The notes under the pieces: model-generated
Databases searched by the model: none
Seen by the model: only the letters and a program-made list of their open reading frames with translations
What the model was told of the DNA's origin: nothing
In this document: positions 1 to 64,000 of the stretch, in pieces
How positions within the stretch are numbered: position 1 is the first letter of the stretch
Layout: every line of letters begins with the position of its first letter
Made by a program: the position numbers and the translations under genes
From: Hyperoplus lanceolatus
Taxonomy: Eukaryota; Chordata; Actinopteri; Uranoscopiformes; Ammodytidae
Length of the DNA stretch: 64,000 nt
Assembly: GCA_026929865.2 (NCBI GenBank)
Contig: CM049396.1
Coordinates: 38,156,501 to 38,220,500, forward strand
Direction of reading: 5' to 3'

Positions 1-584
1 AGATGTGTTTCAAATTTCAAAACACATTCTCATGTTATGTGAGAGATTGGTTAGATGTTCACATATGACCAACCATTCCTCAACAACTATGAACTAGCAT
101 TATGTATTATTATCATAATAATATAAATCTGATGAAGCTGACAAGTATATCTTATAAATTTGACATATCTGACGGTGGTGACATTTACCCAGATAACCAT
201 CAAATACGTAGAATAATCAATAATAGTGATTGTATAACAGCATATTATTGGTTGAGCGTTAATTCAAAGATTCACATTAGTCTTTCAATCAGACTAGCTC
301 TAAAAGACTCACACCAAATCGCCTCATTTTGTATATCATCCTGTACTTTTTAAAGAATCATCCATGACAAAAGAAGATTGTGAGAGTTTCCATAAATACA
401 GTATTAGAAAAACTAATACTAATTATTATAATACTAATTATAATTAATATAATTATAATAACTTGAAAACCACTCAAATATAATGCCTTCACATTGAATG
501 TCAACTCCGTCATTCGCCTGTCACCACCATCAGACAGGAAATCTGACGGAGTTGACATCTGACGGTGTTGACATATTTAACGTT
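1..584. other. AT-rich non-coding stretch with a short hairpin
   Basis: No coding region is supported here. The one structured part is at about 498-575, where TGTCAACTCCGTC pairs with GACGGAGTTGACA at 548-560. A further direct copy of the TCTGACGG(T/A)G(T/G)TGACA word follows, and a related word lies near 167-183. I do not recognise the family. It may be a piece of a small inverted-repeat element. Confidence 0.4.
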
Positions 585-977
585 TCTGGTAACACTTTAC
601 AATAAGAGTACATTAATTAATGGTTAGTTAATGCCTAATAAGGGTTAATTAAACATTAGTTAACTGTTAACTAATGTGTTTATTAATCATCAACTAATGA
701 TGTTCATGTTAACTAAGGTATTAATTACAACATTATTTAATGTTTATAAATATCATATATTAACCTTAGTTAATACACAATTAAGCATTAACAAACAGTT
801 GATTATTATAATAATAAGCATTAATTAACTGTTAACAAATGTAATTTTTCTAACATTACCTAAGCATAATTAACCATTTGTTAACGGTCTTTGTGACCCT
901 TATTGTAAAGTGGGAACACTTTATCCATTAAGTAACACTTAATAAATGCATAACAGAGCTGAATAGGCATTACTTAA
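585..977. repeat. Left part of a TTAACACTTTACAATAAGG-type repeat array
   Basis: The segment opens with TAACACTTTACAATAAGAG and near 890-910 has the reverse complement CCCTTATTGTAAAGTG, so it is bounded by inverted ends. The interior is rich in TTAAC/GTTAA words. The same unit resumes at 2592 after an insertion. This is a common style of teleost interspersed or satellite-like repeat. Assignment to a named family would need a repeat library. Confidence 0.7.
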
Positions 978-2591
978 AGCTCACATATTTTGCACTTTGC
1001 TGTCAATTTTATATGGTCTAAGTAGTCCCTAACACTTATTTTTTTAGATGTTTGCTGAAAAACCCGTTCAGGTCATTTATTGTAGCAAGCCTCTATACCC
1101 TGATTGTCCTCTGGTCTCAGGATGACCTATATTTGTGCGATCTGGCTGGCCCCTCCCACCTCTCTGCCGGGCTTTCTTTATATGTCCATGGGGCTCTCCC
1201 ACCGTCTCTGCCGTGCTCTCGCGATACTAGAGAGACACTGCGTGACTGCGAACACAGTGTTTACCCGGAGCTAAGCCATACTTTTAACAATTTGACATGA
1301 TTAAAACCAGTGAAAACAGTAGCTTCAAAGTTTGATTTCTACATGAATATCTTCCCATCCTTTGTCATGTTAAAAACGAGTCATTATTAGACTGCGAGGG
1401 GAAAGCTAAGTTAGTGTATTAGGAGCAAAACTTGGTGCTACAACCGAAGCTACATGGGCGCTAACGCTAAAAATAAGACTCAGGCGATTTAAACCAGTGA
1501 AAACAGTAGCTTCAAAGTGTGATTTCTACAGGAATATCTTCCCATCCTTTGTCATGTTAAAAACAAGTCATTTTCAGACTGCTGTGGGGAATATAAACAG
1601 CGTGTTATGAGCAAAAGCTGGTTGCTTATCCCAAAGCTAATAGCTATACACCAGTCAGGCAAAACTACCAATAAAAACTATTATTTTAGTTTCACCGTTT
1701 AAAAAAAAGCACATGTAGCTTCCTATCCGTTGTGTTAATAAAAACGAGGCATTATTAGACTGCAAGGGGAAAGCTAAGTTAGCGTATTAGGAGCAAAACT
1801 TGGTGCTACAACCGAAGCTACATGTGCGCTAACGCTAAAAATAAGACTCAGACGATTTAAACCAGTGAAAACAGTAGCTTCAAAGTGTGATTTCTACAGG
1901 AATATCTTCCCATCCTTTGTCATGTTAAAAACGAGTCATTTTCAGACTGCTGTGGGGAATATAAACAGCGTGTTATGAGCAAAAGATGGTTGCTTGTCCC
2001 AAAGCTAATAGCTATACACCAGTCAGGCAAAACTACCAATAAAAACTATTATTTTAGTTTCACTGTTTAAAAAAAGCACAGGTAGCTTCCTATACGTTGT
2101 GTTATTAAAAACGAGGCATTAATAGACTGCTTAAGATAAATGGTTAAGATAAATTAGTGGAGTATGAGCAAAAGCATTCTGTGTTGGTGTATGTAACATT
2201 CAGGCTGTACTAAGGGCATCTTGTCGCTTAGCGGGGAAAACAATTTGGCTGTCGAAAATTTTCCATCGGATCTCGGGGCCGTGGACCAATAACAAATGGG
2301 GGGGTGGGGTTATCATAGACTACTGCACGGTGGACGTTTCTGGGGGGGAAGCATGGACATATAAAGAAAATATGGGGATGTGGCTGTGCCAACTATTACG
2401 TAATAGTCGGCGAGAATTCTGACTGGAGTATATTGGGGGGGGGGGGGAGGAGTGGGGGTTTCAGAAAGGGGGAGAGTGAGAAAAGGAGAGATTGTTATTT
2501 TTTTGATATTTTGGCAGTCTCTAGGCACACCGTGGACCCATGGATATGTTAGAACACATTTAAAAAGTGCATTTAGCATAATATGTGACCT
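978..2591. mobile_element. 1.6-kb TTAA-inserting DNA transposon (Kolobok/piggyBac-like, non-autonomous)
   Basis: TTAA at 974-977 and 2592-2595 flanks termini AGCTCACATATT and AATATGTGACCT, which are inverted repeats apart from one base. Removing the element joins GCATTACTTAAGCACAATTAACC, which matches the intact array units further right (GCATTACCTAAGCATAATTAACC). That proves an insertion into the array. No transposase ORF is visible. The interior holds a ~368-bp tandem duplication and G-rich tracts near 2297-2350 and 2435-2449. Confidence 0.8.
1304..2110. repeat. Nested direct repeats inside the TTAA element
   Basis: The phrase AAACCAGTGAAAACAGTAGC recurs at 1304, 1491 and 1859, giving spacings of about 187 and 368 bp. 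The intervening words (GGAGCAAAACTTGGTGCTAC; CAGACTGCTGTGGGGAATAT) alternate, so the array is an A-B-A-B higher-order repeat. Copies differ at only a few positions, which suggests recent duplication. No coding potential is apparent. Confidence 0.85.
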
Positions 2592-2970
2592 TTAAGCACA
2601 ATTAACCATAATAGGTATTAGTTAAGTGTAATTAACCACTTATTAATGCTCTTTGTGACCCTTATTGTAAAGTGGCAACCATTTCTCATGAAGTAAATCT
2701 TAACAAAGGTATACTAGTGCTGAATAAGCATTAGCTTAGCATAATTAACCTATTATTAATGTTATTTGTGACCCTTATTGTAAAGTGGGAACCATTTCTC
2801 ATGAATTAACACTTAATAAAGGCATACTAGTGCTGAATAAGCATCACCTAAGCATAATTAACCTATTATAAATGTTATTTGTGACCCTTATTGTAAAGTG
2901 GGAACCATTTATCACTTGTTACACTTTATAAATGCAAATTTGTGCTGAATAAGGATTACCTAAGTACAAT
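2592..2970. repeat. Right part of the split tandem array, about 113-117-bp units
   Basis: The phrase TTTGTGACCCTTATTGTAAAG recurs near 2651, 2767 and 2880, each followed by GTGG(G/C)AACCATTT and, later in the unit, GTGCTGAATAAG. Unit length is about 113-117 bp. The unit near 890-975 on the far side of the TTAA insertion belongs to the same array. A fragment of the same family (GTAACACTTTACAATAAGGG) occurs again at about 18,212. Confidence 0.8.
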
Positions 2971-3194
2971 CCATCAAACAATAATGCTCTTTATGACCCA
3001 TGTAAGTCCTCTATAATAACAATATTAAACAATACTGAAATATTTCCAACTGGAAACCAATTCAAGACAACATTCTGTTATCAATACAATTCAGTCACAT
3101 TTAAAAAAGGAATAAAATGTAGTTATTTTAATTATAATCTTTGGTTTTATTTTGCTCTCACATTTGACATAAGCCATCAAGAAAAAAAATAGTT

Positions 3195-3196
<2 letters not shown>

Positions 3197-3254
<58 letters not shown>
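3197..3254. repeat. (TAA)n microsatellite
   Basis: Nineteen or so uninterrupted TAA units are followed by a short CAT run. It is a simple sequence repeat, likely polymorphic. Confidence 0.95.
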
Positions 3255-3305
3255 CATCATCATAGTTAAATTAATATGTAATAATGAATAATTCTGATAA
3301 TAAGT

Positions 3306-3362
3306 AAAGCTGCAAGTGATGACTGGGCCCTCGCACCATTTGCCTCTTGGTGCGCGGCCGGG
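3306..3362. repeat. Dispersed teleost repeat fragment
   Basis: The phrase AAAGCTGCAAGTGATGACTG, followed by GGGCCCTCGCACC and GGTGCGCGGCCG, resembles an end that recurs in fish genomes (from memory, not verified). No partner end could be placed with confidence. It may be one terminus of the element carrying the adjacent Merlin transposase. Confidence 0.35.
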
Positions 3363-3556
3363 TAAGTACCTAAGTTCAAACAGTAAGAATAATAAATACT
3401 GGTGCTTTCTGTGCTTGGGCCCTTATTATATATAAAAAACAAACATGATCACTTAAAACAAGGACAAATTAACTTGGTCCAACATGAATAATTCAATCTA
3501 AACCTGAACATTTCGGATTTCTTTTCTTTTGTTCAGTTGAACTTTGTCGAATGTCC

Positions 3557-4411
3557 TCAATAAGCCTCCCAAAAGAGCCAGTAGGTCCATTCGATGACAG
3601 AGAGATGCTCTTTAAGCAGGGCCTCTGTCCTGTTCCCTCTCAGTCGCCATATCTTCCCCTTGTATGTGGCCCATGCTCTCTCCAGGTTCTGTGTATGGCT
3701 GCCTGTTACAGGGTCAACAAACCAACGACTGTGATTGACGGGAAAGTGTCTGAATCCAAGATTAGTCAAAATCACTCAGGATGGTGCTTCTGGGACGCAC
3801 ATGGTGCACAACAAGTGGGATAAGATGCTCTCTGGACCTCCGGTCAACCAATCTTAAAATTGGTCTACGCCTTCGTCCAACCCCCATCATCCCGAACACC
3901 CACTTTCTCCTCCGCCAGGTGTTAATGAAATGTCCTCGTGCATACTGAAAGAAAATGTAATTTACATTTCAGGTCAAATCAGTCAATATTATCACTTACT
4001 ACTTGTTTAAATAGTGTTATAATTATTATACATATCCTGTTATTGTATACCCCTAAAGTTTCTGACAAAACTAAATTGTCTAGTTTAATCAATAGATTAT
4101 TAAATTTATTTATTGATAGTTAAAAAATTGTTCTCAGTAACAGCCCAAATTATGTAAATATCATCCACCATCCATATATCTCTCCTACCTTCCGCTTATG
4201 ACGAAAGTTGCTCTCATCCAGCATCACAAACTCCATGCGACTTCCAACGATCTGGCCCTTCCTTCGAGCATATGATGCCATTGAGGTTAGGCATATGCTC
4301 CTTATCTTCTGGGCAAGCTTTGAGAGAGTTCTTGAGCTTCCAGCAATACCATCCTCAATCATGTCAACTTGGCGCAATCTGAGCCCCCTGGGTGAACCTG
4401 TGTTTCAATGA
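3557..4411 (-). pseudogene. Merlin-superfamily (IS1016/ISXO2-like DDE) transposase, broken
   Basis: Read on the minus strand, an upstream segment (about 4394-4190) ends in VMLDESNFRHKRK, which fits the first catalytic Asp region (DES.F..RKY) of Merlin transposases. A GT donor at 4188 and an AG acceptor near 3945 define a 244-bp intron. The next exon opens YARGH and contains KWVFGMMG and RPRSTILSD, the second Asp region. The frame then breaks and resumes as LGFRHFPVNHSRWFVDPVTG and SHTQNLE.AW, the hallmark C-terminal motif carrying the last acidic residue. The break near 3775 appears to be a small deletion of the residues expected between SD and LGF. A premature stop follows EWTYWLFWEAY. The element is therefore inactive. 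The family call is strong; exact exon ends are inferred. Confidence 0.85.
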
Positions 4412-4579
4412 CAGATAGGGTACATTGAGGAGACAAATACAGTTCCTAGTTCAGAACATTGAATATCACACAAGACTAGGCAGGCCCAGTTAAGCTGTAC
4501 CCAGCTACAACACCAGGAAAAAGAAGAAAAAATTACAAAAGAGTATCTGAACTTTTCCATCCTGATTCATTTATGAAGG

Positions 4580-5517
4580 CAGGGCTGTACAGTGCGATAG
4601 TTTTGATCACATTTGCTACTGAAATTGATAACGTGCGATGATGAATACAAGTCCACTCACACTAATGCGACAGCTTGCTAATGAGCAGATGCCGCTTTGA
4701 GACACAGAGTTGCGCTGCACAACACTGCTTAGAAGGCTCTACATTAACAGTCTCCAAATGCGGATATATGTAGTCTTAGGCAAGTAAGTTATTGAGTCCA
4801 CCCTCCACTTTGGCTAGTGAAAGATGTGTGCTCAAGATCTGTGCTTGTGCGGCGATTCTAGTGTCTAATAAACTTCACCATCGGAGACGGCTCTTAACAT
4901 TAACGCGGTTAAGGTAGCACGTGTGCAAACAGAACATTTCCTGTGGCCCTTCACATTAAAAGTCTGTTACTAGCCAAACATAAGTTGACTTTTATTTTGA
5001 AGCAGGTAAGAACAGGAAGTTAGCGCTTTACAGCCCTGCAGTGCTCTAGCTTGAAAATCAACTCGTTCAGCTGCAGAGAGCAGTCAACAGTAGTCTATTT
5101 AAACAAAGTATGAAATAAGCCATGGAAGAACAACTCCTAACACATTCACAACAACCTATTTAACTTGGCCTAAATTATTATTAGCCTAATATAATAATAT
5201 ATAGATATAGATATTATTTTTATAGTTCTATGGGGGGAAATTATTCTGAATCAGCAAAAAATTACCATTGGCAGGTTTGACTCTTTTGTCTAAATTGCAA
5301 TCAGTGCACCCCTATTAATTTTTCTACAATTATTACTGCACAATAGGATATAATTCATTGAGAATCTCAAATTAAAACAATATGACATGCTCAAGGGTTA
5401 GGGTCATGCAAGTTTTTGAACATACTTGGTGTGCTACCAAATTTATTTTTGGGCTACTGTATTGTTTTGCTTGCTAGCACCAGTGCTACCACTTTAAAAA
5501 ATAAGCGTACAGCCCTG
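4580..5517. mobile_element. hAT-like non-autonomous element (CAGGGCTGTAC termini)
   Basis: An exact 11-bp inverted repeat, CAGGGCTGTAC and GTACAGCCCTG, bounds 938 bp. Internal sequence (CCTTCACATTAAAAGTCTGT, TTGACTTTTATTTTGAAGCA) is shared with the diverged region near 46,640-46,720. That supports one family with the GGGCTGTGCGATATGG relic there. No matching 8-bp target duplication was found, so the boundaries could be imperfect. There is no coding region. Confidence 0.6.
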
Positions 5518-5651
5518 GAAGGTTATGAATCAACTTAGGTTCAGGAAAAGGGCCACACCTGCCTGAAATCTGAGACTTCCAGACACACCCACCCTTCACC
5601 CTTCATCCCCTGTTCCCGCATACCTCCTACATTCATCTTCCATTTCTAACT

Positions 5652-6592
5652 GTAGGTTAGGGCTGAGCAATATATTGAATATGTGATGTATCGTGAGATG
5701 TTCTCCACGGGGTGTATAAAATGAACCTATCGCGACCATCGAATGCAAACTGGCACTTAATGTGTTTTTTTTGCAGCCGCCGGCAAACTCGCTGCTGTTC
5801 ACTTCTCTCGTTCTTTCCTGTGGCTCTAGGTAGGTTCTGTCCATGGGTCTGAAATATAGGTGAGCGAGACTGAGGCCATTTTTACATGGCCAAATGAATG
5901 CCACTAGCTTTCATGAAGGTTTAGGTGTAAGCTTAGTTACAAGTATTGCAAATTGCAAGCTTACTGTCCTCTTTTTTCACCGTGTGGAACTTGTGAAAAA
6001 ACTGTGAAAAGCTTTCATTGTGAAGCCGCAGCCTTAATGCTCTGTTAACAGTAACTTAACTGCTACGCACTGATCTGTATATAGTGTTTTTTAATGTAGA
6101 AAGCGGTGTCCGGGCATTACCGGTGGTGACACAAGTTTATTTTGTTCGAAAAACTGGCAGAGCACAAATCTTCACCAGCCAAGTGGCAGGTTGTTTCAAT
6201 AACTTACTTTTCACTTGGACTCAATTATCTCGTATTTGGCGAGTGTTATATTCGAGCCCTGCATGAGACTATCAGCTGATCACAGTGATGGTGCAGCGGA
6301 GACACCGTGCATGCTGCCTTCTAATCTTCTTACTCGCATGTGGCTATCTTGACAGCAAATGTTTTAGTCCTACGCATATAGTATGGAGTGGAGCCGTGAC
6401 GTCATCGTTATCACAGGGAACGGTATTGCTATTCACATGGTGATGCTGAAGTTGCGTTTTGAAAAGATTCTACTCTCAAAACTGGTTTTAAAAGTTTACA
6501 TTTTCAAGACTGCATTTGCTGTTATCATCATAGGCTGCAAACGTATAAATGCTTTTGCGTTTGTGCCGTTATCGTTATCGTATAACGCCCCC
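5652..6592. mobile_element. Relic of a GGGCTGAGCAATATAT-type hAT-like repeat
   Basis: It starts with AGGGCTGAGCAATATATTG and ends near TTATCGTATAACGCCCCCCT, a degenerate inverted relation typical of the abundant GGGCTG(G/T)GCGATAT family in fish. No TSD is visible. Short ORFs inside have no recognisable domain. Confidence 0.4.
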
Positions 6593-6675
6593 CTGAACCC
6601 CCAAACTGAGTCTCAGTTCACCAGTACTCCAGTACATCCTCTGCTGATCAGTTTCCAGCCTGTGGCAATGAGGCA

Positions 6676-6975
6676 ATGGCAGAAAACCCTTGGAGACCTG
6701 AGGTGATTGGAGCAGAGCACATTCGGGAGTGTTGCGTTGTCCACTACGAAGGTGATGCATACCCAGGCATCATCCTGGGTGTGGAAGCACACAACGTGCA
6801 AGTTGAGTGTCTCGCCAGAAACGGCATCAATAAGTTCTTCTGGCCCAGTCGGGATGACATCTGCTGGTACCATGATGGACAAATCCTGTCCCTTTTTAAA
6901 GAACCTCATTATCTGAACAGGCGCTCTGTCCAGATTGACCCGGCTGTCTGGAAATATGTTGAAGAACACCTGTAG
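6676..6975 (+). CDS. Terminal exon encoding a domain with FFWP/CWY motifs; function unknown
   Basis: One open frame of 99 codons ends in TAG. A splice-acceptor-like tract ending GGCAG lies just after the first ATG, so this is probably the last exon of a longer gene and the true exon may begin near 6683. Visible features are a Tudor/chromo-like start (VVHYEGDAYPGIILGVE), then NKFFWPSRDDICWY, then an ILSLF...P region and DPAVWKYVEEHL. From memory, a similar module recurs at the C-terminus of multicopy, transposon-associated fish proteins. I cannot name it. A polyadenylation-like ATTAAA lies near 7241, and the 3' flank is AT-rich. The frame is undamaged and codon use looks coding. Confidence 0.6.
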   Translation: MAENPWRPEVIGAEHIRECCVVHYEGDAYPGIILGVEAHNVQVECLARNGINKFFWPSRDDICWYHDGQILSLFKEPHYLNRRSVQIDPAVWKYVEEHL

Positions 6976-7259
6976 GCTACAACTAAACCTTTCCCAACAC
7001 CACACACGCTTTATCTGACAGCATAAGGTTCAAACCAAGATGTTCATGTGGGTGGGGAGGACAAAATGTTTTCAATGTTCAGCGTTCTGATAGAAGGGTG
7101 ATTGGGCCGCTATATTTGTTGCCTATTCCTTTTTTGTTGTTGTAGCAAAGATTATTTATTGCTGTGTTTATGCTGTACATCTTTTTTAGTTTTCATATTA
7201 ATTTGATATGAACTGTTACAATGTTATCAAGCAATACTACCATTAAAAAGAGATAGCTA

Positions 7260-8080
7260 ATTTGTGTATTTTAATATTTGTGTCCACCCTGTCATGTGAA
7301 TGTCCACCCTGTCATCTTGACATTTTAATATAAAAATGCAGTCATAGTGTCATCTATCTTAATGTTCAAACTAATGTATATAAACTAAGTGGGGGATGGG
7401 ATAATATGCAAAAAAAAATTCAACAAAGTCACTTTTTATTCGAAATAAAAGAAAAGGTATGTGCAACTCGTACGTGTTTCTTTAAAAACAAACAACCTTT
7501 ATTGTTTTTTCTTCATTTTATGTATAGTATTAAATCAAACAAATATAATTGTATAGGATAGGGACATCATACCTTTAATAAAATGTAGTTTTCATCTTTA
7601 TATTCAAATAAAAAACATATTTAGAATGAACTTATATGTCTCCGACAGGGTGGACATATCTTACATGTTATCGTCTGAAAAATGGGCCATAATTACCTGA
7701 AAATATGTGTGGGAGCTCCGTTAATATATATTTCCACAACTTCAGTGTCCTCTATTTATGATAATGCATAAAAAAATTGTTGAAGTATTGTGAGAGCCAA
7801 AAGGCACCCCACAGCGATATTGACCCATTTCTATGTTACAAGACTTGCAGTAATCTTGTATTTACCTTAATAGGATATTATTAGTACGGAGATCAGGGGC
7901 CTAACAAAGACTTCAAAGAGAGAATTTGGGATAAGGGATTATTTTAAAAAATCTGAACTGACTGTTTTTTTTTTCAAACATGCAAATTTTTTCTTTCTGC
8001 TTTTTGGTAATTCTGTCTCTCCAAATTATTCCAGAAAATAGTACTAAATAGCCCACATTGACACAGGTGATTTAGCCGTA
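7260..8080. other. AT-rich non-coding stretch with GTCCACCCTGTC words
   Basis: GTCCACCCTGTCAT occurs twice at about 7280-7315, and its reverse complement GACAGGGTGGAC lies at about 7645-7657. Otherwise I see only AT-rich sequence, no gene and no clear element ends. Confidence 0.4.
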
Positions 8081-8087
8081 GCTTTCT

Positions 8088-8180
8088 TCTCAAAGTGCAC
8101 CAGATTGATGAATTTTACTTTAAAAGGTTAAAATTTTTCTTCCGGGGGATCCCGGACCCCCCTAGAAGGTCCAGGGTCCC
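8088..8180. repeat. Fragment of a GTGCACCAGATTCATG repeat
   Basis: The words AAAGTGCACCAGATTGATGA and TTTTACTTTAAAAGG match, with few changes, the segment inside the hAT element at about 30,321-30,355. A GGGGGATCCCGGACCCCCC palindrome-like stretch follows. It is probably a shared internal or terminal piece of a hAT-type repeat. Confidence 0.5.
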
Positions 8181-9125
8181 AAACACAGTCAGCTGTTATA
8201 GTTCTACCTTTACGCACGGCGGGTGGAGACAAACCCAAAACATACAGCGGAGCTCGGCGGTGATAAGGAAACAATAGTCTACACTTAAGTTTAACAATAA
8301 ACGTCATAAAGACACACTTAAATTAACGATCTCTGCCCATACAAAAAGCACTGACTTGGATAACTTGATGGAGCGATCGATGTGCAAAAATCATCCGGCA
8401 ACGGGCGGGCGGGAGCCTTTTTCTTTTTCCTCCCATCAGCTGTTCTAATGCACCCTTTGCGCACGGTGGTTGAGACGAACCCTACACTAAAGTTAAACAT
8501 GAAACTTTGTAACTACACACTTAAAATAACTATCTCTGCCCGTACAAAAAAAAGACTTGGATTACTTGAGGAGCGACCAATGTGCAAATGTGTGACGGGC
8601 TGTTAAATTAATAATAAACAGCGTGCTGCACATTAGAACAGCATGTAGGCCTACATAAAATATCTCGTATCCTTCCTGAGAGGGCATACATGATATTTTT
8701 CCTGTTTTTTCAAGTTGATAGTTGGTCTTATCTTTACAGAAGACTTCTTTGTATTTTTTATGTCAGTTGAATTTTGTTTCAAATTGAATGCAAATGAGCA
8801 CAGTTCATATTCCAAAAGGCACAAATTCTTCCTTGACTGTTTTCGGTCAGTGTTTTTAGTTTTTAGGGAACATAATGGCATTTGGGCTTTAAAAGGCAAA
8901 CCTTTTTTTTGTCCGGACCAATTAATGTGAACATTGACAATTTCCTAATCCTAAAGTACTCTTGATAATCTTTGCACACACTAGACACACTTCTGATCAG
9001 ATATTGAAGCAGGTTAATACAAATAAACAAATTTGTACTTGTTTTCTCACACAATGAGAATCGATAAGAGAATCGATGCAGAATCGGAATCAGAATCGTT
9101 AAATTCTTATCAATTCCCATCCCTA
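8181..9125 (-). mobile_element. hAT copy of the TAGGGATGGGAATTGATAAGAAT family
   Basis: Read on the minus strand from 9125, it begins TAGGGATGGGAATTGATAAG. It then follows closely the left half of the element that starts at 18,900, with shared phrases such as GGAAATTGTCAAT, ATTAATTGGTCC, AACAGTCAAGGAAGA and GGAAGGATACGAGAT. The far end, seen in the 18.9-kb copy as GGTTCTCGATTCCCATCCCTA, is missing, so this copy is truncated. Two similar blocks near 8190-8340 and 8400-8560 (TACGCAC/GCGCACGG ... TCTCTGCCC(A/G)TACAAAAA) point to an internal duplication. Confidence 0.7.
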
Positions 9126-9437
9126 CTATTAACAGCTAGATATTTCATATAGATCTATCTGTTGTTCCATGGACGATAAAGAAAATAAGAAAGATCTGTA
9201 TATTGTTTCCATTTCCCTGTTACATTTTTGGCACCATGGGCCCAATAATAGGTTGGCGCGCACTGCAGTATCTTGACCATCTTGCCTCTTCGTGACAGAA
9301 TGACAGGCCTTCTCTGCCTCTGATTGGCTAGTAGGGTTCGCACTGGATAATAATTTCATGGTGAACCAATCAGAGGCCGTTTAGGGAGGGACAAACAATC
9401 CCTTGACATCCAGGGGGGAAAAGAGCCAATAGTATCC

Positions 9438-9771
9438 AGCTGCAGCCCCGGGGAACAATACTGAGTCGGGGCGGGAGTACTTAGTCTGGGCGGAAGAAAA
9501 TACAAATACATTTCGAACGTTATTTAGACAAATTATATTGTTTTGGGGATTAAGTTCAGGCATCACAGCTGGGTGGTTAGGGCAAGGGGACAGGGAGAGG
9601 TTAGAATATAGATAGAACATTAGATTAGCCACGGCGCTAGCCACGGCGCTAGCTACACTCGGCTAACGGAACACCGCGGCGGCCATCTTGAGAAGGTCAC
9701 GTCAAACAATAAAAAAGACCGCAGACCGATAGGCTAGCCCCGACACAGTATTGTTCTCCGGGGCTGCAGCT
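9438..9771. mobile_element. Foldback/MITE with AGCTGCAGCCCCGG termini
   Basis: AGCTGCAGCCCCGGGGAACA at 9438 pairs with TGTTCTCCGGGGCTGCAGCT ending at 9771. The pairing continues into AATACTG(A/T)GTCGGGG, giving inverted arms of about 35 bp around a ~265-bp centre. The centre holds a tandem duplication, AGCCACGGCGCT twice at about 9626-9650. There is no coding region and no clear TSD. Confidence 0.75.
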
Positions 9772-9777
9772 ACACTC

Positions 9778-10132
9778 TAATAATAATAATAATGGATTGG
9801 ATTTATATAGCGCTTTTCAAGGCACTCAAAGACACTGTACAGGGTTCCAGGTTCCATTCATTCACACACAGTCATACTGGTGGTGGTAAACTACCATAGT
9901 AGCCACAGCTGCCCTGGGGCAGACTGACGGAAGCGTGGCTGCCATTCAGCGCCTACGGCCCCTCCGACCACCACCTCAAACATACAGCAGTCATACACAT
10001 TCACACGAGGCAAGGTGGGTGAAGTGTCTTGCCCAAGGACACAACAACCATGACACAGGTGGCCGGGCGGGGATCGAACCACCAACCCTAGGATCATTGG
10101 CCAACCCGCTTAACCACCTGAGCCACGGTCGC
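9778..10132 (-). repeat. tRNA-derived SINE with LINE-type tail
   Basis: On the minus strand the 5' end GCGACCGTGGCTCAGGTGG carries a Pol III box A. GGTTCGATCCCCG is a good box B. The central GGGCAAGACACTTCACCC is a conserved SINE core word. The 3' end GAAAAGCGCTATATAAATCC and an (ATT)n tail resemble L2-type LINE tails. The copy at 14,903-15,257 is very similar. Confidence 0.9.
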
Positions 10133-10640
10133 ACTCAAAAGAGCAGGCCCCCAGGACTCTGCCTTCTCCGATCAGCCAGCATGGACAGGTGGCCACGCCT
10201 GGTATTACACGCTTTGACTGTCTGGGACGGGTCCGTAAAACAAAATAGAGATCATAGGGTGCCATCCCCATTCATTCCCAATACAATTTCATCAAACAGG
10301 AATGTATCTCCGCTAAATATTTCTGGATTTCAATCAAAGGCTCATACTTTTCTTTAGACCATGTACTAAAATTTTTCGCTTTTCAAAACGCCACCAAAAG
10401 CGTTTTATAGCCGCTTTATTTTCAGTTTTAGCCGTTTGGCTTGGAGCCGCTAAAGGAGTCGTAGTGAAACGGCCAGCCCGGCCTCCGATGGCGGGAGGAA
10501 TCTTTGTTTATCACTATATTACTTTACAACGATGGGGTGTAATTTAAAGATTATATATAGAGAATCATCTGGGATTAGTAACTTATACTTCCAAGGTCGA
10601 TAAACAATGCAACTGTGCTCGTCCCACTTAGCTTAATGCA
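10133..10640. other. No gene or clear element recognised
   Basis: This is moderately GC-balanced sequence. The end of the frame covering 10,133-10,357 reads partly out of the SINE and shows no domain. CGCTTT/GCCGTT-rich words near 10,378-10,450 look repeat-derived but could not be delimited. Confidence 0.4.
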
Positions 10641-10790
10641 CGGACATATTATAACGTTACACTGCTCGAGAATGAGTAACGTCAGTGAAACGTACCCTGT
10701 GTGTCATGCTTTAGGGGCGTGTTAGGCACCCATGAAGCAGAAAGTCACTTCCTTGTGGATTTCCTGCGCCAATGAGCAGCTTTCATAAGA

Positions 10791-10968
10791 ATGAATGGGC
10801 GCCATGTTTCAATACGGTGTCCATTTCTTTATATGTCCATGGAAAAGAGGCGCAATTGCGCTAACAAAATGAAAATGGACAAAATGGACCCAGTCCCAGC
10901 ATCCCAGATTGTGAGCAGGCGCACAGGGAAAAGAAGAAAAGCAGAGCTGAACTCTGCTGGAGAACAGG
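10791..10968 (+). CDS. Exon 1 of a gene fragment with a basic N-terminus
   Basis: An open frame runs into a good GTAAGT donor at 10,969. The peptide ends in RTGKRRKAELNSAGEQG, a basic, nuclear-signal-like stretch. The splice phase (one base, then GT from exon 2) makes an uninterrupted reading into exon 2, which is strong support for real splicing. Start choice is uncertain: several ATGs exist (10,791 and MEKRRN further in), and the first lies in sequence (TTTCTTTATATGTCCATGG) that also occurs near 1165-1190, so it may be repeat-derived. The product is not recognised; a nuclear role is only inferred from composition. Confidence 0.55.
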
Positions 10969-11886
10969 GTAAGTTTATTTGGCTAAAGATATCTAACTAT
11001 ATATGTCGATTGCAACTGTATTTATTTCAAAATGATCAATGCTGATAGATAAGAAGTGTTTAATTCGCCTGGTAACTTCAATGAGCCAATCAGAGAGCAC
11101 GTCCTGTTATCAGGCAGATTAAGGGTTCGTAGAACGTAACTGCTGGAGACGAGAGTAGCTGCTGACGAGTGCAGTGTCGATTTTGTAGATTAATAACAGT
11201 TAAAGTGGGTTTGCTGCCAGTATTTCTCGCATGAAGGGTCACGTGTACATCCATTTACATCATTACACATTTACAACTTCCTATCCAACTATTACAGTCC
11301 TCCTGGCTCCTTCATTTCATAGCCTAATGTAGCACACTCATATTGATTGATAATGTTGTACTCATATCTTTTAATAATTAAAAAAAATATTTTTCTTCAA
11401 TAATTTCCATTTTATGTGAGTTAAGTTAGCTCTGTCTACAAATTATACCAGATAAACATATTTTTAGGAAACACAGAACAAACCTATTGAAATTGTATTT
11501 AAGTGCATATTATATATTATAATTAAATTAGCTGGCAGGATAATTGCAACAATATTTATACAAAGCAATTTAAAGTGATCTTGATTTATGTATTTTCAGA
11601 ATGTGAGACATTTCAAAAAATATTTTGGTGATATGATTATATTTATCTTGACTGTCAGTCAGAAATGCAATAGTGTTATGCATCTCTGTCAATAAGAACA
11701 GATTTACTGATAATATTAATTACGATAGCCATATGTGGAGGTTCTGTCACTTAGCTCTGTATGTTTATTTAAATATTTATGCTAAATGGAACTTTTTATC
11801 TTAAAACTTTTATATTGATTATTGCCATACCTACAACCTGCCTTAAGGCTAAAGTAATTGTGTAATTTGTTCTGTTGTAATTCTAG
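10969..11886 (+). other. Intron of the 10.8-13.3 kb gene fragment
   Basis: It runs from the GTAAGT donor to a pyrimidine-rich acceptor TTCTGTTGTAATTCTAG. It is AT-rich, with no coding region and no recognisable element. Confidence 0.5.
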
Positions 11887-12069
11887 GTAATCAGACTGCA
11901 GTGGCCCCAACCACTACCGTGGCTTTCTCCCCCAACACAACTGTGTCTTTGGCCCCAACTGTGACTGGGCCTTTGGCTAAAGCCAAATCCGAAATCACAA
12001 AATACAAGTCAATGCTCGAGTCAATGGAGCAGAAGGTAGAAAGCTTGACCAATGAACGAGACTTTCTTA

Positions 12070-13321
12070 AGGTGCGAACACACCAAACGCGTTGGGTGCG
12101 GTGGCGGCGTTGACAAATCCTATTTTTGCATAGGGAATCATTGGTTTAGGTGCAATGGTGCGTTAGCCGCAGTAAAGGCCTTTGCACACCGGGCGCGACG
12201 CGAATAAACGCAACGTAAAAGCGAATGTTTTGAAATGTGAATTTTGTCGCGTCTCACTTTAAGAAGCGACGTCCCAGAAAAATCGAACTCAGTTCGAAAA
12301 AATAAAAAACGCAAATTCGCGGTGCGAAATGACGGCGCTGGTGTGGAAGCTTGTATTGACTCTGTAAACATTTGTTAATTAACGGATAAATCGCACGAAT
12401 AAAACGCGCCCGGTGTGCAAAGGCCTTAAAGCGGTGCTTTGGACGCGGTAGCCACGTTACCAAAGCGTCACCGCACCATCGAGCAAGTTCAAAAAACTTA
12501 AACTGTTAACGCTCCATCGTGTGACATTTAGCCGTGTTGGCCAATCAGCGGTGAGCTTGACCCGACGTCACGGACATCGGCACGGTGGGAGGACAACACA
12601 GAGGCTGAGAAACACTGAGGAGGAAATGTATTTGCAGCTGGCTGATGATATGAAGCTGCTCGGGGTTGGGTTAGAAGACGTGGGGAAAGTGAGCCAGGAG
12701 AATGGGCTTCCTGGTTAATTCAGTGAATATGTGCGGCTGTGCTTTAGCCGATAAACCAAGTTAGCACCGGTCGGATAGCGTTAGTTAACTCACCCGGTTG
12801 TGTGCGGCCACCACCTCCATATAATGAAGTCCGGGGAACTTTCACAACAAGTACAGCGAAGCACCGGTGTTTAAACGCCTATATCTACGCCAGCCACGGT
12901 CCCGTCACAGCCAGGTAGGGTAATGTAGGCTACTTGCCTTTATTTTCTACTGCTCTGCGCACAATGCTGCTGTAAATGTGTTTGGTATGGTGCTGCCTTG
13001 CTGTTTGTGTTCATTTCCGAGTGGCGTGAATCTGCAATGCTGTTTTAAGGCTATTTGTTCCATTCAGTTGCTGTTTATTTGTCTTTTGGCACAATTGTTG
13101 GCCATGTTGTTGTTGTTTTTGTGCGGACATGATCGCTGTTGTGTCAGGTCGGGTCTGATCGCAGCCATGCTTGATTAGGGAAATAAATATATCGGGGGGG
13201 ATACTAGCTGCAAAGCGTTGGGAGCGTTGAACCATTTTTTGACACAAAATGACCAAGCGCCAGATCAGGTGCGTTGGCCGCGATGGCCACCGCACCCAAT
13301 GCGTTTGGTGTGTTCGCAGCT
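12070..13321. mobile_element. PIF-Harbinger-like element, TTA target duplication
   Basis: TTA (12,067-12,069 and 13,322-13,324) flanks termini AGGTGCGAACACACCAAACG and CGTTTGGTGTGTTCGCAGCT. The inverted repeat extends through GTTGGGTGCGGTGGC with few mismatches. Three-base TWA duplications are the known signature of PIF-Harbinger. There is no transposase; a second small element sits inside. Confidence 0.85.
12176..12426. mobile_element. 251-bp Harbinger-like MITE inside the previous element, TAA duplication
   Basis: Flanked by TAA at 12,173-12,175 and 12,427-12,429. Ends AGGCCTTTGCACACCGGGCG and CGCCCGGTGTGCAAAGGCCT are perfect inverted repeats. It is too short to code. Confidence 0.9.
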
Positions 13322-13342
13322 TTAGGTCTCAACTTGCTGGTG

Positions 13343-13633
13343 GTGAGTAAATCTACAAATATTAAACACATTTTTATTTTATTTATGCATTATTATTGTC
13401 TGTGTTTAGCGATTTAAGATACATGTCCTTTCCTTTGTGTTAAGACAAGTGTCTGTGAACAAATTAGTAATCAAATGTGTGATGACAGATTGTTTATTTT
13501 TCAAAATAAATAAATACAATTATTTATTCTATTGGTTAATACAATCAGTTTTAGTGACAGCCTAGACATCATGGAAAAAGCTGAATAATGTTACAATATA
13601 AACACAAGTTACTCCACATGCAAACAGGGTTGT
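13343..13633. other. Downstream flank or intron, nothing recognised
   Basis: AT-rich sequence starting at the GTGAGT donor. I see no exon or element ends. Confidence 0.4.
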
Positions 13634-14667
13634 AAACTGGCTTGCGTTAGCCATGATCCGGTTGCATAAAAGCGGAGGGACATAAGTTACCATGGAGATT
13701 TATCCTTTATGTTTAGCCTGGTCGGGACCAGGCTAAACATAAAGGATAAACTTATTCTGTTGCCTGATTGGCTCAGTCAGCTGTCACTCCGATCTGAAAT
13801 CAAGGTGTTTAACAGTTATTCCATGATTTTCTGTGTACTGCTTCATTTTCATTAGCCTGTTTTAAAGTACCACATAAAAGACTGCATTGTCATTTAGTTA
13901 AATAGTTCTTATTTTTATTATTTAACCTTAACCATTTATAATTAACTTAATTATAATTACATTAAGATGAAATTATATAAATTATAATAATTTATGTGAT
14001 AGTCTTTTCATATTGCAGGCTATATTTATACAATTGATTATTGATGAGAGATGACGTTGCAAATGTAGGTCAAATAAATTCACTTTGTACCTATAACTAT
14101 ATCGAGGTGCATCTAAAACAAAATTAAATATCAATGAAAAGTTCCTTTTTTCTGTAATTTAATTCAAAACGTGAAACTTAAATATATTCTAGATTCATTA
14201 CGCATTAAGTGAAATTAATCTAGAACAAACATACTTTTCAGAAGGTCGACATTTCTGTATTATAAATCCTTTTTCTGATTGGTTGTATGCAATATTCTAA
14301 TATTTTGAGATACTGGATTTTTTATTCCATGATCAATCAATCATCCAAAAAAAAGGCCTGACATATTTCACTTTGTGTAATGAATCTACAAAGTTTCACT
14401 TTTTGAATGGACTTTCCATGATATTCTATTTTTTTAATGCACCTGCAGACTGCTCACTGTCAACTATTTTATCATAAAACAATGCAGGGACATCAAGATT
14501 AGTTTGCAGAGAATGCATGTGCTGTATGAAATGAACTGCCCCCTGACTTATGGTTTAAACTAGCAAGGGATTGTGGGAAAATGGGCCGTCTTTTCCCTTT
14601 TTACATCAGTAAATCTGTGTTCAATCTCTGGGTCTACCTCTTAATTCCACTTTTATGCAATAGGCCC
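13634..14667. mobile_element. Harbinger-type composite, copy 1, inner part (left end truncated)
   Basis: It opens mid-element with GCGTTAGCCATGATCCGGTT, includes an internal palindrome GTTTAGCCTGGTCGGGACCAGGCTAAAC, and ends ACTTTTATGCAATAGGCCC. The same sequence runs at 18,727-18,899 plus 22,244-22,990 in copy 2, where an insertion interrupts it. The left terminus (GGGCCTGTTGCATAAAAC in copy 2) is absent here. A 71-codon frame at 14,581 has no domain. Confidence 0.75.
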
Positions 14668-14670
14668 CAG

Positions 14671-16425
14671 AGGGGTATACTACGAAACAAACTCAACAGA
14701 GCCTGGCTCTCTTTTTTTGATCTGGTTCAACATAACACATACCCTCGCTCAGAGCTAACCGGTATCACAAAGGAAGTTATCAACCTCCTATGTTGAACAA
14801 GGGTTTCGGCATCATGCTCTGTGCGCGTCCCCATGACAGGGGGCGTTTGACCCATCATTTGACTCTGCATCCGCTCAAAATGGACTGATCTTGTGCCGCA
14901 GATAATAATTATAATAATTGATTGGATTTATATAGCGCTTTTCAAGGTACTCAAAGCACTTTACAGGGTTCCAGGTTCAATTCGTTCACACACAGTCATA
15001 CCGGTGGTGGTAAACTACGATAGTAGCCACAGTTGCCCTGGGGCAGACTGACAGAAGCGAGGCTGCCATTCCGCGCCATCGGCCCCTCCGACCACCACCT
15101 CAAACATACAGCAGTCATACACATTCACACGAGGCAAGGTGGGTGAAGTGTCTTGCCCAGGGACACTACGACCATGACACAAGCGGCCGGGCGGGGATCG
15201 AACCGCCAACCCTAGGATCGTTTGCCAACCAGCTTAACCACCTGAGCCACAGTCGCCCCAACTAAGCTAACTTTACACAAACGGACTGATTGTGAGCAGC
15301 TGAGTAAAACAAAAGTGTGTCGCCAACTTCATTCAAGAGGAAGAGTTTGTCAGTCTGAATTATCACAGCAGAAATCAGAGAGCTGAAAAAAACTCTTAAT
15401 GCAAATAAGGAGAGTGGAATGCTGCCAGCATGGAAATTATTTATTTATCTTGCCGATCATTTCTCGCAGTGCGTAACGTGACATTATAAAACAATGAAAC
15501 GTTGAACTCGGATTTAAACACTATACCATTTAGCCTAATATATATATAGGCTACTTTGCTATATTTATAGCACTACGCCTATAGTCCACTTAAGAATGTA
15601 ATTTAAGTCTGACACTGTCCCCAAATGAATAGCCTATGGAAAATCACTTTAGGTTTGGGCCACATCATAATTAATACAATTTTGATTTAGACTATTAGCC
15701 TTTTATTTGAATCTTACAAATACCAATAGGCCTACATTAAAAAACCTGTAGTCTGTATTTTTCGGACAAATATGAAACTACTGTGAGAAGCTTAACCTGC
15801 GAGTCTGCAGCGATGTCCGAACTGTGACAGCTGTCACCTGTCACGTCCCAACTGTAATCGCTACTGATGAAAAGAAAGACGTCTACAGTGAAATAATGTT
15901 GCAAACTGTGATTTTATTGAATGCTTTATTAAGATCCAGGGTGTGTAGATCGCCAGGTAAAACCATTTGAGGTGAGAGCATAGAGTGGCGCTGCATACAG
16001 TAGGTCTAGGCTATTTAACATTTTCTGCATTAATAACTGTATGCATGTGGCAAAAAGCCGCAGCGCGATGTTACAGTTCACTCTGCTGTAAGCCTTATGT
16101 CACGGCTTTGTTTCATTCATTAACTTACTGATCAATAAGTTTACTTATTTAACGAGTTTCCTCAGTGAGAATATATTGCTCAGACATTATAGTCAGGTCC
16201 GCGGGATTTCAAAATGTGTAGTTTCCTTAAAGGGCAGCGCTCTGAGCCGAATTTAAGCTCAAACTCTGAAACAAAAACTGGTCTGGGCAGGTTAGCCGTG
16301 CAGCCTCTGTTACCACGGTGATCTAGCCAGGTAGAAAGAGAGCCACCTTTCGTGATACTGAAAACTCTGGCTTTAGACTCAACAGACCTCGCTCAGCCCT
16401 TAATCTCGCTTCGTAGTACACCCCT
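14671..16425. mobile_element. Harbinger-like element with CAG target duplication
   Basis: CAG at 14,668-14,670 and 16,426-16,428 flanks AGGGGTATACTACGAAAC and CTTCGTAGTACACCCCT, an inverted pair of about 20 bp. Excising it joins GGCCCCAGGACTTCATGG, which is the reverse complement of the intact junction in copy 2 (18,670-18,684). The interior carries a SINE at 14,903-15,257. No transposase is seen. Classification is by TIR style and 3-bp TSD. Confidence 0.8.
14903..15257 (-). repeat. tRNA-derived SINE, second copy
   Basis: Same family and orientation as 9,778-10,132: box B GGTTCGATCCCCG, core GGGCAAGACACTTCACCC, tail AAGCGCTATATAAATCCAAT and a degenerate AT-rich terminal repeat. It lies inside the CAG-flanked Harbinger-like element, so it is younger than that insertion. 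Confidence 0.9.
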
Positions 16426-16428
16426 CAG

Positions 16429-16561
16429 GACTTCATGGTCTCAGACTAACTAAACCTAATTTAAGCCATATCCATGAAAGTGACTTAAATGTCCCAGTTT
16501 AACTAGTCCACATTAAGGCCTACTCCTGGCTTAATCTAGGCCCCGTCTGTGAAACCGGCCC
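16429..16561. mobile_element. Right arm of composite copy 1, ending CTGTGAAACCGGCCC
   Basis: This 133-bp arm is the reverse complement, with few changes, of 18,543-18,678. Together they show that the composite family has long inverted arms with Harbinger-type termini (GGGCCGGTTTCACAGACAGG). Confidence 0.75.
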
Positions 16562-16895
16562 TGTGTGTTATCTCTACTAAGTATAGGTCAAGAGGGGTCG
16601 TAGTAATTATTTAGTGGACAGTGGTATTTTCTATTGATGATAATGATAAACTAGGCTTGTCTCTTATCAGAGTTAACGTCAATTATCTCAAGTGACATAA
16701 ATCAACACCATGCTAACTTTGTTAGGTCAACTAGGCATGTATTTGTCAAAATGGAGATTGCCTGGTTCCTTGATAGCTGGAGTTAACTAACAGCAGTGAT
16801 GATGACATACTTTCCCCTTAATGTCCAATTCCAATCTATCAGATTTCTATTGAAAGCTAAACATCAGTGTGGCACTGCCATGTGGATACACTATG
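16562..16895. other. Nothing recognised
   Basis: No ORF with a domain and no inverted termini. Confidence 0.4.
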
Positions 16896-17003
16896 CAGCT
16901 AAGGGTGTAAGGTCAGGGTGTCAAACTGTATGGAATGTACAGCCCACTGAGGCAAATGTCTATTTGTGATATTGGGCTATACAAATAAAACTGATTTGAT
17001 TTG
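16896..17003 (+). repeat. 3' tail of an L2-type LINE or related SINE
   Basis: TTTGTGATATTGGGCTATAC is followed by AAATAAAACTGATTTGATTTG. A TGATTTGATTTG terminal repeat after an AATAAA-like word is the usual ending of fish L2-group LINEs. Only the last ~100 bp are present, as expected from 5' truncation. Confidence 0.7.
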
Positions 17004-18542
17004 ATTTGCAGCTGAGAGGTAACCCGTTGCAAGGTAGCAGGGAAAACGTGGAATGGATCTTTCTTATATGGAAAATCTCCCTATGATCAGACGGAATGGA
17101 TTAAATTGACAGAGCACTCTTTAAACAACACTGCGTCGACCTAAATAATTATTTCATGACAAATACCGGGGTCCGGACCTCGGTGACCTCAACAGTGCTT
17201 ACGGCTATAGGCCACTCTCTTTGGTATGCAAAAGCTGTTTAGCTATCCCTGTCTTAAGAACTAGGCCAGGCCTCCCAAGGTCACACTTCCAGGGTGTACT
17301 GTATAGGCTTGGCAAAAGTTGCTCTATACTCCTGAGGCGTCAACCAGGGAGAAAATGAACAGACAGTGTTTTTCGGGCCGGTTCCTGTGGGAGAGATGGA
17401 TGACTGCCACCTCTGATCGCATCTTGATCTCCTCGGCAGAACACTCTATTATGCCCAAACAACAGTTTACCCTCCACACAAAGTTATGGTGTGGTGTAAA
17501 TCACTTATTTCTCAATAAAAAAAAAGCTGTTAGTGACAACTTGGCACAATAACGTCACCTTGGACAAAAGGTCCAAATGATTAGATAGTAAACAATCGTA
17601 AGCTGCCTGGGGATTGCAGATCATGGTGGATCAAGAAAAGAACATGTTGGAAATTTAAATGTTTTTATCATTTGTTTATTATAGTGAAAAAAGCATCAAT
17701 ATCTACTGTTACAGACTAAAATCCAGTAAACAACAATAGGCAATTCTGAAGGGTTGAGAACTACTATTTACAAAGTTAAACATCTACTAAGGTTTGCAAA
17801 CCTTTTTTTTAGGAACTTGACAGTCAAATTATGTTTGTCCTTGTAATGTTGTGCAGCAAAAATGCAAGATTAGCTCATTCATAGAAGTTATTGCCGGATT
17901 GTTGCTCATTGATCTTTGTGGAAGAGGGAATCGCATTCAAAATTTTAAATATTGGTTCACTACCTTGAACCGGTAATACGCCCACAGTGATTAAGGCAAT
18001 GCTTATTTGTTTTGCAGATATCTGGTTATAACACTCAGTAATGAGATATGTTGACAAATTAAAAAACAGAATAGGCCACCATATCATCACCAAGGATTCC
18101 ATGCATACCATATTTCATTCTAAACCAGAAAATGTCAACCTCATGGTGGTGCTAGAGGAAATATCAACAACAGAATCCTCTTCTACAGACTCATTGTCTG
18201 AAATGATTCTGTAACACTTTACAATAAGGGTACATTAATTATGCATATGGAAATTAGTCAACAATATTAAAAGATATTTCAACCTTGTCCACAGTTAACC
18301 GACCAACTGAAATTTCCCCAGAAACAAATGGTCAGAGGTCAGGATATCCTGACCTTTAGTCCATTAAGCCCAATAATGAAGAAATGAGTCTCTGCTACAC
18401 AATAGCATCGTTTGATCCTTTTTCATGCCTGGTTAACATCAATGCCACCAATGTGTTAAATGAATATAGTTCCCCCTCAATACCTATAACTGATAAAACA
18501 TATATATTTTTTAAATTTCACTTTGAGAAAAGTCTTCACATA
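17004..18542. other. No gene recognised; one short repeat fragment
   Basis: Frames at 17,319-17,552 (+) and 17,875-18,111 (-) have no recognisable domain and weak coding character. A TAACACTTTACAATAAGGG fragment at about 18,211-18,240 belongs to the family at the left end of the window. Confidence 0.45.
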
Positions 18543-19044
18543 GGGCCGGTTTCACAGACAGGGCCTAGATTAAGCCAGGAGTAGGCCTTAATGTGGACTA
18601 GTTAAACTGGGACGTTTAAATCACTGTCATGGATATGGCTTAAGTTTGGCTTAGTTTGTCTGAGACTATGAAGTCCTGGGGCCTGTTGCATAAAACTAAG
18701 ATGAGGGATTAACCTAGGATATTTTGGTTATCCTGGCTTGAGTTAGCCATGATCCGGTTGCATAAAAGCGGAGGGACATAAGTTACCATGGAGATTTATC
18801 CTTTACATTTAGCCTGGTCGGGACCAGGCTAATCGTAAAGGATAAACTTATTCTGTTGCCTGATTGGCTCAGTCAGCTGTCACTCCGATCTGAAATCAAT
18901 AGGGATGGGAATTGATAAGAATTTAGCGATTCCAATTCTGCTTATCGATCCGATTCCTTATCGATTCTCATTGGGTGAGAGAATATGTACAAATTAGTTT
19001 GTTTGTATTAACTCTCTTTAATATCTGATCAGAAGTGTCTAGTG

Positions 19045-20110
19045 CAGTGCTTCTCAAATGGTGGGGCGCGACCCGGTGGGGTCTCAGGGGGGGCGCGAGC
19101 GGCAGGGGGGACTTAGTGTTTTTTTTTTAATTTTTTTTTTTATATATATTTTTTTTTTCTTAAATAAACATTATACCAAGGGTCAGAAGTGTAACAGAAT
19201 TTAGATCTTACAAAGAAAGGGAGTATCCACTCATTGGACAGAAGGCTGTCAACATCTTACTACCCTTTGCCACATCCTATCTGTGTGAGATGGGCTTTTC
19301 CACTGTTGCTGCACTCAAGACAAAGTACAGGTCCCAGCTTAACATTGAGCAAGAGTTAAGAGTAGCAGTATCAAGTTTGAAGCCCAGATTTGGAATGATG
19401 TGCACTGCAAAGAGGGCTCACTGCAGCCACTAAAATACAGAGCAAATTGTATTTTTGTGTATTATAAGCAGAATGTGTTCATATAAAACAGACAAATAGG
19501 GAAATAAGTTCAAAATAATTGTGAAGGTGAATTTAGTTATATTAAAAAAGCTCAAACTGATGTAGCTGCCAGTTTCAAATAGTTCAGGGTTCAAGGCTTT
19601 TTTAATGTCTTGTGTTATGTTCAGGGAAAGTATGCAAATTGTACATTAAATATTGTTGCAAATGTTGCACACAAAGAGTAATGTCTATTTTTAAGTCATA
19701 TATATTTTTGAAAGGGAATAAGCTGATGAAGCTGACTGACAAGTGACCAATGTTTACTGTCTAAAAATGTTATTAATTAAATGAAAACCCCAGTGAATCA
19801 TTTGCTCTTGTTTCTGTGTTTTGAGATTCACACAGACTGAACGGTCTTGTTTAAATGTTACAAATTGAGTTAATAAACTTGGAAATTGTTTTAAGATGTT
19901 GCAGATGTCAGCAAATTTTATTAATCTATTTTAATAATAAGGTGATTGTATGCAGAATGCTGGTGCTAGCAACTCAAACTCATATATAACTCTTATACAG
20001 ATAAATAAATAAATATTAGCAGGTTCTCAATAGTATTTCAATTTAGGGGGGTCGCGAAAAAATTTCAGTCTCCTAGGGGGGGCATGACAGAAAATAATTG
20101 AGAAGCACTG
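19045..20110 (+). mobile_element. Charlie-like hAT, internally deleted, 8-bp TSD GTCTAGTG
   Basis: Perfect GTCTAGTG duplicates at 19,037-19,044 and 20,111-20,118. Termini CAGTGCTTCTCAA and TTGAGAAGCACTG are inverted, followed by GGTGGGGCGCGACCC and GGGGGTCGCG-type subterminal words. The length of 1066 bp and a surviving transposase tail show internal deletion of an autonomous element. Confidence 0.95.
19212..19433 (+). pseudogene. hAT (Charlie/ZBED5-like) transposase C-terminus
   Basis: An open stretch ends in TAA at 19,431. It reads EYPLIGQKAVNILLPFATSY, then LCEMGFSTVAALKTKYRSQL, then NIEQELRVAVSSLKPRF. This matches the hAT C-terminal dimerisation block (EYP.L...A..ILLPFATTYLCE.GFS..). The DDE core and BED finger are missing, removed by internal deletion, so no protein is expected. 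The frame is intact over the retained ~70 residues, indicating a fairly young deletion derivative. Confidence 0.9.
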
Positions 20111-20604
20111 GTCTAGTGTATGCATTGAAAGATTATCAAGCTACTTTAGGATTAGGAAATTGTCAATTTTCACATTAATTGGTCCAGACAATTTTTTTTT
20201 TTGGTTTTTAAGCCCAAATGCCCTTATGTGCCCTACAAACTAAAAACACATACTTAAAACAGTCAAGGAAGAGCTTGTGCCTTTTGGAATATTAACAGTG
20301 CTCATTGGCATTTAAAACAAAATTCAACTGACAGAAAAAACACAAATAAGTCTTTTGAAAAGATAATACCAACTCTTTTTATGCAGAACAATTATCATGT
20401 TTGCAGGAAGGATACGAGATCTTTAATGTATGTTAAGTGTTATTATATGATTGCGCCCTTACTCTGAAAGGCCAATGTGATGATGTCACTATGTTAACGC
20501 CTCAGGTCAAACTGTCACGACTGCACAGTAGACAGTCATGTAGGCTATTCAAGAAGAGAATAAATACACCATAAAGGCTTTAAGAGAATGTATCACTTTG
20601 CTTA

Positions 20605-21407
20605 GGGCCCGTGTCCACCTAACGCCTTTTTCCAGCGTTAAACGCTGGCTGTGCGCTCGGGAGTGTGTCTACTGAGCGTTTTTTTCGACCGCTTTTTTCA
20701 AGCGTTTTTTTCGACCGCTTTTTTCAAGCGTTTTATGAGCTGGGAGAGAGCGCTGTGATCAGAGGAGAAAAAAAGCAGATCGTCACCTGTCAGTCAGACC
20801 TATCAACACTGGTTTAACTGTTTAGGTTTGCTGTTTTCTATTTAAATCGTTACATTTTAATATGAGTAGTCTTATGAAACAGAGAATACTTTCCACCATC
20901 CTCTGTTTGGATGAGGAGTTATCGCGGCTCCTGCAAAACACACGGAGCAAGTTGTAGGCTGACGTGTGCGCATGAAACGATCCGTAGGAGATAAAAAATA
21001 CAGCGAATCAAGTGTTCGCCTAATATGCTCCCACAAACGGGCTCTCCTCCCTCTGTTCTGGTCATTTTAAGTCACTATTTTCGTACAGTTTCGGGTAAAC
21101 AGAGGCGGAAAAAGCAGTTTCTCTTCCGTCTTCTTTGTTGCTAAGGCGACGAGTCCCGACGATCTAATATCTGATTGGACCTTTGAAAAAAGCGGCGGTG
21201 ACGTCCCCACCGCCTTTCTGAAAAGTTGAACTTTTTTCAACTTGCAAATCTCGAAGCGGCCGCACAAAAAGTAAAAAAACGCTCGAAAAAAAACGCTGCG
21301 CCTTTTCTCCGAGCGGCCGCCTTTTGCCGAAGCGGCCGCTTCTCATTGGGAATCAATTGAAAAAAGGCGCTTGCGGTGGGAAAAAGGCGTTAGGTGGACA
21401 CGGGCCC
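20605..21407. mobile_element. 803-bp Harbinger-like MITE, TTA duplication, GC-rich inverted ends
   Basis: TTA at 20,602-20,604 and 21,408-21,410. Termini GGGCCCGTGTCCACCTAACG and CGTTAGGTGGACACGGGCCC are perfect, and pairing continues into CCTTTTTCC. Subterminal regions repeat GAC/CGCTTTTTTC and AGCGGCCGC words. No coding region. Confidence 0.92.
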
Positions 21408-22991
21408 TTATTCTTCACCACGCCAACGACAAGGAGTCACCGCTCCATCTCAGCTTTACAATGTACGCTGTTATGTTCACCGCGCTGTTTATTAGGCTAA
21501 TATAATGTCCCTGCATCAGACACGTAGCGGATGGTTTTATACACATCGATCGCTCAAGTAATCCAAGGCACAGCTTTTTGTATCGGGCAGAGAGCGTTAT
21601 TTTAAGTGTGTCTTACTGTCTTTATAAAGCGTATTGTTAAAGTTTCCTTACCACCGGACCGCCGAGTCCCGCTGTGTGTTGTTTTGCGTTCGTCGCCACT
21701 GCTGTGCTTCAAGGCAGCATTTAACAGCTGATGAACGAGAGTAAACAGCGGGCCTTTGGAAGCGAATAAGAAATCCTTTTTTCCTGTTTGTATGCTGTTC
21801 TCGCCTTTTTATGTATCTCCCTCTTTCACTTGCCCACACCTAGGCTTACACACACATTAATTCATATAGCCTACATTGTATGTTCAAATCCAAGTGATGG
21901 GCAATTCTGGTGCCGAGTAAGGCAGCGGACGTTTAAAAGTTCAACCGTCAGGACCGCAGTCTGCGCGCTTGCTTGTGCACAAGTCATTTGATGAAATGGA
22001 AACTTTACCGTATTGTTGCCTTTTCATGTGTAATACAACCACACTTTAGAGCGCTTCTGCCTCAACGTCATGTTTGCTGCGTTCTGAACCAAAACAAAGC
22101 AGCACGTGTCATGAAGTCATGACGCATTTGCTACGAGCGGAACCGATAAGCGGCATCGTTAAGCAGGCATGTTAACGATTCCAAGGAATTGGTTGACTCG
22201 GAACCGGGTCTGAACAAGAACCGGTTCTCGATTCCCATCCCTAGTTATTCCATGATCTTCTGTGTAATGCTTTAGTTTCATTACCTGTTTTAAGGTAACA
22301 CATAAAATACTGCATTGTCATTTAGTTAAATAGTTCTTATTTTTATTATTTAACCTTAACCATTTATAATTAACTTACTTATAATTACATTAAGATGAAA
22401 TTATATAAATTATAATAATTTATGTGATAGTCTGTTCATATTGCAGACTATATTTATACAATTGATTATCGATGGCAGATGACGTTGCAAATGTGGGTCA
22501 AATAAATTCACTTTGTACTGAAAAATTCCTTTTTTCTGTAATTTAATTCAAAAAGTGAAACTTAAATATATTATAGATTCATTACACATTAAGTGAAATT
22601 AATCTAGAATAAAGATACTTTTCAGACGGTCGACATTTCTGTTTGGTTGTATGCAATATTCTATTATTTTGAGATACTGGATTTTTATTCCATGATCAAT
22701 CAATCATCCAAAAAAAGGCCTGACATATTTCACTTTGTGTAATGAATCTATGAAAGTTTCACTTTTTGAATGGACTTTCCATGATATTCTATATTCTAAA
22801 TGCACCTGCAGACTGCTCACTGTCAACTATTTTATCATAAAAAAATGCAGGGACATCAAGAGTAGTTGGCAGAGAATACATCTGCTGTATGAAATGAACT
22901 GCTCCCTCACTTACGATTTAAACTACAAGGCATTGTGGGAAAATGGGCCGTCTTTTCCATTTTTACATCAGTAAATCTGTGTTCGATCTCT

Positions 22992-23602
22992 AGAGCTGGA
23001 TCCCATTACAGAGACCGCATCCTTGGAAGGACGCGGTCTCGCGGTGTATGAAGGCCATAGCCTGTGAAGGCCGATTCGAAGGCCGATTCCAAGGCCATCG
23101 AGCGTTGTTAAACGAGGCGGTCTCCGCAAGTCTCCGTTTCGCTCTGTTTACGAGCATTTCCGGTTTGCGTAACAAGCCGTTACCTTGCGTGACGACTCGC
23201 CGCTCCTGTGCTGCCTAGCAACCCTGATTGCTGCCAACGGAAACAGCCCTGTCAACGGAGGAAAAAAGAAAAAAGAAGTTGCCTACCAGACGAAAAAAAA
23301 GTACAAGAAAAAAAGAAAGGAAGATAAATGTTAAGAAGATGGAGCAACACGTTGCTGTTTTGTTATTTTTTATTGTATGCCATCTCTGGAAAAAACTGCA
23401 ATGAATCTTGGGATATGTTGGGCCGCGAAGGATACATCTGATGCAGCCTTCAAAACAGTGAGACGAAGGCTGCATTTCTCGGCCGCATATGAGGAGCCTT
23501 GCAAGGAGCCTTGCAAATGGAACAACCTTTGCGCGCCGCTATGACGCAATCGTTCTTCAAATGCCGCCTTCGTAGACTGCAACCCCTGTATTGAGATTCA
23601 CC
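22992..23602. repeat. Insert with TCCCATTACAGAGACC start inside composite copy 2
   Basis: Composite copy 1 reads straight through this point, so this block is an insertion. It starts near GGATCCCATTACAGAGACCG, followed by tandem GAAGGCCGATTC(C/G)AAGGCC words. The same start, with few changes, occurs at 32,750-32,870. The right boundary near 23,590-23,602 is approximate. Family unknown. Confidence 0.6.
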
Positions 23603-23907
23603 CTGGGTCTACTTCTGAAAGCTCTGGGCTGGCACTTAACAGAATTACTTACACCTGGCTTGACAAAGCGGCCCCTTTTCATCCTGGATTGGCGTTTATG
23701 CAACTGTCTAATCCAAAGTGCCCAGGCTAGGCTTTGTCAAGGCTGGCTTTATCAATCATCCTGGATATCTTAATTCCACTTTTATGCAATAGGCCCCAGG
23801 AGTAAGGTAAGTAAGCCTGATTGTAAACAACTGCCCATGAGCACATGCTGCTGTTCCAACGGTGATCATAAAAACCCGGAGTGGAGCTGAAACACCATTG
23901 CTTGTGA

Positions 23908-24372
23908 GAAAAAACAATGGCAGAGGCTAAAAAAATCCCGTCAATAAACTTTAATGAATTTGAAAAGAAATCTCTTTAAAAAATTGTTTGAAACCATCCG
24001 GTTATTGAATCTAAAAGCCATACTGCTGGGACTGAGCAAATAAATAGTTGGGCCGCAATTTGCAACAAATTCAATTAATGAAAATGTTACTAAGAGAACA
24101 ATACACACACTTCAGGTTATCTTCACTACTATCGGTATTTCACATCTTTCTCATTTATAATTTTGACATTATATTTAATGATATCTGCACTGATAGACTC
24201 TGTAAAAACCCAAATCTCGCCTTAAAGAAGAGCTTGCCATAACCTTTCAACAAAGGACAAAAAAGATGACGTTGCATGAAAGTTAGCCTGAGAATTCCAT
24301 GAACAGAAAATGCAATATCTGAAGGAAGTATGACATGATAATTAAAATTATACTGGTGGAATTGGACATTAT
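23908..24372 (+). pseudogene. Decayed Myb/SANT-like protein gene of a Harbinger element
   Basis: From the ATG the frame reads MAEAKKIPSINFNEFEKKSL, stop, KIV, stop, NHPVIESKS and then SWAAICNKFN. The pattern (acidic/aromatic start, hydrophobic helix, ...W..I...FN) fits the Myb/SANT-like DNA-binding protein encoded beside PIF-Harbinger transposases. After a frameshift, a C-terminal coiled coil EFHEQKMQYLKEVYD-like reading (about 24,295-24,345) also fits. Two in-frame stops and a shift make it dead. It supports the Harbinger assignment of the surrounding composite. The catalytic transposase partner was not found. Confidence 0.65.
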
Positions 24373-24379
24373 TTAACCT

Positions 24380-24830
24380 TTATTTTACCAGGCAAAATTG
24401 CTTGAGGTCAAATGACCTCTTTTCCGAGCAAGGCCTGGCCAAAATGGCAGCAGTTAGAATGAATGAAATATAAGACAAACATAAGAAGAAAGCACAGACA
24501 TGAGAAAACAGAGACAAATACATTGCAGAAGGCGAAGAAGAAGAACAATTTTGAGGCAATGAGAAAAGTTTTAAAAATCATTTTTAGTGATGAGTTCCTG
24601 CAATTAGAGTGTCTTTTGAATAGTGTTCCAGGCGGTGGGAGCAGAGTACATGAAAGCCCTCTTCCCAAACTCAGTACGAGTTCTGGGGACAGCGGTGGAA
24701 AGAAAGTCCAGAGAGCGTAAACTGTATGACATGAAGTTGGAAGAGAGAGCTATGATTCAAACAAGATACAGTACTGAGACAATTGTGATGACTAATCACA
24801 GTGAAGATATAAGTAGAAAATAAAAGGTGT
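24380..24830 (-). repeat. 3' end of a non-LTR retrotransposon (CR1/L2/Rex group), minus strand
   Basis: On the minus strand, RTEFGKRAFMYSAPTAWNTI (about 24,690-24,630) is the conserved C-terminal motif of these reverse-transcriptase ORFs. A stop and the 3' UTR ending CCTGGTAAAATAAAGGTTAAAT (about 24,372-24,392) follow. Only the last few hundred bases are present. Confidence 0.75.
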
Positions 24831-25364
24831 TCATGTTGTGTTTTGTCATTTTGTTATTCATGTGTGTCAGTATTTTAAATCACAACAGCCACATTTGAAA
24901 ACAGAATTGTTTTAGACACTCATTGTAATGTGCTGAATACGTCTTCAATTTAAATGCATCCATCTAATAAACTCAAGCAAAGTTGTTATTTTCAGTGCAT
25001 TTTCCATATTTGAAAGCGGTCTCGAAATGTAAGTTCATCAAATAAATGTTTTGGATGAGACCTATCCACAAGTACTCTTCTGGCTGGCCTCTGCAGTGGG
25101 AGTTGGTCTTCATTTAGATATTCCAAATAGTCCATGCTCTCTCACAAACACCACTAAGATGAAGTTAAACCTGCCTCTTTGGAGGATTAAATTAAGATCA
25201 AATTTAGTCTAGTCGACAGTCTTGCAGTTGGCTTTGTTTAATCCAGAACAGCTTTAATCTAGGACTATTTTAAACTGAGTCTGTGCAAGTGGCTTTGAAT
25301 TAATCCAGCTCAACAGGCATTTTAGTCTCGAACTAGGCTTAAACCTTTTCTGTGAAACCAGCCC

Positions 25365-27140
25365 ACAGAGTTTTAAAGTGCATTTAGTGGCTCCAAAGTA
25401 AGCAGTGTGAGAGCATTGCAGTGGTGTTGCGACCTCAGTTGCAGTAGCATTATTATTAGCATACTGTCAGATATCATCCTGTTTGCCTCCAGACTAGTTG
25501 CAAAGACCTTTTAGCACTGTTTGAACTTTCTCTCACGGTTAAAAAAAACATATTCTCCATTGTTGCATGCTGCTATTTGCTTTGACACACACTGGCTGAC
25601 ATTTCCATGCAAGTCTCTCAGATATTCATGTCATCATATTCTGGCACAAAATGTATTTTCTAAGCTATAGGAGTAGTGTTTTTTTTGCATAGATAGCTGA
25701 CTTTGTACCACATGAGAATATTTTGTTTTTTAAATGTACTTTAAAAGACAGCTGTTTTTGGCTTACTTTAATGATAGCAATGCCAGTCTGGTCCAGACTC
25801 CTAAACTATTGTATGGATTGCCATGGCATTTTATACAGATATGTATATCTCCCAGAAACACCTACAGATTTGGTGATAGTTATTTTTGCGCTCCACCATT
25901 GTGTGCGTTTTTAGCAAAATGTCTCCACGACAACTAGATGTACAGCTCAGGTTAACATGCACTGATTGTATGAGACGAATATCCCAAATCTATTTCTGTG
26001 TACCACTTGACCAGCAATGTCAAATCACATCACGTAGTTAAAGGCCAAGAATGCTTTCCAGACCGGAGCTCCTCCTGTCCAGCAGCTAACAGTGGCCCCG
26101 TTGTCATTTCCAGCCATTCATGTCAAGGCAACAGACTGTCCAACTACATCGTCTGTAAGCAAAGGAAATAACAATGGTTGAACGGGAGCTTGGGGTTGAA
26201 CATGGCAGGGCAGTGTCGCAAAATACATTGGTTGCAGAGAGAGAGAGAGTGTGTGTGTACACAGTATGTGTGCTGCCAGCAGCTGATATGAATAGGTTTA
26301 TAAATGCTTAAGTTATCTGTCAACATGATGTTATCTGGCATTTAACCATTTATGATCTTTGGAGGGGTAAAAAAAATATGACGTGATAACCAAGGACAGA
26401 AATATATGTTTCTGTGGCAATGAGCAGGAAACAAAAATCTGATGTAAAAGTGGACATTGGTTGGGAATAATGACTTTCACAGAGTGCTCAGATAACGCAT
26501 CTTGTTTTTGAAGATGTAAAGAGTTTTGATCAGTGTAGACTTCTGTATGGCTTTTCCATCCGGAGAAGCCTTTGAGATATGAATCCCTGTGAGACTGCGC
26601 TCTCATAGATTGGCATATGCTGCATTTGCCACACATCTGCTAATGTATCAAATTGCCTTCATGCAAAGTGCACTTCTCTTAAAAAGAAATCTGTCAAGGT
26701 AAATTTTTTGGCACAAGTCTGCAAAAAAGTTGCCTATATGACCTCAGTCCACTTAAAATACATTTCAACTACTAGACCATTCCTTTTGGAAGCCAGCTGA
26801 GCATCCTGTCTCTGCTTTTATCCATTATCATCTCATAAGTGCAAGTGCAAACATGCCTCGGTAGTATAAATTTGAGAGAGATAGGAAACTTCTTGTTTAA
26901 TGATCTTCATGTTACATAGGACTGGACTAGTTTATGCAAGGTAATTGGAATGCAAGATTCGGTGAATGTGTGTTTTATGACAGACTATAAATCATTCATT
27001 TGCTCAATATATCACAGCAGGCTGTTTAAAAGACTGGAGCTTTTTTTAATAGTATACTTTAAGTATATTGTGTTGTGCTTCATATGTGCTTCAATGCACT
27101 ATTCTAAAGGACAGTTAAAGTATGATTTTTATTAGTATAT
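25365..27140. other. Apparently unique sequence, no gene recognised
   Basis: AT-rich, with scattered short frames that lack domains. No inverted termini or retroelement tails were found. A short GA/TG run lies at 26,240-26,260. Confidence 0.45.
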
Positions 27141-27144
27141 TTAA

Positions 27145-28070
27145 AGCGGCTACGAGTAACATTTAAATATCTTTTAAACAGCCTCATGTTTCCTCTGATA
27201 ATCATAAATTACCTTTAACAGCAAACTAGACCATCAGTGCAAAGACAGACGTTTTTAAATAGTTTTTATTACTGCTTTTGGTCTGGTCGCACACCCATTC
27301 CGATTTTCGGTTCGCTCGTGCAAGCTCTATGGTCACATATCCGTATTGGTCGCAGATTTCAGTGTGGCGCAGCAACGTGAATTGAGAAGCCCATCCCTCC
27401 AGGTGAGGGAAGGGGAGCGGGAGCCTTGTTTGATACAGTTATTTGTCGTCATAATGACTGATAACGGGGCTGAACCATCAAAGAAAAAAAAGAAAATGCA
27501 ATGAAGAAAAGCCAAAAGGGAGAGTGATATAGGCTACGGGGGGACGAGGGCGTTGCCAAGCAACGTGTATACAATTTCACGAGAGCGAAACTAGACTGCA
27601 GTGTTTACTCCTAAATGAATGAGCGGTTGGTACTAACACAAAGTTTGCTTTGCTTCACCATCATCAGATAACCATTGTCTGAAATAGTCATTATTTACAA
27701 CAACATAAACACATTACCTCATCGTGATCCATACTAACTGCCGTCTATCGTTCATTCGCTTTCTGTGAGGACACGTACTCTTTCAGCTCCGTGAGAGAGA
27801 GAGAGTAGTTAGGTGAACCTGCATCAACTCATTGCAATCAGGTGCGTGTGTGACTGGCATTAGTTCATGCAGTGTCAAAACCACTCTCACGGAGCCGAAA
27901 AGAGTCCTCACACTTTCAACACACGGACATGCGCTATATTGCTCCCTTCTCAGTTCACACTCACGCGCCTGGCACGCGCTAGAAAACAGCTTTGCAACAG
28001 CGGGCGTCGTAAAAATACTACCGCTTTTGTCCAAAGGGGACGCCAACGTGCCATGTTACTCGTAGTGGCT
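27145..28070. mobile_element. 926-bp TTAA-inserting element with AGC(G/C)(G/A)CTACGAGTAACAT ends
   Basis: TTAA at 27,141-27,144 and 28,071-28,074. Termini AGCGGCTACGAGTAACAT and ATGTTACTCGTAGTGGCT are inverted with two differences. The interior has a GC-rich, CpG-containing right half with GAGAGA tracts. Overlapping frames there (27,783-28,085) show no domain and are probably chance. TTAA target use fits Kolobok or piggyBac; the ends start AG rather than CCC, which favours a Kolobok-like element. Confidence 0.82.
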
Positions 28071-28074
28071 TTAA

Positions 28075-29968
28075 GTGTTGTATGAATATATTTTTAAAAG
28101 TATAATTTAATCTTTGCTTCTATTTTAGAGATATAGATATATAGAGAGAGATTATAAATAACGACCACATAATACTTTGGTGATACTGGTTTATTAGGAA
28201 TGAACTAATAGACTTGATAGGCTAAACTTTCATCACCGTCGGATCTTCCTGTCCGATGTTACAACGTGAGTAAGCGGGCAGGCCTGCCGTCAAGAGGGAA
28301 ACACCTGTACAGTTGTCCCGGGCCCAGGAGGGGTGGTTGGCACCGGGAAAAAAATAAAAACAATAAAAGAGAAAAAGAAGAAGACGCTCCTTTGTTTACT
28401 GTTACTAAAGTAAAATAAAAACTACATCAACAAGGACATGCTCATCCCACTTCTGTGCTGCAGCATGTGATGCAACAATTTGATTATTTTATCCAGCCAT
28501 CCATGTCATTAACTTGATGCTCTGTGGTATGAATTATACTATGAAGATGATGTTGTCCCGGGCGCAGGCAAGACACATAGCAGGCAGTAACAGGTCTCTT
28601 CCCAGGCTTGACTGTTTCAGGCAGCACTGTGCGCGTTACGCTTTACGCACGGGTCCAAGACAATCGGTCAGGATTTGATGGTGATGAATGTTCTATAATC
28701 TGCTTCACACCCACACAGGTCGGCTGTTACACTGATCACAGGTTTATACAGTGACATTGTTTTTAATAAAGCAGCCCTTATTGAATAAACCTGAGCTCCA
28801 TCATAACTCTTTTCGTCTATATAAGTATACAAGCCACTTCCTGTAGAATTCCCCCATAATATGACTCAATATTGATTCAATATAAGTTCATGAGTGGTGA
28901 AGAGAGAGACAGAGAAGTGGAGTATAGCATGTTTGCGCCTAAATACGCGGTATTTGTTCCACTAAAACGGCATGTTGCAATTAGCGCTGGCCTTGGAGGA
29001 TAAGGTGCTATTTGCAACGAGGCTTAATTACATAGGAATGGATTTTGAATATTCCCTCACATTCAAATGGGCCAGGTGCACCATCGGCGCTGTCTGCACC
29101 ACAGGGCAGTTTCAGTGCAGTCTGTGAGCATTTCCCACTTTGCGCATCGACTGTGGCTAGGACGCTGTTTTTTGATGTCATTTTACACCTGTTTAGCAGC
29201 CGCAAAAGCAGAGCAATCCTTTAGTGGATGTGGCCCTACATTTTCCTGCATCATTTAAGGGCATCCTATAGTCTCCAGGTAGAGAGTGACTAAGACACAC
29301 CTATTTCCCAGGTGAGACCCAGGAATTAATCACCACACTAAACATCACCACATAATGCATACACATATTCATCCAGTATGTAAATTAAATTCATATTTCA
29401 TCACACTTTGTATCATAATTTCAACAATAACTCAAAATAGATTTACTTCTAAACAAAAAAACTCAACACGTGCTTAGACAAGAAGCAGATTTCCTATTGT
29501 GAGTGCACCATTAAACCTTAAAAAAAATGCTATACTTTTAGGTGTCCAAAACCTCAGCATGTGTCCCTTTTGCCTGAGAGTTAATTGGATGCCAGGGCCT
29601 TCGTACAAACAGATTTATGTTCTTTCGGGCTAATGCTTCGTCTGGAGCATGACTTTGCTTCTGCTAATGTGTGGCCTGACATGGCCTGGGCCTGGTGTGT
29701 CTCCAGGCTCCCCATGCTAAGCAGTGCTGTCTGCCCCAGCACCAGGAGCCAAAACATGCACTCAATCCGTCCCACGGAGCAGCTGCTACACATTTCACCC
29801 GGGCCATCACTCTCTCAAATAGCCAGACTGAGACCTAAAGTAGTTTCTGAGCTCTAATGCCCTGCACAGAGATGCTTTTAAATCATGCATGTGACATTTG
29901 TGTGCATATGCATCCCATGAATATAAAAGCAGTGAGTTCTGTTGCTGAGGAGTACATGAAAAACAGGG
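28075..29968. other. Apparently unique sequence; possible conserved non-coding block near 29.56-29.93 kb
   Basis: No exon with domain support. TTGTCCCGGGC(C/G)CAGG appears twice (28,313 and 28,553). The block at about 29,560-29,930 is complex, non-repetitive and stop-rich, and contains ATGCAT/TGCATATGCA words. It reads like regulatory rather than coding DNA, but this is impression only. Confidence 0.35.
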
Positions 29969-29976
29969 CCTTAGAC

Positions 29977-30644
29977 CAGTGGTTTTCAAACTGCGCGGGG
30001 TTATTTTTTTATTTAATTTTTCTTTGAGTTTGTGTTTTTTATATTAAGATCACAGCATAGCTGGACAAGAGTTCTTCTGCTTCGTTCCTCTCACTGCATT
30101 TAAATGCATTCATTATATTACAGAAAATTGGTATCGTTAAAGAAAAAGAGCACCAAGCCCAACCCAGAGGACCCTGCATGTTTTTTTTTAATTCTAAATT
30201 AATATTTTTATGGAAAATCCATGTGTCTTTCTTCAATAGCTTCTAATTCATCAAACCCAGTGTCTCCAAATTATTTGTTTACACAAAATTCCTCATATTT
30301 AGCCTCTTAATTTTCCTCTAAAAGTGCACCAGATTCATGCATTTCACTTTAAAAAGGTGAATGACATTTAACTAGTCAATAATTTGGGCAAGTCTGTCTG
30401 CCTATCTTTCTCACTCCGCTGCACACTCAGTCACTACTATCCATGCTTAAAGGAAGCAGGATTAAAATACTGGATTAAGATGCTAAAATGTATTAAAAAA
30501 TGTGTTTAAAAACGCATTTTTTTTTAGAATGCTTCAAAAATATGTTTAAATTTGTAAAATAATTAAAAGATCTTTCAAAACACACAGGATAGAACATTTG
30601 TTCTCTGAGGGGGGGCTCACTCTCTCACACTTTGAAAACCCCTG
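29977..30644. mobile_element. 668-bp hAT (Charlie-like) MITE, TSD CCTTAGAC/CCATAGAC
   Basis: The 8-bp flanks differ at one base. Ends CAGTGGTTTTCAAACTGCG and CACTTTGAAAACCCCTG are an imperfect inverted pair in Charlie style, followed by GGGG/GGGGGGG tracts. The internal GTGCACCAGATTCATGCATT block is shared with 8,095. No coding region. Confidence 0.85.
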
Positions 30645-32335
30645 CCATAGACGAAGGGCCAAATGTAACGTAGAGGACCCTTCCTCCAAGGCTGTTGGAG
30701 CTGTAACATCTAAAGGATGTCTACTCAGCACATGGCTCAACAGCAGCAGAAAAATATAAATTGATTGGAAGTGAACTCCCACAGTGCAATGTGTTGGAGA
30801 TGCAGTGTGAAGTGATGTGGGCATCGGAGGAAAGAGGTTCTCATGCAAAGTTACATACAATCTCTACTGAAGCACCAGTGAGGATTGCTTCGGTGAATGG
30901 ACAGCACTAAAACAAATATGAAAGACATGAGGTTCCGTATTGGAAACGAGTTGGTGTTTGGAATAATGAATTGCTTAAAGCGATAGAGTGCCACGATGCA
31001 CTGTAAAAATGTTTACTGTAAAGTTCACTGGAAATCGTTGTCTTCTAACTGTATGGTCATTGTGGTACTGTTATTGTAATCTACCATTGTCCCCCTTTTT
31101 TAAGGTCAAAATCTCCATTTGAATGACATTTGTATTTATCAGCTTAAAAGCCCCTTTGGCTGTCTTGTATGGTGGAAGAGGACGCTAAACTCACTACATC
31201 ATACAAGAACTCACTTTGACACATCACATTCACATTGGGTAAACAGCATCATAAAAGGCTCATGTAAATTGTTTCATTTACTTGTGTTTTGTCAATTTGC
31301 ATGTGTTTTCTACAGAGCACTGAGCTCGCTGTAGAAATGGCTGTTTGCTCAACTGGCGGTAAATGGTGTGCCTGAAAAGCCTTTGATGAGGCAGGGCAGA
31401 ACACATTCAAAGTTTGTGTTGCAGCCATTAGTATGCACAAATACATTGGCTATCATAAAGGATAAAATATATGCAATAATACAGTACATGAGCATGTATT
31501 CTGTTGGATTTCTGTTTAGTTTTGATAAAGAGAGGTACAGTATATAGATGAGTGTTGCAGTGTACAGTACATTTAAGTTCCTAATTCCTAAATGCAGTAG
31601 TGACACAACTGCACACACACATGGAACAGATCTAATCACTTGTGTTAATAAAAAGTAAAGCAACAGACATCATAGCAATAAAATAACAATGAAAACAGAT
31701 TATTTTACTAAATATTTACGATAATGTAGATACTGCAGTTGCCTTCATGCTATGTCTACATATAAGAATAGACAGGAATGTCAATGTTGACAAGGTTTTT
31801 TCTCCCTCGAAGAAATTCTCTTCACTGAAATTACCTACGAAAATAGTAACGAAAAAAAAAACATAATAATGTTGCTTCTCAATGATAACTGGCCATATAG
31901 ATATAATCAATTTCAGATATCTGTCTCATGAATTTCACCAGAACATTTAAGTCAACATCCACATAAATTGTTTACACATTAATTGAAACAACTTTCTATA
32001 AAATAAATAGGCCTTATGAATACTGACCACAGTTTTCTCTCTAGACAACGACTCCCCTCCTCAAAAATCCCAATTTAAACATGATCACAACATGGTATTG
32101 CAACATTATTGATATCCCAACTGCTCTAAGACGGTCCTTTTCATTGTCTTAAATAAGTTATTATAAATTGTGGGATGTCCGTATTCAGGGGCGTTTCTAG
32201 GTTTCTAAAACATCGGGGGCTGAGACCAAGAGGGAAAAGGCTAGTGTAACATACTTTATTTCGCATGCACATTTAGTTCAGTTTATTATAGCCTAAAATA
32301 GCTAACTGACTAATGTGCTGCTTATCCCCAGACAT
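30645..32335. other. Mostly unique sequence, no gene recognised
   Basis: CACTGTAAAAATGTTTACTG at about 30,999 is a fragment of an ACTGTAAA-type repeat. CAGGGGCGTTTCTAGGTTTC at 32,187 resembles one end of a hAT-like repeat, but no partner was found. Confidence 0.4.
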
Positions 32336-32339
32336 TTAA

Positions 32340-32732
32340 CCCTTTCATGCATAGTGGTCACTGCAGTGGACAGCTATTCAAATGCTGTTTTCTTGAATAT
32401 GCATGGGTGTAGATCGCCTAGTTGCATATCAGCCACTACAGTGGACTCTTGTGTGTCATCCAATGCATTGCCAACCAGTGGCCAACCATTGTAAGAGCAG
32501 CCACAATTAGTCAAAACCAAGATGGCCGACAGGGAGCAGAAAAGTTGTGTAGCTCAGGAATATCCTGTAAATACTTCTAAAATAGGAGAGCCTGGCAGGT
32601 AAAAAAATATGGCAACATCAAGTAACATCTTAGGAATCATATAGTTGTTAAAATTTCCAATTATTGATTTTACATTGGGAGGAAATTATGTTTAATCACC
32701 TGTCCACTAAATTGGACATCATGCATCACGAC
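32340..32732. mobile_element. piggyBac-like MITE, TTAA flanks
   Basis: TTAA (32,336-32,339; 32,733-32,736) flanks a left end CCCTTTCATGCATAGTGGTC and a degenerate right end GGACATCATGCATCACGAC. The repeated ACTGCAGTGGACA/ACTACAGTGGACT words near the left end and CTGTCCACTAAATTGGACAT near the right are subterminal repeats. CCC starts and TTAA sites are piggyBac hallmarks. Confidence 0.8.
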
Positions 32733-32747
32733 TTAAATAAATACAGT

Positions 32748-32870
32748 AGCTGTATCCCATTACAGAGACCACATCCTTAGAAGGACGCGGTCTCGCGGTC
32801 TATGAAGGCCATAGCCTGTGAAGGCCGATTCCAAGGCCGATTCCAAGGCCAACGAGCGTTGTTAAAGAGG
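32748..32870. repeat. Partial second copy of the TCCCATTACAGAGACC repeat
   Basis: It matches 22,996-23,110 closely (GAAGGACGCGGTCTCGCGGT, GGCCATAGCCTGTGAAGGCC). It stops at TTAA, where a different sequence beginning AGAGGACCTATGATGC takes over. That suggests a later TTAA insertion whose right end is lost. Confidence 0.65.
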
Positions 32871-33957
32871 ACCTATGATGCTTTTTGACTTTTATGACCT
32901 ATAAACGTTGTTATGATGATTTATAGTCATGCTTAACCATACTAAATTATCAAATAATGACTTACATGCATTTCGACGTATTCCCTGCTGACCGCCTGGG
33001 GTGTCTGTGCAGAGCACTAGATACTATTCTAGCCAGTCGAGAAGTCACGTGTTCAAAGCGGTTTGAGGCTTTGTAACTTTGTGACGTCGCATGTAACTTG
33101 GTGTCGTCACCACGCGGATGTTTCCATGTATAGTAATGCTGTCCCTGTCCTCGAGAGGACTCCTAAGTCACTAAGAGTAAATCACAGACAACAATTTGAT
33201 GTTTGATGGTGTTTTGGAGAGATTTAATGCTAGTGAGCTTTATAAAAGGTACCTTTAATAGCTGTAAGGGTTTAATGATCTTAGTAAAGCTATGTTTAGA
33301 AAGTATAGACACATTTATATTTATTATATTGTTATAAAAAAATATTTATTTAGTTAATTTTCCTCCAGTTGTTTTGGGTTTATGATGCACTGAAAGTTAC
33401 TGTTGGTGTCACGTTTGGGTTTAATTTCCAACAGAGTAGGATATGTGGCGCTTCGCAGCATCTCCTCCGTTCCACAGATCTGCTACTGTATAGTTGCGCG
33501 TCTCGCCTCTTTCCTTCCGCATGTACTTTACGATTTTGCCGGCTGTTGTTTCTAAATTGTGAATTTCCTGGTTTGTCGCTGTCTGACTATTGCTGCATAG
33601 TCCGCCATTGAGAGAAATACAGTGAGAGTGCATGGCGTGCAGCTGTTCAATGAGGATATTTTTCCGATTCAAATCATTGTAAAATTTAAAATGAATAGAC
33701 CTATGTGGCGCTATTGTAGGTTAATTGTGAACGAATGTGTGGGAAACCCTGCAGTATCTTGGTTTCATGTTAAATCAGTGTCACTTGTCATTAATTGTAT
33801 ATAAAAACTCTTTACTTTAATACAGCGACACGATATGGATATCTCCCACAGTGTTTCCATCATAAATTCACTCTTAGCTCTCATTCCCTCTCAGCCAATC
33901 ACTGTGGGCATAGAAGGTATGAACATGACATCATCCATAGCAACAGGGTCAACACTT
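32871..33957. repeat. AGAGGACCTATGATGC repeat, left end only
   Basis: It starts directly after TTAA with AGAGGACCTATGATGCTTTT, a style of end common in fish TTAA elements. No inverse end was found before the next element. Two frames (33,369-33,611 and 33,421-33,672) overlap on opposite strands without domains. Confidence 0.4.
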
Positions 33958-33958
33958 A

Positions 33959-34374
33959 GGTTGTGTTCCGAATCGCATACTCTTTCTTTTTTCTATTCTA
34001 CATACTACATCTGACGATAAAAAGAATCTAGTTAGGATGCAGTAGGCATACTATTGGGACATACTTTTCTCTCTTATTTCATCATAACATTGCGCCTTGA
34101 TCTTGCCTCTTGCTTTTTATATCCGTCGCATCCATGGACATCCCCGTTTGTTTTCATATGGAGGCTTCGTCGATGTTACGTCACTTCACGTGCGCACTGG
34201 ATTGTGGGTCAGAATCGCCCAAATAGGATGCACTTTTCAACACTAACAATCTTGGCCGCATGAAGTAGGACATCCGGGTACTAACCATCCTAAATCTGGC
34301 CACAAGAATCGGGACATAATAAATCTTTTTTCTACATACTATATAGTAGAAAGTATGCGATTCGGAACGCAACC
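33959..34374. mobile_element. 416-bp MITE with GGTTG(T/C)GTTCCGAATCGC ends
   Basis: GGTTGTGTTCCGAATCGCAT and GCGATTCGGAACGCAACC are inverted, and pairing runs through ACATACT/AGTATG words over about 35 bp. The flanks (CTTA, CTAG) give no clean TSD. Family not assigned. Confidence 0.8.
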
Positions 34375-34375
34375 C

Positions 34376-34535
34376 TAGTCTAGTCTTAGCTAAGGAGTCC
34401 CTCCCATTCCTTAGTAAAAGTTGGTCTTATCAGCTTTGTGAATAGGTTTTAAGAAATGACTCCTTACTAAGAACTTTTAGTGCTCCTTAGGAGTACTCTT
34501 AGCGCTAAGATAAAATGTTTTGTGAATACGGCCCC
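34376..34535. repeat. Fragment ending GTGAATACGGCCCC (Harbinger-style terminus)
   Basis: The right end TTGTGAATACGGCCCC, with internal CTAAGGAGTACTCTTAGCG words, is a Harbinger-style terminus. The left end is lost at the junction with the preceding MITE. Confidence 0.55.
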
Positions 34536-34959
34536 AGATAATGTTAGCATTCATCCTTAGACCCTTGACACAATCAATCATCAATATTAGCATGCTATTT
34601 AGCCAAATTGGTCATTTAAAGCCCTCAGAAAACTGACATATTTTCTTTGATGCAAGTTCATCAATGCATGGCTTAAAAGTATTTCTAAGATTCACAGACT
34701 GCTGTTTTATTTATCATCAGTTTTTTCTCTGTGACAGAAAACATGGTAGAAATAGTTCTCCATAGCCGTTATTAACTCTAACTCTAAATGAAGAATAAAA
34801 TTAATAATGATGCATGAGTGCAATATTTTAAAATCCAACAGTTGGCCTTAGTCCGCTTCAGTGATAACATTGGATGCCAGGGACTGTTTTTAATAGTTTT
34901 ATTTTGCTTCATTGTGTCACGTTTTAGTTTTTTTGTTGTGTTTAAGTTTTTTTCGAATT

Positions 34960-35400
34960 ATTATATTGTATTATGTGTTGTGTTATATTATGTTATCTTA
35001 TCTTATGTTGTATTCATGGTAAATAATGTTTATAGTATATTATATTCATATTTATGGTATATTTATAATATTGTGTCATCTTATGTTAGATTGTATTATG
35101 TTATATTGTATCTTATTATATTATATTATGTTCTGTTATGTTATGCTATGTTGTGTAAGCGTAGAAAATGATATATTTTAGAGGTTAAAATATGAATATA
35201 TATATAATATTTTTAGTGTATTATATTTATAGTATTATATTATATTATGTTATATTGTATTATGTCATATTGTATCTTGTTGTATTGTATTATATTATAT
35301 TATGTATTTGCAGAGTTATATATTTGTAAACGTTAAAAAAAATATATATATATATAGTATATATACAGTATATGTATTTTTCTTTTATATATAATTAATA
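34960..35400. repeat. AT-rich low-complexity tract of TTATATT/TTATG words
   Basis: Degenerate TATTATGTTATATTG repeats. The 117-codon frame across it (34,818-35,171) is an artefact of composition. Confidence 0.85.
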
Positions 35401-35444
35401 ATGGTAAATGAAGGTGTTAATAATGAACTTACTATTATTGTAAA

Positions 35445-35575
35445 AAGGGTCGGCATAATAAGCCTCGGCTTCAGCCTAGACCTTTTCGGCCATTTTTTTT
35501 TTTTTTATTGATCGCATGTGATGTGCTTTGATGGACCGAAATAAATATTTTTACTACTACTACTACTACTACTAC
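35445..35575 (+). repeat. LINE 3' tail with (TAC)n microsatellite
   Basis: AATAAGCCTCGGCTTCAGCC, then CCTTTTCGGCCATTTTT and GGACCGAAATAAATATTTTT followed by about nine TAC units. This matches the layout of fish LINE 3' UTRs that end in a simple repeat after an AATAAA-like word. Confidence 0.7.
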
Positions 35576-35820
35576 ATTGCAAGAATTTCCTAGTTTCCTA
35601 TTAGATTTCCAAAAGGTTTCACAACTATTGTCTCCCCAGGGCGTTATATGACTAGCAGTCTCCCAGGGCGGCACATATCATACCTCATTACTGACAGCGC
35701 TGGTCACCTGGGAATCCAATCAGGATATCTGAACACTTAGGCAATTGGCTTCTTTCTAACTGCACGCAGAGATTGATTGGGTTCGAGCTCCCTGAGCCCC
35801 ACTTAAATGTCAAACACATA

Positions 35821-35945
35821 GGGCCGGTTTCGCAGACATGGATTAAGCCTAGTTCTGGACTAAATTGTACTTTCAATGGATATCCCCCATTCAAAATTCC
35901 ATTTAGTCCAGGACTAGGCTTAATCCATGTCTGTGAAACTGGCCC
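35821..35945. mobile_element. 125-bp palindromic Harbinger-like MITE, ATA duplication
   Basis: ATA at 35,818-35,820 and 35,946-35,948. Arms of about 47 bp (GGGCCGGTTTCGCAGACATG ... CATGTCTGTGAAACTGGCCC) are near-perfect, so the RNA or single strand would fold into one hairpin. Its ends match the family at 18,543 and 16,561. Confidence 0.93.
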
Positions 35946-35949
35946 ATAA

Positions 35950-36700
35950 TGTATCGGCCAGACTTCACATTGAAAACATCCTGTCTTTTTCATGAATACC
36001 GCTAACGTTATTTTTACTTAAAGCTGGGGTATATGATTTATTTCAAAGGTTTTTTTTATTAAATCGCAAAGTAGCAAAGCAACTGCAGTACAAACCCAGA
36101 GGAAAGGCAGATTCAAAATAAGATCTCTTCTTTGTCCAGCGTTTGTCTCCTAGACATACTTCAGCTCAATTAAAGATCAAAAGGAGATTTTGGCTATTTT
36201 CTCATACTTCTTAAATGTATCTCCTGAGAAATAACCATCTCCTTGTCTCAGCCTGAGCCTAACCTAAGTTCTTAAAAATATATGTTTTCTCTCACACTGG
36301 ACTGATCTTTACTTCTAAAAATACGTCTGAAATAAACATCTCTTGAGATAACTGTGAGATCCCACAAAACACTTGATTGGCTTATAAATAAGCATGCATT
36401 ATATCTGGAATTTGTCTCAGTGCTCAAAATCTAGTCTCCACTAAAATTATTTTTTTCTGTTCTCAGAGTTGTCTCACTTTCACCAAAAAGAGTCCAAACA
36501 AGATCTTCAGATACACTTGATTTTCTCATTTATTAACAACTAACATTTTCCAATAAACAAACATTTGATTTCAAGTTCCAGATTAAAACAAATGTTGTCA
36601 ATAGATTGTCACATAACCATTCCATTAATTCAGGTTAATATCTGTGTCCATTTAGGCATTTGCAGGTAAATTGCCATATGAGGAGGAAACCCCTGATAAG
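35950..36700. other. Nothing recognised
   Basis: Repeated CTCCT/TCTC words at 36,120-36,480 (e.g. GTCTCCTAGACATACTTC) resemble, inverted, the TAGGGAGAA-containing region near 45,300-45,500. No element ends. Confidence 0.35.
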
Positions 36701-36701
36701 A

Positions 36702-36705
36702 AGTG

Positions 36706-36786
<81 letters not shown>
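36702..36786. repeat. (TG)n microsatellite, about 42 units
   Basis: An uninterrupted dinucleotide run. Frames coding poly-(VC) or poly-(HT) across it are artefacts. Confidence 0.97.
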
Positions 36787-36787
<1 letters not shown>

Positions 36788-37630
36788 CTTTTTGTGTGGA
36801 AAGATTATTTGTCAAGGAAAGAAGAAACTTGTCTTGGTTGTATTGTTATAAGTGATCTAAATGGAGCTTTTTGTAAAGCACTTGATTGAAGGACAGCCTG
36901 CCTAATATGTTTTTATAAACATTAGACATTTGGTGGTTGGTCCAGGTTTGATATGGATGGTGCATCTGGTGAGCTGTTGATATGAATCTAGTGACCAACA
37001 GCACTAAGGTTTCTGTCACTGCTTTGATTATGCCTCGATCATTTCGTCTGAGCAGCAGAGTTCGGTTCGGCACGGTTCCGCAGGGTCACTCTACTATATT
37101 TGGTATGTGTTTCCACTACCGACAGTAGGATACCTTAATAGGCAGGGTTTATGCTGGACGGTGAAAGCCACAGTCAGAATGGGGATATGGGTTAGAGACA
37201 TTCACGGCGCGGGCCATCATTGTGGCAGTGGGACACAGTGTAGCCCACTGATTTATCCAATTATTATTAGAACTTCACAAATAAAAATGCTTAAAAAAAA
37301 AAAAAAAAAAAATCAGGGTACATTTTGTTTGTCTTGTTTCCCATTTTTTTGTGTAAAGGGAGACATGATAATAAAAATAATAATAAGAGGCAATCAATTC
37401 ATATCTTACAGGCATAGCTACATTTTAAATAAAATTGTCAGTTTACCGATGTGTTTAAATGAAAAAAGTATTAAAACATGAAATCATATGCTACTTGTTT
37501 TTAATGTTTTGATTTCTAAACATATAGATTGAATGGAAGATATAGGCTACAGTATTCTCCCTGTCCCGGTCTTGCCAGTTTTTTTTTAGGCCTATAGGCT
37601 ACCATGCAAGGCTCTCCAGCATTTTTCCCG
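36787..37630. other. Nothing recognised apart from a poly-A run at about 37,289-37,311
   Basis: The A-run is not preceded by a recognisable retroelement. No gene. Confidence 0.4.
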
Positions 37631-39350
37631 GACTGATCACCTGTTTTTCGACCCTCGTCTGTCCCTGACCTGCCTTCTTCAATTTGTGACAATTAAGTCA
37701 TTACCCGGTCCTGGAAATGGAGGTAAGTCCCCCCTCATATCAAATAGTGTGAATGTGTGGTAAAGCCTATTTAATAAAACAGATAGGCTATAGGCTAAAT
37801 GAAAGAGTAAACAAACATTCTGGTTGGTATTGTCTTTGGATTGAACTTTTGGTCAGTATTTTTTTTTTTAATAATTCAGAAACTTACTTTTAGACTATAT
37901 TTTGAAAAAAAAACAGGTTAATTTGACTTTGACTGTGACTTTTATTCTGAAGTGATGACGCAAAGTAGTAACGAGGGTTGACGGTTGAGCAGACATTTTG
38001 AAAGTGGAGACCCGACTGGACCCGACACAAGTGATAAGGAGAAAAACACGGACATAAAAAAATTATTTTATTTCTCAAGTCGTCACACATTTGGTGAGTC
38101 TGCAATGCTCTTGCATTTTATAAGAAACTATTCCGGACATAATTTGAATGTATCATTAGGGTGTAGTAGTGTGCGAGACAGGACACGTGAGAGCGGGAGA
38201 AAAGCTAAAATTAACTAGTTAGCTTACTTCAATATTGAAATTCCATGGTGTGGAGGCACTTCTTTGCAGCCGTTTACCTGACGTTATTTCATTACAGAAA
38301 ACACCGCCGAGGAGACGTTCTCATGGACCTATAAAGAGGACGTTCTGCTGTGTTGAGGTATGTTGTGCTTTTTGTAACTAGCAAACTAGCTTGCTTATTT
38401 TGTTAGCTAATAGGCATTCACTCTGAATGTTACTTTTCAGCAGCATAGCAGTCAGATTTTAAGAGAATGATAGAGACAGTGAATTAAACTTTAAATATGT
38501 GTTTCCTTACATAATTTCTGATCTACAAGATGGTCAATTAAAGTCGCGGATACAGATTTCTAAAAACGTTTTTTTAGTGCATTCAAAGTGAACAATGTGT
38601 ATGTACTGGTATAACTACAGTATGGATGTGTGGTAGCAACCAGTTAATGATCAGGGCTAGCATGACTAGCAGCAGAACTAACGTAAGAATCCTCTTCACT
38701 ACATTATGTTGGGTGCATATAAAAAAGTGGATATTTTCGCGCAGTTTTTTTTTTACTGTTGGGGTGGACTTTGCTCCGTTTATAATTTATTTGCCATTTG
38801 GACTTTGTGTGGCAGTGGCAAGTTATTGTGTTTGTCTGCAAACAACGCGATAGAAAGAGAAACATGCACAGAAAATATATATAATAATTATGTTAGGGTT
38901 TGGCGCTATTTAGAATAAAATTAAAAACTACTTGAAATTCAGGGGGGGACACTGGTATTAATGTATTATTTCTCATCATGACACTTAATTTGGGTAGGAA
39001 AAGCAAATCTTTCATGTTAAACCTTTTCTTTCCCATGAGAACTGAAATGTCAGGAATTATAAAGTCTTGTATTAGTGTAAGGGGTACTAATACAGAGAGA
39101 TACACAACACAAATTACAGAATATTCACATCATAGGATACATTTATTCCCATCAAGAAATACTTACACTGTCTAATGAACATATTTATATAAATTTAAAT
39201 TGCCTTTGTCTATTCTGCATGAGGTACACCATGAAAAAGGGCAGAGAAGAAAATCCCCTCGAAGAGCAAGGACCTACCAAAACTGCCTGCGTGCACCAGT
39301 CCCTAGGATGAAAGAATTGGACGAAGAGCCTCAAGTTGACACGGGGTAGG
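37631..39350 (+). other. Possible small spliced transcript, unassigned
   Basis: Three splice-like segments are visible: a GTGAGT donor at about 38,094; an exon-like block bounded by TTTCATTACAG and GTATGT at about 38,299-38,357; and an open block at about 39,219-39,346 reading GQRRKSPRRARTYQNC and RMKELDEEPQVDTG before GTAGGT. The last block is basic then acidic and looks coding. No family is recognised and the exon chain is unproven. Confidence 0.25.
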
Positions 39351-39594
39351 TCACAAATGTTTGTTTCTCAATATGTTGTGAATGGTTTACTGTAACATAT
39401 ATTATTACACTGTTGTGTTACTCAAACTACTGTCTTCATATTTACTTTTTGTTTAGTTACCATAAAATTAAATTCTGACAGAAATTAATCCATAAATCAG
39501 GCTTTTTATATTGCACCTTTCATATGGTCGTCTGTTTTGGACTGAATTATAAAAAGAATATCGGTAAATATACCATATAGCGGCACATCGCCAT

Positions 39595-40341
39595 TAGGGG
39601 TGTGAACGTGTACAAAAATGTCTAACCGTGTACACCACAGATTTTTTTTGTGTACACGGTTAACCGTGACGTCATTGTCCTTGTGCGCGCCGTCTTGTAG
39701 GCGCGCGCACACACACACACACACACACACGCGTTCGTTCACCTGTAAACACACAGTTTACATGAACCACGCTCGTTTGTATATAGGCTACTATCTATGG
39801 TTTACACACCTCTTATAATAGGTCCATGGCGCACACACACACATAGCCTACACACACACTCACATGTTCGCCTGTCATGTGTTTGCCGTAATTATCGCCC
39901 TTCATTAATTTCCTGATTTAATATAGCCTATCGCACATTTCTACATGTCCACGTTTATTCAGGTTGAACAGGTGTTTTAAAGTTCGGGCTACTTATGCGC
40001 ATAGTTCATGTCAACTGGGTAACTTTAATCTTTAGGTTATCTTTCATCACTCTTCCGTGGCTGTGAGTCGAGCCCCAGCACGGCGACTCCCCGTGTGTGT
40101 GCACGCGCCGATACACACACACACACACACACTCACACACACTTACCGAGGGACAGACAGATTTGGCAGACTAGTTTTTATCATCCCCAATTAGTTTATT
40201 AGTGATGTAAAATCAAATTGTGTCTCCAGAACATCATTAAAAACTTTGAAAAAAAGAAAATTTTAAATTCAAAGATTTTTCGTTTATTGATTTTTCCTAA
40301 ACGGTTCTGATTTACTAAACGGTTACACGTGCACACCCCTA
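39595..40341. mobile_element. 747-bp hAT MITE, TSD ATCGCCAT
   Basis: Perfect 8-bp duplicates at 39,587-39,594 and 40,342-40,349. Ends TAGGGGTGTGAACGTGTA and TACACGTGCACACCCCTA are inverted with few changes and continue into AACCGT/ACGGTT words. It contains several CA microsatellite runs (39,709-39,729; 40,113-40,142). No coding region. Confidence 0.93.
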
Positions 40342-40580
40342 ATCGCCATAGAGGTGATATGGTGAAAAGCCTGTACCCCTCATCGCCATAGAGGTGATAT
40401 GGTGAAAAGCCTGTACCCCTCATCACCATAGAGGTGATATGGTGAAAAGCCTGTACCCCTCATCGCCATAGAGGTGATATGGTGAAAAGCCTGTACCCCT
40501 CATCGCCATAGAGGTGATATGGTGAAAAGCCTGTACCCCTCATCGCCATAGAGGTGATATGGTGAAAAGCCTGTACCCTT
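40342..40580. repeat. 40-bp minisatellite, six copies
   Basis: The unit CATCGCCATAGAGGTGATAT followed by GGTGAAAAGCCTGTACCCCT repeats at 40,341, 40,381, 40,421, 40,461, 40,501 and 40,541 with one variant base (CATCACC). The adjacent hAT landed in the first unit, because its right TSD copy is the unit's own start. Confidence 0.95.
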
Positions 40581-41219
40581 GTAATGCATAAAAAGAACAG
40601 CAAACATTGTTTTACTTTTTCGTCTATCTCAGAAGTAGTTGTCCCAGTAAAACACAGGGATATCTGTAGAATTAAATCTGTCATTGAGTCGAGCAGGAAA
40701 GGATTTACAGCCCTGAATATAGTATAACTGATGTGGTAAACTATAGCCTGTGTACTATGTTCTCAGGAGCAACAATGCACTCTACTGTTAGGCCTATATC
40801 AAACATATGTATCTTGATATGGCATACTGTATAACTGTCGGTGTGTGCATTTCAATAATGGATGGAAAATGATGTGCACATCTCTATATGTTAGTCTTTT
40901 TCATTAAAGGGAAAATTCGCCGATTTTCAACCTTAACTCATCTACCATAATATTATTTGGGTCGCATTATATCCCTGTGTATTTTTTCAACACCGTCCGT
41001 TTCGCGGGGACCGAGCTTCAAAAATCCATTCACCGGTGACGTTTCTATGACGTTTCTGTGTCAAGGAAGAGCTCGTGCAGACTACAGCCTCTCGGAGCCG
41101 AGCTCACCAACCCCCCTCCCTGTGAATCCAGGGGGCGGACTCTAAAAGCACGTGCGAGCCAAAACAAACCGTCTGTCCATGCCCCATGTCAGTTTACTTG
41201 TATCATTTCCTGCATTGAA

Positions 41220-41397
41220 AATTGCATCTTTTCACAGGAGCGCAGACGATATCATGGATGAGGATACCTTAAAAAGTGTGTTGGCTGACTGGAATGAACC
41301 AGCAGGGTATTTAGTTGAGCCAGAGAAGCCTACACTGCTGAAGAAATTCAGCGAGGAAATACAGTATGCAGAGAGGCCGAGGCTGCAGCTGTTTTAG
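41220..41397 (+). CDS. Upstream exon of the P2X7-like-domain gene, acidic N-terminus
   Basis: From ATG at 41,254 the frame reads MDEDTLKSVLADWNEPAGYL, then PEKPTLLKKFSEEIQ, ending in a stop after PRLQLF. If spliced, a donor before that stop would be needed, and no strong GT site is evident near it. A GTGAGT at 41,531 could be the donor in another frame. The acidic, hydrophobic start resembles the leader of fish proteins bearing the P2X7-like C-terminal module. Linkage to the next exon is inferred from order and strand. Confidence 0.4.
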
Positions 41398-41764
41398 CCT
41401 TGGTTAGCGTTAGCCTTGTAAAGACAATACAACTGGACCACCACTAGAAACCGAGAGGCATTTTCAATATCCATAACATAATTTGGAAAAGACAACAAAT
41501 ACCAGCAAGACCGGGAGGGCAGATGATCATTGAGTGAGTAACATTATTTTTTTCTAGCATGTTGTAACGTTATCTTTGTCAAATTGTGTTGTCTGAGCCA
41601 TTGCACTGATGTTGCACTTCATACCATGTCTATAGCACTTTTCAGAAGAACCCTTTACAACAGGTCAAATAAAATGACCAGTCTTTTGTTCTTACATTGG
41701 CTGCTATTGTTACATTATAGCTTTGTGGAGAATAACCACTTGTTTTGTGTTTTACTTTCTTTAG

Positions 41765-41938
41765 ACATAATCAACTTGTCGCACGTCGGTTCTTTATTGA
41801 GTGGGTGCTCCAAAGGGGAGAGACCTGGCAAGGGGACTGCATCATCTTACCTGCTTGTGTCATACAGCGCATCAGAGCCAAATATCCATCTCCAAATGGT
41901 CACTACAGAGGACAGGCTGAAGAAGATGCTACGTAGAA
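41765..41938 (+). CDS. Exon with a P2X7-receptor C-terminus-like domain
   Basis: It follows a pyrimidine-rich acceptor (TTTTACTTTCTTTAG). The frame reads HNQLVARRFFIEWVLQRGET, then DCIILPACVIQRIRAKYPSP, then NGHYRGQAEEDAT and stop. The pattern (LA.R.F..W, G..R..IPACVV..IR..YP...G.Y.G) matches the cytosolic ballast module of P2X7 receptors, which in fish also occurs in many stand-alone, repeat-associated genes. The upstream Cys-rich zinc-binding half of that module is not seen, so the copy may be partial. An AATAAA at about 42,054 is a plausible polyadenylation signal. Confidence 0.6.
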
Positions 41939-42378
41939 GCTACGGATGAGCTATGATCAAATATGTTGACCTGTAAATACTGCTGCTAACTATGGACACT
42001 GATTGAGATTTAATCATGTGAAAATGTGTCAATTCTCCTTGACTGTATTTACAAATAAAAATCATTTTGTATAAACATGATTGTTTTAGCATCATGTCAT
42101 AGCACAGGTAACCATTTTAATACATAGGTTTGACTTATCAACTAAAAGTGAAATAGTTTCAGAGAATCAAACACTTCATAAGGCATAGATAGAGTTTAAT
42201 ATAACAAGCAAGTAAAACGATGTGCATTATTCTACACACAACTGTAAAGTATGTACATATACAAATGTAAAAAAGACAAATAATATTTTCAAACACTTTG
42301 AGTTTCCAGAGTGTTGGGAAAAACAATTGGAGCATAATGCTTCCTTCGTCAAGTTACTGTTGAAATATTGAGTGATGT

Positions 42379-43303
42379 TTAGCAGCAGCTTCTTCTGTAG
42401 TTGGTTTTGGACATGTTGTGAGGAGGGCAGGCTGAGGGAGCTGTAGTGATGATGTCAGCACTTTGCAGGCAGCGGTAGGGTCGCTTCTTCGTGTGATGAC
42501 GAGTTCTACCAGGGATGCTCTGAAGTGGTGCTTGTGGGATGTAAACAGTCTTCACAACCGATTGCGTGGCCCTCGGACAATACACCATCTTCCTTTGGAC
42601 CTCACCTGAAATGACAAATTATGATTGTATCACAAGGCCAGCACTGAAGAGAAGACAAAAGAAAAATCATGGTATTATACTGTAAGATAATGTTGCTGCA
42701 ATAAATATATAAAACAGACATACCAATATGTAACCACATATGTATGTGCACTAACACAACAGTAGTCTGTTGTCTAAGAAGACATGTTTATATTAGCAGC
42801 CAAGCATATGCCAGGGTGTGGCTGTGCATTTGTATAGGAAGAGCCAAGACGACACAAAGCTAGGGACATCAGTGCTAATCACCCAGTTATCTCCATCAGC
42901 ATAGCAATTGTTTATGGTTTTGAAAAGCTGATCATTTTAACAACATCGCTAATAACCATGCACATGGAAAACAAACACACAGTCACACACAAACAGTCTT
43001 GCAAATGCAACTAAATCTTCCTCAATGTTACACAGAGGGGCCTATACTGTTCCCCTCACGAGATCACTTCTAGCTGTAGCTTAGCGGCTAAGCTAACTTG
43101 GCTACAGCTTCAACCGGTAGACTAATTCTTCCTTGCCCCATCAATCAGCCTTACACCGGGACACAATATTCAACAGCGGTGTGGGCAGCACAATATTAAT
43201 GTAGGGGAAACACTGATACTAACTACAGTAGGCTACTATGCAATTTAGCTCACGTTAGCTTACCTTTATTCGGATTCTTTTTCCCGGGGCTGGTGCTATG
43301 CAT
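42379..43303 (-). CDS. Two-exon basic protein, opposite strand of the TTAA element
   Basis: Minus-strand ATG at 43,303 opens a short exon (MHSTSPGKKNPNKG) ending at a GTAAGC donor (43,263-43,258). An acceptor TTTCAG lies before 42,605, and exon 2 continues in frame as EVQRKMVYCPRATQSVVKTV, ending RRSCC and stop at 42,379. The frame-compatible junction supports splicing. A separate upstream ORF on the same strand (43,410 to 43,303) starts MPSCNVPGCANFRKQKRRR, whose opening resembles the first Cys pair of THAP fingers. That ORF stops before the junction. Function unknown. Confidence 0.4.
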
Positions 43304-43734
43304 CACGCCGGGGAACTTTTATCAACAGGTAGTCTCTTCAGTTTACGCTTACTCCTTCTTCTTTTCTGTTTCCTAAAGTTGGCGCATCCAGGCACATTAC
43401 AGGACGGCATGTTTTCTTTGTGGTAGTAGTCAAACAGGGAAATAATACGAAGCACGCTACAACTGTTCTGTTGACACGGGTGCTGTGCCTGTGTGGTCAC
43501 CATGGTAACGCGAGCAGCTCGGAATCTGGGCGGGCTGCAGAGCGTACAATGCATCCTGGGGCCTGTAGGAACTGTAAAAACGGCTACGTCAGCCCCACGT
43601 CATCAGTTTAAATCCGAAATCATTGTGCTCTCTGCCAATTCTGATCAATTTTTTGGGGGCTTTTTTCATTAGACTACTAATATACTCGGCCCTGATATAC
43701 CATTTACATGAAAATCGGCTAATTTTCCCTTTAA

Positions 43735-44139
43735 CATTTGCTGTTCACTTGGTCCTGTTTTCCCATTACTTAATCTTTTTTCGTTTTATTTCTTTCATTC
43801 GCAGCTTACATGATGCGTTTCTCCTCGGTTGATGGTTTGAAACCAGTGGAGTTACCGATATCGCTGATACTCATCGGACATCGAACTGAAGCCAAAGACG
43901 ATCCAAATTTGTTGGTCCATTTTTCTTTTTTCCGTTAATGCAGTTGCTTGTTCAGAGTTCTTGATGATCTAACAATGAGGCCTTACTGTAACCGGCAGGT
44001 AGTTAAAGTTTCCCAGAAAGTTGCCATGTGTTTTTAGGACACCAGCGCCTGCTGCTTGTGTCGGCAGCATTTGTTGTACATTTATTTTTGAGCTCCAGGG
44101 AAATCTGACCTGTAAATAAGCATCAATGGGACAGCTCAG
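43735..44139. other. Nothing recognised
   Basis: No supported ORF, element ends or tails. Confidence 0.4.
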
Positions 44140-44140
44140 T

Positions 44141-44680
44141 GATTTTGGACATAGGGCCTCATTTCCAAGTAAGCCAGTGTGGTGTTTTCAACCAATTTCA
44201 TTCAGTCTTTCTAGTTGCAGAGTTCACTGGTGCTAGGTTAGCGCAAGTCAACGGTTGTGTCTAGCCTGCAGAAAAAGTCTTACCCACTCAGAGGCAAATA
44301 AATTGTAACACTAGACTATTGATGTAAATGTCTGTTTTGATAGAATATTGTTAGAAATTAAACCAACCTTGCATGGCATTGCATTTTTAAGGACTTGCTG
44401 TCTCAGCAGCAGCGGTATATGTCCTATGTCCTGGTAGTAGACTGCGGCAGCGGCGGACCGATATTACCCAGGGTAATTGATTTGCCTCAAGTGTACAGTG
44501 ACGGTAAGGCTGTTTTTATTAGCAGGCTAGCAACAACTGTTGACTTGCGCTAGACTAGCACCAGCGAACCTTGCAACTAGAAGGACTGAATGAAATTTGT
44601 TAAAAAGAAATGTTAACAAGAAAACGTCTCCAATGATAAATAACACATTTGGAAATGAAGCCCTATGTCCAAAATTCCAA
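44141..44680. mobile_element. Foldback element with ~130-160-bp inverted arms
   Basis: The left arm 44,141-44,271 (GATTTTGGACATAGGGCCTC ... CTAGCCTGCAG) pairs with the right arm 44,521-44,680 (AGCAGGCTAGCAAC ... CCTATGTCCAAAATTCC) over most of its length with scattered mismatches and a small length difference. The 250-bp centre has no ORF. Right of it, CAAACTACTCCTTTGAGTG is a typical outer end of such repeats, so the true element may extend a little further. Confidence 0.8.
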
Positions 44681-45224
44681 ACTACTCCTTTGAGTGCAAG
44701 TTCAGAGCAGCATACTACAGGCTGCACCAAGGTAGAATTTCGCAACAAGCATGTCTCCGTGAAACTCTATCCTTTGTTATAATAACCATATAAACATAGC
44801 GTTATGCACACTGATGGTCTCCTTTGCTGTTAATTCTCATTTATAATCATCAGAAAAGATTTGACTGTTTTTATAGAAATGTAAAAGTTCATTGTGGCAG
44901 ATCCAAAGGGCTTTTTGTTTTCTCCATTATTACAGTCTTGCACAATGGTTTCAATACAGAAGAAAATGTTTCAATATTGCAATAAATGGCTTCCAAGAGT
45001 TAAAAAGCTTTTTGCATTTATGTATTTATTTTTGCTCTTTTAAATTTGAATTGAAGTCTTGATTAAGCGTTTATTAGACAATATTTAATTTTAACAGGTC
45101 CAATTCCTCCAAAGAAGATGATTTCTGAGACAACGAAAAGACTATTTTGAGCAGCAGAATTCATCCAGGCACTGTCTTATGTGTTTCTTAAATGACTTCC
45201 CCCACACCATTTATCAGACATATA

Positions 45225-45356
45225 TAAGACATTCTATATGCCAAAGTGAGACAATATTGAGATCTGAATTAAGCAAGTCTCTTATTTGCTTCTAAGGGAA
45301 TTAGGGAGAACATTTTAAGACATTCTTTATACCAAAGTGAGACAATATTGAGATCT
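45225..45356. repeat. Direct duplication, 91-bp spacing
   Basis: TAAGACATTCTATATGCCAA at 45,225 and TAAGACATTCTTTATACCAA at 45,316, each followed by AGTGAGACAATATTGAGATC. Significance unknown. Confidence 0.75.
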
Positions 45357-45772
45357 TTATTTGTCTATTAATTGCTCCTAAGGGTCTTAGGGAGAAAACT
45401 CTAAGAACTGTATAGGCGCGGCAAAAGATCTCCACCTTTTCTTGTGTTTCTCAACTAGACAGGTTAAGTTCTTAGACTGATATATTAATTTGCTCCTCTT
45501 TTCTCCTAGTGGGGTTTTAGGAGAAATGGTTAAGAATACAGTAAGCTCCAAATAAGAAGATGATTTATTTCTGATAAGACAAAGAAAACACTATTGTGAG
45601 AAGCAGATTTTTCCTCTGGGCAGTCATGTTGCACAGTACTAGGAGTAGCAGCAGTAATAATGTTAGCCAATGCTGCTTGTAGTAGGACGACAACAGCAGT
45701 TTTAGCTACGCACATTCTAAGCTTGGAGCACTTGTAAATAAATGTCAATCCAGGTGTGCGATGTGTGGAAAG

Positions 45773-45950
45773 TCTCCTACCTCTGAATGAATTCCAGCGT
45801 GCAAGCTGCATTTTCCTGGTACTGCAGGTTGAAATTGTAGTATGCAGAAAAGAGGACTGCAAGTCCCAGCAAAAAGGACGATCCTTCGTTTACTACATGG
45901 CCCTCAATGCTCATGCACCACCGCTGGTCAGTCAGCAATGTTGGACCTAA
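45773..45950 (-). pseudogene. Exon resembling the C-terminal region of fish SAMD3-like multicopy proteins
   Basis: On the minus strand, after an AG acceptor near 45,951, the frame reads GPTLLTDQRWCMSIEGHVVN, then EGSSFLLGLAVLFSAYYNFN, then LQYQENAACTLEFIQR, ending at a GTAGGA donor. The motif series (..LSIEG.VV...F...L.VLF..YY.FN..Y.....CTLEF.QR) matches, from memory, the near-C-terminal part of a multicopy fish family often annotated as sterile alpha motif domain-containing 3-like. No neighbouring exons were found, so this is probably an isolated, duplicated or retained exon. Codon integrity over ~57 residues suggests it is not very old. Confidence 0.5.
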
Positions 45951-45956
45951 AATAAT

Positions 45957-46462
45957 ATGAATAGTTATTAGAAATGGCAACAAAATGATTCACTGTACAT
46001 TCACTTGAATTAATGGTATATTCATTAGTTTTATCTATGGCATTTTCGCTTAACCCAACCAATTCAAACCCAGACAACGGCAGGAAATAAGTTTAAGTAT
46101 TGTTTGTCATAGGTCAATCCCCTATATCCACAACTTTGGCGAACGCAAAAAAGGTAGAAATGTTGTCAAAAAGCAGAAATTAAAGGATATTTCCTTATTT
46201 AAAAAAGCAGTTTGTTAATTTAAGAAAACAGTGCCAAAATATGATGGTTCTCAATTGATTAAAAAAATAATAATAACATTACATTTTTATTTTTTTACTT
46301 TATCTGTTATTTATTTAATTATTTTATTTATTTAGTTTGAATTATTTTTAAAGATATAACGGCTATTAATTTTGGTTGATCATTATAATGAATTCAAAAA
46401 GGCAAGGTATGCTTATTATTTTGATTTGTCTCATTTGTGGTCTTAGACTGCCACCTTGAGGC
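45957..46462. other. AT-rich stretch, no gene
   Basis: Low-complexity ATTTATTTATTT-type tract at 46,262-46,350. Nothing else recognised. Confidence 0.5.
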
Positions 46463-46851
46463 TAGGGCTGTGCGATATGGCGATATCTGTCTGATGAAAC
46501 AAAAACGTCTATCGTTTCATTTTATGCAATATTGTTTATTTCGTTATGTTGCCAATCCCACTCTTTAGGACACAAACTATACATGTAGCTCGCAGTTAAG
46601 TTACCGTTATTCAAACCGAAGATTTCCTTCAGCGTAACTTCACATTAAAAGCCTTTAACTGGTGAAATGTGAGGAATTAAAGTCAACTTTGACTTTTATT
46701 TTTAAGCAGAAACACTAAGCGCTTCCTAGTTCCTGGCCCTGCTGCGCTTCCGTCACACTATTTCTGCTTGACCGCACCAGGCTTTTCTCGCTTGTGTGAT
46801 AATCAAAGTTCATTTCGGACACTGAAACCCATCGGTAACAGACCTGTCGGT
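46463..46851. repeat. Relic of a GGGCTGTGCGATATGG hAT-like repeat
   Basis: AGGGCTGTGCGATATGGCGA is a very common fish repeat start. The later CTTCACATTAAAAGCCTTTA and TTGACTTTTATTTTTAAGCA match the element at 4,580-5,517. It is cut on the right by the hAT that begins at 46,860, and the other end is not found beyond that insertion. Confidence 0.6.
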
Positions 46852-46920
46852 GTCTGCACTAGTGATGGGTAGATGAGGCCTCGTGAAGCGTTGCGACACA
46901 TTACCAAATTGTATTGATAC

Positions 46921-47782
46921 TAGTGATGGCAGTCTGACACTGAAGCTTCGATACGTGCTTCAAACCCTGACCTACAATTCCCAAGAAGCACTGCTTCGAA
47001 GCTTGCTTCAGTACGAAAAAAAATCACGTGACATATGACGTCCGAAGCAGCAACTGCTTCGTTGCCTGAATCACTTGACTGGTCCGCGGCTCGGTGGAGA
47101 AGCTTTGAGCTATAAAAGAAACCGGCTCAATCCATAAGCCGTTGAAAAACTAAGGCAGCCTACCTCAATACAAATCTTTGAGTGTTCCCCATCCCACATA
47201 ATTAAGAGTTAGGCTACTCAAGCACACACAGCCAACCTTGCCCAAAGCAAGCCTGTCACCGCGGCACGGCCAAATTATTTAATGGAAAAAATTATCACAC
47301 AATCGGCGCTACAACCGTTTTCGGGAGTTGTGTCCAGTATGTAATAAAACTATTCGAAATGTCAATTAGATTAGGCTAGGGGATAACGCATAGACTGAGG
47401 TGTGGAGGTTCGGGGTTCGAATCCCGGTCGGTGGCAGAGGTCATTATATTGTAGGTTTTTATGAAATGCTGTTTCAATTATATCCTAGCCTAAATCAGTT
47501 AGCCTATTTGGACATGGGCTAGGCCAATCCTTTTAAGAACAATTTAGACATCTTTATTTTGATCAATCTTTATTCGTGAATAGATCATGATATTGAGTAT
47601 TTGGGTTTGTGGGGTGTGTGTGCGTCAAATAATTTTAAAAGCAGGGATACTTTGAATCCACTGCAGCCTCGCACTTCGCCAGCAGAGGTCACTGTCACTG
47701 AAGCTTCGAGTAATGAACCTATTTTCGAAACATTGGCTCAACTGGTTCAATGCTTCATAAAAGCTTCATTTGCCCATCACTA
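46921..47782. mobile_element. hAT inside the outer hAT, TSD ATTGATAC
   Basis: Perfect ATTGATAC at 46,913-46,920 and 47,783-47,790. Ends TAGTGATGGCAGTCTGACA and TTCATTTGCCCATCACTA are inverted over the outermost bases, so it belongs to the same TAGTGATGGG end family as its host. GAAGCTTCGA/TGCTTCGAAGC words recur. There is no transposase; a tRNA-like segment lies at about 47,371-47,436. Confidence 0.93.
47371..47436 (+). other. tRNA-like Pol III promoter segment inside a hAT
   Basis: TTAGGCTAGGGGATAACGCA resembles a box A, and GGTTCGAATCC is an exact box B consensus about 43 bp later, in a stem CGGGG(TTCGAAT)CCCGG with one mismatch. It is followed by GTCGGTGGCA. It is probably a tRNA-derived relic rather than a working tRNA gene, as no convincing acceptor stem is visible. 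Confidence 0.45.
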
Positions 47783-48297
47783 ATTGATACTGTGTCGGTA
47801 CTGTGTCACTGTGCTGCTCAATACTGACACCTGCTGGATCTTAAAAATCATTACCGGCAACCCAATGACAGACTCAACTGACATACTGATTTAAGACTTG
47901 CTATACAATAATATAATTTAACTTATTGTATTTTATATTGTAATATTTCATATCTTAATCAAAGTTTGAATATCTTTGATATTGTAGTGAAGTTGGGGTG
48001 TTGAGTTCTGATAGATCAAGTGGGAACTGGAAAGAACCATATGAGATCACAAGGAAATAAAAACAAATACCTTATTTGCGGATATAAGATCAAAATGGTC
48101 CCACACGGCGGAAACTTTTCTTTTTCTCTCTGGCTCCATTATGGCAGTGATTTTCAACCAGTGTGCCGCGGCACACTAGTGTGCCTTGAGAGATCATCAG
48201 GTTTGCCGTGGGAAATTATCTAATATCAGCTAATTAACCATTGTCGGGTGTCTGTGCTGTAATAAAGTGGCAGATAATGTAATCGGCTACTCTTCTA

Positions 48298-49479
48298 CCG
48301 TATCCGATTATAAGACAGGGTTTTTTTCCCCTGGAAATAGGTCGTAAAAAGTCAGGTCGTCTTATATTCGGGGTCTGGTATTCGTCGTCCAGTAATGGAC
48401 AGCCTGTTACCAGAGCGACCATTCAGCTAAATAATAATAATAATAATAATAATAAAAATAATAGGCAAGGTAGGCCTATATTTAATATATACGGCGCATT
48501 TCTCGCAGTCAAAGCGCTTTACATAGCTTCAGGGCCTGTGTTTAAAAAGTTGTTTATTTTATTTTTTAACGGTTGGAACCAACACTGTCTGTGCTCTCGG
48601 AAGCGGCTGGGGCATGTGTGTGTGTGTGCAATGGGAGAGAGAACGCTTTGTGTGGAGAGAAAACAAGAGGCACGGGAAATCGCCAAAGCCTCAAATCATT
48701 ATGTTGCGAGTCAACGTGTCGAGTAGGAATCGGCTGTGCGATCGACCTTTACTGTGTTTTTTTAGTCACAGCAGTTGCAGTGCTAAGGAGAGATTGCCAA
48801 CTGCGCTTTCCTTTTACGCACACCAAAGCCGCCGTAATGTTTAGATTTTATCATTTGCATCAAAGCCCTAATGATAATAAGAATAAGAGGCTTTATTTAA
48901 ACGCTGTCCATGCGGTTGTTGTGATTGTAACTTTATCGGCTGTAAACTGAAACTAACGGAGATCTGTAACGTGCCCCGGTTATCATTTCAGCCTTAAACC
49001 ACGGCGTTGATAGCTTTCGTTTCAGCACTAGGTTATGTGATTAACTATGAGCATTTAATAAATGTTGCGTCTCAGATGCCGAGGACAGCAGCGAGGATGA
49101 CCCGCTATGCCACGACCGAACCAGAGTATAGGAGAGATGACAGCGAGAGCGATCACAGCGGGGCAGAGGAATAAAGTCTACACATCGGTTCGGTCTATTA
49201 CACTACTGTTCATTTGCAATGAAGGAAAGTGTTTCATTCAATGCATTTTTATTTTCGTATATTATTTTAATAAATAAAATGAATTTCCTTTTAAAAACAT
49301 TACACTAATTAAGATGTATGATGTGAAAGAGATAATTGTGTATTGTGTGGAATTGTCCGAAAGAATAATAATTAAAAAAAAAACAAGATCTGGTCTTCAA
49401 ATCTTTTTTCCAAATATGAGTTTTGAAAAACGGGGGGTCGTCTTATAATCAGGGTCGTCTTATATTCGGACCAATACGG
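48298..49479. mobile_element. Tc1/mariner-type (TA-inserting) element
   Basis: TA at 48,296-48,297 and 49,480-49,481. Ends CCGTATCCGATTATAAGACA and GTCTTATATTCGGACCAATACGG are inverted with an indel; TCTTATA(T/A)TCGG words repeat inside both ends. A frame near 49,080 reads DAEDSSEDDPLCHD before a stop, an acidic tail reminiscent of pogo/Tigger transposases. The rest of any transposase is not recognisable. The interior includes a short SINE or LINE tail. Confidence 0.8.
48427..48527 (-). repeat. SINE/LINE tail fragment with (AAT)n
   Basis: On the minus strand TGTAAAGCGCTTTGACTGCG is followed by a degenerate ATATA stretch and an (ATT)n run, the same kind of 3' end as the SINEs at 9.8 and 14.9 kb. 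Confidence 0.55.
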
Positions 49480-49895
49480 TATGTATATGTACTGTGTTAG
49501 AGTGTCATTTTGGTTGTCGTTGTGCCCCAGGATTTTGTAAATGTAAAAAATGTGCCGCGGCTCAAAAAAGGTTGAAAATCACTGCATTATGGCTTGCAGA
49601 TAAGATTTTTGAATGAAATGATGAGTGATTGTTTTGGCATAGAAGCATCCCGTTTACAGATGCGCTTCCTTTTAAACACAGTTTGGCGCGCCCGGCGAGC
49701 CGCATCGACAGGCGATACTGCAGCTGTATCGGTCACGTGACTTTCTTAAAGCGATACGCGCACCGACACGGGGCTTCGCTCTATGAGCTCGACACATGTG
49801 CCGACGCATCGGTGTTGCCCGACCCATCACTAGTCTGCACCATGGGGAGAGGATCACATATCCCCGCTGACAGGGCAGTCGAGCCGACGTTACCC

Positions 49896-49969
49896 GGGCA
49901 GCGCTTGACAGGCTCGCGGGGTTAGCAGCCAAGCTAGCGGGACAGTTCGGCTGCTGTCAAGCGCTGCCC
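49896..49969. other. GC-rich hairpin with a 16-bp perfect stem
   Basis: GGGCAGCGCTTGACAG (49,896-49,911) pairs with CTGTCAAGCGCTGCCC (49,954-49,969) around a 42-nt loop. It could be the core of a small foldback element. No TSD identified. Confidence 0.7.
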
Positions 49970-50619
49970 AGCTGGCAGTGTAAAGTTCCCAGAATGTGCA
50001 GCTCGGCTGCTCTCTCAGCGGTGAGAAGCGCCTGCGCTCCCCCCGGGGCGCTCACCCTCACCGCGTGGTGAATTTACAAGGCGCCGCATACCTCAGCTAA
50101 ATAGGATAGCTCCATTAGACTAAAGAGCTTAGCTAGCGAGGAATCCACCAATTCAGTCAATTTCAGTGCCCTTAAACCCCACACGGCCCAAAACTACTCA
50201 AATGTCACATTTGCATTTTCTTTTTTGTTGAATGCTTGAAAATTTGCGTTTGAGTTAAAGCAGAAAATAATCAAATATGGGTAAATACTTTATTTGTTGA
50301 GAATTTAATTATTTTTATTGTTTTTTAACTGTTATGTTTCTGAATGTACGATTACAATTAGGTAGGGCACATCTGAAGGACAAGTAAGCGAAACTTGTGA
50401 ATTTTCATATGCCTCACAAATGCAAATTTAGTGTCACAGTCATGACCACAGAGTTGACAATGGAACATTGTGTTAGATAAATGATCAGATAGCAAAAAAT
50501 AAATAAAAAATAAACGTTTGATAGCTAAAGTTAGTTCAAGAAGAAAAGCTGAGCCAATTTGTACGGAGCCCCTAAAGGGACATGGAGGAAAAAAAAAATT
50601 TTGGTTGAGAAAAAAAAGA
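49970..50619. other. Nothing recognised beyond repeat-like edges
   Basis: The start is GC-rich and then AT-rich. GGAGCCCCTAAAGGGACATG at about 50,565 is a repeat-like word next to the foldback start. A minus-strand frame has a C2H2-like start (FHCQLCGHDCDTKFAFVRH, about 50,470-50,415) but is a single finger of uncertain meaning. Confidence 0.35.
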
Positions 50620-51076
50620 ATCTCGAGATCAAAGTCGAGATTCTCGAGTTTAAAGTCGAGATTCTCAACTTTGCCTTCAAACCTCACTCACCGTCACCAA
50701 TGGTCCATGCATTAAAGGCATATAATACAGACAAAACCAAATATATGTGTTTCTCCAGAGCAAAAACTACACATTTTAATGATTTTAATATGTTTACAAA
50801 GAATGGATTTTTAATTGAAAGAGTCACAGTATAAATATCTCGGCATCTGGTTAGATGATAAACTCACTTTTCATTTTCATATAAATAATCTTGTTTGTCG
50901 TCTACGACAAAAAATTGGCTATTTTTATAGGAATAAAACCACCTTCCCTTTATTTAGTAGGAAAAGGATTATTGAGGCAGTTTTCATGTCTGTCCTTGAT
51001 TACGGTGATGTGGTCTACCGGCATGCATCACATTCATGTCTTAAACTCTTAGACTCTGTTTTTCACTCTGCTTTAA

Positions 51077-53731
51077 CCCATTGATGACTATGGCAATCTA
51101 GGATGCATGTCCTTAATGCCTGAGGGTTTTCTGAAAAAATAGTACGAATTGTCAAGTCTACCAAAACCTTAATATCTAAGCCTGTGTGGCACATAGAAAC
51201 ATGGAATAAAATACATTTAAAAGGTAAAGTTCACAGGTTTTATTTAAACATGCTCCCTTAGCGCTTACAAACCAACAAATATTTCTAAAAATCGTCAAAA
51301 TTAGATGAATTAGAAAATTATTAAATATTGTTAATAAATAGATGCAATGTGTTGTGTGATTTTCGTCAGTAGTCTATAGTAGACCTTGATTCTGCGCACC
51401 AAACGCCACTAACTGTTCCGTTGCCGACATAGCCGGCGTATTTTTATTATTATTTAGTTTTATTTTTATTTTTTTTGATTGACGTGATTTTCGGCAAACC
51501 ACACAACTTTTGTAGCCTGGCTCCGCCCGCCTACCTACTTCCGCCCAAATTTCATTTTCCCTTCAGTAGTCAGTCTGGGGATGGGGCGTATTAGTGAGAT
51601 TTTTCCGAACAGATTTCTGAGTATCCAATCAGCGAACAGAGGAAGTGGCTGAGAACGACGGGTCGAAGTCGAGCTCCAGTTTCAGTTGAATGCTGCGTTC
51701 CCTTACGCTCGGAACTCGGACATTTCCGACTTGGTAGTTCCGAGTTCCGACCTGTCTGTGTTCCAGTGCATCTGCTCGAGAAAGTATGGACGCCTACAAC
51801 CTTTCTCATCCAAATAACTAAACGTTAGGCTCTAACAAGTTACCGTTGCCAGGTACCGGTAGATCCATAGACTACAATATGTAGTGAAGTCAGAAATTTC
51901 CGAGTTCCCTGAACGCACAGTCAGAAGCCGGCTCACGACCAAACGTTATGCGATTGGTTGGCAGATCCAGAGTGGCACTGAGCAGATCCAATAGTTTTAA
52001 ACTTCAACAGACACCCGCCTCCAAGTGAGTTAACGTTTGCCAATTAAAGCACTTCCAGACCTTCTGTACAAATGAAATGAAGTACGATGGTCTGGTAACG
52101 CCAGGCAACAACTTTTGGGTGGTCACGTGGTCTTCAAAAAAATCAACAAAACCCACCTCATGTGTATTTGAACCAATGACCAGGGGCCGGTTTCCCAAAG
52201 CCTTCTTAACGCTACGTCATTCGTAACACCTACGTAGAGTTCCTACTTAACGTTTCGCCTGTTTCCCGAAACGTTCTTTGCTACTAATCTCTTTCGTACG
52301 TCATACGTTGGTAAGGTTGGTCTGGAGCGCCCGCAGAGCCTTCTTAGCTCTACCGTAGGGATGTTTCAGCTCTCACTTGTGTCATTTAACTAATAAATCT
52401 GACTGTATTTCATATCAAACGGACACAGCGATGACTGTATTTAATAACAAACTGTTCAAAACGATCCAACTGTCTAGTGTATATCACGTATATTTAAAGT
52501 AGCCTTAGGCTATTATATATTTTAGCAGAATACCATTAACTCTGATTCACAAAGTGTTCAAACTATATGAACAAGTAGCCTACTTTTTAGTCATCTAACT
52601 AACTTGACAATCAGCTGAATGGATGCGATGTCCCTCAATATGAAAATACTTTATACGTGATACACTAAAGCCTACAGTCGGATCGTTTTTATCAGTTTGT
52701 TATTACATACAGTCATCGCTGTGTCCCTGTGATATGAAATACAGTCAGATGTATAAGTTTAAAGACACAAGTGAAAGTCCCTGCGATCGTTGTAGCATCG
52801 CCAGAGATACAAACCCCTACATTTCCTTCCGTAAAGCACCATGCGTAAAACGGACACGAGTCACATCCCTGTTGTGCATGGAGCTGCCACAAGTCATTCA
52901 TGATGAAAATAATTGCTGTAAACAATCTTCATCTCCTCCGCTGTTTCTATATTTTCTATATCTTTTTTTAAATTAGTATAGGCTATGGTAGTATGTTCGA
53001 CATGGTTAACACTAGAACCTCCGCACTGTGTTCCACACAGTGAGAGCTGTCAGCTGAGCCCGTGCAGAGTGCGTCGGATCCTCCGCCTCAAAACATGTAA
53101 ACGTGCAAAAAAAATGAATGAATAATCAATTAGAGCTTACCTTAAAATAAGTGTGCCATGTTACTGTTTATTGTATTTAGGATTTTAGCTCATTTGGACG
53201 CTGTTTGGGCCGTCTGTTTATTTATATAGGCTATTGGCGATATTATGTCTACTTTCAGTTTCATTACTGACCCACCAAGTAACGTGATTAGTGTTCTTAA
53301 AGATACTTAGATTATAAAACAAGAGTTCCAAAACACAGGTGATGATTCAACAAACTAATTTATGACTTTATATTACACTAGAAATGCACGGGTAGATTTG
53401 ATTAGACAGCATACAGATGCAGCTGCGCATGAAATGAGCAGGAAATGGATAATCGAACTCGGAGCAACCGATTTCAGCAGTGTACGAACGACGTAAGGAG
53501 TGTTTCTCCTAAGACTCCGTTCGGGAACCACGACTACAGAGGTAAACAACTTTGGTAAGTCATAACGTAGGAGTCTTCGTAGCTCGCTAAGAGAGGACGT
53601 TATCGGGAAACCGGCCCCAGTGCATTCTATGCTGGGAATGCTATGAAAATTAGATAAAGTAATAATGCTGCGCGATGCAGCATCAGGCAGGAGAGCCAAT
53701 GTGGCATCGCGCAACAGCCGTCATCAATGGG
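51077..53731. mobile_element. piggyBac-like element, TTAA duplication
   Basis: TTAA at 51,073-51,076 and 53,732-53,735. Ends CCCATTGATGAC and GTCATCAATGGG are perfect inverted repeats starting with CCC, the piggyBac signature. It interrupts LINE codons exactly at the TTAA. No transposase is recognised. About 1.2 kb belongs to this element and 1.4 kb to a Harbinger-like insertion inside. Confidence 0.9.
52184..53617. mobile_element. Harbinger-like element, CAG duplication
   Basis: CAG at 52,181-52,183 and 53,618-53,620. Ends GGGCCGGTTTCCCAAAGCC and GTTATCGGGAAACCGGCCC are inverted. Subterminal ACGTCATTCGTA / TACGAACGACGTAAGG and TTCCCGAAACG / CGTTCGGGAA words repeat. Non-coding; the 52,734-52,976 frame has no domain. 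Confidence 0.88.
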
Positions 53732-53735
53732 TTAA

Positions 53736-54112
53736 GATTCATCACAGGAGATTCTTATGATACACACCATTGTCTCTTATATGAAAAGGTTGGGTGGTCC
53801 TCCCTTAAAGAGAGACGTGACGCACATTGGCACATTTTTATTTACAAAGCCTTGACCGGGAAGCTTCCTCGTTATTTAACTGAAATGCTGCACATTTCAG
53901 ATGGGCTTTATCAGACCCGCTCCACTGACATGCTCATGCTTTATGTCCCACAAGCCCGGTCTGAGCTGGGAAAGACAGCTTTTAGCTTCAGTGCCCCCAA
54001 CTCCTGGAACAACTTACAGCAACAAATTAAACTAAATACATTCATATCCTTTGGCCAATTTAAACAGACTATCTTGGATCTGCCAAACTCTACTTTTAAC
54101 TGTTTTAATTAG
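53736..54112 (+). pseudogene. LINE ORF2 C-terminal part, after the piggyBac-like insert
   Basis: The frame reads RFITGDSYDTHHCLLYEKVG, then HWHIFIYKALTGKLPRYLTE, then RSELGKTAFSFSAPNSWNNL, and stops at 54,112. These are the conserved C-terminal motifs downstream of the reverse transcriptase in CR1/L2/Rex-type elements (YKALTGKLP.YL, LGKTAF..SAP..WN). It is continuous with 50,820-51,076 once the insert is excised. Transposition-incompetent because of 5' truncation and interruption. Confidence 0.88.
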
Positions 54113-54920
54113 GCTATATTGTACTTTATTCCTTTTAATTGCTGCCACTCTTCACCACTTTGTAAATCTTTCAATTGTTTTTTTGTTTTTTTTTCTCTCC
54201 TCTTCACTTGTTGTGTATTTGATGTATTTGCATTGAATATTTTGTATGTATTGTTGTTTTGAATGTGTTTTGACTCGACGTCATTGTACATGAGGGTCAC
54301 CCCTCAATTGGTCTCTCGAGGATAAATAAAAGTTAAATGAAAAATGAAATGAAATATCAATTAATTTATGGGAAACCACAGAACAGTGTCATGGAGGAGT
54401 AGCCTACTTGGAGCATTCTCTCTCACACTAACACCAAACTACAGCCTATTAGGCCTAAATCTAACGTTTATTATGCACATTGGAGAGAAAAGTGACAATG
54501 CTTCACTTCATTTTGGCGAGAGCGGAAATGAAAGAGAGCGGAGGTCACACACAATCTCTTCCTGGGAAAGGCTGAAAGGGTGAATTAGGCTTTACTAGTG
54601 TCAGTGTGTGTGTATTGACAATTAGACCTCCGCTCTCTTTCATTTCCGCTCTCGCCAAAATGAAGTGAAGCATTGTCACTTTTCTCTCCAATGTGCATAA
54701 TAAACGTTAGATTTAGGCCTAATAGGCTGTAGTTTGGTGTTAGTGTGAGAGAGTGCTCCAAGTAGGCTACTCCTCCATGACACTGTTGTGTGGTTTCCCA
54801 TAAATTAATTGATATGCCTTTGATGCGCATGGACCATTGGTGACGGTGAGTGAGGTTTGAAGGCAAAGTCGAGAATCTCGACTTTAAACTCGAGAATCTC
54901 GAGAAACTCGAGGAAGTAGG

Positions 54921-55430
54921 CTAACACTAACACTAATTGTTAGTGGTTGTGACCGGTAGGCTGGCTAGCTCATGCTACCTAGCTCACAAAGTGAGCAGTT
55001 GCAATCAGTTTTCTGGCCCAAACAAATAACTAAAAAAATACACTTGATGTTCAGGGCTTGCAGGCAATACAGAGATTTAAACTTACATGAATGTCGATTT
55101 GTCGATGAATCACGGGCCTCTCCTCTTGACACAGCTACGCTGCTCCAATGTGCTTTGTTCCGAAAAGACTGACACTGCCGTGCCTGTTCTGTTCGAAAAC
55201 CCCGCGGAGAAAAAAGATTTAAAAAAAAAAAGTAACCTTATTTCTTCGGTCCTGGGCAGTGATAGTTCCAGAAACATAATCCAACACAAGAATAGACAAA
55301 AAAAATCCTGGAATAGTCTAAAGTGAAATCATAGACTTTATAATAAGAGTGAAATGGGTTGTCTTAAAATGGAAAAGAGAAAAATTGCTGTCTAACTATT
55401 TCAAATTTTAATTCCCGCCTCTTCCTTTAT
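54921..55430. other. Nothing recognised
   Basis: A frame at 54,972-55,326 is lysine-rich and unrecognised. No element ends identified. Confidence 0.35.
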
Positions 55431-55435
55431 TTTCC

Positions 55436-55614
55436 CGTCATGCACTGCTTTTTACAGAAAATACCTGTAAACTGCAACATGCTCAGATATTGCTGTAAAA
55501 TTATTATTTTCTCCCAATATCCATTGCAATTTACAGTATGATCTTGTAGAACATCAATACAGTAGGATACTGTGAGATTGTAGCTGTAAATTTACATCAA
55601 AGGTTTACAGTGCA
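55436..55614. repeat. ACTGTAAA-rich repeat (MITE-like)
   Basis: TTTACAG/CTGTAAA words recur about nine times, and the right edge is GGTTTACAGTGCACTC. Related fragments occur at about 31,000. The left end near CATGCACTGCTTTTTACAG is approximate. Confidence 0.55.
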
Positions 55615-57480
55615 CTCTTCAATTATTGTGGTCGGTTTCTTAAAATAGTCTAGGAAGGGGCGCCATATTTTATGAAATTTAGTCTCAGATCCCTGGGTAG
55701 TGCAACACATTTTCTCCAGATTCATACATGACATAATGTCTCTAATCCGATGTCTAGGGCGGCAGTGGCAAAGTGGGTAGGAAGTTCGCCTCTGGTGTGC
55801 AGGGTCGGAGGTTCGATCCCCCGTCTCCCCGCCACATGTCGAAGTGTCCCTGGGCAAGACACTGAACCCCGAATTGCTCCTGATAGTTAGCTTAGTTAGC
55901 TTAGCACCCTAGTGCTAAGCCTACCCTGCGTGGTAGTTGCTGCTATCGGTGTATGAATGTGTATGTGACTGGGTGAATGTGTACAAAAAACAATGTAAAG
56001 CGCTTTGAGTCTGTGATAAACGGAGATATAGCGCTATACAAGTCCATTTACCATTTTACCATTTGTCAGTGGGAGGGAGGAGCAGGATCTTTCCATTTAA
56101 GTAAGATGGCCCTACGAGCAAGTAAAGAGGTGAAGGCCAGTACCTTTAGCTTCACTTTAGGCAAGCCTGAATTGGGAGCAATGCCAAAAATTGCAGTGAA
56201 AGGGTTCGGCTCAATTTGATGCTGAAGTACTTCAGAAATTGGTTGAAAAACTGATGTCCAGAACTCAGTCAAGGTGGTACACAACCAGTACATGTGAAAG
56301 AGTGATGCCGTTGCGCTCTTACAGCTATCACAGGTCGGGTCTACATCGGGGAACATACGAGCTAATTTAGTTTTAGATATGTGGATACGATGTACTACTT
56401 TAAATTGCACAAGAGCATGTCGGGCGCACATGGAGGTAGAGTGTATCCGATCCAGGACTGAATCCCACATGTGATCTGTGAAGTCAGAGCCTAGGTCCTG
56501 CTCCCACAGGGTTCTTATAGCTGCTAATGAGGGGCTATGCAACTTCGAAATAAGGTTGAAAAACACATAAATTGAGCCTTTTTAATGTGGGGTTTACAGA
56601 AAGAAACAAACAAATCGACATGATAGGCTGGCGGTTTATAAGGGAATTGGGGAATTAACTTCTGCGTAAAATGCCTGATTTGCAGAAATCGGAAAAAATT
56701 AGTCTTTTCGATACCAAAATGTTTTGTCAATTAAGAAAAACTAGCAAATAGATAATTAATAAATAAATCACTGATGCATTTTAAGCCTTTTTTATGCCAG
56801 ATCTTGAATGCACCAGTAAACAAATAATTAGCTGCAATTGGGCTGAAAAGTGGGTCCAAATTCGAAGGGAGTGCTTAATCACGGGACTACAGTTGGGTAT
56901 AGCCGAAGAGAGTGGAAGTGCGGCGCTTAAGAGGGCAGATGGAGACAATGGGCTAATAGCGCTGGACTCCATTGTTACCCAGACTGGGGCTGAGTCGTCA
57001 AGGTGAAAATGCACCCAATACACTAAACGGATATGAGCAGCCCAGTAATAGTATTGGAAATTAGGGAGGGCCATTCCACCTGTTTGTTTGGGTCTTTGAA
57101 GAAAAGCTTTCCGTAACCGAGGGTGTTTACCATTCCAAATATAATTTATCATTAAAGAGTCAAGGGCCTGAAAAAAGGATTTGGGGAGAAAGATGGGGAG
57201 ACATTGGAATAGATATAGGAACTTTGGGAGTAATGTCATTTTAATTGAATGTATTCTACCTATAAGAGAGAAAGCCAGAGGAGACCACTTTGATAATATT
57301 TGCTTCGCCTGATCCAATAATTTGAGGAAGTTCGATTTAAATAGGTTTTTAAAATTTCTGGTAAAATATACCCCAAGGTAACTCAGATGATCTGTCACCA
57401 CTTTGAGTGGGAGAGCTGTATAATCAAGATTAAGCTTCTTTATTAATCGGAAAGAGTTCGCTCTTACTCAGGTTAAGTTT
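55600..57480 (-). pseudogene. 5'-truncated L1 (fish L1/Tx1-like) ORF2 3' part, split by a SINE
   Basis: Minus strand. From about 57,478: NLSKSELFPI, then YLGVYFTRNFKNLFK, SKWSPLAFSLIGRIHSIKMT, LLPKFLYLFQCLPIFLPKSF and LMINYIWNGKHPRLRKAFLQ (57,401-56,781). These are the conserved post-RT motifs of L1 ORF2. Further pieces follow in other frames: NFFRFLQIRHFTQKLIPQFP (about 56,690), LHSPSLAAIRTLWEQDLGSD and a Cys-x2-Cys CDSC followed by HMYWLC (56,566-56,066). After the SINE comes RDIMSCMNLEKM...FHKIW.PFLDYF (about 55,740-55,640). At least two frameshifts and the SINE make it inactive. Confidence 0.9.
55756..56063 (+). repeat. tRNA-derived SINE inserted in the L1
   Basis: GGGCGGCAGTGGCAAAGTGG holds box A and GAGGTTCGATCCC box B. 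The core GGGCAAGACACTGAACCCC and 3' words GTAAAGCGCTTTGAGT and GATATAGCGCTATACAAGTC, with an (ACCATTTT) end, show a complete SINE. A short TGTC flank on both sides (55,751-55,754 and 56,064-56,067) is a possible TSD. A different subfamily from the 9.8-kb copy. Confidence 0.92.
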
Positions 57481-59207
57481 GGGTATATGATTTCTGATTG
57501 GTAAACTGTTTCAGAAACAAACTAATGTAACAACCGTTTTTGTGTTTGTAAGACAACTAAAGAAAAAAGTTTTCATCCGACTATCATTTTCAGTGAGTGC
57601 TCAAAGCTAAACGTTTCACTTATAGAAGCCTAACTGTTGTATTTTATGGTGACATTTCATAATACGATGTCTACAGCCTCCATGTCAGCTATGTCAGATA
57701 TGTCAGCTGTGATAGTGGGGTAAAAATTTGATCAATCTGATCAATGGCTGTCTCCCACTCAACTGCAACCAGTGCCCACACCAAGGAGGCTGCAGTGAGC
57801 TTCTGAGAGGACATCTGTCCCCTACATCAAATTCAGGAGCATCCCATCTAAGGCTCTGCTAATATGTCCTCACACCTCAACCTGTGCCCTATCAGCCACC
57901 AGTCACTCATTTTAGGCTAAATTGTAAATAGTTTTTGTTTATAGCTCATCTTTTGTATCTTATATTTATCATGTTCGTATATTGGACAGTTTACTTTTAA
58001 GAATTGTCTCATTGTGTGTTACCTGGTTTCTATAGCATTGATTTACCACAAGATTTTCCTTTGTAAACAATTAAATATCTTATGTTGTTGTTACCTTACT
58101 TTGGACTCCTGTCTACACCCATGTTCACCACTACAGACTTGTTGGTTGGAGGCTGAAAAATATTAACTGATTTTGATGCACAGATTACTGTAGGCTATGT
58201 CATATTTTTTTTTAAATACAATTTACGAGGTAAATGTTATAAAATCACAAGGACGCAAGGTAGGTTCATCATACTGATAGAAGCACAGGAAAAACACAGA
58301 TACACAGAAAAATAACTAAGCTATCAGTGTTGCTTCCAAAGCTAGCCAGAATATATTTCAATTAAGTACTTCAGGTCACATTTCTATATGGATAGCATAA
58401 AAAAAACATTTGCTTATTTATTAAATAGCTCAGCATCTGAAGTCTGTCCTCAACCTTTTTCCCCAGTAGAAATGAGTATTTCTCTAATAGTACTCTAGTT
58501 GAACAGCACTCTGGTTAGTAGACAAACCACATCAACCAACTTGAATTCAAAGTTTTAATCGCAAAAATATGAACAACTATTTATAAAAATAAAATGTGTA
58601 GTGTGTTGGCTCAGGTCATTCTGGTCACAGCTGCTCGATCTTGTTTCTTGATAGCCACGGTACTGCCCGTCAGGTGCTGGGTCTCTCTCTCTTTGCAGGA
58701 TTCACGTCAGGAAATGGCATGAATCGGCGATATTGTCTGAAAAACATTAGTAAGGCAAGATAATTTTAGCCTGCAGTTACATAGCGCATACATGAAAAAG
58801 AAATGCAAGGTTACATCACGTTAGCTTTGCTGCCCATGTTACTAAAAATAAGAAACATTTTAGAACAGGATTCAAAACTGTAATGTATAACACTTGTGCC
58901 GTGTTTACACCCGGGTCACATCCTACGTCCGTGCAGTGCATAGCTCGCAGTTTTTTCCCCCCACACATTCAGTGTCTCACTGCTGCAGCGCTGTGTAGCT
59001 GCTCTGATCTGCTAACACAAGCGCCAGGGGAAAAAACAAAGGCAGACGGAAACACAAGATGTGTGGCGGTGAATGAGTAAAAAAAACGTACTGTGTTGTG
59101 GTTGACGTCTGTCTCTCCCCGCGGCCTGTGGCTGGCACCTCCAGTTCACCTTCTCAATACTGAAATATGTCTCCAGGGTCCCTCTGTCCATAATTGCCAC
59201 GGTGACG
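57481..59207. other. Mostly unclassified sequence, one exon-like minus-strand block
   Basis: On the minus strand a block near 58,740-58,610 follows TTTTTCAG and reads QYRRFMPFPDVNPAKRERP before a stop. The sequence at 59,207-59,012 plus 60,928 onward may be an older element interrupted by the next one. Neither could be named. Confidence 0.3.
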
Positions 59208-59215
59208 TGTCTAAC

Positions 59216-60919
59216 CATAGACATTATAAAGGATAGACGCCGCATTGGGCGTTGAGCGCGAGAAATGCGGGCGCCATCTTGGACCGGTCACACGTTCCAC
59301 TCAGTGTAGTCTGTTTGGCAGGTGGAATGAACTGTCAGCGCATGTAATTAATCATATCTCATTAAATACCAAACTGATTTTCACGCGGTTTTCTTTGCTG
59401 CAAAGATCATACATGTAGCTAAGATACAGGGCACACGTTTCGACGTGTTTTAATATTCATAGTGGGCTTAACAGTCATAGAAGATTCTGATATGATATAA
59501 TAACCAGACGTCCGAGTCACACACTTCGTCCAGGAGGAGATTGAAACGGAGGATGTGTTTCTGCTTGGGGAACATATTGAGGAGACAGTTTGGCATCGAC
59601 AACCACCATTCCGACTTTTTGTCATTGGTTGTGTCTGTCTTTCACAAATTAAGTCTGCACCACATTGCCAAACTCGCCTCGCTTGAATTTCTCTTCGGAG
59701 TAAAATGCGATTGTAAGGATGGTTAACTTTATTTTATGCATTTGAATATTATTGTTTGCTGTTGTTGTTTGATTTTCCCTTAATTTAATACTTTTGATTG
59801 CTGTGGTTTTGTATTGAATGTGTTTTTAAATGTACCGCGCTGCAAGGCACGCATTGATTTCCTGTCTGTGTCTGAGGAACCAACTCGAGACTAGACTGAA
59901 CTTGGTATTCTCCCCCTAGTATAGAACATTGGACAACCAAGAAGACTTTGCTTTTAAAAAAATCCCGTCCTCTTTTAAGAGGCAATTGCCTAACAAGCTT
60001 GTGTTTTAAATTAGAGAAATAAAACATATTTTTACATGAACACTCATGTTGTCCTTCTCTTTTAATGAGATATTATATACACTGGTTTTTATTTATAGAC
60101 TATTTAATGCCTTCATGGGAAACATCCACCCTTCATATGTACCATGCTCGACTACTCCTCCTAAATTGCCCCGAGCTAACTCCAGTTTAGGAAAAACTGC
60201 CTTTTCATGTAGTGCCCCTAATTCATGGAATGCTCTGCAGAGCAATTTAAAAATGACTGCTCTTCCTACTCTTGGTTTATCCGAATCTATGATTTCTGAA
60301 TTTTACACATCTGACTGTAACTGTTTTAGCTGAATTCATTGTTCATTTAGTATTTTATTTTTGCTCTTGTTTTGTATTTTGTATAGGCCTACTTTATTTA
60401 AATTAATATATTTTATCCTATTTTATTTCTGTTCTCTGTTTATGTTATCCCTGTGATTGTCTTTATTGTGTATGCTCGTCACTGTAAATGAATAAATATA
60501 TTTATATATAGCCTAATCATATATTGTTAACTTATTAAAATAGCTGACTTTACTGCCCCTATCTGTTTCTGCTTCCCTTTTCGGGGGATGTTCCTCGTTT
60601 TGATCTCGGACGTCTGGTTACTTATATCATATCAGAATATTCTATGACTGTTAAGCCCACTATGAATATTAAAACACGTCGAAACTTGTGCCCTGTATCT
60701 TAGCTACATGTATAATCTTTGCAGCAAAGAAAACCGCGTGAAAATCAGTTTGGTATTTAATGAGATATGATTAATTACATGCGCTGACAGTTCATTCCAC
60801 CTGCCAAAGAGACTACACTGAGTGGAACGTGTGACCGGTTCAAGATGGCGGCCGCATTTCTCGTCAGCGCCAATAGGCAGTAGCGGCCAACGCGGCGTCT
60901 ATCCTTTATAATGTCTATG
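59216..60919. mobile_element. 1.7-kb element with ~300-bp inverted termini, TSD TGTCTAAC
   Basis: Perfect TGTCTAAC at 59,208-59,215 and 60,920-60,927. Arms 59,216-59,514 and 60,608-60,919 are inverted with scattered mismatches, from CATAGACATTATAAAGGATA to CAGACGTCCGAG / CGGACGTCTG. Such long arms with an 8-bp TSD are unusual for the small hATs elsewhere here. The centre has a short frame (KRRMCFCLGNILRRQ) with no known domain and a LINE 3' fragment. Confidence 0.92.
60046..60530 (+). repeat. LINE 3' fragment inside the long-TIR element
   Basis: The frame to 60,333 contains NSSLGKTAFSCSAPNSWNAL, the same C-terminal motif as at 54 kb but a different copy, then a stop and a 3' UTR ending GTAAATGAATAAATATATTT. 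An upstream frameshift precedes it. Confidence 0.75.
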
Positions 60920-60927
60920 TGTCTAAC

Positions 60928-61500
60928 AGTGAACGCCGGGAATACACCAGGCACAGCGGCTGGGGCTCCTCGGCCACAGCATGGAGCAGCAGCTAGCTAG
61001 CTTATCCTCTTCCTCCTTACGACTATCACCTCTCTTCCTCGCTGTAATCCGGTTTATACAGGTAGACACGAATGTCCGTTCACTGCAGTCAACATTAAAA
61101 ATCCCCTTCAGGCGTTAAAAATGGAAAATGTCCTTGTACCATGGTCGGGTGTTTTTCGGGACTCGGCTTCTCCGCTAAGCGGGGGGAACATTGGCGGACG
61201 TTGTGTTTACATCTCGTCCGTGAGCTCCCACCCCCCTCATTCCTTATTGGGGGGCATACAAATTTGCAGAACTAGTGGTCTGTAGTCCTCGGCCATACAT
61301 AGCACTTGGAGAGTGACGCATTTCGCTGTAGGTGCTTGTAGGATGTGTGGGGTGTGGGTTATCAGGACATCTGGGCCAAGGGAAGACTGAGTCAAAAAAA
61401 AACTATTTCCTTCTATTATAATAGCCATTTTATAATGATGCTGTGTCAACTGTACACTTGTGCACACAACTGGAGCGAGACAGCATGTAAAGGTGGCTTG
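60928..61500. other. Unclassified, GC-rich then mixed sequence
   Basis: No supported gene. Overlapping short frames on both strands near 61,237-61,617 lack domains. Confidence 0.35.
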
Positions 61501-61503
61501 TCA

Positions 61504-61616
61504 GTAGGGCTGCAAAGGGGTGGAAAGTTGCCAGTACATTTCCGGAAGCTTTCCACGGGAACTTTCGCTCAGGAATGTTGGGAAAATTCAAAGTTGAGAA
61601 TTATAGGAATTAACTA
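61504..61616. repeat. Fragment of a GTGGAAAGTTGCC(A/G)GTA repeat
   Basis: GGGGTGGAAAGTTGCCAGTA and TTTCCGGAAGCTTTCCACGG are words of a common fish repeat. Only one end is present, and it is followed at once by a LINE. Confidence 0.6.
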
Positions 61617-62302
61617 AGAACTAAGACTGACTTAAACAAACTACAAACTGTACAAAACAGGGCTGCAAGACTTGCCCTTGATAGATCTTACAGATCAAAT
61701 GTAGATCGGATGCATTCTGATCTGAAATGGCCTAAAGTTCTTGATAGGTTATCCATTAGTCCTTGATATTTAATAAGAATGTAATTTCCACTCATGTTCC
61801 TAGAGCTCTATTTAACAAAATTGGTATCTGCTCTGATGCTCATTCATACGGTACTAGATCTGCAACAGCAGGACATATTTTGCTTCCACACTGTAGAACG
61901 AATGCAATGAAGAAAACTTCCTTCTATAGATCTATGTCTTTAAGGAATGTACTCCCTTTGCAAATGTGTGTTATACCTCTGAAGAAATCATTCAAAAGGC
62001 AAATTAAATCCTATCTCTATTTATGTTAAATATGAACTAAGGACTCTGACTTGGCACTCAATGTATTGTATTTTGGTGTGCGTGCGTGCACGCTCTGAAG
62101 CGCACAGATGCCTATTTATTTATTTATTTACCACTGTTGTTTTGTATCTGTAATCTTGTCACTGTTACTTCTACTGTATTTGAATGTATGTGACTGATTA
62201 TTTATTATTTGTATGTTCTGATTTTAATTGGACCCCAGGTAGACTAGTCTGCCGCTTCTGCGTCAACTACTGTAATGGGGATCCACAACTAAACATTAAA
62301 CA
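61617..62302 (+). pseudogene. LINE 3' end (CR1/L2/Rex group, second type)
   Basis: Reading includes LQTVQNRAARLALDRSYRSN, then after a frameshift ALFNKIGICSDAHSYGTRSA and KKTSFYRSMSLRNVLPLQM, ending at TAA near 62,029. QNRAAR..L..SYR.N and YR...LRN.LP are typical post-RT motifs. The 3' UTR ends GGACCCCAGGTAGACTAG ... ACTGTAATGGGGATCCACAA, the stem-loop-like ending of such LINEs. Confidence 0.8.
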
Positions 62303-64000
62303 ATTAACTATATGGAGGTAATACAAATGATCTGTTTCATACCCAAACATAAGTCTCAACATATAGACATAATATGTTTTATCATAGGCAGACATTCATG
62401 CAAAATAATATAACAGATTTATTTGAAAGTATAACTTTATCAAATTTGGATTATTTCATGAACAATGAATAATTTCACTGAAAAAAAGATGAATCTCGAG
62501 TAAAATATTTCTCATCTGTCTGACCCCACCCATTCAATAAATAAAGTAAAATATGTACACCAGCAAGTAGAGCAAGGACTTGTCTTATGCATTTGAAATA
62601 GTCAAGCTGTTTAAGTGCATTTGAGAAGTTCCCAAGAAGAACTACACAGACATCGAATCTGGGAAAGGCTAAAAACAGGGTTTTGCAGGTGGAATTAATA
62701 CACAACTGAGCGCTATGGGCAGACTTGAAATGAATGGATTGTAAAACTAATTACCACATTATCCTACCCTCCCTGAGAGAAACATCCAATCCAAATGGGG
62801 CTTAAGTCTTTTCTTTGTGCCTTTTCATCCTGTTTCTACCCGTTTGCCATTATTCAAGACATCTAAGATCCTCGTCATTTGTTATCTCTATAGCGAGATT
62901 TTTGTCGCACCATAGATGAGAAAAAGCACCTAGGAAAAGTAAAGTGCAGCATGAGTTTCAGTTCACCGAATTTGATTTACCAACTTTTATTTTCCAACTT
63001 TTATTAAAGAACACTTTTTAAAAAGATGATAATGCACGACCTGTCCATCCGTATGACTTCTTTTGTATTTGAAATGGGTAAGTGGGGAGAAGGATATTGT
63101 AGCTAGCTAGATGGGTAATTCCTGACATCCAGCACTGACTAGTGTGCAGTTGAGCCCAGTAGTGGTTTCCCTAAAGTAGAAAGCTCTTCTTAAAAACTAT
63201 AGCTACAGGGGCTATAAAGGAACCATAAAGGAACTGGAACTTCAGTGCACACCTACTCCCGTGGCAGGGCTGCCTTGGGAGGACAAAATGCTCTTGGGTT
63301 CCAGGGGAGCAACTGCCAGATATGTTGAATTATTTTCTCATCTGTCTATGGTTGTGTACCTGTCAGGCAGCATGTGGCTGCTAAACTATTACACCAAGCA
63401 TAACTCTGATGTGTATTCTTTACACATGAGGGGGATATTAATTTAGCTACTTTTCAAATAACATCTTACACAAAATCTATTTTTTCATTCCCATCTTCAT
63501 GAATTATGCATAACTGTCTCAGAGAAGAATCCTCTGCTTATGCTGTGCATTTTGGCATCAAAGAGTCTTTTTATTTTCTCTCATCAAAATTCCAAGGTTA
63601 CCACTCCAGTGTGTGACCCACATTATAGGCACTTTATAGAATGATGGCTCATGTCAAAGCTCGGATACATTCTGGAGAGAAAAATAATGAACTATGGCTG
63701 TTGTTATTGGTTAAAGCAAGGGCCCCATGCTAGTTTTTCTAATATTGGGGAGATTTACTCAGCCTCTCATTGTGTCTCTTGTTTCTCTCCTGCTGTGAGC
63801 CAATAATTAGTGTGGCACGTTATGCAGATGTCCCTACAGGGAACCAAGAGGAAGAGACCACTTCAGTCTCATTACATAATTACCTTTAGTTAGAAAGGTA
63901 TTCTTTTGCCAGTACAACACCCTCCTTGTTTCGGATGTGAGCTGCTGACTGGGTTGAAGCAAATAGACTGTCACCACTCCTCACAGGGACCCTCCATTAG
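62303..64000. other. Apparently unique sequence, no gene; possible non-coding conservation at 63.5-63.9 kb
   Basis: No transposon ends or coding domains seen. The last 500 bp are compositionally complex and contain homeodomain-like cores (AATAATTAGTG, ACATAATTACC) and ATGAATTATGCATAAC. This is an impression, not evidence of function. Confidence 0.35.

Follow-up and report, generated by a model that had tools for sequence, protein, structure and literature searches.

An element of 2,831 bp (both TTAA counted) within the analysed DNA of Hyperoplus lanceolatus most probably represents a non-autonomous Kolobok family of the Kol0 type, and its P2X7-like exon would be a relic of the element's own KolX gene; we put the probability of this reading at roughly 0.93. 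The window, i.e. the whole stretch of 64,000 nt that was analysed (contig CM049396.1, positions 38,156,501 to 38,220,500), harbors the features compiled in Table 1. According to the excerpt of PMC9587614 available to us, the Kol0 lineage of Kolobok combines a DDD/E transposase with KolX as a second gene. The ancestor of the family would accordingly have possessed two convergent genes, one for a THAP-DDE transposase and one for KolX, an accessory protein with a P2X7-like ballast fold. In the founder, internal deletions would have taken out the core of the transposase and, from KolX, the Cys half. The deleted copy would have retained ends recognised by the transposase and would have been amplified in trans, by cut-and-paste into TTAA sites, with a related transposase made elsewhere, and the P2X7-like exon would have travelled along as a passenger relic.

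Table 1. Coordinates of the element and its remnants in the window
Feature	Position	Strand	Evidence
Whole element, probably non-autonomous Kolobok type, TTAA at both ends included	40904..43734	.	inverted ends, genome-wide end matches, aligned copies, DNA search
Left TTAA and terminal inverted repeat, begins AGGGA	40904..40929	+	arm comparison
Putative KolX first-exon remnant, Cys stretch missing	41254..41397	+	tblastn, frames of 15 copies
Putative KolX last exon, P2X7-like stretch, stop codon included	41765..41936 (about)	+	PF20478 match, L016 C exon match
AATAAA, possible polyadenylation signal of KolX unit	42054..42059	+	sequence
Putative last transposase exon remnant, frame-shifted relative to L016	42379..42618	-	tblastn in two frames, E 2e-28
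Putative transposase gene start, first THAP-like residues (MPSCNVPGC), THAP incomplete	43303..43410	-	12 residues similar to L016 THAP exon
Right terminal inverted repeat and TTAA	43709..43734	-	arm comparison

Ends and genomic copies of the element

The two arms of the element are 96% complementary over 26 nt with the TTAA counted in, in line with the TTAA duplicates and near-perfect inverted ends described by a previous sequence-only reading of this DNA. A 14-base end searched without mismatch is located at just two places in the window, both at the element's own ends. AGGGA is present at both ends, which corresponds to the 5'-RR ... YY-3' pattern of Kolobok. The ends can be assigned to the Kolobok type because TTAA plus AGGGA fits both the TTAA and AGGRR ends of the T2-MITEs, which are attributed to Kolobok in the part of PMC6004289 at hand, and the 5'-RR rule for such elements in the excerpt of PMC9587614. 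The superfamily proposed earlier thus agrees with the structure of the termini.

A search of the whole assembly (806.7 Mb, 527 contigs) with the 26-mer end and up to two mismatches resulted in 117 matches, 58 forward and 59 reverse, versus none for the reversed pattern, showing that the ends are not due to chance. Opposite ends were paired by eye among 100 of the 117 end matches listed, 32 loci were fetched, and 33 two-ended loci, the window included, were examined. Exact TTAA motifs on both sides were found in 29 of them (exceptions L023, L026, L037 and L039), as in the target-site duplication of the Kolobok superfamily. The alignment comprises 15 of the 33 loci with a length of 2.7-3.1 kb, again with the window. 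Their flanks are all different, TTAA is present on both sides in every case, and 14 copies diverge by 1.5-5.3% from the majority sequence (a comparison that takes in 30 bp of flank per side). The larger value of 16.9% for L022 is explained by the fact that part of this locus is another sequence. The abundance of the ends and the 15 TTAA-flanked copies at different sites bear out the claim of a mobile TTAA unit. Other genomic copies in which the ends and the two genes occur together, which the sequence-only reading had named as its test, were also found.

The DNA search with the window element returned 62 pieces (best 40 of 133 candidates scored), and at least nine rows, the window's own counted, cover the full query. 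The majority of the longer loci match the window family but carry interruptions. Judged by eye, these include a Harbinger-like ORF in L012, a reverse transcriptase in L020 and piggyBac-like pieces in L019 (about 327-4075), the latter lying in an insert within the Kolobok copy that is bounded by TTAA-CCCTCTGA ends. Loci L036-L040 combine the ends of the window element with a MITE size of 312-450 bp. In the window itself, a tandem repeat with a period of 40 (6.1 copies, 40335-40578) is located about 325 bp before the element, and two others occupy positions 1371-2130 (period 368, 2.1 copies) and 2629-2964 (period 113, 3.0 copies). Two further fragments, on the plus strand at 53666-54109 and on the minus strand at 56069-57467, presumably represent LINE-like reverse transcriptases as judged by eye, and the former resembles the ORF nested in L020.

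The flanks of all 33 loci were joined and compared with the loci fetched; a different locus was matched across the junction in one case, that of L027. When its flanks are united with one TTAA between them, they agree with part of L016 at 214 of 222 positions, the match extending just 17 bases beyond the TTAA, and the match of the unjoined sequence ends at the TTAA. This related empty site supports a true TTAA insertion for a sister copy of the element. In the same comparison, the joined flanks of L013, L021 and L039 matched themselves only, and no empty site was found for the window copy.

Remnants of two genes

The sequence-only reading had recognised two convergent genes between the inverted ends. 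Matching the exons of the longer relative L016 against the window element identifies them as probable stumps of a KolX and a transposase gene. The KolX C exon of L016 retrieves its equivalent with an E value of 9e-15 (tblastn), and KolX exon 1 is matched over residues 1-39 of 113 (E 4e-10), the resemblance reaching as far as PAGYLVEPE and being followed by another frame. Of the 33 two-ended loci, 25 contain the KolX C exon.

The proposed similarity to P2X7 holds in the profile search, where the exon scores 31.3 bits (E 2.4e-7) and exceeds the Pfam cut-off of 23.5 for PF20478 (P2RX7_C). The match is limited to profile positions 148-190 of 192; it is real but partial and lacks the Cys half, whose absence had been noticed before. 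No significant match was obtained against PDB chains, and the top two of three rows were P2X7 (residues 552-590, best E 0.28). The KolX of the Kol0 lineage is defined by a ballast fold and seven Cys; the window copy has its C-terminal part and is devoid of the Cys half. A P2RX7 gene was rejected as the identity of the exon, considering the short profile match, its location inside the element and the stops that separate the first ATG from the P2X7-like exon in all 15 aligned copies. The AATAAA is found where it had been reported, inside an 18-base stretch that is identical in 15 of 15 copies.

On the minus strand, a two-exon basic ORF had been postulated. Its two pieces exist, but the second changes frame relative to L016, so that the basic end of this piece is read out of frame; the "gene" appears to consist of the two ends of a transposase gene with a frame shift. 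The THAP exon of L016 matches the window over 12 residues (E 0.007, tblastn), and the Pfam search of the window element detected no THAP at this position. The core exons of L016 yielded E values of 0.077 or worse, or no match (tblastn), which is consistent with the earlier statement that no DDE core is visible. A DDD/E transposase of its own with C/DxxH and THAP, as expected of an autonomous Kolobok, is hence absent from the window copy, which is a non-autonomous relative and not an autonomous Kolobok.

Coding capacity and selection

Internally deleted P elements encode small proteins that regulate transposition. A comparable role of the short THAP piece, the KolX exon or both is very improbable here. 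If the GTGAGT donor at 41534 is used, the first ATG (41254) is joined in frame to the P2X7-like exon in none of the 15 aligned copies, but starting from a second ATG (41523) a core-containing fragment could be made by 14 of them, with a length of 60 aa in 11. The donor, the acceptor and the AATAAA are mostly kept across the aligned copies (L013 has a 4-base deletion in the donor region), a pattern that a recent common origin could also have preserved. The pN/pS ratios of 0.42 for KolX exon 1 (frame 0) and 0.59 for the THAP stretch could reflect some constraint, but they are based on few changes in stretches carrying frame shifts and deletions and are no proof of function. The P2X7-like exon, with a pN/pS of 1.24 and a pairwise divergence of 0.038 that is like the rest of the element (0.016-0.057 in 150-bp steps, L022 left out), exhibits no sign of protein-level selection within the limited power of 15 copies. 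The value for the last transposase exon is 1.31. The remnants appear to be functionless. A more specific proposal, namely that splicing and translation of the truncated KolX exon continue at many loci and that the product, a ballast peptide of some 60 aa devoid of Cys, acts as a dose-dependent repressor of active Kolobok families, is a shade more doubtful still.

The longer relative L016 and the origin of the P2X7-like exon

L016 is a locus of 7.7 kb with window-type ends. Its transposase strand comprises a complete THAP domain (PF05485, E 5.1e-17), a TTDR...DVWH exon, a last exon and additional stretches that resemble a transposase. The opposite strand has a KolX-like first exon with the motif WCRCYNC (by eye), which lacks a Pfam match, and a KolX last exon with 25.3 bits for PF20478, above the cut-off. 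No Pfam family exceeded its cut-off with the DVWH exon (MULE, 17.1 versus 27.6 bits), and the ends together with the motif suggest that the transposase is of Kolobok type. L016 would thus carry the pair of transposase and KolX that is known for Kol0 Kolobok elements. Among 40 fetched loci and the window, core exons (E up to 1e-3) were detected in L016 only. The nearest cores retrieved from the genome are those of L016, L066 (96% to L016) and L067 (93%).

The genome-wide distribution of both genes is informative. PF20478 has at least 111 matches in this genome (best 150 of 210 candidates scored) and none in 14 control genomes. The search with the L016 core exon retrieved 30 rows (36 of 36 candidates scored), and among the at least 111 matches listed a PF20478 row is located within 7 kb of 24 of them, compared with a chance expectation of about 0.002 per row. 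All 24 pairs are on opposite strands and convergent. Counted by locus the pairing amounts to 23 of 29, as a single locus on C1 accounts for two core rows, and many of the 29 loci are copies of one family and not independent events. The six core rows that lack a nearby P2RX7_C match are those of L016, L066 and L070 and three on C11, C13 and C21; the KolX exon of L016 is itself absent among the at least 111 matches listed, and the core row of L070 adjoins a stretch of N.

The same pairing of core and KolX occurs in two further families, represented by L061/L062 (99.1% identical) and L063/L064 (97.9%), whose core exon is 41% identical to that of L016 (63 aa, E 2e-15). Since the pairs are 98-99% identical, these families are probably recent. 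L063/L064 start at TTAAAGGTCACATA. Two other groups of repeats are worth mentioning. L041, L043, L045 and L051 form a family that is about 95-98% identical over long stretches and whose ends were not found; in L041, a KolX-like ORF runs uninterrupted for 178 aa and includes the Cys residues. L054-L056 and L058-L060, together with further PF20478 rows, constitute another KolX-bearing family in which the P2RX7_C match is split in two and most of the copies listed have a single internal TAG.

These data bear on the scenario of a TTAA element that captured a host exon, the C-terminal region of P2X7, and spread it as cargo. The P2X7-like exon does sit in a multi-copy TTAA unit from which the transposase core is missing, but in the longer L016, whose ends are those of the unit, this gene has an identical orientation to the transposase, the pairing of core and KolX recurs in the diverged families L061-L064, and KolX is a described gene of Kol0 (excerpt of PMC9587614). 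Host capture is therefore very unlikely. The sequence-only reading was right that the unit is mobile and carries a P2X7-like module and wrong in the idea of a cargo; the module appears to be a remnant of KolX that the element did not acquire. Neither a gene-capturing MITE nor a pair of host genes that happens to lie between such ends is supported, since both genes are degraded pieces of the transposase and KolX genes that L016 itself carries. Ends of the piggyBac type are CCY. Membership in piggyBac was rejected, as the ends of the unit begin with AGGGA, unlike this type, both THAP and a DVWH core are found in L016, which shares these ends, and the presumed piggyBac-like pieces of L019 (by eye) are confined to a nested insert. 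Even though the TTAA target is shared and the truncation is of a similar kind (excerpt of PMC9587614), a piggyBac origin is next to impossible.

The preferred reading, a Kol0-type family with a relic of its own KolX, also has evidence against it. The matching pieces of L016 and the window family are no more than 68-88% identical, so that L016 does not identify the true donor element, and six of the 30 core rows are not accompanied by P2RX7_C. The transposase core, which stays below the Pfam cut-offs, and the lower pN/pS values of KolX exon 1 and the THAP stretch also count against it.

Relation to known systems

The window element resembles Kol0 Koloboks in its TTAA target, its 5'-RR ends and its transposase and KolX pieces, and its longer relatives have both genes in convergent orientation. 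It differs from them in being non-autonomous, with neither a transposase core nor the Cys portion of KolX. With the T2-MITEs of Xenopus, as described in the part of PMC6004289 at hand, it has the TTAA plus AGGGA end and presumably the mobilisation without an own transposase in common, but with about 2.8 kb and its gene remnants it is not a short MITE. The P2X7 C-terminal ballast (PF20478) corresponds to the window exon in the last 43 of 192 profile positions; the exon lacks the Cys cluster and the element, apparently, the receptor part. Both would be homologous through KolX according to the excerpt of PMC9587614, where it is argued that P2X7 took its module from Kolobok-type elements. The spread of the ballast domain is described in PMC7016195, and the terms "transpos-", "Kolobok" and "mobile" are absent from the portion of its text at hand.

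The element is most likely one of many defective copies of the Kolobok/KolX type already described, with the P2X7-like piece as an ordinary leftover. An orphan P2X7-like exon thereby finds its explanation as transposon debris, and the numerous P2RX7_C matches and convergent core loci of this genome agree with the published Kolobok origin of the P2X7 tail. Such exons should not be annotated as P2X7 genes.
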